DNA of 64,000 nucleotides, from positions 1,240,001 to 1,304,000 of the forward strand of contig NZ_SOAU01000001.1 in NCBI RefSeq assembly GCF_004364865.1, read 5' to 3'. The position numbers and the translations under genes are program-made. This document shows positions 1-64,000 of this stretch, piece after piece (within the stretch, counting starts at the first letter, position 1; every line of letters begins with the position of its first letter). The notes below the pieces were generated by a model. The model saw only the letters and a program-made list of their open reading frames with translations, had not been told where the DNA came from and did not search any database. This stretch comes from Ilumatobacter fluminis. GTDB taxonomy: Bacteria > Actinomycetota > Acidimicrobiia > Acidimicrobiales > Ilumatobacteraceae.

Positions 1-1392
1 CAACTCGTCGAGGTCGGCCGAGATCAGCAGGGTGGCGAGCCCGTTGGCGCGTGCTTCGCGGATGTCGCTCCACACCTCGGCCTGGGCGCCGACGTCGATG
101 CCGCGCGTGGGGTGCGCGGCGACGAGCAGGACCGGGTCACTCGTCATCTCGCGCCCGATGATCAGTTTCTGCTGGTTGCCGCCCGACAGCGCACGGGCGC
201 TGACGTCGACGCCGGGTGATCGGACGTCGAACTCCTGGCGGATCTCCTCGGTGCGTTCGCGGCTGCCGGCACGGTCGATCCAGAAACCCTTGGAGAACGG
301 CGACTTGGTCTGGTGCCCGAGTGCGGCGTTCTCCCAGAGTGCGGCGTCGAGCAGGAGACCCTCGGCGTGGCGGTCCTGGGGGACGAACCCGATGCCGGCT
401 TCACGGCGGTGCCGCACCGATGCCTTCGTGATGTCGTCGCCCATCAGACGGATGCGGCCACGGACCGGCTCCTCGGTGCCGATCAGGGCTTCGATCAGTT
501 CTGCTTGACCGTTGCCCTCGATGCCGGCGACGCCGAGGACCTCGCCGCGATGCACCTTGAGCGACACGTCGCTGACGGCCGGGCGCCCGTCGTCGTCGAG
601 CACGGTGATGCCGGTGACCTCGAGTGCGACCTCGTCGGTGACGGTCGACTCGGTGGTCTCGGGCGACGGGAGCTCGGAGCCGACCATCAGCTCGGCCAGG
701 TCGGCGGCGGTGACGGAGTCGGCGTCGACCGTCGTGACGGTCTTGCCGCGGCGGATGACCGTGATGCGGTCGGAGATCTCGAGGACCTCCTGCAGCTTGT
801 GGTCGATGAAGATGATCGTCGCGCCGCCGGCCTGGAGCTCGCGCAGGTTGCGGAACAGCTCCTCGACCTCCTGGGGCACGAGGACGGCGGTCGGCTCGTC
901 GAGGATCAGGATCTTGGCGCCGCGGAACAGCACCTTGATGATCTCGACGCGCTGCTTCTCGCCGACCTCGAGCGTCTCGACGAGGTCGTTCGGGTCGACG
1001 GTGAGCCCGTAGGCCTCGCCGACCTCGCGGAGGTGGCGCTCGGCCTCGGCCTGGTCGATGACGCCGTACTTGGCGGGCTCCGAGCCGAGGATCACGTTCT
1101 CGAGCACCGTCATCTGATCGGCCAGCATGAAGTGCTGGTGCACCATGCCGATGCCTTGTTCGATCGCATCGGTCGGGGAGGAGAAGTGGACCTCCTGCCC
1201 GTTGATTTTCATGACGCCCTCGTCGGCGGGCTGCATGCCGTACAGGATCTTCATCAGCGTCGATTTGCCGGCGCCGTTCTCACCGCAGATCGCGTGGATC
1301 TCGCCGGGTTCGACGCGCAGGTTGACGTCGTCGTTGGCGATGACGCCGGGGAACCGTTTCGTGATGCCGATGAGCTCGATCGCTGCCGTCAT
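1..1392 (-). CDS. BMP-type sugar/nucleoside ABC transporter ATPase, double NBD (3' end outside window)
   Basis: Energises uptake of nucleosides or simple sugars at the cytoplasmic face of the membrane, together with the BMP lipoprotein upstream at 1540-2691. Reading back from ATG at 1392 gives 464 uninterrupted codons. The first nucleotide-binding domain has Walker A GENGAGKST near residue 40, signature VGEKQRVEI and Walker B ILILDEPTAVL. The second has signature LSGGNQQKLIIGREM and the degenerate Walker B region PTRGVDVGAQ, as in RbsA/YufO proteins. Family members are about 510 residues, so roughly 50 residues and the stop lie beyond the edge. The permease genes are presumably further left. 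The substrate is inferred only from the BMP partner. Confidence 0.93.
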   Translation of the reverse strand, partial: MTAAIELIGITKRFPGVIANDDVNLRVEPGEIHAICGENGAGKSTLMKILYGMQPADEGVMKINGQEVHFSSPTDAIEQGIGMVHQHFMLADQMTVLENVILGSEPAKYGVIDQAEAERHLREVGEAYGLTVDPNDLVETLEVGEKQRVEIIKVLFRGAKILILDEPTAVLVPQEVEELFRNLRELQAGGATIIFIDHKLQEVLEISDRITVIRRGKTVTTVDADSVTAADLAELMVGSELPSPETTESTVTDEVALEVTGITVLDDDGRPAVSDVSLKVHRGEVLGVAGIEGNGQAELIEALIGTEEPVRGRIRLMGDDITKASVRHRREAGIGFVPQDRHAEGLLLDAALWENAALGHQTKSPFSKGFWIDRAGSRERTEEIRQEFDVRSPGVDVSARALSGGNQQKLIIGREMTSDPVLLVAAHPTRGIDVGAQAEVWSDIREARANGLATLLISADLDEL

Positions 1393-1451
1393 GCGGCGCC
1401 TCCTCCTGTCACACGCTCGTCAACCGATCCGGGTGTCGTCGGATCGGGTCG

Positions 1452-1496
1452 AAAAACGACGGAGCGGAGGCCGAACATAGTCGACCTCCGCTCCGT
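1452..1496 (-). terminator. Intrinsic terminator between BMP lipoprotein and ABC ATPase genes
   Basis: A perfect 12-bp inverted repeat (ACGGAGCGGAGG at 1459-1470, CCTCCGCTCCGT at 1485-1496) with a 14-nt loop is followed on the minus strand by GTCGTTTTTC. This is a classic intrinsic terminator after the lipoprotein gene and before the ATPase start at 1392. Partial read-through would explain higher expression of the binding protein than of the ATPase. Confidence 0.8.
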
Positions 1497-1539
1497 TCCT
1501 TGATTTTCGACGACCGGCTTCAGCCGGCGTCAGGCCGGG

Positions 1540-2691
1540 TCAGCCTGCCGGGGTCGTGGGGACCTCGATGGTGCCGTCGATGATCTGGGCCTTGAAGTCC
1601 TCGATCTGGGTGATCTGCTCCTCGGAGAGGAAGTCACCCGACGTCGAGTAGCCGACGCCGTCGACCGAGAGGTCGTAGACCGTGTTGCCGGCGGCGAAGG
1701 TGCCGTCCTGCTGGGCCTTGGTGATCTCGAAGACGGCCGTGTCGACCCGCTTCAGCATCGAGGTGAGGATGTACTCCTGGACCTCGGGGGCAGCGGTCAG
1801 GTACTGGTCGCTGTCGACACCGATCGCCCACACCTTCGAGCCCGACGACTCGGACTGCTCGGCGGCGGCCTCGAAGAGGCCGGCGCCGGAACCGCCGGCT
1901 GCGTGGTAGATCACGTCAGCGCCCTGGTCGTACATGGCGAGAGCGATCTCGCGGGCACGGTCGGGGGCGGTGAAGCCGTCGAAGTCGGGGGCCTGGGTGA
2001 TGTACTGCGAGATGACCGTGATCTCGGGATCGACGGCCTTGACGCCCTCGATGAACCCGGCCTCGAACTTCTCGATCAGGCCGAAGCCACCGACGCCGCC
2101 GATGAAGCCGACGGTGCCGCTCTCGCTGTTGAGTGCCGCAGCGGCACCCACGAGGAACGACCCCTGCTCTTCGGCGAAGGTCAGACCGGCGCAGTTGTCG
2201 CACACCGGCACGCCACCGTTGTCGAAGTCGAGCATGGCGTCGTCGACGACGGCGAAGTTGGTGTCGGGGTTCTCGGCCGACACCGTGGCGACGTCGCCGG
2301 CGAAGAGGAATCCGACGCCGATGACGAGGGCGCTCTGGTCGGCCTGGAGCTGGAGCAGCTCGGCGCGGTTCGAACCGTCGACGTTGGGCTCGGCCTCGGT
2401 GAAGGTGATGCCCAGTTCGGACTCGGCACGGTCGATGCCTTCGGCGGCCGAGTCGTTGAACGACTGGTCGCCGCGGCCACCGATGTCGTAGGTGAGGCCG
2501 ACGTTGAACGACTCACCGGCGGGCTCCTCCGAGGGCTCCTCGGCGGGCTCTTCGGCGTCGTCCGAGGGCTCTTCGGCGGGCTCTTCGGCGTCGTCCGCGG
2601 GCTCGTCAGCGGTGTCGTCGTCGTCGCCGCAGGCGGCGAGGACGAGCGAGGCAGCGAGACCGGCGGCAAGCAGGCGCTTGCTCTTGATCAT
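1540..2691 (-). CDS. BMP-family ABC transporter substrate-binding lipoprotein
   Basis: Extracytoplasmic binding protein of the BMP/PnrA (Med) family, which delivers purine nucleosides or related ligands to an RbsA/YufO-type importer. The 383-residue product starts with a lipoprotein signal (MIKSKRLLAAGLAASLVLAAC, lipobox Cys at 21). A roughly 40-residue linker of near-identical acidic EEPAEEPS-type repeats follows, then the BMP domain with the motifs GRGDQSFNDSAAEG and a Gly-rich FIGGVGGFG segment. The linker probably holds the domain off the membrane. The ATPase gene follows on the same strand behind an intrinsic terminator. Family assignment is secure; the ligand is not. Confidence 0.92.
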   Translation of the reverse strand: MIKSKRLLAAGLAASLVLAACGDDDDTADEPADDAEEPAEEPSDDAEEPAEEPSEEPAGESFNVGLTYDIGGRGDQSFNDSAAEGIDRAESELGITFTEAEPNVDGSNRAELLQLQADQSALVIGVGFLFAGDVATVSAENPDTNFAVVDDAMLDFDNGGVPVCDNCAGLTFAEEQGSFLVGAAAALNSESGTVGFIGGVGGFGLIEKFEAGFIEGVKAVDPEITVISQYITQAPDFDGFTAPDRAREIALAMYDQGADVIYHAAGGSGAGLFEAAAEQSESSGSKVWAIGVDSDQYLTAAPEVQEYILTSMLKRVDTAVFEITKAQQDGTFAAGNTVYDLSVDGVGYSTSGDFLSEEQITQIEDFKAQIIDGTIEVPTTPAG

Positions 2692-2736
2692 GTTCTCCCC
2701 CTTCTCGGGATATTTCGGTGCTGGGTATCAGCACAT

Positions 2737-2748
2737 GTTCACGTGAAC
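2737..2748. promoter_or_regulatory. Perfect 12-bp palindrome upstream of the BMP lipoprotein gene
   Basis: GTTCACGTGAAC is a perfect palindrome 46 bp upstream of the lipoprotein start (2691), in the 171-bp space shared with the divergent crotonase gene at 2863. Position and symmetry suit an operator for a dimeric repressor. No regulator gene is adjacent, so this is only a candidate. Confidence 0.3.
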
Positions 2749-2862
2749 GGCGAAAGGTTACCCGCTGGTTCGCCGGCGCCGTGCCGTCCTTCGTGAACGC
2801 AGATGAACGTCGTGCGCTCCGCCGATCCAGCGGTCGGACCCCGGGTTTGTCAGACTGCACGC

Positions 2863-3624
2863 ATGTCGATCGTGCTGACCAACATCAACGAGGGTGTCGC
2901 GACCCTGACGCTCAACAACCCCGACGAGCGCAACACCATGACCGCCGAGATGGTGTCGGCGATCGTCGAGTCGATGGACGCCTTCGAGGCCGACGAGTCG
3001 GTCGGTGCGGTCGTCGTCACCGGGGCCGGCTCGGCGTTCTGCGCCGGCGCCAACCTCGGCAACCTCCAGACGGCCACCCGCGAGAGCCTCGGCAACGTGT
3101 ACGAGGGTTTCCTCCGGATCGCTCGCAGCCCCCTGCCGACGCTCGCCGCCGTGAACGGTCCCGCGGTCGGCGCCGGTATGAACCTGGCACTCGGCTGCGA
3201 CGTTCGCATCGCTGCCCAGCGCGCCCGCTTCGACACGCGATTCCTCCAGATCGGTCTCCACCCGGGCGGGGGACACACCTGGATGCAGCGCCGCATTGTC
3301 GGTCCGCAATCGGCGATGGCGGCTGTCGTCTTCAGCCAGGTCCTCGACGGGCCCGAGGCCGAGCGCGTCGGACTCGCCTACAAGTGCGTCCCCGACGACG
3401 AGTTGCTCACGGCGGCACACGAGTTCGCCCGGGGGGCGGCGACGGCGCCTCGCGAACTGGCGATCCTCACCAAGCGCACGATCCAGGACATGGCCGACAT
3501 CGACACTCACCGCGACGCCGTCCAGCGCGAGTTCGACCCGCAGCTCTGGACCGTCAAGCAGCCGTGGTTCGAGGAGCGCATCGCCGCGCTGAAGGCGAAG
3601 ATCTCGTCGAAGAAGACGTCCTGA
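2863..3624 (+). CDS. Enoyl-CoA hydratase/isomerase (crotonase) family protein
   Basis: A 253-residue crotonase-fold protein acting on acyl-CoA thioesters in the cytoplasm. The ATG at 2863 begins MSIVLTNINEG, the family's usual first strand; an in-frame ATG 60 bp upstream adds only unrelated residues. The oxyanion-hole segments GAGSAFCAGANLGNL (about residues 57-71) and NGPAVGAGMNLALGCDVRIA (about 100-120) are intact. In the next motif, where hydratases have the catalytic Glu of QPExxLG, this protein reads TRFLQIGLHPGGG, so that acid is replaced by Phe. Hydratase activity is therefore doubtful; isomerase or another crotonase chemistry is more likely. It stands alone, divergent from the BMP gene. 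Confidence 0.88.
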   Translation: MSIVLTNINEGVATLTLNNPDERNTMTAEMVSAIVESMDAFEADESVGAVVVTGAGSAFCAGANLGNLQTATRESLGNVYEGFLRIARSPLPTLAAVNGPAVGAGMNLALGCDVRIAAQRARFDTRFLQIGLHPGGGHTWMQRRIVGPQSAMAAVVFSQVLDGPEAERVGLAYKCVPDDELLTAAHEFARGAATAPRELAILTKRTIQDMADIDTHRDAVQREFDPQLWTVKQPWFEERIAALKAKISSKKTS

Positions 3625-3667
3625 CGGCGAGGCGGTCGCGACGTGCGGCCGCCTGCCGGTCGACCCG

Positions 3668-6439
3668 TCAGATCAGCGGCTTGCCCATGCGCTTGCGGGC
3701 GAGGTTCCGGACCGGCGTCCGGACTTTCTCGACCGCGAGATAGAACACGGGGAAGGCGAACAGCACCAGGATCGTCGAGCTGACGAGGCCACCGATGAGG
3801 GTGAACCCGAGCGACTCCCAGAAGGGGTCGCTCAGCGCGAGCGGGGTGAGGCCGACGACCGTCGTGATCGTCGTGGCGACCAGGGGGCGGAACCGGCGCT
3901 CGACGGCTTCACCGATTGCCAGCCCGGGCCGGAGGCCGCGACGACGGGCCTGGTTGGCAGCGTCGACGAGGAGGATCGTGTTGTTGACGACCACGCCGAT
4001 GAGGGCGATGAAGCCGACGCCGACGAAGAAGCTGATCGGGTTGTCGCTCAGACTCAGCGCCGTGAACACGCCGAGGAAGCTGAACGGCACGGCCAGGAAG
4101 ATCAGCAGCGGCTGCACGATCGAGCGGAACTGCACCACCAATAGGACGAGCATCAGTACCAGCGCGACGATCATCGCCTGACCGAGCGACGCGAAGTCGT
4201 CCTGGTTGTCCGACTCCTGCCCGTAGTCGAACTGGATGGCGTCGGCGGGCAACCCGAGCGCCGCGAGTTCGGCCTCGCCGTACAGGTCGCCGACGAGCTG
4301 TTCGGTGGCATCGAGGTTGTTCGTCAGGTCGTCGTTCGAGAACTGGGCGCGGACCTCGATCTGTCGGTTTCCGTCGACCCGGTAGATCTGGCCGTCGGTC
4401 GACACGATCGCGTCGACGATGACGGTGTCGTCGCCCGTCGCCTTGTCGAGTTCGGCGCCGACGAGTTGTTCGCGTAGGTCGTTCGCGAGTTGCTGGCCGG
4501 CGTCGACGGTCGAGCCGTCGACGTCGATCTGGGCGGCGAACGGGAACTCCTCCACCGGTGGGCCTTGCTCGAGCGGTGTCACCGTCACGCGGATGCCCTC
4601 GACGGCCTCCAGCCGGCTCTCGATCTCCTCGACGAAGGTCGGCGCCGTCGTCTCCCGCTCGTCGAACGGGGTGAGCTCGACGATCGAGAGCAGCTGGCGT
4701 TCGTTCGCGTTGATGTACTGCGACGAGACAAGATCGTCACCGAGCACGTCGACGACGATCGCGTCGACCTCGCCGGCGATCTCCTGTGCCTCCTCGATCG
4801 TCGTGCCGGCGTCGTAGTCGGCGGTGACGAACATCGCGTTGGCGTCGTCGGTCGGCGGGAAGATGTTGAACCCGAGCGTGGCGGCGACCTGGAACGACCC
4901 GACGATCATCGCCAGGGCGCCGACGAAGATGCCGATCCCGACGCCGATGCCCTTGGCGCCGTGGCTCGACGGGTACTCGGCGAGTCGGCCGAGACCACGT
5001 GCCGCGGCCTCCTCGGCGCGGATGATCGGGTTGTGGGGGTGCTTGCCGCGCAGGAAGAACGGCTTGCTCAACGCCGAGATGAACACGATCGAGAACAGGA
5101 ACGAGAGCAGCAGTGTCACGATGACGGTGATCGGGATGGCCCGGATGAACTCGCCGAGCACCCCGCCGACGAACGCCAGCGGGGCGAACACGAGCACGGT
5201 CGTGAGGGTGCCGGCGAACGACGCCGACCCGACCCGGTTGATGGCGGTTCGCACGACGCCGATCGGGTCGTCGGATTCGCCGCGATTGGCGTCGATCGCC
5301 TCGCTGATCACGATCGCGTCGTCGACCAGCAGACCGAGGGTCAGGATGAGACCGAACAGGGTGATCGTGTTGAGCGAGTAGCCGATCAGCCACAGTGCGC
5401 CGAGGGCCGCCATCATCACCGTGGCCATGAACAGCGCCGTCACCACCGACACGCGCCAACCGATCAACAACAGGCTGACGATCGCCACGGCGATCAGCCC
5501 CTGCAGGAGGTTGCGGGTGAGCGAGCTGATCTGGGTGCGGATGTCCTCGGCGAAGTCGGCGGTGACCGCGGCGCGGTAGCCGTCGCTCAGGACGGTTTCG
5601 TCCTCGAGCAGGCCGTTGATCTCGTCACTGAATGCGAGCAAGTCGAGATCGGTGTCGTCGGCGCGCACGACGCCGAGCGCGATGGCCTCGTCGTAGCGGC
5701 CGGTCTCGGCGAACGCGACGCGGACGAAGCGGGTCCGTCGGATCTCCTCCTCGCCGGTGGCCGGGTTCACCCCTTCGGTCAGCAGTTCGCGGACATCGAC
5801 GCGTTCGACGCCGTCGCCGGTCTCGAGGTACGTTTCGAGCTCGGCCGCCTCGGCCTCGAGTTGCTCCGGTGTGGCGTCGTCGGGGCCGCTGATCGTGACC
5901 AGCAGGTCGTACACCTCGATGAACTTGGTGGCATCGATCTCGCGGACGACCACGTCGGCCTCGCTCGGGAGGTCGACGGAGTCGTTGACGTCGGTCAGGA
6001 TGGCGGCGCCTTCCGGCGAACTGAAGTCGTCGGTGAACTCGACGACGACGGCGAACGAGTTGGCGGTCGAGAAGGTCTGGACCTGCTCGACACCGTCGAC
6101 GGCCGAGTAGGCGTCGGTGAGCGGCACGGCGACGTCCGAGTCGACGACCTCGTTGTCGTCGACGAAGTAGTTGCCGTCGACGACGACGATCGGGAGGTTG
6201 ACCGGTGGGAACCCTTCACGACGCAGGCCACCGCCGTACGCGAAGAGCCCGATCGCCACAACGACGCCCCAGATGATGAGGGTCACTTTCCAGTGCTCGG
6301 CCGAGGCGACGGCGAGCTTGGTCAACGGTGACCGGTTACGGGTCGCATCGTCGGTGTCGGGATGGGTGTCCGTACGAGCGGGCCGATTGGACTCGGGGCG
6401 TTCGTGAGCGTCGTGGGAGGCGTCGACGTCGGAGGTCAT
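3668..6439 (-). CDS. RND-family efflux transporter permease (AcrB/HAE1-like)
   Basis: Proton-driven exporter of the resistance-nodulation-division superfamily in the cytoplasmic membrane. The ATG at 6439 gives 923 residues; longer frames add only Arg-rich non-family sequence. A charged 45-residue N-terminus precedes TM1 (KVTLIIWGVVVAIGLFAYGGG). A large extracytoplasmic loop, a cluster of helices with LGLLVDDAIVISEAID (the acidic proton-relay helix), a second loop and a C-terminal helix set with GVVVNNTILLVDAANQARR follow. It is about 100 residues shorter than AcrB, as expected for proteins lacking a TolC docking region. No periplasmic adaptor gene is adjacent. Substrate unknown. Confidence 0.9.
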   Translation of the reverse strand: MTSDVDASHDAHERPESNRPARTDTHPDTDDATRNRSPLTKLAVASAEHWKVTLIIWGVVVAIGLFAYGGGLRREGFPPVNLPIVVVDGNYFVDDNEVVDSDVAVPLTDAYSAVDGVEQVQTFSTANSFAVVVEFTDDFSSPEGAAILTDVNDSVDLPSEADVVVREIDATKFIEVYDLLVTISGPDDATPEQLEAEAAELETYLETGDGVERVDVRELLTEGVNPATGEEEIRRTRFVRVAFAETGRYDEAIALGVVRADDTDLDLLAFSDEINGLLEDETVLSDGYRAAVTADFAEDIRTQISSLTRNLLQGLIAVAIVSLLLIGWRVSVVTALFMATVMMAALGALWLIGYSLNTITLFGLILTLGLLVDDAIVISEAIDANRGESDDPIGVVRTAINRVGSASFAGTLTTVLVFAPLAFVGGVLGEFIRAIPITVIVTLLLSFLFSIVFISALSKPFFLRGKHPHNPIIRAEEAAARGLGRLAEYPSSHGAKGIGVGIGIFVGALAMIVGSFQVAATLGFNIFPPTDDANAMFVTADYDAGTTIEEAQEIAGEVDAIVVDVLGDDLVSSQYINANERQLLSIVELTPFDERETTAPTFVEEIESRLEAVEGIRVTVTPLEQGPPVEEFPFAAQIDVDGSTVDAGQQLANDLREQLVGAELDKATGDDTVIVDAIVSTDGQIYRVDGNRQIEVRAQFSNDDLTNNLDATEQLVGDLYGEAELAALGLPADAIQFDYGQESDNQDDFASLGQAMIVALVLMLVLLVVQFRSIVQPLLIFLAVPFSFLGVFTALSLSDNPISFFVGVGFIALIGVVVNNTILLVDAANQARRRGLRPGLAIGEAVERRFRPLVATTITTVVGLTPLALSDPFWESLGFTLIGGLVSSTILVLFAFPVFYLAVEKVRTPVRNLARKRMGKPLI

Positions 6440-6775
6440 CGTGGGGACGCTACCGATGCGTCGAGGGCGGGTCGTCCGCCGCAAGAACGATGGTCGGTCG
6501 CCGTGAGGACGACGCCGGAGGCGGCCTGGGGGATCGCAGGATGCACGACCGGTACTGCGGGACGAGCCTCCCGTTCGGATGCGGCAGCCTCGAAGCGGCT
6601 GCGCGCTCATCGCGCCCGACGATGCGCTGAACGCGCGCAGACGGCCCGGATCGGAAATCGCGCAGAACTGTTACCGAAGTCCCTTTTCCCGCACGTAACC
6701 CGCGATCTATGGTGAGTTCACGTGGGAGGGACACCCACTCCCACGGCTACTACGGACCGCAAGGAGGTAGCCCAG
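6440..6775. other. 336-bp divergent intergenic region
   Basis: This region lies between the divergent RND gene and the small basic protein gene. No frame here looks like a real protein. Near the right end GTGGGAG (6722-6728) pairs with CTCCCAC (6738-6744), a possible leader hairpin upstream of the AAGGAGG ribosome-binding site at 6761-6767. Promoters for both genes must lie here, but none is clear enough to mark. Confidence 0.5.
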
Positions 6776-7099
6776 ATGAGCCAGCGTCACCGCACCAGCG
6801 AGGTGCAGATGCCGCCCAAACAGGAGCTGAAAGCCCACGCTCACAGCGAACGGCAACGGATCCAGATGGAGCTCAATCAGGTAGCGCAGGAGGTGAGCGC
6901 CGGACTCGATCCAGAGGATCTGCACGAGCCCGGCACGGCGTGGAAGCCGCTCCACCACCATGACGCCGATGTCGCCAAGGAGAAGGTTGCGAAGCAACGC
7001 AAGCGCAACCGGCGACACTGGAAGACCAAGATGTGGAAGCGGCGCACGAAGATGCGCCAGGAGAAAGCCGAAGCGTTCCGCTTGGCGGGAGAAAACTGA
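6776..7099 (+). CDS. Small, highly basic hypothetical protein
   Basis: A 107-residue protein that I do not recognise. The start is decided by a strong AAGGAGG at 6761-6767, eight bases before ATG 6776. The first half is hydrophilic and Gln/Glu-rich (MPPKQELKAHAHSERQRIQM), with a predicted helix. The C-terminal third is dominated by Lys and Arg (EKVAKQRKRNRRHWKTKMWK, then RRTKMRQEKAEAFRLAGEN). Such a tail suggests nucleic-acid or ribosome binding. There is no signal peptide or membrane segment. It is transcribed alone and ends in a strong hairpin, so a dedicated, well-translated mRNA is likely. Confidence 0.72.
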   Translation: MSQRHRTSEVQMPPKQELKAHAHSERQRIQMELNQVAQEVSAGLDPEDLHEPGTAWKPLHHHDADVAKEKVAKQRKRNRRHWKTKMWKRRTKMRQEKAEAFRLAGEN

Positions 7100-7111
7100 T
7101 CTGACCCGAAC

Positions 7112-7145
7112 GGGGGCCGGCCGCAGGGCCGGCCCCCGGTCGTTT
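7112..7145 (+). terminator. GC-rich terminator hairpin
   Basis: GGGGGCCGGCC (7112-7122) and GGCCGGCCCCC (7127-7137) form an 11-bp stem with a four-base loop, 12 bp after the stop of the small basic protein gene. The tail GGTCGTTTCCC is only weakly T-rich. It also separates the convergent GNAT gene. Confidence 0.65.
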
Positions 7146-7193
7146 CCCGTCGCACTGTCGCCAAGGGCGTCGCAGCGATCTGCGTGACCGGCG

Positions 7194-7832
7194 TCAGCCG
7201 GACACCCAGGCAGCGAGCAGCTCGTCGCGGCGCGCCGTCCACTCTTCGACGGTGATGCCGTAGCGGACGTGGTCTTCCCAGACCCCGTTGATCTCGAGGA
7301 AGCGCAACGCCACGCCTTCTTCGCGGATGTCGAGCTTCTCCATCACCCGACGGCTGTTGGTGTTGCGCGGCACGATGCAGATCTCCAACCGGTGCAGGTG
7401 GAGTTCCTCGAACGCGTAGCGCGCGACGACGACGACCGCCTCGGCGATGTAGCTGCGCCCGGCGCGTGCCTCGTCGATCCAGTAGCCGATCGTGGCGCTC
7501 TGGAGCGCCCCACGGGTCACGTTGTTGATGTTGACCTCGCCGGCCAGCCGCTGATCGACGAAGACGCCGAACGGGTAGGCGTGATCGGCGGCGCGCTCGC
7601 GCTCTCGCGCCGTGCAGCGGTGTTCGAACGCCGACCGGTCGCGTGTCGGGTCGGCCGAGGCCGCCGGTCGCTTCGGTTCCCACGGCACGAGCCAGTGCTC
7701 GTTGCGGGTCCGCACCTCGTTCCACTCCGGGAAGTCACCGGCGACGATCGGTCGGAGCATGATCCGCTTGCCGTAGAGCCGGGGCGAGGGCTGACGGCGG
7801 AACAGCGACGACGGATGTCGCACGATGCTCAC
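7194..7832 (-). CDS. GNAT-family N-acetyltransferase (RimJ/RimL-like)
   Basis: A 212-residue acetyl-CoA-dependent acetyltransferase of the RimJ/RimL type, which usually modifies protein N-termini or amino groups. The GTG at 7832 overlaps the stop of the upstream DUF501 gene in GTGA, so translation is coupled. Typical features are LYGKRIMLRPIVAGDFPEW (first strand and helix), the GEVNINNV strand, IGYWIDEARAGRSYIAEAV (acetyl-CoA pyrophosphate loop region) and LHRLEICIVPRNTNSRRVME with the Asn-Ser that binds CoA. It is the last gene of the MobA-like/CoxG/DUF501 set. Its substrate is unknown. Confidence 0.88.
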   Translation of the reverse strand: MSIVRHPSSLFRRQPSPRLYGKRIMLRPIVAGDFPEWNEVRTRNEHWLVPWEPKRPAASADPTRDRSAFEHRCTARERERAADHAYPFGVFVDQRLAGEVNINNVTRGALQSATIGYWIDEARAGRSYIAEAVVVVARYAFEELHLHRLEICIVPRNTNSRRVMEKLDIREEGVALRFLEINGVWEDHVRYGITVEEWTARRDELLAAWVSG

Positions 7833-8749
7833 CCGGCGTCGCCCGCGACGAGCTCGACCCGGTCGAGGCCGAGCCGACGGAGCACCGCGACGACGGTGCA
7901 GAGGGCGGCGAGCACGGTGTCCACGTCGGCAGACGGTAGTCCGGGATTGTGAGCCCGATCGGCACGTGACTCGGTGGCGACCAGCCGGAAGACCTCTTCC
8001 GCGGTGTCGCGGTCGAGTTCGCACGGCATCGCCGGGTCGTCGACACCGACCTCGAGCCGGGCGATCGCCCGCGCCGCGGGGCCGGTGACGCCGACTTCCA
8101 CCAACGCCTCTGCCTCGGGACGATCGCGCACGATGTCGTCGACGTGATCGGACACGTCGCCGAGTGCGTTGGTGAGCGCGGCCGGGTGGGGCGGGTCGCC
8201 GTCGCCGAGCCAGGTGGTGAGGAGATGGTCGAGGCCGACCGGCAGATCCCAACGGTCGTCGCCCCAGTCGATCCGGAGCACGGCGTCGTCGAGTCGGACG
8301 GTGAAGCGTTCGCGGGCCGCGAGCTCGCGCTCGATCCAGCGGCCGACGGGATCGTCGCCGCCGGCCAGGTACCAGGCCCAGTGGGCATGGAGGCACTTGA
8401 GACCGATCCGTGTGCCGCCGACACCGCCGTACGGGCGTGGGCCGTCGTGATCGGCAGGGATCAGGGCGTCGCGTTCGGCTGCGTACCGGTCGTGGGCCGC
8501 CTGGACCACGTCGGGATCGAGTTCGGCCTCGGCGCGGTCGACGCCGCCCTCCGACTCGAGTCGGCCGACGCGCCGGATCTCGGCCGGCCCGATCAGCCAG
8601 TACCGCGTCGGCATCGGAGTGCCGTCGTGGAGCAGGGGAGCGTTGCGGAGCACGACCGGATCCCCGGTCGCGTCGCGGACGACGATCTCGTAGTCGCCGC
8701 GCGGCTCACGGCCGAGGAGTTCGCGGACGCGTTCGTCGTCGGTCGGCAT
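7829..8749 (-). CDS. DUF501 protein fused to a truncated Ppx/GppA-like domain
   Basis: A 306-residue protein from ATG 8749. Residues 1 to about 150 are a typical DUF501 domain (ELLGREPRGDYEIVVR, RNAPLLHDGTPMPTRYWLIG, GRLESEGGV, KCLHAHWAWYLAGGDDPVG). The remainder resembles the second half of actinobacterial Ppx/GppA exopolyphosphatases: LPVGLDHLLTTWLGDGDPP, then VGVTGPAARAIARLEVGVDD and a final LPSADVDTVLAALCTVVAVL helix. The first Ppx lobe with its phosphate-binding DxGxGS loop is absent, so this part is unlikely to hydrolyse polyphosphate. In actinobacteria DUF501 and ppx are usually neighbours behind eno-ftsB; here they appear fused and sit about 20 kb away. The Ppx relation is judged by eye. 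Confidence 0.8.
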   Translation of the reverse strand: MPTDDERVRELLGREPRGDYEIVVRDATGDPVVLRNAPLLHDGTPMPTRYWLIGPAEIRRVGRLESEGGVDRAEAELDPDVVQAAHDRYAAERDALIPADHDGPRPYGGVGGTRIGLKCLHAHWAWYLAGGDDPVGRWIERELAARERFTVRLDDAVLRIDWGDDRWDLPVGLDHLLTTWLGDGDPPHPAALTNALGDVSDHVDDIVRDRPEAEALVEVGVTGPAARAIARLEVGVDDPAMPCELDRDTAEEVFRLVATESRADRAHNPGLPSADVDTVLAALCTVVAVLRRLGLDRVELVAGDAG

Positions 8750-8769
8750 TCGCGAGTGGCCGCTCGGGG

Positions 8770-9495
8770 TCAGGAACCGCGGCGGCGGAGCAAGAGCAGC
8801 AGGAGCAGGAGTGCGATGACGACCGGGACGACGCGCTTGGCGACGGCGGGGCCGGCCATGTCGGCGAGATCGACCGGCTCGGCGGCGGGCCCCTCGATCC
8901 GGCGGACCTTCGGCGCCTCCTCGGCCGCAGCCGCTCCGGCCGCGGCGGTCTCGGTTGCATCGGCGGTGCCGGCCTCGGTGCTCTGCGTCTCGGCGCTCCC
9001 GGCCTCGTCGGCAGATGCGTCGTCGGCAGCGGGGGCGGTGCCCTGGTCGTCGAGCATCTCGTTGAGGTTGTTGGCGAACTGGTCGACGAGCTTCTTGCTG
9101 ACGTCGCCGAGGATGCCGCGTCCGAACTGGGCGATCTTGCCGGTGATGTGGATGTCGGCGACCACGGTGCACTTCGTGCTCGTGGGCGACAGCGCCTCGG
9201 CGGTCGCCGAGATGTCGGCCGACGCGTTGCCGCGGCCCTTGGTGTCGCGGCCCTTGCCGACGAGCTTGGCGGTGTGCGCTTCGTCGTCGCGCTCCACGAA
9301 GTGGGCCTCACCCTTGAACTCCGTGGCGACCGCACCGAGCTTCACCTTCACCCGGCCGCGGTGGATCTCGCCTTCGATCTCGTCGAGTTGGGCGCCCGGC
9401 ATGCACGGGGCGATCCGCTCGAGATCGCAGATGATCGGCCACGCCTCGTCGATCGGGCGGTTCACGGTGAATTCGTTGACGATCTGTTCTGCCAT
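8770..9495 (-). CDS. CoxG-like SRPBCC protein with C-terminal membrane anchor
   Basis: A 241-residue CO dehydrogenase subunit G family protein. CoxG recruits or matures molybdenum hydroxylases at the membrane. The ATG at 9495 starts MAEQIVNEFTVNRPIDEAWP, the hallmark N-terminus of the family. The SRPBCC fold runs to about residue 145 (CMPGAQLDEIEG, ADIHITGKIAQFGRGILGDV). A 60-residue Ala/Glu/Thr-rich linker follows, then a single hydrophobic helix (VVPVVIALLLLLLLLRRRGS) that would anchor the protein by its tail. It overlaps the upstream nucleotidyltransferase gene by 34 bp, which supports a joint role in cofactor or enzyme maturation. Confidence 0.9.
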   Translation of the reverse strand: MAEQIVNEFTVNRPIDEAWPIICDLERIAPCMPGAQLDEIEGEIHRGRVKVKLGAVATEFKGEAHFVERDDEAHTAKLVGKGRDTKGRGNASADISATAEALSPTSTKCTVVADIHITGKIAQFGRGILGDVSKKLVDQFANNLNEMLDDQGTAPAADDASADEAGSAETQSTEAGTADATETAAAGAAAAEEAPKVRRIEGPAAEPVDLADMAGPAVAKRVVPVVIALLLLLLLLRRRGS

Positions 9496-10064
9496 GAGCG
9501 GAGGTCCTCCAGGGTGTCGATGTCGGCGTCCGACCCCTGGCAGGGTACCCGTTCGACGAGTTCGGGTCGCAACCTGATGAGGTGGCGGGCGCCGTGATCG
9601 CCGACGGTCGGGAGGAGTGGCCAGACCGAGTGATGGAGCCGTACGGGGTTCCGTGGCCGCCCGTCGTACTCGGCGACGGCGATCGGCGACCGCGACGCGG
9701 CGACCGATCGCCATGCCGTGGGGTCGACGAACGGTTGGTCGGCGAGGCCGACGACGATCGCATGCGCGTGTCGGGTTTGGGCGGCGTCGACGGCGACCTG
9801 AAGTGAGGTGCTCTGCCCGGCCGCCCAGTCGGGGTTGGCGACGAGCGTGACGTCGACCGCACGGTCGAAATGCGTGGCGGACAGTGCCGGCTCGACGGCG
9901 CCGGTCACGACGATCACCGGGCCGATGCCGGCCGCGACTGCAGCGCGAACGGCGTGATCGGCGACCGTCGCACCGTCGAGTTCGGCGTCGAGCTTGTGGC
10001 CACCACCGTCGAAGCGGCTCCCGGCTCCGGCGGCCAGCAAGACGGCGATGGTGGGCGAGAGCAT
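9462..10064 (-). CDS. MobA/MocA-like molybdenum cofactor nucleotidyltransferase
   Basis: A 200-residue NTP-transferase of the MobA/MocA type. Such enzymes add CMP or GMP to molybdopterin for XDH/CODH-family hydroxylases. The ATG at 10064 puts the signature LLAAGAGSRFDGG (pyrophosphorylase loop) at residues 9-21, followed by KLDAELDGATVADHAVRAAV and the metal-site segment VVGLADQPFVDP. The last third contains YDGRPRNPVRLHHSVW, which fits substrate binding in this family. The gene overlaps coxG and lies near xdhC and coxE/D homologues. MocA (CTP) rather than MobA (GTP) is likely from context but not proven. Confidence 0.85.
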   Translation of the reverse strand: MLSPTIAVLLAAGAGSRFDGGGHKLDAELDGATVADHAVRAAVAAGIGPVIVVTGAVEPALSATHFDRAVDVTLVANPDWAAGQSTSLQVAVDAAQTRHAHAIVVGLADQPFVDPTAWRSVAASRSPIAVAEYDGRPRNPVRLHHSVWPLLPTVGDHGARHLIRLRPELVERVPCQGSDADIDTLEDLRSWQNRSSTNSP

Positions 10065-10259
10065 CACCGTGCAGTCTCGCGAACCGACAGGACGTTCGGC
10101 CCGAAATGTTTCAGTCCGGGCCCGAACATGTCGAAGAGATGACGAGACCACGAACAGAACGAGTTGTATGTTACGGACGCGTGACGATAACGTCGTCCGT
10201 CGACATGACGGCTGGGTTGTTGGGACCCGGTCCGGAACAGAAAGCTCCCGCCTTTCCTC

Positions 10260-10922
10260 ATGACTTCATCAGACACCCCCCGCCGCTCCGCCGCGTCACG
10301 AGCGACCGCAGCCCTGATTCTGGCCACCGGCTTCGCCGGTACCACGCTCGCCGTCGGTTCAAACCACGCCAGTGCGTCGGTGCGCACCGACTCGGGCGCC
10401 GTCGCTGCTCAAGCCGACCGCGCCCTCGACGCGCTCGACCACTGGCAGGAGTCGAATCGGCCCCTTCACTATGTGCGGTTCATCCGTGCTCGTGAAGCCG
10501 CCGCCGACCTCCTCGCCGACGATCTCGGCATCTCCGGCGACGAACTCGCCGACGAGTGGGCGACCGCCGACGAACCGAAGCAGGTCGCCATGCTGTCCGC
10601 GCTGACACAGCTCGGCGTGCCGTACCGTTCGATCCACAGCGAACCCGGCGTCGGCTTCGACTGCTCGGGCCTGACGATCTGGGCGTTCGCCCAGGCCGGC
10701 ATCGACCTGCCGCGTGTCAGCGGCGATCAGATCTCGGCCGCCGAGCGCATCGACGAAGCGGACGCCGAGCCGGGCGACCTGCTGTACTACCCCGGCCACA
10801 TCTCGATCTACGTGGGTGAGGGGATGATGGTGCACAGCCCGTACACCGGCAGCACCGTCGAGGTCACCGAAGTCGCCAGCCGCACCAGCCGCTGGGGCGA
10901 CTCCATGACCGTCGAAGACTGA
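10260..10922 (+). CDS. Secreted NlpC/P60 peptidoglycan endopeptidase
   Basis: A 220-residue cell-wall hydrolase. An N-terminal signal (hydrophobic stretch about residues 16-33, Ala-x-Ala near 38-40) precedes an alpha-helical spacer of about 65 residues. The NlpC/P60 domain has catalytic Cys135 in GVGFDCSGL, His180 in YYPGHISIYVG and His192 in MMVHSPYTG. It cleaves stem-peptide bonds (typically D-gamma-Glu/DAP) outside the membrane. No cell-wall-binding repeats are present. It is monocistronic and convergent with xdhC across a palindromic repeat cluster. I looked for a c-di-AMP riboswitch in its 195-bp leader and saw none. Confidence 0.9.
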   Translation: MTSSDTPRRSAASRATAALILATGFAGTTLAVGSNHASASVRTDSGAVAAQADRALDALDHWQESNRPLHYVRFIRAREAAADLLADDLGISGDELADEWATADEPKQVAMLSALTQLGVPYRSIHSEPGVGFDCSGLTIWAFAQAGIDLPRVSGDQISAAERIDEADAEPGDLLYYPGHISIYVGEGMMVHSPYTGSTVEVTEVASRTSRWGDSMTVED

Positions 10923-10931
10923 GCAGAGCCG

Positions 10932-11068
10932 GTCGGTTGATGTCGGTTGATGTCAGACATCAACCGACGTGCGCATGTCGGGCACCCGGCAGGACCGGTC
11001 GGTTGATGTCTGACATCAACCGACGTGCTTCGAGCAAGCTCGTCGGTTGGGGTCTGACCTCGACCGAC
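10932..11068. repeat. Inverted doublet of 27-bp palindromes plus a diverged third copy
   Basis: Unit: half-site GTCGGTTGATGTC, one central base, then its exact reverse complement. Copies lie at 10942-10968 (centre A) and 10998-11024 (centre T), so the second is the inverted orientation. A diverged copy at 11042-11068 (GTCGGTTGGGGTC / GACCTCGACCGAC) keeps pairing through two G-U wobbles. An extra GTCGGTTGAT at 10932-10941 looks like slippage. The cluster fills the gap between convergent nlpC and xdhC genes, so it may act as a bidirectional terminator, a REP-like mobile palindrome, or both. Confidence 0.85.
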
Positions 11069-11072
11069 GGTG

Positions 11073-11876
11073 CTACTGGTGGATCGGTCCGGTGCCGTCT
11101 CGCAGGCTGGGGGTGACCCGGCCGGTGCGTCGGGCGATGATCTCGGCGCAGATCGAGATCGCGGTTTCCTCGGGCGTGCGAGCACCGAGATCGAGGCCGA
11201 TCGGCGACATCAGTCGGTCGAGATCGGCCGGATCGTCGGTGCCGGCTTCGGCGAGACGCTCGAGTCGTTTGTCGTGCGTCTTCCTGCTGCCCATCACACC
11301 GATGTAGCCGACGCCGGTGGCCAGCGCGCCCTGCACCGCCGGCACGTCGAACTTCGGATCGTGGGTGAGGATGCACACGGCGTCTCGGGGTCCGAGCTCG
11401 GTGCCTCGTTCGTCGAACATCGGCCCGGGCCACGTGACGCGGACCTCGTCCGCCATGGGGAACCGGCGTCGGGTCGCGAAGATCTCGCGCGCATCGCAGA
11501 CCGTGACCCGGTAGCCGAGCACCTTGGCCACCTTCGCCAGCGCCGCCGTGAAGTCGACGGCGCCGAAGATCCACATCTGCGGCGGCGGCGCCCAGCTCTC
11601 GACGAAGACGCGCACGAGCGGGGTGTCGACCAGATCCTCCGGCGTCGTCTCGCCGGCCGGTCCGTAGTGGCGGACGCCCGATCGTCCGGCCTCCAACTCG
11701 GCGAGGGCGTCGCGATGTGCGACCCGGTCGAGTTCGGGATGGCCGAGTCCGCCCAGCGGCTCGTGACCCGGACGGACGAGCAGCTTGGCGCCGGTGTACG
11801 GGCCGTCGATCACCGTGACGAGCGCGACCGGTTCCTCGGCGCGGATCGCAGCCGACAGGTCGCCGTAGACGCTCAC
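11073..11876 (-). CDS. XdhC family protein, C-terminal Rossmann half
   Basis: A 267-residue protein carrying the second part of XdhC/CoxI, the factor that binds sulfurated molybdenum cofactor and inserts it into XDH/CODH-type enzymes. GTG at 11876 overlaps the stop of the N-terminal half in GTGA, so the two are translationally coupled. The Rossmann-like XdhC_C domain is clear: PQMWIFGAVDFTAALAKVAK near residue 107, CILTHDPKFDVPA, VGYIGVMGSRKTHDKRLERL and SPIGLDLGARTPEETAISI near the end. The usual Gly-rich IFGAGHVG motif reads IFGAVDFT here. The split is a clean gene boundary and not a frameshift remnant. Confidence 0.88.
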   Translation of the reverse strand: MSVYGDLSAAIRAEEPVALVTVIDGPYTGAKLLVRPGHEPLGGLGHPELDRVAHRDALAELEAGRSGVRHYGPAGETTPEDLVDTPLVRVFVESWAPPPQMWIFGAVDFTAALAKVAKVLGYRVTVCDAREIFATRRRFPMADEVRVTWPGPMFDERGTELGPRDAVCILTHDPKFDVPAVQGALATGVGYIGVMGSRKTHDKRLERLAEAGTDDPADLDRLMSPIGLDLGARTPEETAISICAEIIARRTGRVTPSLRDGTGPIHQ

Positions 11877-12190
11877 CAGTCGAGTTCCTCGATGAACAAC
11901 CGGATCGTGCCGCCGCACGTGAGACCGACGGCGAAGGCCTCGTCGTCGCTGTAGCCGAACGTGATGACACCGGGTGCTCGATCGCCCTGGAGGATCGACA
12001 GCGCCTCGGTGACGACGGCTCCTTCGACGCAACCGCCGCTCACGCTGCCGACGACCTCGCCGACCTCGTTGACCGCCATCGCCGCGCCCGGGTCGCGCGG
12101 CCCCGACCCTTCGATGTCGACCACACGAGCGAGCGCCACGCGCTTGCGGTCGCCCCGCCAACGGTCGATGTCGTCCAGCAAGTCCTTCAT
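11873..12190 (-). CDS. XdhC/CoxI family protein, N-terminal half
   Basis: A 105-residue product from ATG 12190 matching the XdhC_CoxI domain, which binds molybdopterin. It contains RVVDIEGSGPRDPGAAMAV (family SxPR-G-MxV), GEVVGSVSGGCVEGAVV, the most conserved block with its Cys, and a second Cys in GLTCGGTIRLFIEEL. Full-length XdhC has this domain and the Rossmann domain in one chain; here the latter is the next gene, with a 4-bp overlap. The VWA gene ends 49 bp upstream. Together they fit the CoxD-E-F/I accessory set. Confidence 0.9.
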   Translation of the reverse strand: MKDLLDDIDRWRGDRKRVALARVVDIEGSGPRDPGAAMAVNEVGEVVGSVSGGCVEGAVVTEALSILQGDRAPGVITFGYSDDEAFAVGLTCGGTIRLFIEELDW

Positions 12191-12239
12191 GGGGCCAGTG
12201 TGCCGTGTCGAGCGGCTCGACACCAGGTCGGACGCAGGG

Positions 12240-13370
12240 TCACGGCGTGGCGATCACGTCGGCGAGGTGCTCGATCGCATCGATCGAGTGGCCCTCGACG
12301 AACTCGTCGACGAACGGCAGCGCGGCGGCCATGCCGCGAGCGAGCGGGGCGTAGCCCGGCGTCACCTTCAGCGGGTTGACCCAGATCAGCTTGTACGCGA
12401 CCCGCTGGAGGCGCTGCATCTGTTCGGCGAGCACCTCGGGGTCGCCGCGGTCCCAGCCGTCGGACAGCACGACGACGATCGCACCACGCGCCATGCCCCG
12501 CTGCCCCCACTCGTCGTTGAAGATGCGGAGGCCGTCGCCGAGGCGGGTGCCGCCGCCGTAGTCGGCCACGGCGACCGCAGCACGGCTCACCGCCTCGTCG
12601 GGATCGCGGGAGGCGAGTTCGCGCGTGATCCGCGTCAACCGCGTGCCGAGCGCGAACGCCTCGACCTTCTGGCGGCCGGCGACGGCGGCGTGGACGAATC
12701 GGATCAGGGCGCGGGCGTACGGCTCCATGGAGCCGCTCACGTCGAGCAGCAGCACGAGTCGACGTGGCCGTGTGCTCGGCTGGAGATAGTGGCGACGCAT
12801 CGGTTCGCCGTGCGCCCGCATCGCCGCCCGAACGGTGCGACGGAGATCGGGACGGGCCGTCCGGCTGTCGGCACTCGTGAGGCGCAGCGACCGACGAGGT
12901 GAACCGGCCAGGCGGAGACGCGACATCAGCTGCTGGGCCTGTTCGAGTTCGGTGGGGGAGTAGTCGGCGAAGTCCTTCCGGCGGAGGATCTCGGTCGCCG
13001 AGAAGCGCAGCTCGATCGTCGGCTCGTCGCTCGGGTCGGCCTCGTCGGGGGTGTCGCCGTCGTCGTCCTCGTCGTCGCTGTCGACGACGAGTTGGATCTC
13101 CTCCTCCTCGGTCAGTTCGAAGATCGTGTTGGCGGCCGCGTGCTCCCAGAACACTGCGAAGGCGCGGTCGTAGAGCTCGATGTCCTCGGGGCGGCGGACG
13201 AGGGTCGCCCGGCCGGCCCAATAGGTGTGGTCCCGGTGGTCGACGCCGAGTTCGGCGAGCGCTTCGCCGAAGGCGATCGTCGAACTGGTCGGGACACGAA
13301 CGCCGGCGCCGCGCAGGACACGGGTGAACGCCACGGCGATCTCGCCGGCATCGCGCGTGTTCGCCGACAT
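12240..13370 (-). CDS. CoxE-like VWA domain protein
   Basis: A 376-residue cytoplasmic protein of the CoxE family, which works with a MoxR ATPase (CoxD) to mature molybdenum hydroxylases. The ATG at 13370 is preferred; a GTG seven codons upstream (13391) is possible. The N-terminal helical region includes GVRVPTSSTIAFGEALAELG. An acidic stretch (VVDSDDEDDDGDTPDEADPS) follows near residues 110-130. The VWA domain has the MIDAS motif LLLDVSGSM near residue 210, a conserved Thr in GGGTRLGDGL and Asp in VVLSDGWDRGD. The moxR gene stops 10 bp upstream. Confidence 0.9.
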   Translation of the reverse strand: MSANTRDAGEIAVAFTRVLRGAGVRVPTSSTIAFGEALAELGVDHRDHTYWAGRATLVRRPEDIELYDRAFAVFWEHAAANTIFELTEEEEIQLVVDSDDEDDDGDTPDEADPSDEPTIELRFSATEILRRKDFADYSPTELEQAQQLMSRLRLAGSPRRSLRLTSADSRTARPDLRRTVRAAMRAHGEPMRRHYLQPSTRPRRLVLLLDVSGSMEPYARALIRFVHAAVAGRQKVEAFALGTRLTRITRELASRDPDEAVSRAAVAVADYGGGTRLGDGLRIFNDEWGQRGMARGAIVVVLSDGWDRGDPEVLAEQMQRLQRVAYKLIWVNPLKVTPGYAPLARGMAAALPFVDEFVEGHSIDAIEHLADVIATP

Positions 13371-13380
13371 CGCGTCCTGG

Positions 13381-14277
13381 TCAGCGGTGACCCATCGCCT
13401 GCTCGAGCAGCAGCTGGGTGCCGCCCTTTCGCACGCGATCGTGGTCCTCGCGGTACTTGAGCACGGTGCCCAGCGTCGTCTCGACACTGTGTTGGTCGAG
13501 GGTGCTGACACCCAGCTTGCCGAGGGCGGTCGCCCAGTCGATCGTCTCCGCGACCCCGGGCGGCTTGTAGAGGTTCAGGTCGCGCATCGCCTCGACGGCG
13601 GCGGCCACCTGGCGGGCGAGCTGGTCGGAGCATTCGGGCACGCGCAGGCGCACGATCGCGACCTCGCGGTCGAAGTCGGGATGCTCGACCCAGTGGTACA
13701 GGCACCGCCGTTTGAGAGCGTCGTGGACGTCGCGGGTGCGGTTGCTCGTCAGGATGACGATCGGTGGCGTGGCGGCGCGGAACACGCCGAGTTCGGGCAC
13801 CGTGATCTGGTAGTCGGACAGCACCTCGAGCAGGTATGCCTCGAACTCGTCGTCGGCGCGGTCGACCTCGTCGATCAGGAGCACCGGCGGCGGGCCGTCA
13901 CCGTGCCCGATCGCCCGGAGCAACGCCCGCTTGATCAGGAAGCGCTCCTGGTACAGCTCGGCCTCGACCGCGTCGGACGAGCGGCCGGCCGTCTCGCCGG
14001 TCGCCTCGGCAGCGCGTAGGTGGAGCAGCTGTCGGGCGTAGTCCCAGTCGTACACGGCCTGGGCGGCGTCGATGCCTTCGTAGCACTGGAGCCGGATCAA
14101 CTCGCCGCCGGTCCAGGCGCTGAGGACCTTCGCGAGTTCGGTCTTGCCGACGCCGGCTTCGCCCTCGAGCAGCAGGGGGCGCCGGAGCTGCATCGCCAGG
14201 AACACCGACGTGGTGAGCCCGTCGTTCGGCAGGTACCCGTGCGCCGTCAGCGCGGCGGAAACATCGGCCGGAGTCAT
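13381..14277 (-). CDS. MoxR-family AAA+ ATPase (CoxD-like)
   Basis: A 298-residue AAA+ ATPase. MoxR/CoxD proteins pair with a VWA protein as a chaperone that remodels or loads metal into target enzymes. Walker A is GEAGVGKTELAKVL near residue 38, Walker B is PVLLIDEVDRADDEFEAYLLE near residue 140, sensor 1 is VILTSNRTRDVHDALKRRC, and the C-terminal lid follows. It is the first gene of moxR-coxE-xdhC. A palindromic repeat pair separates it from the oxidoreductase gene upstream, so the promoter may lie within or just after that repeat. Confidence 0.92.
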   Translation of the reverse strand: MTPADVSAALTAHGYLPNDGLTTSVFLAMQLRRPLLLEGEAGVGKTELAKVLSAWTGGELIRLQCYEGIDAAQAVYDWDYARQLLHLRAAEATGETAGRSSDAVEAELYQERFLIKRALLRAIGHGDGPPPVLLIDEVDRADDEFEAYLLEVLSDYQITVPELGVFRAATPPIVILTSNRTRDVHDALKRRCLYHWVEHPDFDREVAIVRLRVPECSDQLARQVAAAVEAMRDLNLYKPPGVAETIDWATALGKLGVSTLDQHSVETTLGTVLKYREDHDRVRKGGTQLLLEQAMGHR

Positions 14278-14306
14278 CGAGTCGACGCTACCGCACGGGT
14301 GATGTC

Positions 14307-14393
14307 GGAACAGAAGGGGTCAGGCACCTTCTGTTCCCGCGGGCTGCGGTGGTTCGAGCCATGCCGAACAGAAGGTGCCTGACCCCATGTGTT
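14307..14393. repeat. Inverted doublet of the GTGCCTGACCCC palindrome family
   Basis: Copy 1 (14307-14337) has outer arms GGAACAGAAGG / CCTTCTGTTCC around GGTCAGGCA. Copy 2 (14367-14393, inverted orientation) begins AACAGAAGGTGCCTGACCCC and has two or three changes in its right arm; its last base belongs to the stop codon of the oxidoreductase gene. The starts of the core units are 58 bp apart. An exact-match doublet of the same family lies at 32296-32379. The pair sits between two minus-strand genes. Confidence 0.8.
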
Positions 14394-15820
14394 CAGGAGT
14401 CGAAGCCGAGGCCCATGCGGTCGAGGCCCTTGAGCCAGAGGTTGCGCTTGCCCGTCTTGTCTTCTCGATCCATCGACCAGCGGGTGGCCTGGATGCCGAC
14501 GAACCGGAACGGCTCGGGCGGGAAGGGAAGCGGGCGGCTCTGGACGAACTGGGTGCGGGTCGCGATCGAGTTGCGGCCGTGCAGCAGATCGAGCATGACC
14601 GCGGCGCCGAACCGTGACGCCGCGACGCCGAGGCCCGTGTAGCCGAGCGCGTACGAGACGCGGCCACCCATCGCCCGCCCCCAGAAGACCGAGAACCGGC
14701 TCGAGGTGTCGATGACGCCGCCCCACACGTGGCTGAACCGCACGCCGGCGAGCTGCGGGAACGTCTCGAAGAAGTGCTGGCTGAGCTTGGCCCAGGTCTC
14801 GGGACGGCTCTCGAGCTCGGTCGAGACCTTGCCGCCCCAGTAGTAGATGGCGTCGTAGCCGCCCCACAGGATCCGGTTGTCGGCGGTGAGTCGGTAGTAG
14901 TGGAACTGGTTGGCGAGGTCGGAGAGTCCCTGGCGGTTCTCCCAGCCGATCGACGCGAGCTGCTCGTCGGTGAGCGGCTCGGTCACCATGCAGTAGTCGT
15001 ACACCGGCGCGATGTAGTTGGCGAGACGCCGCAGGAGTGGTTTGAAGGCGTTGGTCGCCAACGCCACCTTGCCGGCGCGGATGGCGCCGAGCGGTGTGGT
15101 GACCATGACCCCGATGCCGTCGCGTTTGAGGTCGGTGGCCTTGGTGTCTTCGTAGATACGGACCCCGAGCCGTTCGGCGGTCGTCTTGAGGCCCCACACG
15201 AGCTTGGCGGGGTCGACGATCGCGCTGGTCGACTTGCTCCACAGCCCGCCGGTGTAGATCGGAGAATGCACCTGGGCCTGCATTGCCTCGGCGTCGAGCC
15301 ACTCGACGTCGTAGCCCCACTCGGTGAGCAGCTGGTACTCGGCGCGGACCTCGTCGAGGTACTCGCCGGGGTGGGTGGTGTTCGCCACCTCGATCACACC
15401 GGTGCGCTCGTAGTCGCAGTCGATGCCGTACTTGCGGATCGTCGCCTCGATGTCGTTGAGGTTGCGCCAGCCGAGCTCCTCGAGGATCTCGACCTCGTCG
15501 GGCCAGCGAGCCATCGCGTTGCCGACACCGTGGGTGAGCGAGGCGTCCATGAAGCCGCCGTTGCGGCCACTGGCGGCGCCGCCGACGGTGCCGGCTTCGA
15601 TCAGGACGACGTCGCGCGACGGATCGCGCTCCTTGGCGATGATCGCAGTCCACAACCCGGTGTACCCACCGCCGACGACGCACAGGTCGCAGTTCTCGGT
15701 GCGAACGAGGGTCGGGTTGCTGTCCGGTTCGTTCGCGCCGTCGTACCAGTAGGGGTACTGGTCGGCGTCGGCGATCGCGTCGAGGTGGCGCTGATCGATC
15801 TCGTCGGATGGGAGCGACAT
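14393..15820 (-). CDS. FAD-dependent amine/amino-acid oxidoreductase (DAO family)
   Basis: A 475-residue flavoprotein of the DAO fold (GlyOx/sarcosine oxidase/PuuB type), oxidising an amine or N-substituted amino acid. The dinucleotide-binding motif is CDLCVVGGGYTGLWTAIIAK at about residues 46-65. It is followed by VVLIEAGTVGGAASGRNGGF, the family's flavin-contact motif, and a C-terminal GYTGLGVAASRFGAAVMLDL that closes the FAD site. It lies where a third cox gene would be expected, 80 bp after coxM. Whether it shares a pathway with the coxS/M pair is unknown. Start chosen at MSLPSDEIDQ; longer frames lack family sequence. Confidence 0.88.
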   Translation of the reverse strand: MSLPSDEIDQRHLDAIADADQYPYWYDGANEPDSNPTLVRTENCDLCVVGGGYTGLWTAIIAKERDPSRDVVLIEAGTVGGAASGRNGGFMDASLTHGVGNAMARWPDEVEILEELGWRNLNDIEATIRKYGIDCDYERTGVIEVANTTHPGEYLDEVRAEYQLLTEWGYDVEWLDAEAMQAQVHSPIYTGGLWSKSTSAIVDPAKLVWGLKTTAERLGVRIYEDTKATDLKRDGIGVMVTTPLGAIRAGKVALATNAFKPLLRRLANYIAPVYDYCMVTEPLTDEQLASIGWENRQGLSDLANQFHYYRLTADNRILWGGYDAIYYWGGKVSTELESRPETWAKLSQHFFETFPQLAGVRFSHVWGGVIDTSSRFSVFWGRAMGGRVSYALGYTGLGVAASRFGAAVMLDLLHGRNSIATRTQFVQSRPLPFPPEPFRFVGIQATRWSMDREDKTGKRNLWLKGLDRMGLGFDS

Positions 15821-15867
15821 GGTTTCACCTGGTCCTTCGGACCGGGAGTGTACGCCGCTCGCATCGT

Positions 15868-15892
15868 CGGGGTCGTGCCTGGCACGACCCCG
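15868..15892. repeat. Isolated perfect 25-bp palindrome
   Basis: CGGGGTCGTGCC, central T, GGCACGACCCCG, lying between coxM (stop 15901) and the oxidoreductase start (15820). It has the same single-centre-base architecture as the 27-bp repeats and shares GGGGTC and GTGCC blocks with the GTGCCTGACCCC family. No T-tract follows on either strand. It could be a diverged single copy or a stabilising mRNA hairpin. Confidence 0.65.
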
Positions 15893-15900
15893 AACGGCGA

Positions 15901-16725
15901 TCAGCCGGTGGCTTCGTTCAGGGCCCGCTTCACCAGCACCTTGGCCAGGTGGGTGCGGTACTCGACGCTGGCGTTGAGGTCGGCCTGCGGTTCGGCCTCG
16001 GCGGCCGCCTGCTCGGCGGCATCGTCGATCGACGCGCCGCTCGACAGGGCCGACGAGACGCTCGACGCCAGGATCGGGACCGAACCCATGTTGACGAGCG
16101 CGACACCGGAGTCGCCGTTGCGGCGCCACGCCGCGACGCCGACGATCGCCCAGTCCTGGGCGCGCCGGTTGAACTTCTGGAAGCTCCACCCGGCACCCTG
16201 CATCTTCGGGACGCGGATCTCGGTGAGCATCTCGTCGGGAGCGAGCGCCGACTCGAGGAAGCCCTGGTAGAACTCCGACGCCGCGATCTCGCGGGTGCCG
16301 TTCGGGCCCTGGGCGACGTAGGTGGCGCCGAGTGCGAGCGTCGTCGCCGGCAGATCGGACGCCGGATCGGCGTGGGCGATCGTGCCGCCGAGCGTGCCGC
16401 GATGGCGCACCTGCGGGTCGCCGACGTGGCTCGCGGCGTGGGCGAGGAGCGGCACCTCGCTGCGGACGAGGTCGCTGTTCTCGACGTCCATGTGGCGGGT
16501 CAGCGCGCCGATGGCGACATGGTCGCCGCCGTCGCGGATGTACGACAGGTCGTTCACTCGACCGATGTCGACGAGCACCGTCGGCTGAGCGAGGCGCAAC
16601 TTCATCAGGGGGATGAGGCTGTGGCCGCCGGCGAGGAACTTGGCCTCGTCGCCGTGCTCTCCGATCAGGCTGATCGCTTCCTCGGCCGAACCGGCCCGGA
16701 CGTACTCGAATGCTGCTGGGATCAT
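15901..16725 (-). CDS. Xanthine/CO dehydrogenase-type FAD-binding subunit (CoxM-like)
   Basis: A 274-residue FAD subunit of a molybdenum hydroxylase, passing electrons from the iron-sulfur subunit to FAD. ATG 16725 begins MIPAAFEYVRAGSAEEAISL. FAD-binding motifs are AKFLAGGHSLIPLMKLRLA (AGGxSL, residues 31-49) and the second conserved block GTLGGTIAHADPASDLP near residue 115. The C-terminal CO_deh_flav_C domain follows from about residue 165. The coxS gene lies 28 bp upstream, so the two form an operon. No large catalytic subunit is found downstream, where a DAO oxidoreductase gene stands. Confidence 0.93.
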   Translation of the reverse strand: MIPAAFEYVRAGSAEEAISLIGEHGDEAKFLAGGHSLIPLMKLRLAQPTVLVDIGRVNDLSYIRDGGDHVAIGALTRHMDVENSDLVRSEVPLLAHAASHVGDPQVRHRGTLGGTIAHADPASDLPATTLALGATYVAQGPNGTREIAASEFYQGFLESALAPDEMLTEIRVPKMQGAGWSFQKFNRRAQDWAIVGVAAWRRNGDSGVALVNMGSVPILASSVSSALSSGASIDDAAEQAAAEAEPQADLNASVEYRTHLAKVLVKRALNEATG

Positions 16726-16753
16726 GGTTGCGTCTCCTCCGAGCTCGGTGCGG

Positions 16754-17212
16754 TCACTTGCCGGCGGCCGAGAGGACCGCTTGGACGATGTTGTGGTAGC
16801 CCGTGCAACGGCACAGGTTGCCCTCGAGCCCGATGCGGACGTCGTCCTCGCTCGGGCTCGGGTTCTCCTGCAGCAGGCTCGTGGCCGCCATGACCATGCC
16901 CGGTGTGCAGTAGCCGCACTGGAGCGCGTGATTGTCCATGAACGCCTGCTGCATCGGATGCAGCGTGCCGTCCTCGGCCGCGAGCCCTTCGATCGTGGTG
17001 AGCTCGTGCCCGTCGGCCTGCACGGCCAGGACGGTGCAGCTCTTGACGGCTTCGCCGTCGAGGTGGACGCTGCACGCCCCGCACGACGACGTGTCGCAGC
17101 CGATGTTGGTGCCGGTGAGCCCGACGTGCTCGCGGATGTACTGGACGAGCAGCGTGCGCGGCTCGACGTCGCCCGTGTGCGTGACCCCGTTGATGGTGAC
17201 GCTGATTTCCAC
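16754..17212 (-). CDS. Xanthine/CO dehydrogenase-type [2Fe-2S] subunit (CoxS-like)
   Basis: A 152-residue small subunit with two [2Fe-2S] clusters that carries electrons from the molybdenum site to the FAD subunit. The plant-type cluster ligands are in [10 protein letters not shown] plus Cys near residue 59. The second cluster uses CGYCTPGM (residues 98-105) and CRCTGY (about 133-138). The start is GTG at 17212, preceded by GAGGGGAG as ribosome-binding site. First gene of a coxS-coxM pair, divergent from the transport lipoprotein gene across 288 bp. Length and motifs are complete, so the missing large subunit is not explained by decay here. Confidence 0.95.
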
Positions 17213-17409
17213 TGGGACTCCCCTCGGTCGTGAACGTGGAACAGTTCGCCGCCGACCGTAGTCGGCGCCCGAACATCATGCATCATCTGTCGACCCCTGC
17301 TCGACACGGGGCTGTGTGAACCGTCGATATCGGTCGTGCGCGACGACTCGGACACCTCGCTGACCAGGGACGACACACGTCGCCCGTGCAGCGACCTGGT
17401 GGCGTGCTC

Positions 17410-17439
17410 CTGAACGCGCGGGGTCGAAAGGTGTACTGT
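17410..17439 (+). promoter_or_regulatory. Possible promoter of the amino-acid-type binding lipoprotein gene
   Basis: CTGAAC (17410-17415) and TACTGT (17434-17439) are separated by 18 bp and lie about 62 bp before ATG 17501. They match a vegetative actinobacterial promoter only loosely. The rest of the 288-bp divergent spacer shows no clear coxS promoter. Confidence 0.25.
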
Positions 17440-17500
17440 GGTCGGACCCAACGGTGCATGGGCATACGGCCCGTGCCAGAACAGGGGGAGAACAACACCT

Positions 17501-18931
17501 ATGCAGAAATCACGCGTGAAGCGCGTCGGCGCTCTGCTGGTCGGCATGTCTCTCATCGCAGCAGCGTGTGGCGATGACGACGACGACGAGCCGGTCGAAG
17601 ACAGCACCCCGGAGGCCGAAGAGCCCGCCGAGGAGCCGTCGGAAGAAGAGACCACCGACACCACCGAAGCCATGGACGAAGACATGGACGAGGGGGACAT
17701 GGACGAAGAGACCACCGACACCACCGAGGCCATGGACGAAGAGCCGGCCGAGGAGGGTGACGGTGAGGCTGCTGCCGGCTGTGACTCCGACGGTGTGCTC
17801 ACCATCGGCACGATCCTCCCGGTGACGGGCGACCTCGCGTTCCTCGGACCCCCCGAGATCGCCGGCGCCGATCTCGCCGTCGAGGACATCAACGCCGCTG
17901 GCGGCGTGCTGGGTGCCGACGTCATCCTCGAGCAGGGTGACTCCGGTGACACCACGACCGACACCGCGAACCTCGAAGTCGACCGCCTCCTGGCTGCCGG
18001 CTCCGACGCCATCATGGGCGCGGCCTCCTCGGCCGTGTCGAAGACCGTGATCGACAAGATCACCGGTTCCTGCACCATCCAGTTCAGCCCGGCGAACACC
18101 TCGCCTGACTTCACGACCTACGACGACAACGGTCTGTACTTCCGTACGGCTCCGTCCGACCTGCTCCAGGGTCGCGTCCTCGCCAACGTCGTGCTCGAAG
18201 ACGGCGCCGAGACGGCGTCGGTCCTCTACCGTCAGGAGAGCTACGGCATCGGTCTGGCCGAGGCGTTCCAGGAGAACTTCACCGCCAACGGCGGCGTCAT
18301 CGACGAGTTCCTGGCCTACGCGGTCGACACCGAGAGCTTCGACGCCGAAGTCGACGCCCTCGTCGAGGCCGGCAGTGATGCGATCATCGTCATCGGCTTC
18401 GCCGAGTCGGCGAGCATCCTGACCACGATGAACGAGCGTGGCATCGGCCCGGCCGACGTCGCGGTCTACGGCACGGACGGCAACATCGGTGGTATCGGCG
18501 CCGAGCTCGCCGACCCGTCGATCATCGCCGGCATGCGTGGCACGGAGCCGTCGGTCGACCTGACGACGATCACCGAGTTCACCGACCGCCTCGATGCGGC
18601 CGGCGACATGGGTGGCGTCTACGCATACGGTGCGGAGACCTACGACTCGATCATCATCACGGCGCTCGCTGCTGCGGTCGCCGGCTCCGATGATCCGTCG
18701 GCCATCGCTGCCGAGATCAACGGCGTCACCAAGGACGGCGAGAAGTGCACGACCTTCGCGGACTGCATCGCTCTCGTCGACGCCGGTACCGACATCGACT
18801 ACGACGGTCTGGGTGGCCCGTACGAGTTCGTCGACGCCGGTGAGCCGGCTGCGGCCAGCTTCCGTATCGCCACCTACGACGGTGCCGACACCCCGAACAG
18901 CGAGCTCGACGAGTACGTCTTCGCCAGCTGA
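17501..18931 (+). CDS. Branched-chain amino-acid/amide-type ABC substrate-binding lipoprotein
   Basis: A 476-residue periplasmic-binding-protein type 1 lipoprotein (LivJ/UrtA class). AGGGGGAG at 17483-17490 sets the ATG at 17501. The signal ends in lipobox LIAAAC (Cys23). A roughly 65-residue Glu/Asp/Thr-rich linker with repeated EETTDTTEAMDE follows. The ligand-binding domain starts near residue 90 (LTIGTILPVTGDLAFLGPP) and continues with INAAGGVLGADVILEQGDSG and ETYDSIIITALAAAVAGSDD. The matching permeases and ATPases are convergent downstream (livHMGF, 23184-19114), across a terminator and a repeat pair. Branched-chain amino acid, urea or amide ligands cannot be told apart. Confidence 0.92.
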   Translation: MQKSRVKRVGALLVGMSLIAAACGDDDDDEPVEDSTPEAEEPAEEPSEEETTDTTEAMDEDMDEGDMDEETTDTTEAMDEEPAEEGDGEAAAGCDSDGVLTIGTILPVTGDLAFLGPPEIAGADLAVEDINAAGGVLGADVILEQGDSGDTTTDTANLEVDRLLAAGSDAIMGAASSAVSKTVIDKITGSCTIQFSPANTSPDFTTYDDNGLYFRTAPSDLLQGRVLANVVLEDGAETASVLYRQESYGIGLAEAFQENFTANGGVIDEFLAYAVDTESFDAEVDALVEAGSDAIIVIGFAESASILTTMNERGIGPADVAVYGTDGNIGGIGAELADPSIIAGMRGTEPSVDLTTITEFTDRLDAAGDMGGVYAYGAETYDSIIITALAAAVAGSDDPSAIAAEINGVTKDGEKCTTFADCIALVDAGTDIDYDGLGGPYEFVDAGEPAAASFRIATYDGADTPNSELDEYVFAS

Positions 18932-18951
18932 TCGGTAACACCTGATCGAGC

Positions 18952-18998
18952 AGCCCGCTGCTCCGGTTCCGACCGGAGCAGCGGGCTCTCGTCGTTTT
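18952..18998 (+). terminator. Strong intrinsic terminator after the binding-protein gene
   Basis: A 16-bp stem (AGCCCGCTGCTCCGGT 18952-18967 with ACCGGAGCAGCGGGCT 18972-18987), a TCCG loop and CTCGTCGTTTTTG follow the stop at 18931 by 20 bp. A canonical intrinsic terminator, immediately before the palindrome doublet at 19001. Confidence 0.9.
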
Positions 18999-19000
18999 TG

Positions 19001-19090
19001 GGGCCGGTCGGTTGATGTCAGACATCAACCGACCGGCCCGGTGAGCGAAGCAGCATGCGCAGTGTCGGTTGATGTCTGACATCAACCGAC
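19001..19090. repeat. Inverted doublet of 27-bp GTCGGTTGATGTC palindromes
   Basis: Copy 1 at 19007-19033 (centre A) is extended to a perfect 39-bp palindrome at 19001-19039 by GGGCCG / CGGCCC. Copy 2 at 19064-19090 has centre T, i.e. the inverted orientation. Spacing start to start is 57 bp. The doublet lies between convergent genes (binding protein and livF). Confidence 0.88.
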
Positions 19091-19113
19091 CAACCGGCCG
19101 GGCTGGCGTTGCG

Positions 19114-19845
19114 TCAGTCGACTCGGGCGAGGGTGCCGAGGTAGAGCTCGATCACCTTCGGGTCGTGCAGGAGGTTGCGACCCGTGTCGCTGTAGGCGTT
19201 GGTGCCCTGGTCGAGCACGTAGCCGCGGTCGCAGATCTGCAGGCATCGCCGTGCGTTCTGTTCGACCATGACGACCGACACGCCGGCCTTGTTGATCTCG
19301 CGGGTCCGGAGGAACACCTGGTCCTGGAGGTCGGGGGAGAGGCCGGCGGACGGTTCGTCGAGCAAGATGACCTCGGGGTCCATCATCAGCGCGCGACCCA
19401 TCGCCAGCATCTGGCGTTCGCCGCCCGACAGCGACCCGGCGCGCTGGCCGAGGCGTTCGGCGAGGCGCGGGAAGATCTCGGTGGCGAAGTCGAGCCGTTC
19501 CTTGAAGATCGAGGGTCGCAGGAAGACACCCATCTCGAGGTTCTCCTGCACCGTCAGCGACGGGAACACGTTGTCGCGCTGGGGTACGTAGCCGATGCCC
19601 TTCTCGACCAGTTCGTGCGCCGGGGCGTCGGAGATGTCCTCGCCCTTGTAGAGCACCTGGCCCTCGCGAACGGACAGCAGGCCGAACAGTGCCTTGAGGA
19701 GGGTCGACTTGCCGGCGCCGTTCGGGCCGATGATGCCGATCAGCTCGCCCTGGCGGAGTTCGAGCGAGCACTCGTTGAGGATGTCGACACCCGGCACGTA
19801 ACCGGCGCGGACGTTGTCGACGTGGATCAGGAATTCGTCGCTCAT
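19114..19845 (-). CDS. livF: Branched-chain amino-acid-type ABC transporter ATPase LivF
   Basis: A 243-residue ATPase subunit, one of the two NBDs of the LivFG-HM importer. Walker A IGPNGAGKST lies near residue 39, the signature is SLSGGERQMLAMGRALMMDP and Walker B is VILLDEPSAGLSPDLQDQVF. Glu and the H-loop region (VVMVEQNARRCLQICDRGYV) are typical of LivF. Its ATG overlaps the stop of livG by 4 bp. Last gene of the livHMGF operon; transcription would end at the palindrome doublet just downstream. Confidence 0.95.
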   Translation of the reverse strand: MSDEFLIHVDNVRAGYVPGVDILNECSLELRQGELIGIIGPNGAGKSTLLKALFGLLSVREGQVLYKGEDISDAPAHELVEKGIGYVPQRDNVFPSLTVQENLEMGVFLRPSIFKERLDFATEIFPRLAERLGQRAGSLSGGERQMLAMGRALMMDPEVILLDEPSAGLSPDLQDQVFLRTREINKAGVSVVMVEQNARRCLQICDRGYVLDQGTNAYSDTGRNLLHDPKVIELYLGTLARVD

Positions 19846-20825
19846 GGGGAACCCTCCTCGCCGGCGGGCGTGTCGTCGGCCGACTCGGCCTGAGCGATCT
19901 CGTCGTCGCTCCAGCTCTCGAAGTCGGAGTCGTGGTGCGAACCGAGGTAGGCGTCGATCACGTCGGGGTTCGCAGCGATGTCGTCCGGCGTCCCCTCTGC
20001 GATGATCGCTCCCTCGGCCATGACGACGACCCAGTCGGAGATGTCGTGGACGACGTCCATGTCGTGTTCGACGAAGATGACCGTGCGCCCCTCGGCGCGG
20101 AGCCCCTTGACGTGGCCGAGCAGCGACTGCGTGAGGGCCGGGTTGACGCCTGCCATCGGCTCGTCGAGCATCACCAGCTTCGGGTCGGTCATCAGTGCTC
20201 GGGCCATTTCGACGAGCTTGCGTTGGCCGCCCGACATGGTGCCGGCGAACTCGTCGCGCATGTGGGTGAGGTTGAAGCGATCGAGGAGGGCGTCGCCACG
20301 TCCCTCGATCTCCTGCTCCTGACGCTTCCAGATCGGCAGCAGTGCCCGCCAGAAGTGCTCGCCGGTCTGGTTGACGGCACCGAGCTTCATGTTGTCGATG
20401 ACGGTCATGCGCGACAGCGCCTTGGTGAGCTGGAACGTGCGCACCATGCCACGGTTCGCGAGCTTGTGCGGTGCCACACCGTCGATCGACTGACCGTCGA
20501 GGACGACGTGACCGGTGTTCGGCTTGTCGAAGCCGGTGAGCAGGTTGAAGAACGTCGTCTTGCCGGCACCGTTCGGTCCGATCAGCGCGGTGATGCCACC
20601 ACGCTGGATCTCGAGGTGCTCGACGTCGACGGCGGTCAGGCCGCCGAACGTCTTGGTGACGTGGTCGGCGATCAGGATCGGGTCCGGCTTCTTCGAACCC
20701 GGTACGGGCTCGACGTCGTCGAAGACGCCGGCCACCGGATTCACGTGATCGTGGATCGCTCCAGCGGCACCGCCGCCACCGGCGGTCTTGCCGAATTCGA
20801 TCCCGGGGCGCTGTTCATCGGTCAT
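19842..20825 (-). CDS. livG: Branched-chain amino-acid-type ABC transporter ATPase LivG
   Basis: A 327-residue ATPase, longer than the usual roughly 255. A Gly-rich N-terminal extension of about 45 residues precedes the NBD, and a charged tail of about 45 residues (SHHDSDFESWSDDEIAQAES) follows it. Walker A is IGPNGAGKTTFF, signature TMSGGQRKLVEMARALM and Walker B VMLDEPMAGVNPALTQSLL; the LivG-type insertion is present (NQTGEHFWRALLPIWKRQEQ). It overlaps livM by 11 bp and livF by 4 bp, so the operon is tightly coupled. The function of the extensions is unknown. Confidence 0.94.
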   Translation of the reverse strand: MTDEQRPGIEFGKTAGGGGAAGAIHDHVNPVAGVFDDVEPVPGSKKPDPILIADHVTKTFGGLTAVDVEHLEIQRGGITALIGPNGAGKTTFFNLLTGFDKPNTGHVVLDGQSIDGVAPHKLANRGMVRTFQLTKALSRMTVIDNMKLGAVNQTGEHFWRALLPIWKRQEQEIEGRGDALLDRFNLTHMRDEFAGTMSGGQRKLVEMARALMTDPKLVMLDEPMAGVNPALTQSLLGHVKGLRAEGRTVIFVEHDMDVVHDISDWVVVMAEGAIIAEGTPDDIAANPDVIDAYLGSHHDSDFESWSDDEIAQAESADDTPAGEEGSP

Positions 20826-21825
20826 CGAGCGCCATCTCCTCTCGTGAGCCGAAGATGCCTTGTGGTCGGTACCTGGCCAGCAGGATCAGGCCGAGACCGA
20901 CCATGATGAAGCGCACCTGGCTGATGTTGAAGTCGCTGAGCTCGATCGTGTCCTCGAGTGCGTTCGACGCACCGTCGGGCAGTTCGCGCAGCGTGGTCTC
21001 GAGGAAGGCGATCAGCGTCCAGTAGATCATCGAGCCGATGACGGGCGACCAGGTGCGGCCGGGGCCGCCGAGGATCAGGATCGCCCAGATGGTGAAGGTG
21101 ATGACCGGGTTGAACGTGTCGGCCTGGATCGAACCCTTCTGGATGACCTGCAGCATGCCGGCCATGCCGCCGATGACGCCGCCGAGCATCAGCGATTGGA
21201 GCTTGAACCAGTAGGCGTTCTTGCCGAGCGCACGGGCGGCGTCCTCGTCTTCACGGATGGCCTTGAGTGCTCGACCCCACGGGGACGACATCAGGCGCTT
21301 CACGAACAGCACGGTCAGGATCAGGACGATCCAGCCGACCGTGAGGACCCACAGGTCTCGGCCGAGGTAGCTGAACGGCCCGAAGTCGTATCGGACGCCG
21401 ACGTCGAACGGATTGAGCGAGGTCTCGTAGAACGGGTCGGCGAACTCGCCGAGTCCCTCGGAGGCCCCGGTGAACTCCTTCATGCGGCGCCAGCGCACGA
21501 AGAGCCGGATCGATTCGGACGCTGCGATGGTCACGATCGCCAGATAGTCGCCTCTGAGGCGCAGCGTCGGCAGACCGAGGATCGCGGCGAGGATCAGCGA
21601 GTAGACGATGCCGAAGGCGACACCCACCATGAAGCTCCACTCGAAGTAGTGGATGGTGACGCCGAGTCCGTAGGCGCCGGCGGCCATGAAGCCGACCTGG
21701 CCGAAGTTGAGCAGGCCCGTGTAGCCGAAGTGGACGTTGAGTCCGACGGCGGCGAGCGCGAACACCATGACCTCGACGCCGAACATCGTCGAGAAGGTGC
21801 GTTCGAGAATGAATCCCCAATCCAT
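20815..21825 (-). CDS. livM: Branched-chain amino-acid-type ABC transporter permease LivM
   Basis: A 336-residue integral membrane permease that pairs with LivH to form the translocation path. Hydrophobic segments alternate along the chain. Characteristic LivM sequences are GLNVHFGYTGLLNFGQVGFM near residue 30, LRGDYLAIVTIAASESIRL (conserved RGxYFAI block) and the EAA-like coupling loop SPWGRALKAIREDEDAARAL, which contacts the ATPase. The end GVGLILLARYRPQGIFGSRE is usual for the family. livH ends 3 bp upstream. Confidence 0.94.
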   Translation of the reverse strand: MDWGFILERTFSTMFGVEVMVFALAAVGLNVHFGYTGLLNFGQVGFMAAGAYGLGVTIHYFEWSFMVGVAFGIVYSLILAAILGLPTLRLRGDYLAIVTIAASESIRLFVRWRRMKEFTGASEGLGEFADPFYETSLNPFDVGVRYDFGPFSYLGRDLWVLTVGWIVLILTVLFVKRLMSSPWGRALKAIREDEDAARALGKNAYWFKLQSLMLGGVIGGMAGMLQVIQKGSIQADTFNPVITFTIWAILILGGPGRTWSPVIGSMIYWTLIAFLETTLRELPDGASNALEDTIELSDFNISQVRFIMVGLGLILLARYRPQGIFGSREEMALDDR

Positions 21826-21828
21826 CGG

Positions 21829-23184
21829 CTATCCGATCCTCTCCGCTCGACCGAGCAGACCTTGTGGTCGGACCATGAGCGCCACGGCGAGGATCACGAG
21901 GGCGACCATGTTCTTCACCTCCGCGTCGATGAACAGCGTCGACAGGTTGATGACGAGGCCGACGATGAGTGACCCGAGCAACGCCCCGTAGGCCGAGCCG
22001 AGACCGCCGAGTACGACGGCGGCGAAGACGAGCAGCAGGATGCGGAAGCCGAAGTCCCACTTGACCTGGTCGAGGCCGAAGAACACACCCGACAGGGCAG
22101 CGAGTGCGGCACCCCACACCCAGACCTGGCTGATGACCTTCTCGACGTCGATGCCGGTCGACTCGGCGAGTTCGCGGTTGTCGGCGACGGCTCGCATCGC
22201 CTTGCCCATCCGGGTCATCTGCAGGTAGAGCCCGACGCCGAGGAGGATGACCACGGACAAGCCCATGGCGATCATGTCCTTCGCGGTGAGCTCGATCGGG
22301 CCGATCGACTTCGCACGCTGGGCGGCGAAGTCGCCGAACGATCGGGGGCCGCCCCGGAAGATGTAGAGCATGAAGTAGCGCAGGAGGATCGACAAGCCGA
22401 TCGTCATCACCATCTGGGCGATGAGGCTGACTCCGGCCCTGCGGGCGGGTCGGAACATCGTGCGGTTGATGAACCAGCCGAGCGCACCGCCGCAGATCAT
22501 GCCGAGTACTGCGGCGAACACGAGATTGACGCCGCCACCGAACGGTGGTGGCAGTGGGGCGAGGAAGCCGATCACGCCGGCCAACCCGTAGAAGTTGAAG
22601 AAGTAGGTCGTCAGCATGCCCCATGTGACGAGCTCGGCGTGGGCGAAGTTCGTGAGGCCGGTCGTGCCGAAGATGAGCGAGAGTCCGATCGCCGCCATCG
22701 CCAGGTACAGCCCCTGCTTGAGTCCCTCGGCGGTGAGCTGGGCGATGCGGCGGCCACTGAACGTGGAGCTGCCGCCGTCGTCGCCGCCTTCCCCGAGGAC
22801 GAGCGGGAAGAGCACCCGGCGGTCGCGGCCGTCGTTGACCTCGGTCTCGAGCGGGTTGTTGTCGGGGTTGCGGAGGCTCACCCCGTCGGGCAGCGTCTCG
22901 ATGTCGAGTTCGACGCTGTAAGCGCCGTCGGCGGGTACCTCGACACGGAACTCACCCGCGTCGTCGGTCGTCCCCGTGGCCTCGAACCCGTCGGCGCCGC
23001 TCACGGTCAACACGACCCCGGCTGCCGGGATGTCTTCCTCGAGCTCTGGGTCCTCGTAGTCGAGGGAGCCGAAGATCGCAGGTCCGGAGTCCTGGGCGAG
23101 TGTGGGTGATGCGAGGCCGAGGAGTGTGAGCGCTGCTGTCATGATCGCCAGCAGGCCCTTCAGAATGGTCCTCCCCGAATACAT
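21829..23184 (-). CDS. livH: LivH permease with N-terminal signal peptide and secreted beta-sandwich-like domain
   Basis: A 451-residue protein. The LivH core (about residues 145-451) has GLKQGLYLAMAAIGLSLIFG, TNFAHAELVTWGM, the EAA-like RMGKAMRAVADNRELAESTG and a final MVRPQGLLGRAERIG. It is preceded by MYSGRTILKGLLAIMTAAL... ending ASPTLAQ, a cleavable signal peptide, and about 100 residues resembling a carboxypeptidase-regulatory/Cna-B-type fold (GVVLTVSGADGFEATGTTDD, AGEFRVEVPADGAYSVELD). Ordinary LivH is about 290-300 residues without this part. The extra domain would sit outside the membrane, where it could dock the lipoprotein. An alternative ATG lies 33 bp upstream (23217). Confidence 0.9.
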   Translation of the reverse strand: MYSGRTILKGLLAIMTAALTLLGLASPTLAQDSGPAIFGSLDYEDPELEEDIPAAGVVLTVSGADGFEATGTTDDAGEFRVEVPADGAYSVELDIETLPDGVSLRNPDNNPLETEVNDGRDRRVLFPLVLGEGGDDGGSSTFSGRRIAQLTAEGLKQGLYLAMAAIGLSLIFGTTGLTNFAHAELVTWGMLTTYFFNFYGLAGVIGFLAPLPPPFGGGVNLVFAAVLGMICGGALGWFINRTMFRPARRAGVSLIAQMVMTIGLSILLRYFMLYIFRGGPRSFGDFAAQRAKSIGPIELTAKDMIAMGLSVVILLGVGLYLQMTRMGKAMRAVADNRELAESTGIDVEKVISQVWVWGAALAALSGVFFGLDQVKWDFGFRILLLVFAAVVLGGLGSAYGALLGSLIVGLVINLSTLFIDAEVKNMVALVILAVALMVRPQGLLGRAERIG

Positions 23185-23252
23185 TGTCGGACACTGTAGG
23201 TCACTCCGGGCGTGCACGTGGAATATCGGCGATTCGTCTCGTCACCCGCCGT

Positions 23253-24005
23253 TCACCGGCTGGTCGTCTGGCCGCGGAGGAACGGGGCCATCATCGCTTG
23301 CAGCCGCGTTTCGAACCGCTCGTAGTCGTCTCGTAGGCGGTCGACGGGCCAGTCGGCGGGGGTCAGCGCCGGCGGCAACAGCGGTTCGTTCCTGAGGAAG
23401 CGGAGGGCCTCGGCAGCCAACGTGAACGCCGGCGGGATCTCGTTCGGATCGTCCGTGCGGAGCGCCCGTTCGGTCTCGGCGAGTCGTGTGAGGAGATCGC
23501 CGGCGAGGGTGGCGAGTTCATCGAGGGCCCAGAGGCGGTCCGCGAGCAGCTGTGGGGGCGTGCCGTCCGGCTCGGCCGTGACGACGATCCAATCCGAACC
23601 CAGTTCGGGGGCCGGGAGGTTCGCCGGCCGCATCCAGACCGTCGGGCGGAGCTCGGCAAAGCGGTGGTTGTCCATGACGCCGCGGACGAGGCGTCGCTCG
23701 GCCAGGTCGCGGTGGTCGACCGTGGCGATCGCCGTGTGCCATCGGCCGTCCCATGCCGTGTCGGCGACACGGCGCCCCGAGTCCTGCGCGGCCTGGCGGG
23801 CCCGGAGACGGGCTGCCAAGGCGTAGCGGCCGTCGTCGAGTTCAACGTCGCCGGACGCGACGAGCCGCGACAGCGCCGTCCGCATCGTTCCCCCGTTGAT
23901 GCCGAAGAGCTCGCCGAATGCGACGAGGGAGCTCGCCGGCAACGACGGCGGGTGGGTGCCGAGCAGCGTCGACAGGGCGATCGATCGTGCGTTCAGCGGT
24001 CGCAT
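23253..24005 (-). CDS. PaaX-family transcriptional regulator
   Basis: A 250-residue regulator of the PaaX type, which in known cases represses catabolic genes and is released by an acyl-CoA. The N-terminal winged helix reads ALSTLLGTHPPSLPASSLVA then FGINGGTMRTALSRLVASGD, the typical PaaX helix-turn-helix. The central block WDGRWHTAIATVDHRDLAERR and the C-terminal FLRNEPLLPPALTPADWPVD match the family's later domains. It is divergent from the fatty acid desaturase gene with 66 bp between starts, so that gene is the probable target. An inverted repeat at 24024-24065 is a candidate binding site. Confidence 0.9.
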   Translation of the reverse strand: MRPLNARSIALSTLLGTHPPSLPASSLVAFGELFGINGGTMRTALSRLVASGDVELDDGRYALAARLRARQAAQDSGRRVADTAWDGRWHTAIATVDHRDLAERRLVRGVMDNHRFAELRPTVWMRPANLPAPELGSDWIVVTAEPDGTPPQLLADRLWALDELATLAGDLLTRLAETERALRTDDPNEIPPAFTLAAEALRFLRNEPLLPPALTPADWPVDRLRDDYERFETRLQAMMAPFLRGQTTSR

Positions 24006-24023
24006 CGTCGCCCAGTCTGGCCG

Positions 24024-24065
24024 ATGTCACACAACATTGCTCGCTGTGATCAATTCGTGTAACAT
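24024..24065. promoter_or_regulatory. Candidate PaaX-like operator between regulator and desaturase genes
   Basis: ATGTCACAC (24024-24032) and GTGTAACAT (24057-24065) are reverse complements with one mismatch. Their centres are 33 bp apart, about three helical turns. They occupy most of the 66-bp divergent spacer. Arrangement and position suit autoregulation plus control of the desaturase. Confidence 0.45.
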
Positions 24066-24071
24066 CAGGCC

Positions 24072-25088
24072 ATGAGCGCAACCGCCGTCCCGCGCACCGT
24101 TCCGCCCACGATGGTGCCGCCCGCCGAGGCGCTGCCCGACGTGCTGCCGAACGACCGCTTCAACGCCCGAGGGATGCCGGTGCGCGAGCTGCGCGACGAC
24201 CTGCGACGCATCCCGAACGCACGCAACGCCGTCGCCGTCGTGATGACGCTGCTCCAGTCGTACGGCGTCGTGATCGCCGCTGCGGTGATCAACACGTGGT
24301 GGGGGTACGTGATCGCGTTCTTCCTCATGGCACGCGGCCATGTGTGCCTCAACATCCTCGGTCACGAGGCAGCGCACCGACTCCTGTTCAGCAACCGTCG
24401 ACTGAACGACGGTGTCGGACGCTTCATGTCGTACTCGTCGTACACAGCGATGCTGGCCTACCGCCGAGCCCACTTCGCCCACCACCGCGACGAGATGGGC
24501 CCCGACGAACCCGACCTGTCGCTGTACGCGGGCTATCCGATCCCGAAGGACTCGTGGCACCGCAAGCTGCGCCGCGACCTCACCGGCGTCAGCGCGTACA
24601 AGAACCTGAAGGTGCTGTTCTCGGCCGCTCGCCACGGCAAGTCCGAGGCGCTGATGATCGTCGGTCTCCACGCCGGCCTCATCGCGCTCGCGATCGCGTT
24701 CCAGCGCCCGTGGGCGTACGTGGTGTGGTTGGCGTCGTGGTCGACGCTGTGGAAGTTCTCGAACCGACTGAGGGCGATCGCCGAACACGGCGGCATGAAG
24801 CGTTCACGAGACCGTCGGGAGACGACCCACATCATCCGGCAATCGCTCCTCGCCCGGTACTGGATGGTGCCGTACCACACGGGTTGGCACCTGGCGCACC
24901 ACGCCGACATGGGCGTGCCGTGGACGAACCTGCCCCGCCTCCACGACGAGTTGGTCGCGACCGGCTGGATCACGCCCGAACTCGAGTACCCGAGCTACCG
25001 GGCGTTCTGGAAGGCGTGCTCGTCGGGTCAGGCCGGTGCGAAGAGCGAGCAGGCGACCGGCACGAGCTTCCTCGCCTTCGACGACTGA
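24072..25088 (+). CDS. Membrane fatty acid desaturase (three-histidine-box family)
   Basis: A 338-residue di-iron membrane desaturase or hydroxylase acting on fatty acyl chains. Histidine box 1 is HEAAH (residues 98-102), box 2 HFAHH (134-138) and box 3 GWHLAHH near residue 275. Membrane helices lie near residues 55-90 and 205-235 (VGLHAGLIALAIAF). The spacing of the boxes fits acyl-lipid or acyl-CoA desaturases. Regulated presumably by the divergent PaaX-like protein. Position of the introduced double bond cannot be inferred. The region after the stop carries a palindrome doublet shared with the convergent membrane-protein gene. Confidence 0.92.
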   Translation: MSATAVPRTVPPTMVPPAEALPDVLPNDRFNARGMPVRELRDDLRRIPNARNAVAVVMTLLQSYGVVIAAAVINTWWGYVIAFFLMARGHVCLNILGHEAAHRLLFSNRRLNDGVGRFMSYSSYTAMLAYRRAHFAHHRDEMGPDEPDLSLYAGYPIPKDSWHRKLRRDLTGVSAYKNLKVLFSAARHGKSEALMIVGLHAGLIALAIAFQRPWAYVVWLASWSTLWKFSNRLRAIAEHGGMKRSRDRRETTHIIRQSLLARYWMVPYHTGWHLAHHADMGVPWTNLPRLHDELVATGWITPELEYPSYRAFWKACSSGQAGAKSEQATGTSFLAFDD

Positions 25089-25105
25089 CCCATCGGTCCG
25101 TCGAC

Positions 25106-25188
25106 GTCGGTTGATGTCAGACATCAACCGACGAGTTCGTCGGAGGGGCCGCTTCGGATCGGTCGGTTGATGTCTGACATCAACCGAC
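25106..25188. repeat. Inverted doublet of 27-bp GTCGGTTGATGTC palindromes
   Basis: Two exact copies, 25106-25132 (centre A) and 25162-25188 (centre T), 56 bp start to start. They fill most of the 110-bp gap between the convergent desaturase and membrane-protein genes. The 29-nt spacer is unrelated to those of the other doublets. Confidence 0.88.
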
Positions 25189-25198
25189 CAGCAGGGGT

Positions 25199-25627
25199 TC
25201 AGCCGGCGATCTCGGCGATGTCGCGCACGATCTCGAAGACCATGAACGCCATGACGGCGCCGCCCAGCACCGTGTAGTGCCAGCGCTTCGAGTGGTCGGC
25301 GCGCCAGAAGCGGCGCATGCTCATGACGATCGCCACGATCGCCACCACGCTGATCGTCAGACCGACCCACGGCCCGACCCCGCGCGCCACGCCGATCGCC
25401 GGCAGCACGAACGGGAAGAAGATGTACATGACGATGCAGCGGAACGCCGCCACCAGGATCGACGTCTGGAACGCCTTCTGCGCTTCGGCTGCCGTCGCCT
25501 TCGGCCCATCGACCGGCAGCCTGAGCAGGCGCCGCATGAAGCGATCCGCGCCCGACTGCGACGTCGGTGCTGCGGTGGGCGCCGGCGCTGCCGGGTCGAG
25601 GGATGAGGCGTCGAGGGGTTGCGTCAT
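25199..25627 (-). CDS. Small membrane protein of unknown function
   Basis: A 142-residue protein; I do not recognise the family. A Pro/Ala-rich soluble N-terminus of about 45 residues precedes three probable membrane helices: FQTSILVAAFRCIVMYIFFP, VGPWVGLTISVVAIVAIVMS and YTVLGGAVMAFMVFEIVRDI. Basic loops (RRFWRADHSKRWHY) suggest inside orientation. The ATG at 25627 overlaps the HAD hydrolase stop (ATGA), indicating coupled expression. Confidence 0.75.
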   Translation of the reverse strand: MTQPLDASSLDPAAPAPTAAPTSQSGADRFMRRLLRLPVDGPKATAAEAQKAFQTSILVAAFRCIVMYIFFPFVLPAIGVARGVGPWVGLTISVVAIVAIVMSMRRFWRADHSKRWHYTVLGGAVMAFMVFEIVRDIAEIAG

Positions 25628-26304
25628 GAGCTCCGCAAACGGTACGGCTGTGCGACGAGCTCTGCAACTTCCGCGGGGGTGTCGGCCAGGGCGACGGCGC
25701 CCGATCCGAGCAGTTCCTCGATCGAGCCGTAGCCCCAGGTGACGCCGATGCAGGGGATCCCGTGGTGCATCGCGCCGACGACATCGTGGTCGCGGTCGCC
25801 GACCATGATGACCATCTCTTCCAGATCCGGATGGCCGTAGATCCCGAGACCGTCGAGCGCGTACGCGATGACCTGGGCTTTCGTGCGGCGCTCCGAGGTC
25901 ATCGTGGCACCGGCCCTGACCTCGAACCGGTGCGCGATGTCGAAGTAGTCGAGGATCGGATGGGCGGTCTTCTCCGGCTTGGCGGTGGCGATCGACAGTG
26001 ACAGGCCTTGCGCGGACATCGAGTCGAGCATCTCGAGAATGCCGTCGTACAGCGTGTTCTCGAAGGCGCCGGTCGTCTCGTAGCGGCTTCGGTACGTGTT
26101 GATGACCCGTTCGAGGGCGTCGTCGGGCACGCCGATCGACGGGAGGCCGATCTCGAGCGGCGGACCGATCACGGAACGGACCTCGGCCTCGGTCGGGACG
26201 GGGAACCCCTCCTGTTCGAAGGCCCACTGGAGCGAACGGAGGATGCCCGGCTCGGAGTGCGACAGGGTGCCGTCGAGGTCGAGCAGGACGTGGGTGCGTG
26301 ACAT
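25624..26304 (-). CDS. HAD-superfamily phosphatase (phosphoglycolate phosphatase-like)
   Basis: A 226-residue HAD hydrolase of the Gph/PgmB type. Motif I is VLLDLDGTLSHSEPG (nucleophile Asp near residue 8), a C1 cap helical domain follows, motif II is LSIATAKPEKTAHPILDYFD and motifs III/IV are in RTKAQVIAYAL and IMVGDRDHDVVGAMHHGIPC. The end includes GVTWGYGSIEELLGSGA, common in this group. The substrate may be phosphoglycolate or another small phosphomonoester. It precedes the membrane-protein gene with a 4-bp overlap and follows the K+ channel gene by about 30 bp. Confidence 0.9.
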   Translation of the reverse strand: MSRTHVLLDLDGTLSHSEPGILRSLQWAFEQEGFPVPTEAEVRSVIGPPLEIGLPSIGVPDDALERVINTYRSRYETTGAFENTLYDGILEMLDSMSAQGLSLSIATAKPEKTAHPILDYFDIAHRFEVRAGATMTSERRTKAQVIAYALDGLGIYGHPDLEEMVIMVGDRDHDVVGAMHHGIPCIGVTWGYGSIEELLGSGAVALADTPAEVAELVAQPYRLRSS

Positions 26305-26335
26305 CAGTGCTTCTCCGAGGTCGCGTGGTGACGGA

Positions 26336-27328
26336 TCACGTGCTGACCTCGTCGAGCTTCTCGAGGGCGTCGACGGTGCCGACCGCGATGATCACGTTGC
26401 GGGCGTGCAGCACCGTATCGGGATCCGGGTTCGTGTTGAACGTCCCGTCGTCGCCGCGGAGAGCGAGGACCAGGACACCAGCCCGTTGCCGCAGGTTCGC
26501 CTCCCGCAGCGTGACGCCGGCCAACGAAGAGTGCTCGGAGATCTCGAGCTCCTGCATCCGGAAGTCCATCGACCGCTCGTGCATCGTGATGTCGATGAAC
26601 TCGGCGACGTTCGGCTGGACGACGAACGAGGCCATGCGGGCGGCGCCGAGCTCCTGCGGGTTCACGACCCGGTCGGCGCCGGCGCGCTGCAGCTTGGCGA
26701 CGCTCTCGTCCTGACGCGCCCGGGCGACGATGAACAGGTCGGGTCGCGCCGCCCGGCTCGACAGGGTGACGAACAGGTTCTCTGCGTCGCCGTCGAGTGC
26801 GGCGATCAGCCCGAACGCCCGCTCGATCCCGGCCGCCCGCAGGACGCTGTCCTCCGTGGCGTCGCCGGCGACGGTCGGCAGCGCGATGCCGCGGAGCCGG
26901 TTCTCGTCGACGTCGACCACGACGACCTCGCGGCCGGAGTGGTGGAGGTCGGTCGCGACCGCCTTGCCGACGCGTCCCCAGCCGCACACGATGACGTGAT
27001 CGTGCATCTGGGAGATCTTCTTGTCCATCCGTCTCCTCCCGACGAACTCGCGCAGCTGACCCTCGACGACCGACTGGATCGTGAGCGTGAAGGTGTAGAG
27101 CACCGTGCTCACCCCGACCACGATGAGGATCATCGTGAAGATCTTCTCGGGCACCGTGACGTCGGGGCCGGTGATCTCGCGATACCCGACGGTCGTGATC
27201 GTCGTGATCGTCATGTACATCGCATCGAGCAGGGCGAGCCCGAGGATGACGTAGCCGATCGTGCCGACGACGAAGATCGTCACGACCATCGCGATGGCGA
27301 TGCGCAGCCGTCCGATCGTGGTCTTCAT
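26336..27328 (-). CDS. Two-TM potassium channel with TrkA-N/TrkA-C regulatory domains
   Basis: A 330-residue channel of the KcsA/MthK-like Kch class. TM1 lies near residues 8-30, the pore helix and filter read TTITTVGYREI near residue 45-53, and TM2 near 65-88. The RCK module follows: Rossmann motif VIVCGWGRVGKAVATDL near residue 113, acidic VVVVDVDENRL, then a TrkA-C domain (about 235-330). The filter is TVGYR where canonical channels have TVGYG, so selectivity or conductance may differ. The gene stands between NUDIX and HAD genes on the same strand. Confidence 0.88.
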   Translation of the reverse strand: MKTTIGRLRIAIAMVVTIFVVGTIGYVILGLALLDAMYMTITTITTVGYREITGPDVTVPEKIFTMILIVVGVSTVLYTFTLTIQSVVEGQLREFVGRRRMDKKISQMHDHVIVCGWGRVGKAVATDLHHSGREVVVVDVDENRLRGIALPTVAGDATEDSVLRAAGIERAFGLIAALDGDAENLFVTLSSRAARPDLFIVARARQDESVAKLQRAGADRVVNPQELGAARMASFVVQPNVAEFIDITMHERSMDFRMQELEISEHSSLAGVTLREANLRQRAGVLVLALRGDDGTFNTNPDPDTVLHARNVIIAVGTVDALEKLDEVST

Positions 27329-27383
27329 CGATCGGTCACGCTAATCGGCGCCGGCGCCGGGGGATCGATCCTGACGGATCGGG

Positions 27384-27941
27384 TCAGAGGATGCCGGCCG
27401 TGAAGGCGAAGCTCAGACCGCCGAAGCTCAGGCCGTCGGTGATGCCGCCGCTCAGGATGTGGTGCCGGACCTGTTCGACCGGCACCCACTCGATGCGTGC
27501 GGCCTCGTTGACGTCGCTCGGCGGACCGATGTGTTCGGCGTCGTGGCTCACGTAGATGTGGAACACCTGGTCGAGCACGCCGTTCGCCGGATGGAACGAG
27601 CAGATCCGCTCGACCGTCCGGGGTCGCCACCCCGACTCTTCGACCGCTTCGCGGCGAGCAGCGTCGTCGGGCGATTCGCCCTGGTCGACCGCGCCGGCCG
27701 GAAGCTCGTACCCCCAGGTGTCGGTGATGAAGCGGTGTCGCCACAGCAGCAGCACCGCGCCGTCGCGCACCATGATCGTGCCGGCGGCCGGATGCGGCAG
27801 GCGCACGACGTGATGGTCGATCCGCGTCCCGTCCGGCAGTTCGACGTCGGTCGTGACGAGTCGGAGCCACGGACAGTCGTACAGCTCGGTGTCGCCACGG
27901 TCGATCCAGCGACCCGCCTCGTCGGGCGGTGTGTCGGGCAC
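27384..27941 (-). CDS. NUDIX hydrolase (ADP-ribose pyrophosphatase-like)
   Basis: A 185-residue NUDIX enzyme hydrolysing a nucleoside diphosphate linked to another moiety. The complete NUDIX box begins at Gly of GAVDQGESPDDAARREAVEE and ends SGW, with all metal-binding Glu residues in place. The preceding ITDTWGYELPAGAVDQGES pattern (ELPAG) suits ADP-ribose or sugar-nucleotide pyrophosphatases. GTG 27941, five bases after the FtsB-like gene's stop, is chosen; upstream residues in this frame are Arg-rich shadow of ftsB. It belongs to the eno-ftsB-nudix run. Confidence 0.88.
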   Translation of the reverse strand: MPDTPPDEAGRWIDRGDTELYDCPWLRLVTTDVELPDGTRIDHHVVRLPHPAAGTIMVRDGAVLLLWRHRFITDTWGYELPAGAVDQGESPDDAARREAVEESGWRPRTVERICSFHPANGVLDQVFHIYVSHDAEHIGPPSDVNEAARIEWVPVEQVRHHILSGGITDGLSFGGLSFAFTAGIL

Positions 27942-27946
27942 GGTGG

Positions 27947-28480
27947 TCAGCCGTCGTCGGTGGGGGCGACGGTGGTGGGAGCCGGTGCGACGGCGCCGCT
28001 CGGCGCCGGGAGCCCGCCTCGGCGGACGGTCGTGATCTCGTTCACGACGCTGTACGGCCAACCGTTCGGCAGGTCGGTGGGCAGATCGGGGTAGTCGAGG
28101 ATCGACTCGCGGATCTCGCCGGTCTCGACGTAGCCGAGTTCTTCACGTGCCGCCTCGCGGATGCCGTCCTCGGTGTTGAGGCGGTCGACCTCGCTGCGGA
28201 GATCGGCGACGACCGCCTCGAGTTCGTCGACCTGTTCGGTCCGTTCGGCGATCCGCTCGTCCTGTTCGAAGAGGGTGCGGAACGGGATGCCGAACAGGGC
28301 GTACGCGAGCGCGCCGGCGATGCCGAGTGCCACGAGGGCGAGGAGCACCGTGCTGCTGCGCGGGCCCACCAGCACCCGACGGTCGCGGACCACCGGCCGG
28401 GTGACGTCGCCGAGGCGCGAACGACCGGCATCGGCCGCCGGGCGCGCCGGCTTGTCGAGCGTCGTTCGTTGATCGGGCAC
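27947..28480 (-). CDS. FtsB/DivIC-like septum formation initiator
   Basis: A 177-residue bitopic divisome protein. A basic cytoplasmic N-terminus of about 43 residues precedes one membrane helix (STVLLALVALGIAGALAYAL). A heptad-rich coiled coil follows (DERIAERTEQVDELEAVVAD, LRSEVDRLNT), then REAAREELGYVETGE, the conserved FtsB tail. A 60-residue Pro/Thr/Ala-rich C-terminus extends further than in most relatives. Location directly downstream of eno is conserved in actinobacteria and supports the call. FtsB links FtsL/FtsQ to septal peptidoglycan synthesis. Confidence 0.9.
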   Translation of the reverse strand: MPDQRTTLDKPARPAADAGRSRLGDVTRPVVRDRRVLVGPRSSTVLLALVALGIAGALAYALFGIPFRTLFEQDERIAERTEQVDELEAVVADLRSEVDRLNTEDGIREAAREELGYVETGEIRESILDYPDLPTDLPNGWPYSVVNEITTVRRGGLPAPSGAVAPAPTTVAPTDDG

Positions 28481-28611
28481 GCAGAGAGTCTGTCAGCCGG
28501 AGCCGCCCGATCGGTGGCACCGGCCCGTGACGAACGTCGCCGAGCCGGGCTCCCGATCGAGATGCACCTGGGCCGAGGTGAGCCGGTGGTCGGCCGGCGT
28601 TCAGCCGGTGA

Positions 28612-29937
<1,326 letters not shown>

Positions 29938-31260
29938 TCAGTTCGTCTCGGGTCCTTCGTCCGTTTCCCGGGTTGTTTCCGAGGGCATTTCCTGGAGGTC
30001 GTCGTCGAGGGCCGGAATCCGGATCTCCCCGGTCGCGTCGGGTCCTTCGGCGAGGAACTTGTCGTCGAGGCTGACCCGTTCCTCCGGCGCGTCGGCGAGT
30101 AGCTGGAGGTAGTCGTCGAGCACATTGATGAGGGGCAGGTCGAGACCGGTCTGTTCGGCCATGTACCAGCGGTGCTCGAGGAGCTGGTGGAAGATCTCGG
30201 CGGGCTGCAGGCGTTCGAACATCTCGGGTGGGATGGCGGCCATCACGGGTTCGAACACCCGGTCGAGCCAACGCACTGCGGCGACGTTCAGGGGTACCGA
30301 TGCCCCCTTCTCGGTCCGGAGGAACGCCTGGTACTGCTTGATGTCCTGCAGCATCCGTCGCGCCTGGTTGTCGCCGGCGCGCAACCCGGTGAGGCTCTGG
30401 AGCTGTTCACGGTGGTAGCCGTGTTCGACCACCTTCGGGACGAAGTTGAGCGTCTTGCCGTCGGCGCCGGTGACGACCTCCATCTCCTCGATCGCGAACC
30501 CGAGCGCATGCAGCCGGTCGAGCCGGTCGCGCATCGGCTGTGCATCGCCGATACGGGCACTCGCCGGTGCCGTGATCTCGTGCCACAGGGCGTGGTACCG
30601 CTCCTCGACGGCGAGCGCGACCGTGATCGGGTCGATGCCGTCTTTCAGGCGACCACCGGCCTGCAGGTCGAGCAGTCCTCCAGCCATGTTGTCGGTCGCG
30701 ATCATGACGTCCATCGAGCGCTGCCCGTCCGAGAGGCTGTCGTACCGCTCCGCGGTCTCGAGGTCGATGATGTACGCCTGGAGCGCTCCGGCGTCGCGCC
30801 GGAACAGGATGTTCGACAGCGAGCAGTCGCCCCAGTACAGGCCGTTCAGGTGGATGCGGACCAACAGGGCGACCATCGCGTCGAGCAGACGGTCGCCGAG
30901 GTAGGGGATCTCGAGACCCCGGCCCATGAGCAGCGAGCGGTACGGCAACGAGTAGTCGAGGTGGCGGGTGATGACGAGCCCGTCGCCGATCTCGCGCTCG
31001 GTCACCAGCGCGACCGCTTCGGCCGTCGGCAGGCGCTGATCGGCGACCCACCGCAGGAGGCGGTACTCGCGTTCGGCGAGGTGATCGGGGATCTCCTTCA
31101 CGACGTACGACACCGAGCCGAACTCGAGCAGTTTCACGACGTGGCGGTGCAGCCCGAGCACGCGGTGCACGTTCGGCATGTTCCACGACTCGAGTGGCTC
31201 GAGGTAGGGGAGGTCGACGATCGCCTCGTGCTGATCCGGATGAGCGACCTGGAGGCGCAT
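29938..31260 (-). CDS. DUF4032 protein with a kinase-like (WaaP-type) fold
   Basis: A 440-residue protein of the actinobacterial DUF4032 family; function unknown. The N-terminal roughly 250 residues resemble an atypical small-molecule kinase: VKLLEFGSVSYVVKEIPD (ATP Lys), RIHLNGLYWGDCSLSNILF (catalytic loop, normally HGDLHPGNI) and AYIIDLETAERY (DFG position). A conserved C-terminal DUF4032 half includes FVPKVVEHGYHREQLQSLTG and LEHRWYMAEQTGLDLPLINV. The ATG at 31260 precedes MRLQVAHPDQHEAIVDLPYL, the family start. The final 25 residues are acidic. It lies 48 bp upstream of eno on the same strand. Confidence 0.85.
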   Translation of the reverse strand: MRLQVAHPDQHEAIVDLPYLEPLESWNMPNVHRVLGLHRHVVKLLEFGSVSYVVKEIPDHLAEREYRLLRWVADQRLPTAEAVALVTEREIGDGLVITRHLDYSLPYRSLLMGRGLEIPYLGDRLLDAMVALLVRIHLNGLYWGDCSLSNILFRRDAGALQAYIIDLETAERYDSLSDGQRSMDVMIATDNMAGGLLDLQAGGRLKDGIDPITVALAVEERYHALWHEITAPASARIGDAQPMRDRLDRLHALGFAIEEMEVVTGADGKTLNFVPKVVEHGYHREQLQSLTGLRAGDNQARRMLQDIKQYQAFLRTEKGASVPLNVAAVRWLDRVFEPVMAAIPPEMFERLQPAEIFHQLLEHRWYMAEQTGLDLPLINVLDDYLQLLADAPEERVSLDDKFLAEGPDATGEIRIPALDDDLQEMPSETTRETDEGPETN

Positions 31261-31373
31261 CACGTCATTGTCGCACCGGGAGGGGGCCGACCGGGCCGAC
31301 ATGTCGTCGAGTGCCCGAAACCGTCTCAAGGTCGGCCGGATGTGCGACGATGATGCTGTGTGGAGGTGGACCC

Positions 31374-32297
31374 ATGACGGTGTCGGGCGCGCAGCCTGAA
31401 CCGACGATCGACGAGGCCGGCCGCGTTGCGACAGCGCGCGTCGCTGCGGCGCGCTCGACGGTCACCGCCGAGAAGGTCGAGCCGGCGTCGGAGTCGGCGT
31501 TGTCGCGCATCGCGAGCCGAGCCAAAGGCGAACAGCGCGGTGACAAACCCCCGGCTCGCGAACCGTTCCCGGTCGTCAATGCCTTGCGCGTCACGCTCAC
31601 GTTGGTGTTGGCGGTGTTGTGCCTGCTCACGGTCGGTGGAGCCGTGCTGCTCTTGCTGCTCTGGCAGCAGAGCCGTGACACGGGTGTACTCACGTCGCAG
31701 CTCGACCGCACGTGGGACCTCCTCGATCTGTTGCAGGACATCGAGCGGTACGTGGCCTTCGCCGCGATCCCGATCGCGATGGCGTGGATCGCCCTCGCTG
31801 CGATCAATGTCGGCCGCGGCACGGGCAACAGCCGCAACCCTGTCCTGGCATCGCTCAGCCTCCCGGTCGGCCTGATCGGCGCCTGGCTGATCGGACGCGA
31901 GGTGATCGGCGGCAGCGACGACGCCATCACCCAGGCAGCGGGCTACGTCCTGCAGATCACGCTGCTGACGATCCCGTTGCTGTTCCTCGAGCGGGTGGCG
32001 ATCGCCGCCGACGCACGCCGCCGTCCGCTGCGGGCGACGTACCTGATCGGTGCCGCGTATCTGGCCCACATGGAGTTTCTCGGCGGGTTGTCGACGATCG
32101 ACCGCGACACGACCGACGGCGACTGGGGCACGCTCGGCGCGTACCTGTTGATCGGTGCCCTGCTCCAGGTCATCGGCACCCTGTCGGCGAACGAGGCCTG
32201 CCGGTCGATCGAGGACGCCACGCAGCACCGGTACCAGCTGCGGTCACGCTTCAGCGAGTCGCTCCTGGCCCAGGCCGAACTCCAGCGTCGCCCCTGA
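31374..32297 (+). CDS. Multi-span membrane protein of unknown function
   Basis: A 307-residue protein with no family I can name. GGAGGTGG at 31362-31369 sets the ATG at 31374 over an upstream in-frame ATG. A soluble N-terminus of about 70 residues (Ala/Arg-rich) is followed by membrane segments ALRVTLTLVLAVLCLLTVGG, YVAFAAIPIAMAWIALAAIN, SLPVGLIGAWLIGREVIGG, YVLQITLLTIPLLFLERVAI and a C-terminal pair around LGAYLLIGALLQVIGTLSAN. The stop codon TGA is itself part of the palindromic repeat at 32296. It is the only plus-strand gene among minus-strand core genes. Confidence 0.78.
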   Translation: MTVSGAQPEPTIDEAGRVATARVAAARSTVTAEKVEPASESALSRIASRAKGEQRGDKPPAREPFPVVNALRVTLTLVLAVLCLLTVGGAVLLLLLWQQSRDTGVLTSQLDRTWDLLDLLQDIERYVAFAAIPIAMAWIALAAINVGRGTGNSRNPVLASLSLPVGLIGAWLIGREVIGGSDDAITQAAGYVLQITLLTIPLLFLERVAIAADARRRPLRATYLIGAAYLAHMEFLGGLSTIDRDTTDGDWGTLGAYLLIGALLQVIGTLSANEACRSIEDATQHRYQLRSRFSESLLAQAELQRRP

Positions 32298-32379
32298 CAG
32301 AAGGGGTCAGGCACCTTCTGTCGTTCCAGATCGACTGGACTCCGCGATTCCTGACAGAAGGTGCCTGACCCCTTCTGTC
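32296..32379. repeat. Exact inverted doublet of the 27-bp GTGCCTGACCCC palindrome family
   Basis: Copy 1 (32296-32322) has arms GACAGAAGG / CCTTCTGTC around GGTCAGGCA. Copy 2 (32353-32379) is its exact reverse complement. Spacing is 57 bp start to start, with a 30-nt unrelated spacer. The doublet occupies the gap between convergent genes; its first two bases are the end of the upstream stop codon, and mazG ends 2 bp after it. Confidence 0.9.
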
Positions 32380-32381
32380 GG

Positions 32382-33836
32382 TCAGCGCTGCTTGATCTCG
32401 TCCCAGAGGGCGTCGAGGGTGTCGAGGCCGGCGTCTCGGAGGTCGATCTCTCGCTCCCGGGCGAGTGACTCCACCTGCTCGAAACGGTGACGGAACTTGT
32501 TCGACGCCGCCCGCAGCGCCGCCTCCGGTTCGACCCCGAGGTGCCGCGCCACGTTGACGACGGCGAACAGCAGGTCGCCGATCTCGTCGGCGGTCGCGTC
32601 GGCGTCGTCGTCAGCGTGCGCCGCCATGACCTCGTCGGTCTCCTCGGCGATCTTCGGGACCGCACCGTGCACATCCGGCCAGTCGAAGCCGACCTTGGCC
32701 GCCTTGCGCTGCACCTGGTGGGCGTACGACAGCGACGGCAGCGACGACGGCACACCGTCGAACACCGAGGTGCGGCCCTTCTCGGCCCGCTTGATCGCCT
32801 CCCAGTTGGCAGCCACGTCCTCGCTGTCCTCGACCTCGGTCGTCGCGAACACGTGCGGGTGACGCCGGACGAGCTTGTCGTGGATGCCGGTCGTGACGTC
32901 GTCGATCGTGAAGCGGCCCTCCTGCTCGGCGATCGTGGCGTGGAACTCGATCTGGTACAGCAGATCGCCGAGTTCCTCGATCAGTTCCTCGTCGGTGGTC
33001 GGGTCATCCGGGTCGAGGGCCTGGATGGCGTCGACGACCTCGTACGACTCCTCGATGAGGAACGGGACAAGGGTCTGGTGGGTCTGCTCGATGTCCCACG
33101 GACACTGTTCACGCAGCGTCCGTGCGAGTTGATGGAACCGCACGTAGCCCGCTCCCGGACCGGCTCGGAACTCGGGGAGGTAGAGCGACGTCAGGTGGTC
33201 GGCCTCGACGGTGCGGTCGATCTCGGACCAGGTGGTCGCCACGATGCGTTCGTCGGGCGTGCCGAGCGACTGGAGCAGCACCGCCGGCATGTCGTCGAGC
33301 GCACCGGACGGGTCGTCGACGCTCAGCTTGATCTCGGAGAGCACCCAGTTGGCGTGGGCGTGGGCGACGAGCACGGCGCCGTTCGCGTCGGCGGCAGCGG
33401 TCGCGAACTCGTGCCCGTCGATCAGGGTGACGCCTGTCTCGACCGGGTCGATGCCGAGCCGGGCCCACGCCACGTCGAGGAACGACACGGCGGGCAGGAT
33501 CTCGATCGCGACCTCGTGCTGATCGCGTAGATACCGAACGGTGCGCTCGAGCACGAGCGGCGAACCCGGCACCGCGTAGAGGATCTCGCCGTCGACATCG
33601 GCGGCGGCGATCAGCCGTCGAGCGATCTCGTGGTAGACGTCGTCGAAGGCGTCGGCCGATTCGTAGACGTCGTCGAAGGTGATCGGGTCGGGCACGAGGT
33701 GCGCCGACGGGTGGACGGCGGTGCGCAGGAAGCGGTGGTCGGCGCGCTCGATCGCCGTCAGCGTTTCGGTCGTGACGTGCTGCTCGCCGCCGGGACCGAG
33801 CCCGACGATGACGATGCGGGGCCGGTCGCCGTTCAT
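32382..33836 (-). CDS. mazG: MazG-type nucleotide pyrophosphohydrolase with N-terminal methylase-like domain
   Basis: A 484-residue two-part protein like Bacillus YabN. Residues 1 to about 220 are a tetrapyrrole (corrin/porphyrin) methylase-like domain (IVIVGLGPGGEQHVTTETL, GEILYAVPGSPLVLERTV). From about 230, two MazG modules follow: CPWDIEQTHQTLVPFLIEES with EExxE and EELGDLLYQ motifs, then a second set near residue 400 (EETDEV, DEIGDLLFAVVNVARHLGVE). MazG cleaves non-canonical NTPs to NMP and PPi and so sanitises nucleotide pools. It is the last gene of pth-mfd-ppiC-mazG and starts 1 bp after the foldase stop. Confidence 0.93.
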   Translation of the reverse strand: MNGDRPRIVIVGLGPGGEQHVTTETLTAIERADHRFLRTAVHPSAHLVPDPITFDDVYESADAFDDVYHEIARRLIAAADVDGEILYAVPGSPLVLERTVRYLRDQHEVAIEILPAVSFLDVAWARLGIDPVETGVTLIDGHEFATAAADANGAVLVAHAHANWVLSEIKLSVDDPSGALDDMPAVLLQSLGTPDERIVATTWSEIDRTVEADHLTSLYLPEFRAGPGAGYVRFHQLARTLREQCPWDIEQTHQTLVPFLIEESYEVVDAIQALDPDDPTTDEELIEELGDLLYQIEFHATIAEQEGRFTIDDVTTGIHDKLVRRHPHVFATTEVEDSEDVAANWEAIKRAEKGRTSVFDGVPSSLPSLSYAHQVQRKAAKVGFDWPDVHGAVPKIAEETDEVMAAHADDDADATADEIGDLLFAVVNVARHLGVEPEAALRAASNKFRHRFEQVESLAREREIDLRDAGLDTLDALWDEIKQR

Positions 33837-33837
33837 G

Positions 33838-34677
33838 TCACGTCACGGGCACGACGATCGCGTTCGGATCCCACTCGCCGAAACGAGCGTCGATCGTGAT
33901 GTCGTAGCGGTCGTCGAACGTCTCGAGTCGGAGACCGAAGATCGAGTTGGGGTCGAGCTGGTCGGCGGGCGGCAGGTAGATCACGTGGTAGCCGAACTCC
34001 GATTCGACCGGCTCGGTCGGCACACCGATCTCGGCGTCGAGTGCGGCGTCGACGAACTCGGGGATGAACTGCAGTTCGAATTGGTCGACGGGGTAGCAGC
34101 CGAGGCTGCCACCGGCCGCCGCCGACCCGGTGTCGATCGACGTGGCGGCTGCGAGTTCGGCGAAGTCGGCGCCGTCGGCGAGGGCGTCGACGACCTCGTC
34201 GGCCTCGGCCTCCGTCTCGACGAGGATGTGCGAGGCGCAGACCAGACCGGAGTCGACAGGCCCCTGGTCGTAATAGGCGACGACCTCGTCGTCGAGGATG
34301 ACCTCGGCGGGGAGCTGGGTCCAGGCGTTGATCATCGTCTGGAACTCGCCCTGGAGGGCCTCGATTGCGCCGAGACCCTCGTCGTCGAAGTCGGGGACCT
34401 CTTGGTCGAGCGCCTCGAGGTCGGCTCGGAGCACCTCGGTGCCCACGAACGAGCCGACGATCAACCGGCCGGTCTCGCCGTCGACGACGGTGACCTCGTC
34501 GGGGTCGAGACCGACCTCCTCGCCGACGAGGACCTTGACCTGGTCGTTGTCGAGTTGGGCGCCTTCGACCTCGGCGACGACGTCGTTGTCGGTGAAGGTG
34601 CCACAACCGGTGAGGGCGACGGCAGCAGCGAGCACGGCGAGGGGAGCGCGACGGATCACGCCCGACAACCTACCCAT
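33838..34677 (-). CDS. PpiC/parvulin-type peptidyl-prolyl isomerase lipoprotein
   Basis: A 279-residue exported foldase. ATG 34677 begins a lipoprotein signal ending VALTGC (Cys25). A SurA_N-like helical segment follows (QVKVLVGEEVGLDPDEVTV...). The parvulin domain covers about residues 165-260: VCASHILVETEAEADEVVDA (the usual ASHIL start), GADFAELAAATSIDTGSAAA, GGSLGCYPVDQF and VESEFGYHVIYL. An uncommon Cys sits in SLGCYP and could pair with that in VCASH. It lies 13 bp after mfd and 1 bp before mazG. Confidence 0.9.
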   Translation of the reverse strand: MGRLSGVIRRAPLAVLAAAVALTGCGTFTDNDVVAEVEGAQLDNDQVKVLVGEEVGLDPDEVTVVDGETGRLIVGSFVGTEVLRADLEALDQEVPDFDDEGLGAIEALQGEFQTMINAWTQLPAEVILDDEVVAYYDQGPVDSGLVCASHILVETEAEADEVVDALADGADFAELAAATSIDTGSAAAGGSLGCYPVDQFELQFIPEFVDAALDAEIGVPTEPVESEFGYHVIYLPPADQLDPNSIFGLRLETFDDRYDITIDARFGEWDPNAIVVPVT

Positions 34678-34690
34678 CGGAGGCGTCGCG

Positions 34691-37600
34691 TCACTCGGCA
34701 GGGAACAGTTCGCGCAGGAAGCCCGTGAGGTAGGTGGCCGCATCCTGACCCCGGGGGATCGGGACGACGAGCTGGCGCTGGTCTTCTTTGTGGATGGCAC
34801 CCTTGGCGATCCGTTTGAGACGGGTCGCCTGCGACAGCTTCAGGTCGAGCGGCGCGAGGCGCGCCTGCTGTGACGTGATCTGCAGGTCGGTCACGCCGAG
34901 TCGGTGGCACTCCGCACGCAGTCGACCGACCATGAGCAGCGCTTCGGCCGGCTCGGGCAACGGCCCGTAGCGGTCTTCCCACTCGGTGCGGATGTCGTCG
35001 ACCTGCTCCTGGGTCGTGACGTCGGCCAGGCGACGGTAGGCCTCGAGTCGCAGCTCGCCCTTGGCGACGTAGTCCTCGGGCAGGTACGCATCGGTGGGCA
35101 CGTCCAGCTTGATCTCGGACGGCTGCTTGACCGGCTCGCCCTTCATCTCGGCCACGGCCTCGGTCACCATCTGGGTGTAGAGGTCGTACCCGACCGCAGC
35201 GATGTGGCCCGACTGCGACTCACCGAGCAGGTTGCCGGCGCCTCGGATTTCGAGGTCGCGCATCGCGATCTTGAAGCCCGAACCGAGGTCGGTCGCCTCG
35301 CCGATCGTCTTCAACCGCTCGTAGGCCTCCTCGCTCAGCACCTTGTCCTGCGGGTGGAACAGGTACGCGTACGCACGCTGACCCGATCGGCCGACGCGGC
35401 CGCGGAGCTGGTGCATCTGGCCGAGGCCGAGCAGGTCGGCGCGCTCGACGACGAGGGTGTTGACGGTCGGCATGTCGATACCCGACTCGATGATGGTCGT
35501 GCAGACCAGCACGTCGTACTGGCCCTCCCAGAAGTCGACGACGACCTGTTCGAGCGTGCCCTCGTCCATCTGCCCGTGGGCGACGGCGATACGCGCCTCG
35601 GGAACGAGCTGGCGGAGGCGGGCTGCGGCGGTCTCGATCGACCGGACCCGGTTGTGGACCCAGAAGACCTGGCCCTCGCGGAGCAGTTCGCGTCGGATCG
35701 CCTCGATCGCGACACGCTCGTCGTACTCGCCGACGTAGGTGAGGATCGGTTGGCGTTCGGCCGGCGGCGTCTGCAGCAGCGACAGGTCGCGAATACCGAC
35801 GAGGCTCATCTCCAGGGTGCGAGGGATCGGTGTGGCGGAGAGGGTGAGCACATCGACGTTCGTCTTGAGCTTCTTGATCTTCTCCTTGTGTTGCACCCCG
35901 AATCGCTGCTCCTCGTCGACGATGAGCAGGCCGAGATCCTTGAACGTGATGTCGGCCGCGAGGAGGCGGTGGGTGCCGATCACACAGTCGATCTCACCGT
36001 CGCGGAGGCCTTGCATGACCTTCTTGGCCTGGCCCGGCGTGAGGAAGCGCGACAACACCTCGACCCGGATCGGGTACCCGGCGAACCGGTCGGCGAACGT
36101 GTTGCCATGCTGCGTCGCGAGCAGGGTCGTGGGAGCGAGCACCGCCACCTGCTTGCCGTCCTGAATCGCCTTGAAGGCAGCCCGGATCGAGACCTCGGTC
36201 TTGCCGAACCCGACGTCGCCGCAGACGAGGCGATCCATCGGGTAGGGGCGCTCCATGTCGCCCTTGATGTCGGCGATCGCCGTGCGCTGGTCGGGCGTCT
36301 CGACGAACGGGAACGCCTCCTCCATCTCGTGCTGCCACGGGGTGTCCTGCCCGAACGCGTAGCCCTCGGCGTTCACCCGCTGCTGGTACAGAACGACGAG
36401 TTCCTGCGCGATCTGGCGGACCTCGGAGCGGACCCGGCTCTTGGCCTTCGAGAAGTCGGCGCCGCCCAGCTTGTTGAGCGTCGGTGCCTCGCCGCCGACG
36501 TACTGGCGCAAGGTGTCGATCTGGTCGGAGGGGACGTACAGCTTGTCGCCGCCCTTGTACGAGACGAGCAGGTAGTCGCGTTCGACGCCGCCGATCGTCC
36601 GCTTCACCATCCCGTCGTACTGGCCGACGCCGTGCTGGTGGTGGACGACGTAGCTGCCGACCTTGAGGTCTTCGAAGGTGGTCGTTCCCTCGCGTTTGCG
36701 AGTGCGTGCCTTGCGATGCGCCCGCCGACGTCCGGTCAGGTCGCTCTCCGCGACGATCGTGACCTGGGCGTTCGGCAGGTTGCAGCCGCGATGCAGCGGT
36801 GCGACGACGATCCGATTCGCAGCGGTTTCCGACACCGGGATGTCGAGATCGTGGTCGAGCAGGATCTCGTGCAGCCGGTTGGCCGAACCGGTGCCGTCGG
36901 CAGCGACGATCACGCGGTGGCCCTTGGCCAGCAGGTCCTTCAGCCGGTCGGTGAGGCCGCTGCCGTCGCCGCCGACCGGGCCCCAGCCGGTCGCCTCGAC
37001 CATCGGGGTGTCGGGCGACTCGGGTGTCGAGTCGATCGTCCAGAACGAGCCGACTCCGGCGAGCAGCGCATCGGGATCGGCGTGGAGGCGCGGGAACTCC
37101 TTGTCGGGGTCGCGGGCCCACGTGCTCGCGAGCGCACGGGCGAGATCGTCTTCCTCGGCGAGGAGGTCGCTGGCACGGTCGCGCATCCGGCGCGGTTCGA
37201 CCAGCACGACTTTGGCGGTGTCGGGGAGGACGTCGGTGAGCATGACGTCGTCGTCGACGAGCCACGGGAGCCACGACTCCATGCCGTCGAAGTGGGCGCC
37301 CTCGGCGAGACGTTCCCACTGTTCCCGACCCCACGGCTCGGTGCCGACCAGCTCGGCGGCACGGTCGCGTACGTCGTCGGTGGGGATGAGCTCGCGGGCG
37401 GGGAAGATGCGGACCTCGTCGAGGTCGGCGGTCGAGCGCTGATCGTTGACGCCGAACACCGTCAGGCGGTCGACCTCGTCGCCCCACAAGTCGATACGGA
37501 TCGGGGCGTCGGCGGTCGACGGGTACACGTCGACGATCGAGCCGCGTCGTGCGAACTCGCCCCGGTGTTCGACGACCTCTTCGCGCCGATAGCCGTACTC

Positions 37601-38068
37601 GACGAGTTGCGCAGCGATCACGTCGGGATCGATGACGGCGCCCGGACGAACGGTGATCGGTTCGACGTCGATCGCCTCGGGCCCCAGTTTCTGGAGCAGG
37701 GCACGGACGCCGGCGACGATCACCTTCGGGCAGCGCTCGTCGTTCCGGAGACGCCAGAGCAGTTCGAGTCGCTGGCCCATCGTCTCCACGGCCGGGCTGA
37801 CACGCTCGAACGGGAGGGTCTCCCAGGCCGGGAAGAGGGCCACGTCGTCGGCACCGACGAACTGCTGGAGATCGTCGTAGAGCTGTCCTGCCATCGACCC
37901 GGTCGGGCAGGCGACGACGAGCGGTCGCTTGTTGCTCAGGTGGGCGAGGGCGGCGATCGAGACGGGTCGTGCGACCTCGACGACCGCCAGCCGAGCGCTC
38001 GGTTCGCCGAGGGCGCGGGTGATCCCCGGTTCGTTCCGGAGCAACGGGGGGATGTCGGTGAGCGTCAT
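34691..38068 (-). CDS. mfd: Transcription-repair coupling factor Mfd
   Basis: A 1125-residue ATP-dependent translocase that removes RNA polymerase stalled at DNA lesions and recruits UvrA. ATG 38068 (MTLTDIPPLLRNEPG) is chosen; longer frames lack similarity. The UvrB-like N-terminal module includes VVACPTGSMAGQLYDDLQQF and FPAWETLPFERVSP. The RNA-polymerase-interaction (CarD-like) domain is near residue 480 (LKVGSYVVHHQHGVGQYDGM). The helicase has Walker A CGDVGFGKTEVSIRA, DEEQ box LLIVDEEQRFGV and motif VI-like LRGRVGRSGQRAYAY. The TRCF C-terminal domain ends the protein. pth lies 25 bp upstream. Confidence 0.98.
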   Translation of the reverse strand: MTLTDIPPLLRNEPGITRALGEPSARLAVVEVARPVSIAALAHLSNKRPLVVACPTGSMAGQLYDDLQQFVGADDVALFPAWETLPFERVSPAVETMGQRLELLWRLRNDERCPKVIVAGVRALLQKLGPEAIDVEPITVRPGAVIDPDVIAAQLVEYGYRREEVVEHRGEFARRGSIVDVYPSTADAPIRIDLWGDEVDRLTVFGVNDQRSTADLDEVRIFPARELIPTDDVRDRAAELVGTEPWGREQWERLAEGAHFDGMESWLPWLVDDDVMLTDVLPDTAKVVLVEPRRMRDRASDLLAEEDDLARALASTWARDPDKEFPRLHADPDALLAGVGSFWTIDSTPESPDTPMVEATGWGPVGGDGSGLTDRLKDLLAKGHRVIVAADGTGSANRLHEILLDHDLDIPVSETAANRIVVAPLHRGCNLPNAQVTIVAESDLTGRRRAHRKARTRKREGTTTFEDLKVGSYVVHHQHGVGQYDGMVKRTIGGVERDYLLVSYKGGDKLYVPSDQIDTLRQYVGGEAPTLNKLGGADFSKAKSRVRSEVRQIAQELVVLYQQRVNAEGYAFGQDTPWQHEMEEAFPFVETPDQRTAIADIKGDMERPYPMDRLVCGDVGFGKTEVSIRAAFKAIQDGKQVAVLAPTTLLATQHGNTFADRFAGYPIRVEVLSRFLTPGQAKKVMQGLRDGEIDCVIGTHRLLAADITFKDLGLLIVDEEQRFGVQHKEKIKKLKTNVDVLTLSATPIPRTLEMSLVGIRDLSLLQTPPAERQPILTYVGEYDERVAIEAIRRELLREGQVFWVHNRVRSIETAAARLRQLVPEARIAVAHGQMDEGTLEQVVVDFWEGQYDVLVCTTIIESGIDMPTVNTLVVERADLLGLGQMHQLRGRVGRSGQRAYAYLFHPQDKVLSEEAYERLKTIGEATDLGSGFKIAMRDLEIRGAGNLLGESQSGHIAAVGYDLYTQMVTEAVAEMKGEPVKQPSEIKLDVPTDAYLPEDYVAKGELRLEAYRRLADVTTQEQVDDIRTEWEDRYGPLPEPAEALLMVGRLRAECHRLGVTDLQITSQQARLAPLDLKLSQATRLKRIAKGAIHKEDQRQLVVPIPRGQDAATYLTGFLRELFPAE

Positions 38069-38093
38069 GCCGAATCCGGGGCGGTACGGAGCA

Positions 38094-38714
38094 TCAACGA
38101 GAGTTGTACCGCTGCATGGCGGTGTCGACACCGTCGTCGACGATCAACTCGACGGCGTCGGCGGCGTCGGCGATCGCGACGTCGAGGATCTCCCGCTGTC
38201 GCGTGGGCACGCGGGTGAGCACGTGGCTGGCGCCGCGCTCCTTGTTCGGCGGCTTGCCGACGCCGATCCGGATCCGCAGGTAGTCCTGCGTCTTCAGGTG
38301 CTGGGTGATGCTGCGCAGGCCATTGTGGCCGGCGAGCCCGCCACCGTTCTTCACCTTCAGGACGCCGGGATCGAGATCGAGTTCGTCTTGGACGACGATA
38401 ATCCGGTCGGGCGTCTCGATGCCGTAGCGACGGACGAGGGCAGAGACCGCACGGCCGCTCTCGTTCATGAACGTGAGCGGGAACGCCAGGACGACGCGCG
38501 GCGCGTCGGCGCCGGTGCCGAATCGGGCCTCTCCGATCAGGGAGTTGTCGCGACCGGACTTGAGCGGGGCGTCGTGGCGCTCGGCGAGCAGCTCGATCGC
38601 CTCCGCGCCGACGTTGTGGCGCGTGCGGCGGTACTTCTCGCCCGGGTTGCCCAGACCGACGACGAGCCAGTCGAACGGGGTGCCCTTGCGAGACGACCGG
38701 TCGAACAGGCCCAT
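38094..38714 (-). CDS. pth: Peptidyl-tRNA hydrolase
   Basis: A 206-residue enzyme that frees tRNAs from prematurely released peptidyl-tRNA. Signatures are LVVGLGNPGEKYRRTRHNVG (residues about 17-36, with catalytic His in RHNVG), FPLTFMNESGRAV with the conserved Asn, VVQDELDLDPGVLKVK with catalytic Asp, and GGGLAGHNGLRSI. A short N-terminal extension (MGLFDRSSRKGTPFD) is typical of actinobacteria. Between rplY and mfd on the same strand, as in related genomes. Confidence 0.97.
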   Translation of the reverse strand: MGLFDRSSRKGTPFDWLVVGLGNPGEKYRRTRHNVGAEAIELLAERHDAPLKSGRDNSLIGEARFGTGADAPRVVLAFPLTFMNESGRAVSALVRRYGIETPDRIIVVQDELDLDPGVLKVKNGGGLAGHNGLRSITQHLKTQDYLRIRIGVGKPPNKERGASHVLTRVPTRQREILDVAIADAADAVELIVDDGVDTAMQRYNSR

Positions 38715-38747
38715 CGGGTCAGTGCTGTGTGAGCGCCCGGGGGCGGA

Positions 38748-39422
38748 TCACTCGCCGGCGTCGTCGCCGGCAGCGTCGGCGTCGCCCTCGGCGGCGTCGC
38801 CTTCACCCTCGGCGGCTTCGGCCTCGGCAGCCTCGGCTGCCTCGTCCTCGGCGTCGAGCACGGGGGTGCGCATCGTGAGCACGGTGACGACGGTCCACTC
38901 GGGGTCGCCGACGGCTTCGACGCCGGACGGCAGTGCGACCTCGCCCAGGGTGAGCGTGGTCTCCATCGTGAAGTCGGTGACGTCGATGACGATCTCGTCG
39001 GGGATGTTCTTCGGGGTCGTGGCGACCTCGATCTCCGACATCGTGAGGTCGACGAGACCGTTCTCGTTCATGACGTCCTTGGCCTCGCCCTCGAGACGGA
39101 CCGGGATGTTGACCCGGATCTCGGCGTCGAGGTTGATCTGGAGGAAGTCGACGTGCTGGACGGTGCGGCGCACGGGGTGGCGCTGCATGTCCTTCACGAT
39201 GGCGGGGTACACGGTGCCGTCGACGGTGAGGTCGAGCACGGTGTTCATGCCGGCGGGGCCGGACAGGGCGAGACGCAGGTCACGGCGGGCGACCGACACG
39301 CTGATCGGCTCCATGCCCTGGCCGTACACGACGGCGGGGATCTGGTCGTCGCGGCGCATGCGGCGAGCGTCGGCGCTGCCCGTGGCGCGCCCGGTTTCGG
39401 CAAGAAGAACGGTCTCAGACAT
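38748..39422 (-). CDS. rplY: 50S ribosomal protein bL25 (long Ctc/TL5 form)
   Basis: A 224-residue ribosomal protein that binds 5S rRNA. The N-terminal L25 domain (SADARRMRRDDQIPAVVYGQ, RRTVQHVDFLQINLDAEIRV) is followed by the TL5 C-terminal beta domain (ATTPKNIPDEIVIDVTDFTM, LPSGVEAVGDPEWTVVTVL). It ends in a roughly 35-residue tail of Asp, Glu and Ala, common in actinobacterial homologues. It precedes pth by 33 bp. Confidence 0.96.
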   Translation of the reverse strand: MSETVLLAETGRATGSADARRMRRDDQIPAVVYGQGMEPISVSVARRDLRLALSGPAGMNTVLDLTVDGTVYPAIVKDMQRHPVRRTVQHVDFLQINLDAEIRVNIPVRLEGEAKDVMNENGLVDLTMSEIEVATTPKNIPDEIVIDVTDFTMETTLTLGEVALPSGVEAVGDPEWTVVTVLTMRTPVLDAEDEAAEAAEAEAAEGEGDAAEGDADAAGDDAGE

Positions 39423-39485
39423 TGGTCAGCCTCGAAGAAGGGTCATTACGGCAGCGATCGATGCTACCGCGGGATTGCCAAACCC

Positions 39486-39561
39486 CCACCGGGTCGGGTG
39501 TCGGACGGAACGACGACGGGAAACCACCGGGTCGGGTGTCGGACGGAACGACGACGGAGTC
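39486..39561. repeat. Two tandem copies of a 38-bp sequence
   Basis: Direct repeats with period 38 starting at CCACCGGGTCGG (39486 and 39524), each containing GTGTCGGACGGAACGACGACGG. The last bases differ. They lie between trpB2 (stop 39597) and the rplY start at 39422, so they fall in the rplY leader. Function unknown; two promoter-distal regulatory copies or a simple duplication are both possible. Confidence 0.7.
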
Positions 39562-39596
39562 GGCGTTTCGGGAGATCACCCGACCCGGGGATGCGA

Positions 39597-40964
39597 TCAG
39601 GCGATCACCGGCACGTCCGCCATGGCGGCGGCGATGGCGTCGTCGGACAGTTCGAAGTCGACCATCTCGCCGCCCAGGTACTTCTCGTACGCCGACAGGT
39701 CGAGGTGGCCGTGGCCGCACATCGCGGTCAGGATGACCTTCTCCTCGCCGGTCTCCTTGCACGCCAGCGCCTCGCGGATCGCAGCGGCGATGGCGTGGGT
39801 CGGCTCGGGCGCGGGCACGATGCCCTCGGTGCGAGCGAACTGCAGTGCGCCGGCGAAGCACTCCCGTTGCGGGATCGCGATCGCCTCGGCGAGGCCGAGT
39901 TCGTAGATGTGCGACACGAGCGGGGCCATGCCGTGGTAGCGGAGGCCGCCGGCGTGGATGGGTTCGGGAACGAAGCCGTGGCCGAGGGTGTGCATCTTCA
40001 TGAGCGGGGTCATGCCGGCGGTGTCGCCGAAGTCGTAGCGGTACTCGCCCTTCGTGAGAGTCGGGCAGGCCGCCGGTTCGACACAGCGGATGGTCGGATT
40101 CATCTTCCCGGCCATCTTCTCCCGGAGGAACGGGAACGCCAGCCCGCCGAAGTTCGAACCGCCCCCGGTGCAGCCGACCAGGACGTCGGGCGTCTCGCCG
40201 ACCTTGGCGAGCTGGAGCAGGGCCTCCTCGCCGATGACCGTCTGGTGCAGGAGAACGTGATTCAGGACCGAGCCGAGCGCGTAACGGGCGTTGGGGTCGG
40301 CGACGCAGGCTTCGACTGCCTCGGAGATCGCGATGCCGAGCGAGCCCGGATGATCGGGATCCTCGGCGAGGAGCGAGCGGCCGTACTCGGTGCGGTCGGA
40401 CGGCGACGAGTGCACGTCGGCGCCCCAGACCTGCATCATCGTCCGGCGATACGGCTTCTGGCGGTAGGAGGCGCCCACCATCCAGACCTCGCATTCCATG
40501 CCGTACTGGGCGGTGGCGTAGGCGAGGGAGCTGCCCCACTGGCCGGCACCGGTCTCGGTCGTGAGACGGGTGATGCCCTCCGCGTGGTTGTAGTACGCCT
40601 GGGGCACCGACGTGTTCGGCTTGTGGGAGCCGGCAGGGCTGACGCCCTCGTACTTGTAGTAGATCCGCGCCGGCGTGCCGAGCGCTTGCTCGAGACGGGT
40701 CGCCCGGAACAGCGGGCTCGGCCGCCAGATGCGGTAGATGTCGAGCACCTCACCCGGGATCTCGACGTACCGTTCCGTGGTCGCTTCCTGCTCGATCAGC
40801 GCCATCGGGAAGAGGGGAGCGAAGTCGTCCGGGGTGGCCGGCTCGAGCGTGCCTGGGTGCAGCGGCGGGGGAGGCGGCTCGGGGAGATCGGCGACGATGT
40901 TGTACCAGGTCGTCGGCATCTCCGACTCGGAGAGGTGGATCTTGTGCTCGGGTGTCGCGGCCAT
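39597..40964 (-). CDS. trpB: Tryptophan synthase beta chain, TrpB2 type
   Basis: A 455-residue PLP enzyme that condenses indole with serine. TrpB2-type features include the long N-terminus ([20 protein letters not shown]), [20 protein letters not shown] with the Schiff-base Lys in [24 protein letters not shown] and the PLP phosphate loop [18 protein letters not shown]. No trpA is nearby, as is common for TrpB2, which often acts without the alpha subunit and may salvage free indole. It interrupts an otherwise conserved prs-rplY order. Start at [20 protein letters not shown]. Confidence 0.93.
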
Positions 40965-41007
40965 GGTCGCGACGGTAGACGACCGGCGGCGCGAGCGAGA
41001 ACGCCGA

Positions 41008-42642
41008 TCAGCCGCCCGAGAGCGTCGTCTCGAGCCGGATCCGCACGTCGACCGTCGTGTCCCGTCCGAGCGCTTCGGTCAGGTCGGCCGCGAGGTCATC
41101 GACGTCGGGAACGTCGTCGAGTTCGCCGACGAGGTCGACGTCGACGTGGTTGCGATCGTTCGTGATCGACAGGACACGCGGGCCGGAGTCGTCGAGCCAC
41201 TCGTCGACGGTGGTCTCGAGCGTCGAGCGGTTGACGAGGTCGGTGGCGGCCTGCTGGCCGTTGAGGAGCAGTGCACCGACGACCATCGCTGCCAGGGCGA
41301 TGACCGCGGCGAGCGAGGTCGTGACCCGGCGCTGGCCCTCGGCCACCCGGTACGTCGGCACGACCCCGGTCACGACGAAGGTGAAGCCGCCGACCAGCAG
41401 GATCGCCACGGCGTTGGTGCCGAACAGCAGCAGCGCACCGCTCGCGGCAGTGGCGTCGCCCTGGGAGATGCCGATACCCGAGACAGCGAGCGGGGGGACC
41501 AGCGAGATCGCGATCGCGACGCCGGGGAGGGCGTCGGAGACGTCGGGGCGTGAGAGTCCGTATGCCCCGGCCCCGCCCGCGGCGACGGCGATGATCAGGT
41601 CGAGCACGTTGGGTTCGATGCGAGACGTGATCTGGGTGTTGACCGCCGTGTCGATCACGACGGGGGCGGTCCATCCGAGGACGAGTCCGATCGCGATGGC
41701 CAGCAGGATGCCGGCCCCGGCGATGCCCGCCGCACGAGCCAGCCGGTTCGGCCAGCCCATGCCGAGTGACATGGCCATCCCCATGAGTGGTGTCATCAGC
41801 GGTGCGATCAACATGGCGCCGATGACCACTGCGGTCGAGTCGGCGATGATCCCGCCGGACGCGATCGCAGCGGCGAACGTCATCAACAGCAGGTACCGCA
41901 CGACGCGACTCTGGGCGCCGACGCCCGCGTACGTCAGGCGGTCGGCCAGTTCATCGCGATGGTCGATCGTCGCCGACTGGGCTTCGAGCCACGACCCGAT
42001 CGCCTCGACCGCCCCCGTGTAGCCGACGGTTCCAGGTCGTCGCGCGTCGAGGGTGGTGACGATGGCGATGACGCCGATGACGACCCACAACGCCGCGACG
42101 AGCGACGTCGACGTCGCGATCACCTGTGAGGGGAACGCGAACGTCAGGGCCCCGAGGGCTGCGAACGCTCCGGCCACGGCGATCGTCTCGCGCTTCGGAG
42201 CGCCGCGCCGACGTGTCAGCTGATGGATGGCCATGCCGACGAGGCCGACGCCTGCCAGCCTGCCGACGTTGGAGTGGGCGTTCCCGATGTCGAGCATCAA
42301 GAGGAGACCGAGCGCCGCTCCGGCGCCAGACAGCACGAGGTCGGCTCGCGGTCGGCCCCGTCGAATGCCGTCGATCAACGACAGCGTCGAGTAGACCACG
42401 AACCCGACGCCGACGAGCACGCCCAGGACGGCGTTGGTCCGAGTGGGCCACGCGAGCACGAGCAGCCCGATGACGACGCCGGCCGCGGCGCGGACAACGG
42501 TGGTGTCGAGCAGGACCTCGCGGGTCAGCGGGACGATCCGGTACCCGTCGGGGACGGTCGACGGGACGTCGTCGGGTTCGACGGAGAGCGCCGGTCGAAC
42601 CGAGTCGGGATTCGGGCCCGCAGGATCGTGACGGTCGGTCAT
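41008..42642 (-). CDS. DUF389 membrane protein fused to an HdeD/DUF308-like region
   Basis: A 544-residue integral membrane protein. Residues about 35-175 consist of hydrophobic helices resembling DUF308/HdeD proteins ([40 protein letters not shown]). The DUF389 core starts near residue 225: [20 protein letters not shown], then [40 protein letters not shown] and [16 protein letters not shown]. The last roughly 100 residues form a soluble domain ([20 protein letters not shown]). The biochemical role of DUF389 is not established. It lies 19 bp after prs on the same strand. Confidence 0.85.
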
Positions 42643-42661
42643 CGTCCCCGGGGAGGGGTCG

Positions 42662-43654
42662 TCAGGCGAGGTTCTCGCCGTCGAAGATGTCGCTGACGCT
42701 GGTGTCGTCGAAGACCGCCGAGAGGGCCTCGGCGATGATCTCGGCGACCGACAGCACCTCGATCTGCGGGATCTGTTTCTCGGGCGGCAGCGGCAGGGTG
42801 TTCGTGAGGACGACGCGCGCCAGCGGCGAGTTCTTCAGCCGGTCGACCGCCGGGCCCGACAGCACGCCGTGCGTGGCCATCGCCCACACCTCGGTGGCGC
42901 CACGTTCGAGCAGGATCTCGGCGGCCGACACGATCGTGCCGCCGGTGTCGATCATGTCGTCGGTGAGGATGCAGAGGCGCCCGTCGACGTCGCCGATGAC
43001 CTCCTTGGCCTCGACCACGTTCGCCTGGCCCTTCGGCCGGCGCTTGTAGATGAAGGCGATGTCGGCGTCGCAGTCGTGCAGGTGCTGAGCCATTCGCTCG
43101 GCGACCTTGATGCGGCCGGAGTCGGGCGACACGATGACCGGCGAGTCGGGCGCCTGCTGGCGGATGTAGTTCTCGAGCACCGGTGCCGCCGTCAGATGAT
43201 CGACGGGGCCGTCGAAGAAACCCTGGATCTGGCCCGAGTGCAGGTCGATCGAGATCATGCGCTTGGCGCCGGCCGCCTTGAACATGTCGGCGACGAGACG
43301 GGCGGTGATCGGCTCGCGTCCCTCTGCTTTGCGGTCCTGGCGTGCGTACCCGTAGAACGGGGTCACGGCCGTGATGCGCTTGGCCGACGCTCGCGACGCT
43401 GCGTCGATCATGGTCAGTTGTTCCATGATCGAGTCGTTCACCGACCGGCCGTCGACGCCGTAGTGGCTCTGCATGACGAACACGTCGGCGCCGCGCACGC
43501 TCTGCGTGAACCGCGGACGGATCTCGCCGTTCGAGAACTCGACGATGTTCGGATCACCGAGGCCCTGTCCCAGATGGGTCGCCACCTCCTCGGCCAAGGC
43601 GGGGTGGGTGCGCCCGGTGTAGAGGGCGAGTTTCTTGGTGGTGACCTTCTCCAT
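42662..43654 (-). CDS. prs: Ribose-phosphate pyrophosphokinase
   Basis: A 330-residue enzyme making PRPP from ribose-5-phosphate and ATP for nucleotide, His and Trp synthesis. Clear motifs are LALYTGRTHPALAEEVATHL, FSNGEIRPRF, the flexible loop/ATP region YGYARQDRKAEGREPITARL, the PRPP loop LTDDMIDTGGTIVSAAEILL and VVSPDSGRIKVAERMA. ATG 43654 (MEKVTTKKLALYTG) is the family start. It follows glmU by 52 bp, as in most actinobacteria. Confidence 0.97.
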   Translation of the reverse strand: MEKVTTKKLALYTGRTHPALAEEVATHLGQGLGDPNIVEFSNGEIRPRFTQSVRGADVFVMQSHYGVDGRSVNDSIMEQLTMIDAASRASAKRITAVTPFYGYARQDRKAEGREPITARLVADMFKAAGAKRMISIDLHSGQIQGFFDGPVDHLTAAPVLENYIRQQAPDSPVIVSPDSGRIKVAERMAQHLHDCDADIAFIYKRRPKGQANVVEAKEVIGDVDGRLCILTDDMIDTGGTIVSAAEILLERGATEVWAMATHGVLSGPAVDRLKNSPLARVVLTNTLPLPPEKQIPQIEVLSVAEIIAEALSAVFDDTSVSDIFDGENLA

Positions 43655-43706
43655 GGCGAGCCCCTCCCCGGGCAACGGTGGTGTGGTCGGCGGTCGTGGG
43701 CGATCG

Positions 43707-44795
43707 CTAGCGGGCGTCGGGAGCAGTGTAGAACGGCCCCGTCGTGGTGCCTGCAAGCAGGTTGGTGTCGGCGGTGATGTGGGCGAACGGTCCGACGTCT
43801 GAGGCTGGTCCGATGACGCCGCCGTCGGCGACGGTCTGACGGACGCGGCTGTTCGCCCCGACGGTGCAGTCGGTGAGCTGGGTGTGCGGGCCGATGTCGC
43901 AGCCGTCGCCGACCGTCGTCGTGCCGTGCAGCGTGGTGCCCGGGTAGATCGTGACGTCGCGCCCGAGTTGGACGGTGACGTCGATGAAGGTCTGTCGGGG
44001 GTCGAGCATGGTGACCCCGTTGAGCAGCCAGTGCCGGTTGGTGCGGTTGCGGAACTCGCGTTCGGCGAGAGCGAGCTGCCAGCGGTCGTTGACGCCCTGC
44101 GTCTCGGCGCCCGACGCCCGGAGAGCGCCGACGCGGTGGCCCATCGATGCGAGTTGGCCGATCACGTCGGTGAGGTACAGCTCGCCTTGTGCGTTGTCGG
44201 CGGTGAGGTTGCGGAGCGCCGGGCCGAGGAGGTCGCGTCGGAACGCATAGATGCTGGTGTTGATCTCGCGCACGTCGAGCTCCTCCGGCGCCGCATCACG
44301 CTGTTCGACGATGCGCAGCACCCGTTCGTCCTTGCCACGGATGACTCGGCCGTAGCCGGTCGGGTCGTCGAGGACGCTCGTGAGGAGGGTGGCGGCGTTC
44401 GAGTTGGCGACGTGGCTGGCGACGAGTTCGTCGAGGGTGTCGGCCGACAGCAGGGGAGTGTCGCCGGGCACGACGATGACGGTGGCGTCGTCGTCGTAGT
44501 CGTCGCCCGAGAGTGCGGCCATGCCGATCGCGGTCGCGTCGCCGGTGCCGTTCTGTTCGACCTGTTCGGCGAAGGCCACGTTGGCCCAGTCGGGCGACTC
44601 GGCGCTGATCTTGTCGGTCACCTGGTCGGCGGCGTGGCCGACCACGACGACGGTGTGAGCCGGCTTGAGGAGCTCGAGCGCATGGATGACGTGGAGCACC
44701 ATCGGGCGTCCACAGATGCGGTGGAGGGGCTTGGGCCGCTCGGAGCGCATGCGGGTGCCGGCACCGGCGGCGAGCACGATCGCTGAAACTGTCAT
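43707..44795 (-). CDS. glmU: GlmU-like N-acetylglucosamine-1-phosphate uridyltransferase with truncated acetyltransferase domain
   Basis: A 362-residue protein. The uridyltransferase domain is complete: VLAAGAGTRMRSERPKPLHR, EQVEQNGTGDATAIGMAAL, VVPGDTPLLSADTL, EINTSIYAFRRDLL and ELYLTDVIGQLASMGHRVGA. The left-handed beta-helix starts (DVTVQLGRDVTIYPGTTLHG, ASDVGPFAHITA) but stops within about 20 residues, where bifunctional GlmU needs a further roughly 110-120 residues with the acetyltransferase active site. I find no continuation in other frames downstream. It should still make UDP-GlcNAc from GlcNAc-1-P. Its ATG lies two bases after the tRNA-Gln discriminator base. Confidence 0.88.
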   Translation of the reverse strand: MTVSAIVLAAGAGTRMRSERPKPLHRICGRPMVLHVIHALELLKPAHTVVVVGHAADQVTDKISAESPDWANVAFAEQVEQNGTGDATAIGMAALSGDDYDDDATVIVVPGDTPLLSADTLDELVASHVANSNAATLLTSVLDDPTGYGRVIRGKDERVLRIVEQRDAAPEELDVREINTSIYAFRRDLLGPALRNLTADNAQGELYLTDVIGQLASMGHRVGALRASGAETQGVNDRWQLALAEREFRNRTNRHWLLNGVTMLDPRQTFIDVTVQLGRDVTIYPGTTLHGTTTVGDGCDIGPHTQLTDCTVGANSRVRQTVADGGVIGPASDVGPFAHITADTNLLAGTTTGPFYTAPDAR

Positions 44796-44797
44796 CG

Positions 44798-44868
44798 TTC
44801 CGGGGAGAGGACTCGAACCCCTATAAACGGCACCAAAAACCGCTGTCCTACCATTGAACGACCCCGGA
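44798..44868 (-). tRNA. tRNA-Gln (anticodon UUG)
   Basis: A 71-nt cloverleaf including the discriminator A. Acceptor TCCGGGG (44862-44868) pairs with CCCCGGA (44799-44805). D arm is GTTC-AATGGTA-GGAC, anticodon stem/loop GCGGT-TTTTGGT-GCCGT with anticodon TTG, four-base variable loop, T arm AGGGG-TTCGAGT-CCTCT. CCA is not encoded. The terminal anticodon-stem pairs are G-U wobbles. glmU starts two bases downstream. Confidence 0.93.
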
Positions 44869-45033
44869 AGGTCTGCCGACGGCGTACCACCGGCCGACGT
44901 GTGCCACGGTAGCGCCCCGACCCCCGGTCGCGAACATGACATCGGGCCGCTCGACGATCGGCCGGAGAGATCGCGTCGCGCTCGTGATCGGAGGTGGTGG
45001 TGGGCCGTGGCAAGCGGTAGCGTGTCGAGCCTT

Positions 45034-45126
45034 ATGGGTTCGCTCGTCAAGAAGCGCCGCAAGCGCATGCGGAAGAAGAAGCACAAGAAGATGCTTCGCC
45101 GCACGCGCCACCAGCGTCGCAAATAG
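45034..45126 (+). CDS. Small ribosomal subunit protein bS22 (30 residues)
   Basis: The product starts MGSLVKKRRKRMRKKKHKKM and ends LRRTRHQRRK, almost all Lys and Arg. It matches the actinobacterial bS22 protein, found in mycobacterial 30S ribosomes near the decoding site, and the AURKAIP1/COX24 domain. At 30 codons it is easily missed by gene callers. It stands alone on the plus strand between tRNA-Gln/glmU and convergent ispE. Confidence 0.92.
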   Translation: MGSLVKKRRKRMRKKKHKKMLRRTRHQRRK

Positions 45127-45171
45127 TTTCCGCAATCTGTCCGACTGCCGACGACCCGCTCCTCCTTCGAT

Positions 45172-45918
45172 TCACGAAGCCGGGGTGGTTCGCGCGGCGA
45201 TGATCTCGGCGCCCTCGTTGCCTAGTGCAGCGAGGGCGTTGCTGTGCTCGCCGTGGACGAACCAGGTCGCGCCACTCCCCGCCAACACCGGCGTCCGCCC
45301 GGTCGCGTCGCCGATCTTGTCGCGCCATCGCGCCAGGTTCGGTTCGACGCGCAGCGCCGCCGGTTCGAGATCGTTCGGGCCGGGCGCCGTCGGCGCACCG
45401 AGCTCGTCCCACGCCCGGTAGGCGGCCGGTGTCGACACCTGGAGCGGTGGGATCACGAGGGTGACGACTCGATCGAGGTGGGGGAGCGGTTCGACGATCT
45501 CACCGATGCCTCGCACACGGGCCCGGCCGCCGATCAGCGAGAACGCCACGTCGGCGCCGAGTGTCGCTGCATCGGCAAGTCCGGCGTCGTCGGTCGGGTG
45601 GCCGGTCCACCGCATCACGGCGGCCGCATCGGACGATCCACCGCCGAGGCCTCCGCCGTGCGGGATCCGTTTGTCGATCGTGAGACCGACGCTGCGACCG
45701 CCGAGCGCTCGGACCGCCAGGTTGCGGTCGTCGGTCGGGACGCCGTCGGCGTAGCGGCCGGTGATCACGGTGCCGTTGCGGTCGGGGTCGACGGTGACGA
45801 GGTCGTGGAGGTCGAGGGTGACCATCTCGGCGTCGATCAGATGGAAGCCGTCGTCGCGCACCCCGGTGATGCGGAGCGACAAGGTCAGTTTCGCCGGAGC
45901 CTGGAGCACGATCGCCAC
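45172..45918 (-). CDS. ispE: 4-diphosphocytidyl-2-C-methyl-D-erythritol kinase
   Basis: A 248-residue GHMP kinase of the non-mevalonate isoprenoid pathway. The N-terminus VAIVLQAPAKLTLSLRITGV has the substrate-binding Lys, the ATP loop is IPHGGGLGGGSSDAAAVM near residue 95 and the C-terminal motif is VLAGSGATWFVHG. It is about 40 residues shorter than E. coli IspE, with compact loops. Start GTG 45918 is chosen; GTG 45927 three codons upstream is equally possible. In many actinobacteria ispE follows ksgA; here a plus-strand S4 gene and tandem repeats separate them. Confidence 0.88.
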   Translation of the reverse strand: MAIVLQAPAKLTLSLRITGVRDDGFHLIDAEMVTLDLHDLVTVDPDRNGTVITGRYADGVPTDDRNLAVRALGGRSVGLTIDKRIPHGGGLGGGSSDAAAVMRWTGHPTDDAGLADAATLGADVAFSLIGGRARVRGIGEIVEPLPHLDRVVTLVIPPLQVSTPAAYRAWDELGAPTAPGPNDLEPAALRVEPNLARWRDKIGDATGRTPVLAGSGATWFVHGEHSNALAALGNEGAEIIAARTTPAS

Positions 45919-46043
45919 GACCGGCACCCTACGACGATCCCCCGGGGTCGAGGACGTTTCGTCGATGCGCTGGTTCCCGGCCCTCATCGTCGTCGTACGC
46001 TGGACGGATCGACGCGGTTCGGATCGACCAGTGGCTGCACGCG

Positions 46044-46379
46044 GTGCGGCTGACGAAGACCCGGTCCGACGCGGCCGCAGTGGTCAAGGGCGGGCATGTC
46101 ACGGTGAACGGCGCCGACGTGAAGCCGGCGAGCAAGGTCGTCGTCGGCGACCGGGTGGAGGCGCTGCTCAACCGTCGACAACGCATCGTTGTCGTGCGTC
46201 GGGTGCTGTCGAAGCGTGTCGGCGCCGCGATCGCCGTCGAGTGTTACGAGGACGAGAGCCCGGCGCCGCCCGAGCGCGACGAGCTCGAAGCCGCGTTCGC
46301 CCAGCGTGACCGTGGTGCCGGTCGCCCCACCAAACGCGACCGTCGCCAGATCGATCGGCTCCGGGGCCGCTCCCGCTGA
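46044..46379 (+). CDS. S4-domain RNA-binding protein (Hsp15/RqcP-like)
   Basis: A 111-residue product from the first available start, GTG 46044. It continues an S4 RNA-binding domain (RLTKTRSDAAAVVKGGHVTV, NGADVKPASKVVVGDRVEAL) and ends in a basic tail (GRPTKRDRRQIDRLRGRSR). Relatives are Hsp15/RqcP, which bind 50S subunits carrying stalled peptidyl-tRNA. The conserved opening of the domain, RIDQWLHAV, lies in the same frame just upstream (46020-46046), but no ATG, GTG or TTG precedes it in that frame, so the true start may be non-canonical or lie in a misread base. Confidence 0.72.
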   Translation: MRLTKTRSDAAAVVKGGHVTVNGADVKPASKVVVGDRVEALLNRRQRIVVVRRVLSKRVGAAIAVECYEDESPAPPERDELEAAFAQRDRGAGRPTKRDRRQIDRLRGRSR

Positions 46380-46387
46380 CGCCGTCA

Positions 46388-46667
46388 GGTGGTGGTTCGC
46401 GAGGCGTGGTGAATCGTCTCACGGTGGTGGTTCGCGACCTGTGGTGAATCGTCTCACGGTGGTGGTTCGCGACCTGTGGTGAATCGTCTCACGGTGGTGG
46501 TTCGCGACCTGTGGTGAATCGTCTCACGGTGGTGGTTCGCGAGGCGTGGTGAATCGTCTCGCGGTGGTGGTTCGCGAGGCGTGGTGAATCGTCTCACGGT
46601 GGTGGTTCGCGACCTGTGGTGAATCGTCTCGCGGTGGTGGTTCGCGACCTGTGGTGAATCGTCTCGC
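46388..46667. repeat. Eight tandem copies of a 35-bp unit
   Basis: Exactly eight head-to-tail 35-bp units, each starting GGTGGTGGTTCGCGA and ending GGTGAATCGTCTC plus AC or GC. Two internal variants occur: GAGGCGT in copies 1, 5, 6 and GACCTGT in copies 2, 3, 4, 7, 8. Copies 5, 7 and 8 end GC. The non-random order suggests block duplication. It starts 8 bp after the S4 gene stop, between convergent genes. Confidence 0.95.
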
Positions 46668-46678
46668 CGGCTCGGGCT

Positions 46679-46940
46679 GGGTTCTCGGTGGCGGTAGTGC
46701 GGGTTTCCGGACGTGTGCCGCCGAGATGTCGGCGGGTTTGTGGATGTCTGGGTTCTCGGTGATGTGGGTGCGGGTTTCCGGACGTGTGCCGCCGAGATGT
46801 CGGCGGGTTTGTGGATGTCTGGGTTCTCGGTGATCTGGGTGCGGGTTTCCGGACGTGTGCCGCCGAGATGTCGGCGGGTTTGTGGATGTCTGGGTTCTCG
46901 GTGATCTGGGTGCGGGATCCCGGACGTGTGCCGCCGAGAA
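46679..46940. repeat. 3.7 tandem copies of a 71-bp hairpin-containing unit
   Basis: Units start at 46679, 46750, 46821 and 46892 (last partial), each GGGTTCTCGGTG... with TGCGGGTTTCCGGACGTGTG and GCCGCCGAGA. GGTTCTCGG and CCGAGAACC at the ends of the final copy can pair around CGGGATCCCG, giving a long hairpin. The array continues from the 35-bp array and ends 30 bp before the ksgA stop. A related array with the same 71-bp period lies at 53144-53335. Confidence 0.92.
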
Positions 46941-46970
46941 CCGTGCGAGCGGGCCGGTCGGGTTGCGGTG

Positions 46971-47783
46971 TCAGGCCGAGACGGCGCGGGCGAGGCGGAC
47001 CCAGGCGTCGACGTCGAGCGTTTCGGGACGCGCCTCGGGCGAGACCTCGGCGGCATCGAACTGTCCTGGCGTCACCACCCCGTTCAGCGATCGCCGGAGC
47101 ATCTTGCGACGCTGTCCGAAGGCCTGCTTGACCAGTCCGAACAAGGTCTCGGTGTCGACCTCGGGAGGTGTCCGGCGATCGATGCGGACCAGCGCCGACT
47201 CGACGTTCGGTTTCGGCACGAATACCGACGCCGGAACGGTGGCGGCGAGGCGCGCCGTCGCCCAGAACGACGTCTTCACGCTCACCGCCCCGTACTGCTT
47301 CGAACCCGGCGATGCAGCGAAGCGCTCGGCGACTTCCTTCTGCACCATCACCAGCATCGACGTGATCGAGGGCACCTCGTCGAGGAGGTCGCAGACCAGC
47401 GGGGTGCCGACGTTGTAGGGGAGGTTCGCGACCAGCGTCCACGAGTCGGATCCGGACAGGATCTCGTCCCAGTCGGCTTTCATGGCGTCGACTTCGACGA
47501 CGGTGACGTTCGCGCGATCGGCGACCACCGAACGCAACACCGGGACGATGCCGCTGTCGACTTCGACGGCGAGCACGTCGGCGCCGGTGTCGGCGAGCGC
47601 GAGCGTGAGCGACCCGAGCCCGGCGCCGATCTCGACCACGTGGTCGCCCGTGCCGACCTCGGCGAGCGAGGCGATGCGTCGAACCGTGTTCGGATCGGCG
47701 ACGAAGTTCTGCCCGAGGTCGCGTCGCGGTGCCAGGCCGCCCTGTTCGAGCAGCTCGTGGATGTGCGGACGGGAGTGCGTCAC
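46971..47783 (-). CDS. rsmA: 16S rRNA (adenine1518/1519-N6) dimethyltransferase KsgA/RsmA
   Basis: A 270-residue SAM-dependent methyltransferase that dimethylates two adenines in helix 45 late in 30S assembly. Motifs are RRDLGQNFVADPNTVRRIA, the SAM motif I VVEIGAGLGSLTLALADTG, acidic VLAVEVDSG, the catalytic motif LVANLPYNVGTPLV and VMVQKEVAERF. It overlaps the upstream double-psi-barrel gene by 4 bp (ATGA). Its 3' end faces the 71-bp repeat array. Confidence 0.96.
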   Translation of the reverse strand: MTHSRPHIHELLEQGGLAPRRDLGQNFVADPNTVRRIASLAEVGTGDHVVEIGAGLGSLTLALADTGADVLAVEVDSGIVPVLRSVVADRANVTVVEVDAMKADWDEILSGSDSWTLVANLPYNVGTPLVCDLLDEVPSITSMLVMVQKEVAERFAASPGSKQYGAVSVKTSFWATARLAATVPASVFVPKPNVESALVRIDRRTPPEVDTETLFGLVKQAFGQRRKMLRRSLNGVVTPGQFDAAEVSPEARPETLDVDAWVRLARAVSA

Positions 47784-48313
47784 CAGGTGATCTGCACCGG
47801 CACCGGTGCGTCGGTCAGGTCGGCGATCTGGAGGAAGGCGTCGGCGTGGAGCACGATCGCTTCCTCCGGCCGGGGTCCGCCGACGTTGTTGATGCAGTCG
47901 ATTCGCATGCTGTTGTCGAGGTTCGTCACCGTGACGCGGGCGTCGAACGGCACGCCGAGCGCTCCGACCAGGCAGTCCTCGACGTCGCCGATGTCTCGGC
48001 TGAACGTGGCGGTGCCGGCCACACCCTGCGGTGGACGCGGGATCGCGATCGTGGCGGGATCGTCGTTCGAGCTCGACGCATCACCGCTCAACACCTCGAC
48101 GGGCGACGTGCCCATGACATCGGTCGCAGTCGGTGCCGACGCCCCGACCGTCGTATCGGTCACCGCTTGTGGTGTCGTCCCGATCACCGTGACGTCAGTA
48201 GGTGTGGCGGCCTCGTCGTCGCCCCGGGTCAGCAGGAAGGCAGCAGGCGCGAGGACGAGCGTGATCGCGATCGCGACGAAGGTTCGGCGGCGTTGTGCGT
48301 ACTCGTAGTCCAT
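47780..48313 (-). CDS. Membrane-anchored RlpA-like double-psi beta-barrel protein
   Basis: A 177-residue protein with a basic N-terminus and one membrane helix (TFVAIAITLVLAPAAFLLTR). A Thr/Ser/Ala-rich spacer of about 60 residues follows. The C-terminal roughly 80 residues resemble the RlpA/expansin double-psi barrel: GTATFSRDIGDVEDCLVGA, VPFDARVTVTNLDNSMRIDC and VLHADAFLQIADLTDAPVPV. Two Cys may form a disulfide. The catalytic Asp of lytic RlpA is not obvious. In many actinobacteria this slot between tatD and ksgA holds rpfB, so a cell-wall role is plausible. Confidence 0.72.
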   Translation of the reverse strand: MDYEYAQRRRTFVAIAITLVLAPAAFLLTRGDDEAATPTDVTVIGTTPQAVTDTTVGASAPTATDVMGTSPVEVLSGDASSSNDDPATIAIPRPPQGVAGTATFSRDIGDVEDCLVGALGVPFDARVTVTNLDNSMRIDCINNVGGPRPEEAIVLHADAFLQIADLTDAPVPVQITW

Positions 48314-48411
48314 GTCGTGGTCGGTGCCGTTCGGGGCCTCTCCAGGCTACTGACGGTTCGGTCCGCTCGCTGTGCACCGTCGCGGGGACGACGGGGTGGC
48401 TCAGCGGCGGC

Positions 48412-49167
48412 TCAGCCGAGCCGGAACACCTGGCGGGCGTTGCGAGCGGTCGCCTCGGCGACCTCGGAGACGCGGACATCGCGCAGGTCGGCGATGAACT
48501 GCGCAGTGTGGGCGACGTAGGCCGGCTGGTTGGTCTTGCCCCGGTGGGGCACGGGTGCCAAGTACGGCGCGTCGGTCTCGATCAGCATCCGGTCGAGCGG
48601 GACGAGCCGCGCGGCGGCCTGCAGATCGGTCGCGGTCTTGAACGTGACGATGCCGGAGAAGCTCACGTGGGCGCCTCGGTCGAGGCATCGCCGTGCCTCG
48701 TCGGGGCCGCCGGTGAAGCAGTGGAAGACGGTGCCGTTCGGCATTCCCTCGGCGTCGAGAACGTCGAAGGTGTCGTCCCACGCATCGCGTGTGTGGATCA
48801 CGAGTGGGAGATCGTGTTCGTGGGCCAGCTGGATCTGGGCGGCGAACGCGGTCCGCTGCACGTCGCGTGGTGAGTTGTCGTAGTAGTAGTCGAGCCCGGC
48901 TTCGCCGATCGCGACGACGCCCGAGTTGCCGATCAGATCGACGATCGTGTCGACGCCCTGGTCGGCGTCGTGCGGGTGCAGCCCGACGGTCGCCCACACG
49001 TCGTCGTTCGCCTGGGCGACGGCGATCGAGGCCTCACTGGTCGGGCGGTCGCACCCGACGGCGACCATGCCGGTGACCCCTGCCGCCCGCGCAGCGTCGA
49101 GCGCTGCGGGCGGACCGTCGGGCATCCGGTCGTCGTAGACGTGGCAGTGCGAATCGAACAGTTCCAT
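48412..49167 (-). CDS. tatD: TatD-family metal-dependent deoxyribonuclease
   Basis: A 251-residue TIM-barrel hydrolase with 3'-5' exonuclease activity in characterised members. Metal ligands are visible as LFDSHCHVYDD (HxH near residue 7), GLHPHDADQG, IGEAGLDYYYDNSP (Glu), VIHTRDAWDD (His), FHCFTGGPDEARRC and LIETDAPYLAPVPHRGKTNQ (Asp). It follows metG by 15 bp on the same strand, the conserved metG-tatD pairing of Gram-positives. Confidence 0.95.
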   Translation of the reverse strand: MELFDSHCHVYDDRMPDGPPAALDAARAAGVTGMVAVGCDRPTSEASIAVAQANDDVWATVGLHPHDADQGVDTIVDLIGNSGVVAIGEAGLDYYYDNSPRDVQRTAFAAQIQLAHEHDLPLVIHTRDAWDDTFDVLDAEGMPNGTVFHCFTGGPDEARRCLDRGAHVSFSGIVTFKTATDLQAAARLVPLDRMLIETDAPYLAPVPHRGKTNQPAYVAHTAQFIADLRDVRVSEVAEATARNARQVFRLG

Positions 49168-49182
49168 TGCGGCGGGCGGCCC

Positions 49183-50691
49183 TCAGGCCTTGATGCGGGG
49201 GAACAGCGGGTCGCCCTTGGTGACCGTGAGGCCGCCGGGATAGCCGCCCCACGCCGCCGCGTCGGGTAGGCGCTGATCGACGACGTTGCCGCCGAGGCCG
49301 ATGCGTTCCCAGATCGCCTGACTGGTTTCCGGGACGGCCGGGTAGGCGAGGATCGCGACGATCCGCAGCGCCTCGAGCGCATCGCCCATCACCCGTTCGA
49401 CGTCGGCGCCCGGCTCCATCTTCCACGGCTCGTTCGACTCGAGGAACGCGTTCGTGGCGCGGATCAGCGACCACGTTGCGTCGAGCGCCTTCGAGGGCGC
49501 GATGTCGTCCCACCCCTTGGCGGTGTTGGCGTAGGCGTCGGCCGCTGCCTGCGCGAGCGAGCTGTCGGCCGCCGGAGCGGGTCCGACGCCGTCGCACTTC
49601 TTGCCGACGACGGTGGCGACCCGTGCCGCCAGGTTGCCGAGGTTGTTCGCGAGGTCGGCGTTGTAGCGGGCGACGAGCCCGTCGTAGGTGAAGTCGCCAT
49701 CGGAGCCGTACGGGGTCTCGGCGAGGACGTAGTAGCGGAACCCGTCGACGCCGGTCGTGTCGACCAGATCGAGCGGGTTGACGGCGTTGCCGCCCGACTT
49801 CGACATCTTCTCGCCGCCCACCAACAGCCAGCCGCCGACGCCGTACCCCTTGGGCGGCTCGACGCCGGCCGACATCAGCATCGCCGGCCAGTAGACGCAG
49901 TGGAAGCGGATGATGTCCTTGCCGATCAGGTGGTAGTCGACCGGCCACCAGTCGGTGTAGTCGGCGTCGTCGGCGCCGAAGCCGACGGCCGACAGGTAGT
50001 TGGTGAGGGCGTCGAACCAGACGTAGGCGACGTGGTTCTCGTCCCACGGCAGGGGGATGCCCCAGTCGACGGTCGTTCGGCTGACGGAGAAGTCACGAAG
50101 GCCCGACTTGATGAGGCCGATCGCCTCGTTGGCTCGGTGCGACGGCTTGATCGCGTCCGGGTGCTCGGCATACCAGTCGAGCAAGCGATCCTGGAAGCGA
50201 CTGAGCCGGAAGAAGTAGTTCTCCTCCTCGAAGTGCTCGACCGGCTTCTTGTGGATCGGGCAGACGTGGCCCTCGTCGAGTTCGTCCTCGGTGTAGTACG
50301 CCTCGCAGCCCACGCAGTACCAGCCCGAGTACGTGTCGAGCTCGATGTCGCCGGCGTCGTAGCAGCGCTGGAGCAACTCGTTGACGGCGGTGCGGTGACG
50401 CGGCTCGGTCGTGCGGATGAAGTCGTCGTTCGCGATGTTGAGCCGATCCCACGCATCGGCGAACTTCGGCGCCACCTCGTCGGTGAACTCCTGGGGCGTC
50501 TTGCCGGCGGCATCGGCGGCCTGCTGGATCTTCTGGCCGTGCTCGTCGGTGCCGGTCAGGTACTTGACGTCGTCGCCCATGAGCCGGTGCCACCGCGTCA
50601 GCGCGTCGCCGACGATCGTCGTGTACGCGTGCCCGAGGTGGGGCTCGGCGTTCACGTAGTAGATCGGGGTGGTCACATAGAACCTGCTCAC
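49183..50691 (-). CDS. metG: Methionyl-tRNA synthetase
   Basis: A 502-residue class I synthetase charging tRNA-Met. The start is GTG 50691 (VSRFYVTTPIYYVNAEPHLG); upstream residues are non-family. The HIGH motif is HLGHAYT, the connective-peptide zinc region has WYCVGCEAYYTEDEL and GHVCPIHKKPVE, and KMSKS reads EKMSKSGGNAVNP. The anticodon-binding helical domain fills the C-terminus; there is no C-terminal EMAP/tRNA-binding extension. GGTGGGGTGAGC around the start suggests a GGTGG ribosome-binding site. Confidence 0.97.
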   Translation of the reverse strand: MSRFYVTTPIYYVNAEPHLGHAYTTIVGDALTRWHRLMGDDVKYLTGTDEHGQKIQQAADAAGKTPQEFTDEVAPKFADAWDRLNIANDDFIRTTEPRHRTAVNELLQRCYDAGDIELDTYSGWYCVGCEAYYTEDELDEGHVCPIHKKPVEHFEEENYFFRLSRFQDRLLDWYAEHPDAIKPSHRANEAIGLIKSGLRDFSVSRTTVDWGIPLPWDENHVAYVWFDALTNYLSAVGFGADDADYTDWWPVDYHLIGKDIIRFHCVYWPAMLMSAGVEPPKGYGVGGWLLVGGEKMSKSGGNAVNPLDLVDTTGVDGFRYYVLAETPYGSDGDFTYDGLVARYNADLANNLGNLAARVATVVGKKCDGVGPAPAADSSLAQAAADAYANTAKGWDDIAPSKALDATWSLIRATNAFLESNEPWKMEPGADVERVMGDALEALRIVAILAYPAVPETSQAIWERIGLGGNVVDQRLPDAAAWGGYPGGLTVTKGDPLFPRIKA

Positions 50692-50825
50692 CCCACCGAC
50701 GCTACCGCCCGGACCAACCCGGGCTCCGGCCGGTTCGCTCGGTCGCCCGTCGCGGTCGGCCTGTGACGGGTTTCCCATCCGTCTGATCGGGGGCCGTGCC
50801 GGCTCAACTCCTAGGTTTGCCCGCC

Positions 50826-51635
50826 ATGAGCGAGTTCGAGCAGGCGACGACGGTCACGCCGAGAGGTGACGGCAGCTACGACGCGACCATCCACGAGGGT
50901 TGGGACATCATGGGGAACGCCAACGGTGGCTACCTCATTGCTCTGGCGGCTCGAGCGATGGGCGATGCCGTCGACCGGCCGCCGCTCTCGCTCACGGCCC
51001 ACTATCTGTCGCCCGGGCGCGTCGGGCCGGTCACCGTCGACACCGAGGTGGTCCGTGCCGGACGCCGGATGGCGGTGGTGCGAGGCACCGTCGTGTCGCC
51101 CGAGCACGGTCCGGTGATGGCGCTGTTGGGCACGTTCGCCGACCAGCCCGACGCCGAACGCGCCGGCCCATCGGTCGTCGACGCAGCGCCGCCCGATCTG
51201 CCTCCGTTCGACGAGTGCGTGCCCGCCGGGCCGCCCGTCGCGATGAACGTCTCGGGGTTCGGCCACCGCGTCGTCTGCGCCTACCACCCGGACGACATGG
51301 GGTTTCGCGAGGGCAACCCGACCGGCACGGCGATGATGCGCGGCTGGTTCGAATTCGCCGACGGTTCCCCGATCGACGCCTTCGGGCTGCTGGTCGCGCT
51401 CGATGCGTTCGCCCCCGTGTGCTTCAACCGGGAGGAGTTCCCCCCGTCGTGGGCGCCGACCCTGGAGCTGACCACGCACATCCGCGAGACGCCGTCGCCC
51501 GGCCCGCTGCGGTGCGTGTTCCGGAGCCGCTTCATCCAGAACGGAATGTTCGAAGAAGACGGCGAGGTCTGGGACAGCCGGGGCGTTCTGGTCGCCCAGT
51601 CCCGTCAGCTCGCCCTCATCCCCAAACCGATGTAG
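50826..51635 (+). CDS. TesB-like acyl-CoA thioesterase (double hotdog)
   Basis: A 269-residue thioesterase-superfamily protein likely hydrolysing acyl-CoA. The N-terminal hotdog has GWDIMGNANGGYLIALAARA (the GGxxLA helix), LTAHYLSPGRVGPVTVDTEV and VVRAGRRMAVVRGTVVSPEH. The second hotdog includes GWFEFADGSPIDAFGLLVAL and TLELTTHIRETPSPGPLRCV with EDGEVWDSRGVLVAQSRQLA at the end. Both halves resemble actinobacterial TesB-like proteins. It is monocistronic, divergent from metG and convergent with the HAD-IB gene (15 bp gap). Confidence 0.88.
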   Translation: MSEFEQATTVTPRGDGSYDATIHEGWDIMGNANGGYLIALAARAMGDAVDRPPLSLTAHYLSPGRVGPVTVDTEVVRAGRRMAVVRGTVVSPEHGPVMALLGTFADQPDAERAGPSVVDAAPPDLPPFDECVPAGPPVAMNVSGFGHRVVCAYHPDDMGFREGNPTGTAMMRGWFEFADGSPIDAFGLLVALDAFAPVCFNREEFPPSWAPTLELTTHIRETPSPGPLRCVFRSRFIQNGMFEEDGEVWDSRGVLVAQSRQLALIPKPM

Positions 51636-51650
51636 CCGCACTCGGTCGAG

Positions 51651-52466
51651 TCAGCGCCAGAACGCCTTGCCCGCTCGGCGGGTGCCGAGTTCGAGGCCGG
51701 CGGCGAAGGTGGCTGCGGCCACACCGGCGGAGGCGACGCCGGTCGCCGTTCGGCGGATGACCGTTTTGGTGCGCTGGCTGAAGATGACGATCGGCCAGCC
51801 GTGATCCTTGGCGTGGCGTTCGAGCTTCGAGTCGGGGTTGACGGCGACCGGGTGACCCACGGCGCTGAGCATCGGCAGATCGCTCGACGAGTCGGAATAC
51901 GCGTAGCAGAGGCGGAGGTCGTACCCCTCGAACCGGGCGATCTCCTCGATCGCGTCGACCTTGCCCTGGCCGTAGGTGAACGGCCCGTCGAGCTCGCCGG
52001 TGTAGATCCCGTCGACGACCTTGCCCTTCGTGCCGATCCCGTGGGTCATGCCGAGTGAGATGGCGAGTGGTTCGACGATCTCGTGCGGTGCTGCCGACAC
52101 GATGTAGGTGGCGCGCCCGGCGTGGCGGTGGATGTCGACGAGGCGCCGGGCCTCGGGACGGATCTTGCCGAGCAGGGTCGGAAGCACCCGTTCGTTGAGT
52201 GCGAGCAGGTCGTCCTGGCGCTGGCCCTCGACGAAGCCGAGGATCCGGTCGCGGGCGTTGTCGCTGGCGCCGGTGTCGTGGTCGCCCCGGAACTTGAAGG
52301 TGGCGGCGGTCATCGCATCACGGACGAGCTCGTGCGTCGGCATCATCTTCATCGACCGCGCCGCGGTTGCGAGTGCGAAGGCCGACGATCCGGAGATCAG
52401 GGTGCGGTCGAGATCGAAGAACGCAGCGCTCGGCCCCGTCGACGCCACCGACACGTACTCGCTCAT
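51651..52466 (-). CDS. HAD-IB family hydrolase (SerB-like phosphatase)
   Basis: A 271-residue HAD phosphatase of subfamily IB. Motif I AAFFDLDRTLISGSSAFALA near residue 15, motif II TYIVSAAPHEIVEPLAISLG, the cap-loop YTGELDGPFTYGQGKVDAIE with its Lys and motif IV AYSDSSSDLPMLSAVGHPVA are intact. A roughly 30-residue C-terminal stretch after IVIFSQRTKTVIRR is moderately hydrophobic, as in CicA-like proteins, and may contact the membrane. The substrate could be phosphoserine or a lipid phosphate. Confidence 0.9.
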   Translation of the reverse strand: MSEYVSVASTGPSAAFFDLDRTLISGSSAFALATAARSMKMMPTHELVRDAMTAATFKFRGDHDTGASDNARDRILGFVEGQRQDDLLALNERVLPTLLGKIRPEARRLVDIHRHAGRATYIVSAAPHEIVEPLAISLGMTHGIGTKGKVVDGIYTGELDGPFTYGQGKVDAIEEIARFEGYDLRLCYAYSDSSSDLPMLSAVGHPVAVNPDSKLERHAKDHGWPIVIFSQRTKTVIRRTATGVASAGVAAATFAAGLELGTRRAGKAFWR

Positions 52467-52545
52467 GCGCCAGAGGGTACCGGCCCCGACTCCACCCCCA
52501 AGGCGCGCCCGACGACACCCGCCGAGAAGGTGGCAGGCTGGGTGG

Positions 52546-53154
52546 GTGGGGATTCGGGGTGCGCGTTCGGACGACATGGCGGCGATGTACGACATCTGTG
52601 TCCGGACGGCAGACGCCGGGGGAGACGCCCGCCCGCTGCACGGCGACCCGGATCTGCCCGGGCACGTGTGGGCCGGCGCCTATGTGACGCTCGAGCCCGA
52701 GCATGCGTTCGTCCTCGTCGATGACGGCGACGTTCCGATCGGCTACGTGATCGGCGCCCTCGACTCACGTTCGTTCGAGGATCGGTGCGAGCGAGCGTGG
52801 TGGCCCTCGCTCCGGGAGCGCTATCCGGTCGGGTCGGGCGAAACCGAGCGCGACCGACTCGAGATCGGGTTCATCCATGCGCCTCCGACGGCGAGCGACG
52901 AGGTCGTGGCCGATTATCCCTCGCACCTCCACATCGACCTGCTGCCCGCAGCCCAGGGCCGAGGTGCGGGTCGGCGCCTGATCGAGACGTTGGTTGCGTC
53001 GCTCAGCGCCGACGGTTCGCCCGGTGTCCACCTGGGAGTGGCCGTGCGGAACGAGAACGCTCGAGCTTTCTATGAACGGGTCGGCTTCACCGAGTTCGCT
53101 CGCACCGCCGACACCGTCACCTTTGTGATGCCACTCCCGCCCCGTTCTCGGTGA
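52546..53154 (+). CDS. GNAT-family N-acetyltransferase
   Basis: A 202-residue acetyltransferase from GTG 52546 (VGIRGARSDDMAAMYDICVR). The split GNAT core has VLVDDGDVPIGYVIGALDSR (beta4), SHLHIDLLPAAQGRGAGRRL with the acetyl-CoA motif Q/RxxGxG/A, and VAVRNENARAFYERVGFTEF, the typical CoA-contact helix. The insertion FEDRCERAWWPSLRERYPVG is seen in a group resembling O-GlcNAcase-associated GNATs. Its last four codons (residues PRSR and stop) lie in or against the first 71-bp repeat at 53144, so the repeat supplies the C-terminus. Confidence 0.85.
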   Translation: MGIRGARSDDMAAMYDICVRTADAGGDARPLHGDPDLPGHVWAGAYVTLEPEHAFVLVDDGDVPIGYVIGALDSRSFEDRCERAWWPSLRERYPVGSGETERDRLEIGFIHAPPTASDEVVADYPSHLHIDLLPAAQGRGAGRRLIETLVASLSADGSPGVHLGVAVRNENARAFYERVGFTEFARTADTVTFVMPLPPRSR

Positions 53155-53335
53155 CTGTGGTCCGGGAATCCGGACGAGAGCCGCCGGGAACGTGGGGTGT
53201 GTGGGGAGCGGTGGTTTCTGGGTGGCTGTGGTGCGGGTTCCCGGACGGGTGCCGCCGGGAACGTGGGGTGTGTGGGGAGCGGTGGTTTCTCGGTGGCTGT
53301 GGTGCGGGTTCCCGGACGGGTGCCGCCGAGAACCG
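53144..53335. repeat. 2.7 copies of a 71-bp repeat related to the array at 46679
   Basis: CCGCCGGGAACGTGGGGTG recurs at 53181 and 53252 (period 71), and three cores of the form TTCTCGGTG...GTGCGGGTTCCCGGACGGGTGCCGCC are present. The roughly 40-nt core matches that at 46679-46940 (TTCTCGGTG, GCGGGTTTCCGGACG, GTGCCGCCGAGA), while the roughly 30-nt spacer differs between loci. The array sits between convergent GNAT and rsmI genes and begins inside the GNAT coding end. Confidence 0.9.
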
Positions 53336-53365
53336 GCGTGGGGCAGGCGAGCGGGCGGGCGTGGG

Positions 53366-54211
53366 CTACTCGGTGATGGCGAGGGCGTAGACCTGCTTCT
53401 TCGGGAGGTTGAGACGCTTCGACACCGCGGCGATCGCGTCCCGCTTCGACGAGCCGGACGCCAACTCGTCGCGCAACGCAGCTCGGATCGTGTCGTCGTC
53501 CGGGGGAGTGTCGTCCACGACGGCTCCACCGAGGACGATCACGTACTCGCCGCGCGGCTCGCCGATCTCGATGGTGTCGAGCGTGCCGCGCACCACCTCC
53601 TCGTACAGCTTGGTCAGCTCCCGACACACGGCGACCCGGCGGTCGCCCCCGCAGGTCTCGGCCAGGTCGGCGAGGGTGCGTTCGATGCGGTGGGGCGCCT
53701 CGTACAGCACCACCGTGCGGGACTCCTCGGCGAGGCCGAGCAACCGGGCGCTGCGATCGCGGCCCGATCGGGGGAGGAACCCTTCGAAGGCGAACCGGTC
53801 GGTCGGGAGGCCGCTGATCACCAACGCGGTCGTCACGGCGTCGGGGCCGGGCACGGCCGAGACCGAGTGGCCCGCATCGATCGCTGCTCGTACGAGTCGT
53901 TCGCCCGGATCGCTCACACCCGGCATCCCGGCGTCGGTGACGACGGCGACGTCCCCGCCTGATCCGAGCACGTCGAGCACGTCGCTGATGCGGTGGTACT
54001 CGGTGTGGTCGTTGGCGACCGCCAACCGGTTCGCTCGAATCCCGGCGTGCTGGAGCAGCTTGCCGGTGCGTCGCGTGTCTTCGCAGCAGACGAGCTCGGC
54101 GCCGGCGAGCACCTCGATCGCCCGAGGCGTGAGATCGCCGAGATTGCCGATCGGCGTGCCGACGAGCCACAACGTGCCGGGGCCCGACGCCGGGTCGGGC
54201 GTCTCGGTCAC
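53366..54211 (-). CDS. rsmI: 16S rRNA (cytidine1402-2'-O)-methyltransferase RsmI
   Basis: A 281-residue tetrapyrrole-methylase-fold enzyme that methylates C1402 in the 30S decoding centre. Signature sequences are LWLVGTPIGNLGDLTPRAIE, CEDTRRTGKLLQHAGI, VVTDAGMPGVSDPGERLVRA, VPGPDAVTTALVISGLPTDR and FEGFLPRSGRDRSARL. The C-terminal extension (SGSSKRDAIAAVSKRLNLPK, KKQVYAL) is the usual RsmI tail. It overlaps the DUF192 gene upstream by 4 bp and lies near metG, as in many Gram-positives. Confidence 0.96.
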   Translation of the reverse strand: MTETPDPASGPGTLWLVGTPIGNLGDLTPRAIEVLAGAELVCCEDTRRTGKLLQHAGIRANRLAVANDHTEYHRISDVLDVLGSGGDVAVVTDAGMPGVSDPGERLVRAAIDAGHSVSAVPGPDAVTTALVISGLPTDRFAFEGFLPRSGRDRSARLLGLAEESRTVVLYEAPHRIERTLADLAETCGGDRRVAVCRELTKLYEEVVRGTLDTIEIGEPRGEYVIVLGGAVVDDTPPDDDTIRAALRDELASGSSKRDAIAAVSKRLNLPKKQVYALAITE

Positions 54212-54549
54212 GAGTCGTCGCCCCGGATCTCGATCACGTCACCGACCCGCAGGCCCCACCGTGCGAATGCACCGGCTTCGGCTTCGATCACGAGCGATGC
54301 CGACCACACCGGCACCCCGATCCGGTGGCTTTTCATGTGCATCGTCTTGACCACGGTGCCGTCGTCGTCGAGGAACGCGACGTCGATCGGGAACTGCATC
54401 CCGATCGTGTGGATCCATCGGCACGGTGTGAGCACGATGGCGCCGTCGAGGTGCTCGCGCCCGAGCAAGCCTTTGCGGCGAGCGGTTCGGGAGTCGGCGA
54501 CCTCAGCGGATGCGAGCACGCGCTTGTCGTCGGTCACCAACCAGGCCAC
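54208..54549 (-). CDS. DUF192 family protein
   Basis: A 113-residue DUF192 protein. The start is ambiguous: GTG 54549 gives VAWLVTDDKRVLASAEVADS, the usual family opening, while ATG 54585 adds 12 residues. Conserved features are RTARRKGLLGREHLDGAIVL, CRWIHTIGMQFPIDVAFLDD (the family W/H-T-x-GM-x-FPIDV motif) and ALVIEAEAG-like EAEAGAFARWGLRVGDVI. Function is not established; some members are exported or act near cell-surface enzymes, but no signal peptide is visible here. It overlaps rsmI by 4 bp. Confidence 0.88.
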   Translation of the reverse strand: MAWLVTDDKRVLASAEVADSRTARRKGLLGREHLDGAIVLTPCRWIHTIGMQFPIDVAFLDDDGTVVKTMHMKSHRIGVPVWSASLVIEAEAGAFARWGLRVGDVIEIRGDDS

Positions 54550-54649
54550 ACGCGAAGTGTGCCACGTCGGGGCTTCGGCGCACACGCCGCCGCGCTCGCC
54601 GGCCGACCGATTCCGGAGGGAACGGGCCGACCACTAGTGTCGGCGGGCT

Positions 54650-55663
54650 ATGGCGGAAGCAAGCACGGTGGTGGTCGCGGGTGGTGCCGGTTTCATCGGG
54701 TCGCACCTGTGTGACCGGCTGATCGAGCGCGGCGACCGTGTGGTCGTGCTCGACAATTGCTGTACCGGTCGATACGGCAACGTCGAACACCTCGACGACA
54801 GTGAAGCGTTCGTCTTCGTCCCGGGCGACGTGGTCGACCCGGGGGCCATCGCCGCGGTCGAGCATGCCGCTGCGGGCGGTGTGATCAGCGCCGTGCTGCA
54901 TCTCGCCAGTCCTGCCTCGCCGCCGGAGTACCTGCGTCGCCCGCTCGAGACCCTCGATGCGGGCAGCACCGGTACGCGGCATCTCCTCGAGCTCGCCGAG
55001 CGTCATGACGCCCGTTTCCTGCTCGCATCGACGAGCGAGGTCTACGGTGACCCGCTGGTCCATCCGCAGACCGAGCAGTACTGGGGCAACGTCAACCCGA
55101 TCGGTCCGCGGTCGGTGTACGACGAGGCGAAGCGCTTTTCGGAGTCGCTCACGGTGGCGTTCCATCGAGCCCGCGGCGTCGACACACGAACCGCGCGAAT
55201 CTTCAACACCTACGGCCCTCGCATGCGTGCCGCGGACGGGCGAGTGATCACCAACTTCATCGATCAGGCGCTCCGTGGTGACCCGATCACGATCTACGGC
55301 GACGGTGAACAGACGCGGAGCTTCTGTTTCGTCGACGACGAGGTCGACGGGCTCGTCGCGTTGCTCGACGAGCCGGTGCACGCCGACGTGTCGCTGCCCG
55401 TGAACATCGGGAACCCGGGCGAGTACACCGTTCAGGAAGTCGCGGCGCTCGTGGTCGAGTTGGTCGGATCGTCGTCGAGCGTCGTCAACCGACCGCTTCC
55501 TGAAGACGACCCGCGGTTCCGCCGACCTGACATCTCGCTCGCGGCAGAGCGGCTCGGATGGAGCCCGACCGTCGATCTGAGCGACGGCCTCCGCCGCACG
55601 ATCGACTGGTTCACCGACGCCTCGGTGCCGAACGCGGAGAGGCCGGCCGGAGCGCCCGGCTGA
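54650..55663 (+). CDS. NAD-dependent UDP-glucuronate decarboxylase-like epimerase
   Basis: A 337-residue extended SDR. The NAD motif is VVVAGGAGFIGSHLCDRLIE at residues 7-26. The sequence LASTSEVYGDPLVHPQTEQY with WGNVNPIGPRSVYDEAKRFS (catalytic Tyr and Lys in YDEAK) is the hallmark of UDP-xylose synthase/UXS, which turns UDP-glucuronate into UDP-xylose. IYGDGEQTRSFCFVDDEVDG completes the family pattern. Other UDP-sugar dehydratases are less likely. It begins a nucleotide-sugar region that continues with a GT2, fcl and gmd. Confidence 0.9.
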   Translation: MAEASTVVVAGGAGFIGSHLCDRLIERGDRVVVLDNCCTGRYGNVEHLDDSEAFVFVPGDVVDPGAIAAVEHAAAGGVISAVLHLASPASPPEYLRRPLETLDAGSTGTRHLLELAERHDARFLLASTSEVYGDPLVHPQTEQYWGNVNPIGPRSVYDEAKRFSESLTVAFHRARGVDTRTARIFNTYGPRMRAADGRVITNFIDQALRGDPITIYGDGEQTRSFCFVDDEVDGLVALLDEPVHADVSLPVNIGNPGEYTVQEVAALVVELVGSSSSVVNRPLPEDDPRFRRPDISLAAERLGWSPTVDLSDGLRRTIDWFTDASVPNAERPAGAPG

Positions 55664-55666
55664 CGG

Positions 55667-56296
55667 TCAGGCCTGCGCCCACGCCGCACGCATGTCGGCG
55701 GCGCGGCGTTCGCCCGACACGATCTGGGTCACCAGCCCGGTGCCGGCTGCGATCGCCCAGATCACGTACCAGTACCACTCGTCGTTGAGTTCGTCGGTGA
55801 TCGCAGCGGTCCTTGTGATCTGTTCGCTGTCGAGCTGCCCGGTGAGCAGCATCAGGCCGGCGACGATCGCCGACGCCCCGGCCATGGCACTCAGCACGAT
55901 CAAAAGGATCGACGGCAGATCGCCGACGATCGCGACGATCGCGAGTGCGATGCCGAGCGCGAGCCCTGCGAGGACGATGAGCCAGTTCCAGCTGACGCCG
56001 AACGCAACGAGGAGGCTGGCTCCGAGTGTGAAGCCGATCGATCCCATCGCGAGCGCGATCGAGACCGCGTAGTAGAGGTAAGCGATCGCAGCGAAGACGA
56101 GTGCGAGGAGTACAGCGAGCGTCCACGACAGCGCGTTGGCGAGAATGCCGCCGTCGTCGGCGCCGATGCTCGCCCCGAGTGCGAAGCCGACCAGGGCGCC
56201 CCAGATGGCGATCACGATCCTCATCGCGATGTACCCCTGGTAGCAGAACACCCCGCCGATCGCGATCGCCAGCAGCCCTGCAACCCAGTCACTCAT
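55667..56296 (-). CDS. Multi-span membrane protein (DUF4203/TMEM198-like)
   Basis: A 209-residue protein with about seven hydrophobic segments, for example WVAGLLAIAIGGVFCYQGYI, VIAIWGALVGFALGASIGAD, TLAVLLALVFAAIAYLYYAV, LIVLAGLALGIALAIVAIVG and ILLIVLSAMAGASAIVAGLM. The Gly-rich start and the G-A-L-x-G-F-x-L-G-x-x-I pattern are similar to DUF4203 proteins. Soluble tail: SGERRAADMRAAWAQA. Function unknown. It is convergent with the UXS gene, only 3 bp apart, so the two transcripts must overlap. Confidence 0.75.
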   Translation of the reverse strand: MSDWVAGLLAIAIGGVFCYQGYIAMRIVIAIWGALVGFALGASIGADDGGILANALSWTLAVLLALVFAAIAYLYYAVSIALAMGSIGFTLGASLLVAFGVSWNWLIVLAGLALGIALAIVAIVGDLPSILLIVLSAMAGASAIVAGLMLLTGQLDSEQITRTAAITDELNDEWYWYVIWAIAAGTGLVTQIVSGERRAADMRAAWAQA

Positions 56297-56344
56297 CGCG
56301 TCATCATGACACGCGGGCGGCGCCGGTGTCGCCGGTCGTGACGG

Positions 56345-57235
56345 TCAGCGGGCGCCGGCGGATCGTCGGCGATGAAGACGGTCGCGCGCCGGATTGATGG
56401 CCATCCCGATCGGCCGGCGCACCCCCCAACGGGCGATGCCGAGCCACATCAGCGCGCGGAGCCGGAGACCCTCACGGCCGGCCGGTACTGCTGCGTCGGT
56501 GACCGCAATGGTCTGGCGAACGTCGGAGAACGGGGCGCGTCGCCACTGTGCGCTCGTGCTCGATCCGTAGTACCGCTTCCGAGTGGCGGTGCGGTCGTCG
56601 AACACGAGCCCCGAGCGCAGTGCGACGGCGAGTACCCAGGCGATGTCGACGGCCGGATCGTCGAGATCGCCGGCCGGATTGTCCACACGAACGCCGGCAG
56701 CGATGACCTCGCGTCGTCGGACGAGGCCCCGGAATGCGACGCCCATGCCCCGGATGCCGAGGTGGGCGGCGCGGGCCGGCGAGATCGGCCCGGGACGGGG
56801 GTGGTAGGGAGGGCGCGGACCTGGCGAGACACCGTCGGCCTCGACGGGCTCGATCCGGCCGAACGCGATCCAGGCCTCCGGATGGCGGTCGAGGGCGGCG
56901 TCCAGGACGGGGATCCACGACGGTTCGAAGATGTCGTCATGGGGCATCCACATGAAGCGATCGCCGGTCGCCTCCTCCATGAGGAGCTGGAAGTGCTCGG
57001 GCCAGCCGAGGTCGAGCGCTTCGCTCCGGACGACCACCCGGTGGTCGTCGGCGAGCAACCGCCGAAGCTGGTCCGCGGCGTCGTCGACGACGGTGCGGTC
57101 GGAGACGACGATCTCGGTGACGAGGTCGGGGAGACGACGAATGTTCCCGACGATGTTGTCGACCCATGGCGCGGAGGCGTGGAGCGGGATCGCAACCGAG
57201 ACACCCGGCGCCTGCTCGGTCAAGCGTTCGGTCAT
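56345..57235 (-). CDS. Family 2 glycosyltransferase
   Basis: A 296-residue GT-A glycosyltransferase. The start GVSVAIPLHASAPWVDNIVG is the typical GT2 first strand. TEIVVSDRTVVDDAADQLRR and the acidic metal-site motif RFMWMPHDDIFEPSWIPVLD (DD, residues about 95-115) follow. PVLDAALDRHPEAWIAFGRI, then a variable acceptor domain to the C-terminus, with no membrane helices. It transfers a sugar to an unknown acceptor, probably in cell-surface glycan synthesis given the neighbouring nucleotide-sugar genes. It overlaps the flavin oxidoreductase gene by 4 bp. Confidence 0.85.
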   Translation of the reverse strand: MTERLTEQAPGVSVAIPLHASAPWVDNIVGNIRRLPDLVTEIVVSDRTVVDDAADQLRRLLADDHRVVVRSEALDLGWPEHFQLLMEEATGDRFMWMPHDDIFEPSWIPVLDAALDRHPEAWIAFGRIEPVEADGVSPGPRPPYHPRPGPISPARAAHLGIRGMGVAFRGLVRRREVIAAGVRVDNPAGDLDDPAVDIAWVLAVALRSGLVFDDRTATRKRYYGSSTSAQWRRAPFSDVRQTIAVTDAAVPAGREGLRLRALMWLGIARWGVRRPIGMAINPARDRLHRRRSAGAR

Positions 57236-58446
57236 CGCTGCACGAGTTCGAGCAGGTCGGCTGCGTGTCGGGGCGCCGAGGTCAACTTGCCCGTGTCGAT
57301 CGAGAAGTAGCCGTCGTGTGCGTGGACGCCGATGTCGCTGCGTCGGTGGAGTCCGCTGTCGTGGTCATCGATGTCGGTCTCGCCCCACGCGACGATGACG
57401 CCGGCCGCCGCAGTGCTCGCCTCGACGTCGCCCACCGAGGGTGCCAGCGTGCCGATCGCTTCGATGGTTCGCTCCGCGATGTCGTCCTGGCGGTCGGCCG
57501 GATCGTCGCCGCCCATCGAGACCCGCCAGTCGTCGGGGATGGTTGCGTCGGTGGAGAACCCGGCCAGGCAATCGGGATACCAGGAGAGGTAGATCTGGTC
57601 GTCCGACCGGCGCACGATGTCGCCGAACGGGCCCAGGACGAACGTCGTGGTGGGCGGTGGCGTCACACCGGTCTTGGCTCGACCATGGACGCCGTACTTG
57701 AGCCGGTAGGTCCACGGGCGAGTCGGTTCGATCCCGACCGATCGGTCGATCTCCAGACGTCCGTCCCACAGACAGTTGACGACGACGTCGGCCTCGAAGC
57801 ATTCGTCGCGCTCGGCCCGTCGGCCGCAGACTCGGAACGAGTCCGCTCGGCGATCGACGCCGGTGACCGTGGTCGACCGAACCAGCTCGACACCGCCGGC
57901 CTGGAGCCCGTCCAGCATCGCGGAACGGACCACACGGGGATCGAGGGCGACCTCGTCGGTGCCGACCAACGTCTCGACCAGATCGGTATAGCCGTGCAGC
58001 CGGTGGTCGTCGAGGACCCGGACTCGCTGCAGCGAGCGCCGACCCGCGTACGACCCTCCCTCGTCGAGCCGCTCAGCGATCAGGTCGTCGACCCAGGCGT
58101 AGTGCTCGAGGAGGCGTTCGCTCGCGACCATCGAGTCGCGCAGCGCCGCGTAGTTGAAGCACGACGAGCGGGCCGCCTCCCAGTCGATCGGTTTCGACAT
58201 CCACCGGTCGAGCAGCGGGGCGAACGATGTGGCTGCGTCGACCATCGAAACCGCCGTTCGGCGGGTCGGGTCGTTCGCATAGACGTAGCCCAGGTGCAGC
58301 TTGCCTTCGCCCCGCAAGCTCGCGCCGCGGAACAGCGCGTCCGAGCGATCGATCAGGGTGACCGACCAGCCGGCATGGGCGAGCGCAAGTGCCGCGCTGG
58401 TGCCCTGTACGCCTGCGCCCAACACGCATGCCCGCCCGTGCCGCAT
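57232..58446 (-). CDS. FAD-dependent oxidoreductase (DAO family)
   Basis: A 404-residue flavoprotein. The Rossmann motif is ACVLGAGVQGTSAALALAHA at residues 6-25, with acidic SVTLIDRSDALFRGASLRGE after it; the latter is the DAO-type flavin contact. The C-terminal FSIDTGKLTSAPRHAADLLE closes the FAD site. Residues LHLGYVYANDPTRRTAVSMV place it among DAO proteins found in glycan or lipopolysaccharide clusters. It is translationally coupled (4-bp overlap) to the GT2 gene, so it may modify a sugar or lipid intermediate. Substrate unknown. ATG 58446 chosen from family alignment. Confidence 0.82.
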   Translation of the reverse strand: MRHGRACVLGAGVQGTSAALALAHAGWSVTLIDRSDALFRGASLRGEGKLHLGYVYANDPTRRTAVSMVDAATSFAPLLDRWMSKPIDWEAARSSCFNYAALRDSMVASERLLEHYAWVDDLIAERLDEGGSYAGRRSLQRVRVLDDHRLHGYTDLVETLVGTDEVALDPRVVRSAMLDGLQAGGVELVRSTTVTGVDRRADSFRVCGRRAERDECFEADVVVNCLWDGRLEIDRSVGIEPTRPWTYRLKYGVHGRAKTGVTPPPTTTFVLGPFGDIVRRSDDQIYLSWYPDCLAGFSTDATIPDDWRVSMGGDDPADRQDDIAERTIEAIGTLAPSVGDVEASTAAAGVIVAWGETDIDDHDSGLHRRSDIGVHAHDGYFSIDTGKLTSAPRHAADLLELVQR

Positions 58447-58513
58447 CAGGTCGACGACCTGTCGCAGACGCTCGGATGCGTTCGTGGCTGGCGCAGGGGA
58501 CGCACTGGCACGG

Positions 58514-59602
58514 TCAGACGTTGAAGCGGAACTCCATGACGTCGCCGTCTTGGGCGATGTAGTCCTTGCCCTCGAGACGGATCTTGCCGACGTCTTTCGC
58601 GGCGTTCCACGAGCCGAGACCGAGCAGCTCGTCCCACTGGATGACTTCGGCGCGGATGAAGCCGCGCTGGAAGTCGGTGTGGATTCGTCCGGCGCACTCG
58701 GGGGCGGTGGAGCCCTCGAAGAACGTCCAGGCTCGGGACTCCTTGTCGCCCGTCGTGAAGTACGTGCGCAGGCCGAGCAGGTGGTACGCCGAGCGGACCA
58801 TGCGGAACAGGGCGCCCTCGCCGAGACCGAACCCCTCGAGCATCTCGGCTCGTTCGTCGGGGTCGGAGATCGCCGCAGCCTCGGCTTCGAGCTGGACGCA
58901 CATGCCGATGACCTCGACATTGTCGCCGGCATCGTTGAACTCGGCTTCGACGCGGGCTGCGGCCTCGTCGGCCTGATCGACGGCGTCCTCGCCGACGTTC
59001 ACGACGGCGAGCACGCGGCGGTTCGTGAGGAGGAAGTAGGGCGCCAGCGTCTCGCGCACGTCGGGCTTGAGGCCGGCCCGGTACAGCGGACGACCCTCCG
59101 ACAGCGCCGCTTCGGCGATCGAGAGTGCTTCGACGTCGTCGGCGAGCGATCGGTCGTTCTTGGCCTGACGCTCGACGGCGGCCTTGCGCTTCTCGACCGT
59201 CTCGAGGTCGGCCAGCGCGAGCTCGAGTTCGACGACCCGAAGGTGCTCGAGCGGATCGGAGGGACCGGGGACGTCGTCGTCCTCGAACGCACGGAGCACG
59301 AACACGATCGCGTCGACCTCACGGATGTTGGCGAGGAACTTGTTGCCGAGACCCTCACCTTGCGAGGCACCCTCGACGAGTCCGCCGATGTCGACGACCT
59401 CGACCGAGGCGTGGATGGTCTTCTTCGACTGCGACATCGCCGACAGCTGGTCGAGCCGTTCGTCGGGGACGCGTGCGACACCGATGTTCGGGTCCTTCGT
59501 CGCGAAGGCGTACGGGGCAGCGAGCGCACCGCCGCCGGTGAGTGCGTTGTAGAGCGACGACTTCCCCGCGTTGGGGAGTCCGACCAGACCAAACCGTTCC
59601 AT
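58514..59602 (-). CDS. ychF: Ribosome-binding ATPase YchF
   Basis: A 362-residue Obg-family P-loop ATPase that binds ribosomes and responds to redox stress. G1 is GLVGLPNAGKSSLYNALTGG at residues 5-24, G3 VVDIGGLVEGASQGEGLGNK, and the NxxE of ATP-specific YchF reads VVNVGED. A coiled-coil insert (ADLETVEKRKAAVERQAKND) precedes the C-terminal TGS domain (TDFQRGFIRAEVIQWDELLG, GKDYIAQDGDVMEFRFNV). Start fixed by MERFGLVGLP. Confidence 0.96.
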   Translation of the reverse strand: MERFGLVGLPNAGKSSLYNALTGGGALAAPYAFATKDPNIGVARVPDERLDQLSAMSQSKKTIHASVEVVDIGGLVEGASQGEGLGNKFLANIREVDAIVFVLRAFEDDDVPGPSDPLEHLRVVELELALADLETVEKRKAAVERQAKNDRSLADDVEALSIAEAALSEGRPLYRAGLKPDVRETLAPYFLLTNRRVLAVVNVGEDAVDQADEAAARVEAEFNDAGDNVEVIGMCVQLEAEAAAISDPDERAEMLEGFGLGEGALFRMVRSAYHLLGLRTYFTTGDKESRAWTFFEGSTAPECAGRIHTDFQRGFIRAEVIQWDELLGLGSWNAAKDVGKIRLEGKDYIAQDGDVMEFRFNV

Positions 59603-59722
59603 GAGGTGCGCCAGGCTACCTGGGGTCGTCGGGCGTCTGAGCGTTCGGATCACCCGGGTTGCTGCAGGTGCGGCCGGGCGCCCCGGCATCGAGGGGTTGC
59701 GCCGCCTCGGTAGGTTGTCGGG

Positions 59723-61665
<1,943 letters not shown>

Positions 61666-61700
61666 GGCAGCAGCGAACTCGGCGAGGTGTACTTCGGTAC

Positions 61701-63050
61701 ATGTCGTCGATTGGCCGTGGGGAAGGCGTCGACGGTGGGAGACTGTCGACCGTGGGAAGTAGTGCAGCGGGTGCACTCGGTGACGAACCCTCCCGGCTCG
61801 ACCTGTGGCTTGCGTTGCTGGCCGGTGATCGGGTCTGGGGCGACGGCGACGAAGACCCCTCGACGCGCGAGCAGGCGGTCTGTGCGTTCATGCTCGTCGC
61901 GCTGCTCGGCACGCTGCTCGTGCAGTGGGTCGCCCTGGCCAGCCGCACGACCGGCGACCGTGAGCAACTGGCGATCATGTCGGCCGCCAGCGTCGTCGCC
62001 GCAGGCCTGCTCGCCATCCGCCCTGTGCGGCTCCTCCTCGGCCGGCAGACCAAGCCGCCCGGCTTCCTCTTCAGCCTCGTCTGGCGCGGCCTCGCCTACC
62101 TCACCCTGATCGCGACGACGGTCGCCCTGATCGGCCAGTTCCGGTTCCTCGCTGCGATCCCGCTGGGCCTACTCGGCGGCTCCGATGCCCTCCTCACCCT
62201 CTGGGCGATCGGCGTCCAACCGGCGCCGCGCCAGTGGGCCCGACGTTTCCTCTTCTCGACGGTCCACTTCGGTGTGCTCGGTGCGATGTTGGCGGCGCTG
62301 TTCTTCGATGCCGAGCCGAGCACGCTGTCGACGATGCTCAGCATCTACGTCGCCATGTGGCTCGGTGTGATCGTCGCTGGCATCGCCGTGCTCGGCATGA
62401 ACAAGCTGAGCGCACTGGTCGACGTCGATCGGGCGCGCAAGGAAGAGCAGGTCCGGGAGCGTGAACGGCTCATGCGTGCTCACTGGCTGCACGACGACGT
62501 GCTGTCGGAGGTACACCTCTCGACGCTCCGTCTCAAGAGCGTCGGCGACTTGGACGCTGCGAGAGCCGAACTCGAAGAACTCGACCACCGGCTGCGCCTT
62601 CGACAACTCGACGAGGTGATGCGCGGCGGCGAGCCGCACCTCTACGAGATCCTGCAACCACACCTGAGGCGGATCCAGTCGCTCGGCATCCAGTTGTATC
62701 GGGTGCCGCCACTCGAGCTCACCAACCGTCGCACCGACTCCGAATCCGCGCAGCTGTTCCACCGCGCCGTGTCCGTGCTCACGTCGAACGCGATCAATGC
62801 CGACGCGACGCGGCTCGCCATCGACTTGTTCGAGGTCGACGGGGGCCAGATCAGTCTCACCGTGACCGACGACGCCGGCGGCTTCGATCTCGACGCCGTT
62901 CCGGCCGGTCGCGGACTGTCCAATCTCGTCGCCGACCTCGGCGCCGATCGCGTCCGCCGGCGTGACACCCAGAACGGTTCGGCGGTCACCGTCACGCTGC
63001 CGCTCAGTCCCGAGCCCGCTCGCCGGGCCGTCTCGAAGGAAAACACATGA
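61701..63050 (+). CDS. Membrane sensor histidine kinase (HisKA_3-like)
   Basis: A 449-residue sensor kinase from ATG 61701. An acidic soluble N-terminus of about 50 residues precedes about five to six membrane helices (residues about 55-225, e.g. AVCAFMLVALLGTLLVQWVA, STVHFGVLGAMLAALFFDAE). A coiled linker (VDRARKEEQVRERERLMRAH) leads to the dimerisation/phosphoacceptor motif HWLHDDVLSEVHLSTLRLKS, a divergent version of the LHD motif. The ATPase domain has an N-box-like LTSNAINADATRLAID, G1 VTDDAGGFD and G2 GRGLSNLVADLGADRV. It overlaps the response regulator by 4 bp. Signal unknown. Confidence 0.86.
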   Translation: MSSIGRGEGVDGGRLSTVGSSAAGALGDEPSRLDLWLALLAGDRVWGDGDEDPSTREQAVCAFMLVALLGTLLVQWVALASRTTGDREQLAIMSAASVVAAGLLAIRPVRLLLGRQTKPPGFLFSLVWRGLAYLTLIATTVALIGQFRFLAAIPLGLLGGSDALLTLWAIGVQPAPRQWARRFLFSTVHFGVLGAMLAALFFDAEPSTLSTMLSIYVAMWLGVIVAGIAVLGMNKLSALVDVDRARKEEQVRERERLMRAHWLHDDVLSEVHLSTLRLKSVGDLDAARAELEELDHRLRLRQLDEVMRGGEPHLYEILQPHLRRIQSLGIQLYRVPPLELTNRRTDSESAQLFHRAVSVLTSNAINADATRLAIDLFEVDGGQISLTVTDDAGGFDLDAVPAGRGLSNLVADLGADRVRRRDTQNGSAVTVTLPLSPEPARRAVSKENT

Positions 63051-63757
63051 CCCGCATCCTCTTGGTCGACGACGCCGCCGCGATGGCGGAACTCTTCTCG
63101 AAGGAGGTGGCCTCGCGCTTCGACGCCGAGGTCGACGTCTGCGTCGCCGTGGCCGACGTCGAACTCATGCTCGCTCGCGCCCCCTACGAGCTGGCGTTGG
63201 TCGACCTGTCGTTCCCGCAGGAACACGCCAACGGCATCGATGCCATGGCCGAGATCTACCGGGCCAATCGCGACACGCGGCTGGCGATCATGACGCAGGG
63301 TGACGCGTGGGTCAGCGACCTCCTGCGCGATGCCTGGGACCTCCTGCCGGTGGCGACGGTGATCTCGAAGACGGCGCCGCTGGACTATCAGCTCGAGATG
63401 ATCGATGGGGTGCTGGCCGGTCGTGACGTCGAGCCCGACCCGGCCGTCCAGACGCTGCTGCCCGCTCGGCGCAATCCGGAGCGGACGCCCGATCGGTTCG
63501 CGGATCTGATCCAGCACAACGGACATGCCAAGGTGTGGAACGTGCTGATGGACCGCAACTTCGAAGCGACGTACAAGAACGTCTCCGACTCGACCGGTCT
63601 CAAGCTCAACACGGTCAAGAACTACCGCTCGCAGCTCCTGCCGGAACTGCGCGTGCACCGTCTCGACGACCCGAGCCTGCGCGAGATGCAGGAGTTCGCG
63701 TGGCGTTGTCGCTCGTTCCTGCGGCCGTACGTCGAGGCCTCGCTGGAAGGACGTTGA
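63047..63757 (+). CDS. Response regulator with C-terminal HTH-like domain
   Basis: A 236-residue response regulator. The receiver domain has the acidic pocket ILLVDDAAAMAELF, phosphoacceptor Asp53 in ELALVDLSFPQEHANGIDAM, Thr in AIMTQGDAW and conserved Lys in TVISKTAPLDYQ. The C-terminal domain contains FEATYKNVSDSTGLKLNTVK followed by NYRSQLLPELRVH, which looks like a LuxR/sigma-4-type helix-turn-helix but is not a standard match. The gene overlaps both the kinase (ATGA) and the next gene (TTGA), so three proteins are coupled. Confidence 0.85.
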   Translation: MTRILLVDDAAAMAELFSKEVASRFDAEVDVCVAVADVELMLARAPYELALVDLSFPQEHANGIDAMAEIYRANRDTRLAIMTQGDAWVSDLLRDAWDLLPVATVISKTAPLDYQLEMIDGVLAGRDVEPDPAVQTLLPARRNPERTPDRFADLIQHNGHAKVWNVLMDRNFEATYKNVSDSTGLKLNTVKNYRSQLLPELRVHRLDDPSLREMQEFAWRCRSFLRPYVEASLEGR

Positions 63758-64000
63758 CCATCCGTTCCAGCCTGCTGCGCTTCCCGGCGGTCCGAGCCGC
63801 CGTCGGCCTCGCCGTGGGCTTCGGCGCCGCCGCCGTGACCTTTCTTGCCGTCGATCGCTACGGCACCGACGTCGACGCCGAGTTGCGGGTCGTGGTGCAG
63901 GAAGACCTCGATCACGACGGCTATTGCGCGACCATCCGAGAAGGCGGGCGAGCCCTCCGAGTGGCCGACGACGCCGAGGGGTGGCGGTGCGGCGGCTTCG
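63754..64000 (+). CDS. Probable exported protein, TTG start (3' end outside window)
   Basis: The frame from TTG 63754, which overlaps the response-regulator stop in TTGA, stays open for 82 codons to the window edge. GGAAGGAC at 63746-63753 is a suitable ribosome-binding site. The product begins LTIRSSLLRFPAVRAAVGLA and continues VGFGAAAVTFLAVDRYGTDV, a signal peptide or anchor. The following exported part has DAELRVVVQEDLDHDGYCAT and two Cys (DGYCA, WRCGG). No family recognised. Coupling to the kinase and regulator suggests an accessory or target of that system. Confidence 0.6.
   Translation, partial: MTIRSSLLRFPAVRAAVGLAVGFGAAAVTFLAVDRYGTDVDAELRVVVQEDLDHDGYCATIREGGRALRVADDAEGWRCGGF

Follow-up and report, generated by a model that had tools for sequence, protein, structure and literature searches.

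GlmU ends before its acetyltransferase segment throughout the Acidimicrobiales, with a stand-alone GNAT protein as candidate substitute

In the textbook account, bacteria make UDP-GlcNAc with bifunctional GlmU, whose acetyltransferase half is under study as an antibacterial target. The gene analysed here lies in a window of 64,000 nucleotides from Ilumatobacter fluminis (contig NZ_SOAU01000001.1, positions 1,240,001 to 1,304,000). Its product shares with bifunctional GlmU (TIGR01173; Escherichia coli, Mycobacterium tuberculosis) a homologous uridyltransferase domain and the first coils of the beta-helix, but the helix is cut at about position 344 of the family profile, the acetyltransferase segment is absent and the score falls under the family cut-off. 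The 331-residue chain of E. coli GlmU (PDB 1fwy, 1fxj), a truncated, active uridyltransferase, likewise consists of the uridyltransferase domain and the first helix coils and has a nearly identical end point; that chain is a laboratory construct, whereas an entire order carries the window form as its native gene. The archaeal GlmU type (TIGR03992) shares the layout of a nucleotidyltransferase followed by hexapeptide repeats, but the window protein is far nearer GlmU and matches TIGR03992 weakly (129.9 bits; cut-off, 292.1).

Eukaryotes have the acetyltransferase GNA1 (EC 2.3.1.4), which adopts the GNAT fold. In the Caenorhabditis elegans enzyme, Glu104 and Asp105 bind the 3- and 4-hydroxyls of the sugar, Tyr149 is the proposed catalytic residue, and Arg164 and Lys136 bind the phosphate (PMC3413214). 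Work on Apicomplexa reports that a lineage-specific GNAT independently came to fill the GNA1 role; a census of GNATs brought it to light, and yeast rescue together with an enzyme assay proved its function. Of the positions that it shares with GNA1s from other eukaryotes, only two are key functional residues in the human enzyme (PMC5838249). This is a precedent for the recruitment of a GNAT in one lineage, although its hosts are eukaryotic parasites. Our searches of the open-access literature, which omits most subscription journals, found no description of an order-wide GlmU truncation or of the GNAT role proposed below; among the titles and abstracts listed, none dealt with a GlmU truncated in Acidimicrobiia or in Chloroflexi.

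A glmU gene without an acetyltransferase half

The gene, its parts and its neighbours are as follows (window coordinates).

43707..44795, minus strand: truncated glmU, 362 residues, with a complete uridyltransferase and the acetyltransferase half absent (ORF translation, domain scans, alignment)
44109..44795, minus strand: NTP_transferase (uridyltransferase) domain, residues 1-229, with the motifs LAAGAGTRMRSERPK and GDTPLL (PF00483, M. tuberculosis GlmU structures)
43731..43985, minus strand: left-handed beta-helix remnant, residues 271-355, ending in VGPFAHITADTNLLAGTTTGPFY (PF00132, alignment)
44797..44868, minus strand: tRNA-Gln (TTG), directly upstream of glmU
42662..43654, minus strand: prs-like gene, presumably for ribose-phosphate pyrophosphokinase, 52 bases downstream of glmU

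A sequence-only reading of this DNA had proposed that the uridyltransferase half is complete and that the helix stops about 20 residues after GPFAHITA, and both statements hold. PF00483 matches residues 5-229 (E = 1e-19), and the uridyltransferase part matches solved M. tuberculosis GlmU structures at E = 2e-79. Translation of the open reading frame from 44795 to 43707 places the protein end 20 residues past GPFAHITA; residues 4-355 correspond to positions 2-344 of the 452 in TIGR01173, with a score of 349.1 bits (351 in the genome search) against a curated cut-off of 366.85. Pfam scans found a single stretch of hexapeptide signal (PF00132, residues 275-307) and a weak match to PF25084, under its cut-off.

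The claim that the acetyltransferase catalytic segment is missing was confirmed by alignment with the GlmUs of the order and the 30 best-scoring complete GlmUs of the phylum, 10 of which were listed. Everything from the 'VGNFVEVKK' region on is absent, and the helix remnant lacks the segment for acetyl-CoA and GlcN-1-P catalysis. The lost residues are presumably those numbered K351, H363, Y366, N377 and K392 in E. coli GlmU. Only 52 bases (43655-43706) lie between glmU and the prs-like gene, which leaves no room for the missing part of about 100 residues; as the sequence-only reading had it, no frame in this gap supplies them. At its other end, the glmU start is 1 base from the tRNA-Gln gene. 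The neighbourhood (ispE-like, tRNA-Gln, prs-like) matches that of relatives, the prs-like gene being beside glmU in most of those examined, and inspection of our own gene calls for 30 loci of the order, and for the listed part of larger stretches, showed no acetyltransferase gene beside glmU. The window GlmU is thus confirmed as a complete uridyltransferase with a beta-helix that ends before the acetyltransferase catalytic segment.

Truncation across the order and the phylum

The genome is a single contig of 4,775,416 bases, is 99.97% complete and has one glmU. A complete second copy elsewhere would have overturned the proposed loss; the TIGR01173 search returned four matches in all and no second glmU, the other three being weak, and none of the four covers the acetyltransferase segment. 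At E ≤ 1e-50, 145 of 198 Acidimicrobiales genomes have a clear glmU match. None of these 145 extends past profile position 362, although a few are interrupted at the end of a contig. Among glmU genes of the order, the 30 with the best scores all end in the same region, 28 of them with a TG(P/A)F tail. Truncation is the norm across the whole order and not a quirk of this genome, and it is therefore not attributable to an assembly error at 43707. The chance that an assembly or sequencing error there produced the short gene is negligible, given that 30 of 30 aligned relatives stop alike and that no clear match in the order is longer.

To place the order within its phylum, we counted, from listings, a sample of 158 genomes that comprises 11 members of the order and 147 others. 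GlmU reaches at least profile position 435 in 137 of the 147, and it is complete in all three sampled genomes from other orders of the class. For five of the 147 (G234, G283, G314, G318 and G338) no place is shown for glmU, and in G239 the gene exceeds the cut-off only when neighbouring pieces are joined. The other four belong to a family that we label f68 (G216, G243, G329 and G311; loci L121-L124), in which GlmU ends at 334-355; six other f68 genomes have a complete GlmU, among them G201 and G263. The f68 gene is a separate truncation near the same point, in another family of Actinomycetota.

Some lineages within the order depart further from a complete GlmU. In four of the five genomes of family f59 (G059, G100, G159 and G184), and in G134 of family f1, the GlmU match goes no further than position 238-243 of the 452 in the profile, which suggests that the helix remnant itself may be dispensable. 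Families f26, f33, f34, f35, f51 and f54 have no recognisable GlmU, their best matches being 1.8e-10 to 3.7e-33. In total, 53 of the 198 genomes, some of them incomplete, have no glmU match at E ≤ 1e-50.

Other ways to supply the missing step

The sequence-only reading had argued that UDP-GlcNAc synthesis would need a separate acetyltransferase, and the order-wide truncation together with the lack of a second glmU in this genome supports that view. Of the option it offered, a stand-alone hexapeptide enzyme, what was found is one protein that makes a weak rival; the GNAT protein described in the next section is better supported.

L057:3260-3898 (own genome about 2048259-2048897): WbbJ/XAT-like protein, 212 residues

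It seems improbable that a stand-alone left-handed beta-helix acetyltransferase of this kind is the substitute. The protein is the only hexapeptide acyltransferase-like PF00132 match in the genome besides glmU, a DapD-like protein and a gamma-carbonic-anhydrase-like protein, but its layout looks like that of an O-acetyltransferase, and the TIGR01173 search of the genome found nothing that covers the acetyltransferase segment. With L002-L004 left out of account, the remaining PF00132 matches are low-complexity or unrelated frames, those at L040, L043 and L044 among them.

The first enzyme of the pathway is unusual in size and was considered as a second candidate.

L055:7717-11076 (own genome 3737719-3741075), minus strand: giant GlmS, 1119 residues; best glmS match, under cut-off

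In this GlmS, about 180 inserted residues interrupt the glutaminase domain, and the protein has a C-terminal extension of about 310 residues. Acetyltransferase activity could in principle reside in the extension, which has no Pfam match, and the gene is about 2.5 kb from glmM. However, the giant form is patchy across the phylum, stands alongside a complete GlmU in six sampled genomes (G203, in two pieces, G213, G225, G233, G292 and G310) and is absent from two genomes with a truncated GlmU (G022 and G032). We rejected it as the substitute because its distribution does not track GlmU truncation, and regard this explanation as extremely improbable.

UDP-GlcNAc might also be made without any GlcN-phosphate acetyltransferase, through salvage of GlcNAc by a kinase or through acetylation after nucleotidylation. 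Both routes are possible in principle, but the retention of a GlmS-like gene and of a normal glmM (518.7 bits, above cut-off) points to de novo synthesis, and we consider such routes very improbable here.

A GNAT protein conserved across the order

A census of GNAT proteins, made with PF00583 alone, covered six genomes and 89 stretches. Five GNATs of the I. fluminis genome are reciprocal best matches with proteins in all three small genomes of the order (G074, G193 and G142). Three of the five are RimI-, RimJ- and MshD-like. Among the five, we picked the candidate for its conservation (49-56% identity to its partners in the small genomes) and its IEDVVV motif.

G000:C1:469155-469574, outside the window: candidate GNAT, about 140 residues (PF00583 census, reciprocal best matches)

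Another of the shared GNATs (G000:C1:1187136-1187408, minus strand, L200) is weakly conserved, at 27-37%, and has no assigned role. PF00583 matches all six proteins of the candidate's family that were scanned, and neither NCBIfam nor Pfam gives the candidate a specific family name.

A search profile built from four orthologs finds the candidate in 192 of the 198 genomes of the order, and in 151 of the 153 of high quality. Every best match has E ≤ 3e-32, and 15 of the 192 carriers have two matches. The protein is present in 142 of the 145 genomes with a clear truncated GlmU and in 50 of the 53 that have no such glmU match; it is kept in all genomes of the six families without a recognisable GlmU except G083. 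Six genomes of the order have no match (G030, G055, G062, G068, G083 and G155), and one of these, G155, is 99% complete and has a truncated GlmU. In the phylum sample, all 11 members of the order carry the GNAT (E < 1e-46). A match at E < 1e-30 occurs in one of the 147 other genomes (G296, 2.3e-58), which has a complete GlmU, and weak matches (2.9e-17 to 9.2e-13) occur in 11. The profile search of this sample found no match in the four f68 genomes with a truncated GlmU, so another solution exists there.

The neighbourhood of the gene is uninformative on its role. No amino-sugar genes are linked to it in the order-type and Chloroflexi loci examined. It adjoins a PAC2-like gene in all five inspected loci of the Acidimicrobiia type (L212, L252, L257, L260 and L295) and azlC-like genes in 4 of 6 Chloroflexi loci. 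Within the phylum, the truncation and the GNAT could both go back to one ancestral branch and mark it with no link between them.

Resemblance of the candidate to GNA1

For an ortholog labelled Ilumatobacter, AlphaFold gives a model (pLDDT 94.8, pTM 0.88) that matches the GNAT fold, and many GNATs are returned by both fold and profile searches. Fold comparison (VIA) with yeast, Arabidopsis and Trypanosoma brucei GNA1 gives Z = 16.4 and an rmsd of 1.8-2.1 over 130 residues; the T. brucei structure is 3I3G (PMC4964394). These GNA1s rank 44-50 in a list in which the best Z is 18.2. By sequence profile, the GNA1s of four eukaryotes are among 66 matches: T. brucei in third place (1.5e-10), C. elegans, Arabidopsis and human.

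Resemblance to eukaryotic GNA1 extends from the fold to the substrate site. In the aligned GNAT family, the equivalents of C. elegans Asp105, Val106 and Tyr149 are kept in 53 of 53 members and that of Glu104 in 52. All 53 members have QLS at the site of the QLT or similar motif of GNA1s, and all have a C-terminal Arg that the profile aligns to a Lys of Arabidopsis GNA1. We take this invariant Arg as the probable equivalent of Arg164, a placement made via the Arabidopsis chain alone, as the C. elegans chain that was compared ends before Arg164. The QL(S/T) and (I/V)ED motifs occur together in only four of the 89 census stretches, which are the four family members. Unlike eukaryotic GNA1, the candidate is bacterial and keeps neither Lys136, in place of which it has T, S or H, nor Cys141, and by profile it is not nearer GNA1 than RimI: the family scores 80.0 against another GNAT of the order, 73.6 against RimI, 66.5 against GNA1, 61.2 against MshD and 44.7 against PAT, with other GNATs likewise under GNA1. 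The profile alignment that has the Arabidopsis chain as its lead sequence gives 24% identity to GNA1. We therefore describe the apparent likeness to GNA1 as a resemblance of the substrate site and not as established family membership.

Recurrence in Chloroflexi and other carriers

The scan of named genomes gave 576 GNAT matches, and the best 80 were used. Carriers among these 80 include six Chloroflexi loci, two Rokubacteria, three bins labelled Acidobacteria and scattered actinomycetes, and GlmU was inspected in 28 carrier genomes. Among the best 80, five of the six Chloroflexi carriers have a truncated GlmU that ends at 329-335, and the sixth has no clear glmU. GlmU is complete in both Rokubacteria carriers and in 10 of the 12 actinomycete carriers of the same set; of the other two actinomycetes, G346 has GlmU in three frames that jointly cover the profile and G356 has fragments only. 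Five further carriers from the best 80 have a truncated GlmU in four cases and fragments in one (G370).

In the bins labelled Acidobacteria, the GlmU of L257 (QEUP01000015.1, 'Acidobacteria bacterium ATN2') ends at 344, and the glmU matches of B68T1B8 and B4D1T1 end at 240 and 225, the latter at a contig edge; these last two are suggestive only. The GNAT neighbourhood of L257 is as in Acidimicrobiia. ATN2 is therefore probably a misnamed Acidimicrobiia bin, and we did not count it as a separate lineage.

To establish a base rate, we counted, again from a listing, GlmU in 151 Chloroflexota genomes. The acetyltransferase segment is covered in 109 of these (106 in one piece and 3 in pieces at contig edges). 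A whole open frame that ends at 305-335 occurs in six, namely G363, itself a GNAT carrier, and five others. A further six genomes have weaker glmU matches of 240-250 positions, possibly paralogs, which were left out of the count of short GlmUs because both G441 and G505 carry such a match in addition to a complete GlmU. In G398 the contig runs out at position 289 of the gene's match, and the rest have no strong match. With the carrier G363 set aside, 5 of the 114 clear genes for GlmU are thus short, or 11 of 120 if the six doubtful ones are included, compared with 5 of 5 among readable Chloroflexi carriers, which are mutually related.

In a quick-search tree built on 46 rows of the uridyltransferase part, the truncated genes of the order form one clade (SH-aLRT 99) and those of Chloroflexi form a second (98), which branches from within the complete Chloroflexi genes (99). 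The two clades stand apart, which establishes that the order and Chloroflexi truncations were separate events. In a tree of the GNAT itself (86 rows, few columns), the Chloroflexi copies group together (98) and join most Acidimicrobiia copies (92), and most carriers with a full GlmU are placed apart from these, with modest support. Also outside the main group are the copies of family f22 (G074, G142 and G193) and a few that are labelled Acidimicrobiia or are unclear.

It is possible, if unlikely, that a different GNAT or an enzyme of another fold performs the acetylation and that the GNAT found across the order does some unrelated housekeeping task. The strongest objections to the role that we propose for the GNAT bear on this point: two marks of a single clade may coincide, some carriers among the best 80 matches keep a full GlmU, the truncated f68 genomes do without the GNAT and must have another solution, and neither profile nor fold favours GNA1, the protein being at least as near RimI and another GNAT of the order by profile. 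Its lack of a specific NCBIfam or Pfam name and the breadth of the census (one Pfam model and six genomes, with a further shared GNAT, G000:1187136, that has no assigned role) point the same way. Against this explanation stand the conservation of GNA1 substrate-site residues in the candidate and the recurrence, in the Chloroflexi carriers, of the association between this GNAT and a truncated GlmU.

A proposed route to UDP-GlcNAc

We consider it probable, on balance, from these sequence comparisons, that the GlmU of the order serves as a uridyltransferase only and that the acetylation of GlcN-phosphate has moved to the stand-alone GNAT (G000:C1:469155-469574). We infer that the GNAT supplies the lost acetyltransferase activity, which substrate it uses and in what order the steps run. 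GlmS would form GlcN-6-P; the GNAT would transfer the acetyl group of acetyl-CoA to the amine, most likely that of GlcN-6-P as in eukaryotic GNA1, with GlcN-1-P possible; GlmM, acting on the acetylated sugar, would move the phosphate to C1; and the truncated GlmU would combine GlcNAc-1-P with UTP to give UDP-GlcNAc. GlcN-6-P is preferred over GlcN-1-P because the residues that are kept are those that GNA1 uses for its 6-phosphate sugar.

A wider proposal, which we put forward tentatively and hold to be somewhat less than an even prospect, is that these bacteria run a eukaryote-like hexosamine route, in which a bacterial GNA1 acetylates GlcN-6-P, GlmM serves as phospho-acetylglucosamine mutase and GlmU has uridyltransferase activity alone. 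This route would be common to all Acidimicrobiales and to the separately truncated Chloroflexi lineage (labelled Anaerolineaceae). After the uncoupling of the two activities, several lineages of the order would have lost GlmU, so that a different uridyltransferase would act there.

An order that has no GlmU acetyltransferase half and has a plausible replacement from another superfamily would call for a revised pathway, for the order and for part of Chloroflexi. The short glmU genes of these lineages could be annotated as normal. These lineages also offer a case in which the replacement of an enzyme of an essential pathway can be tested directly.

Other observations in the window

Two neighbouring tandem arrays, both with 95% matches, sit between an S4-domain open reading frame and an rsmA-like gene. 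The window also encodes a further GNAT-family protein, which resembles the acetyltransferase-like domain of O-GlcNAcase.

46388-46665: tandem array, 35-base unit, 7.9 copies
46677-46939: tandem array, 71-base unit, 3.7 copies
52576-53154, plus strand: GNAT-family protein, 192 residues
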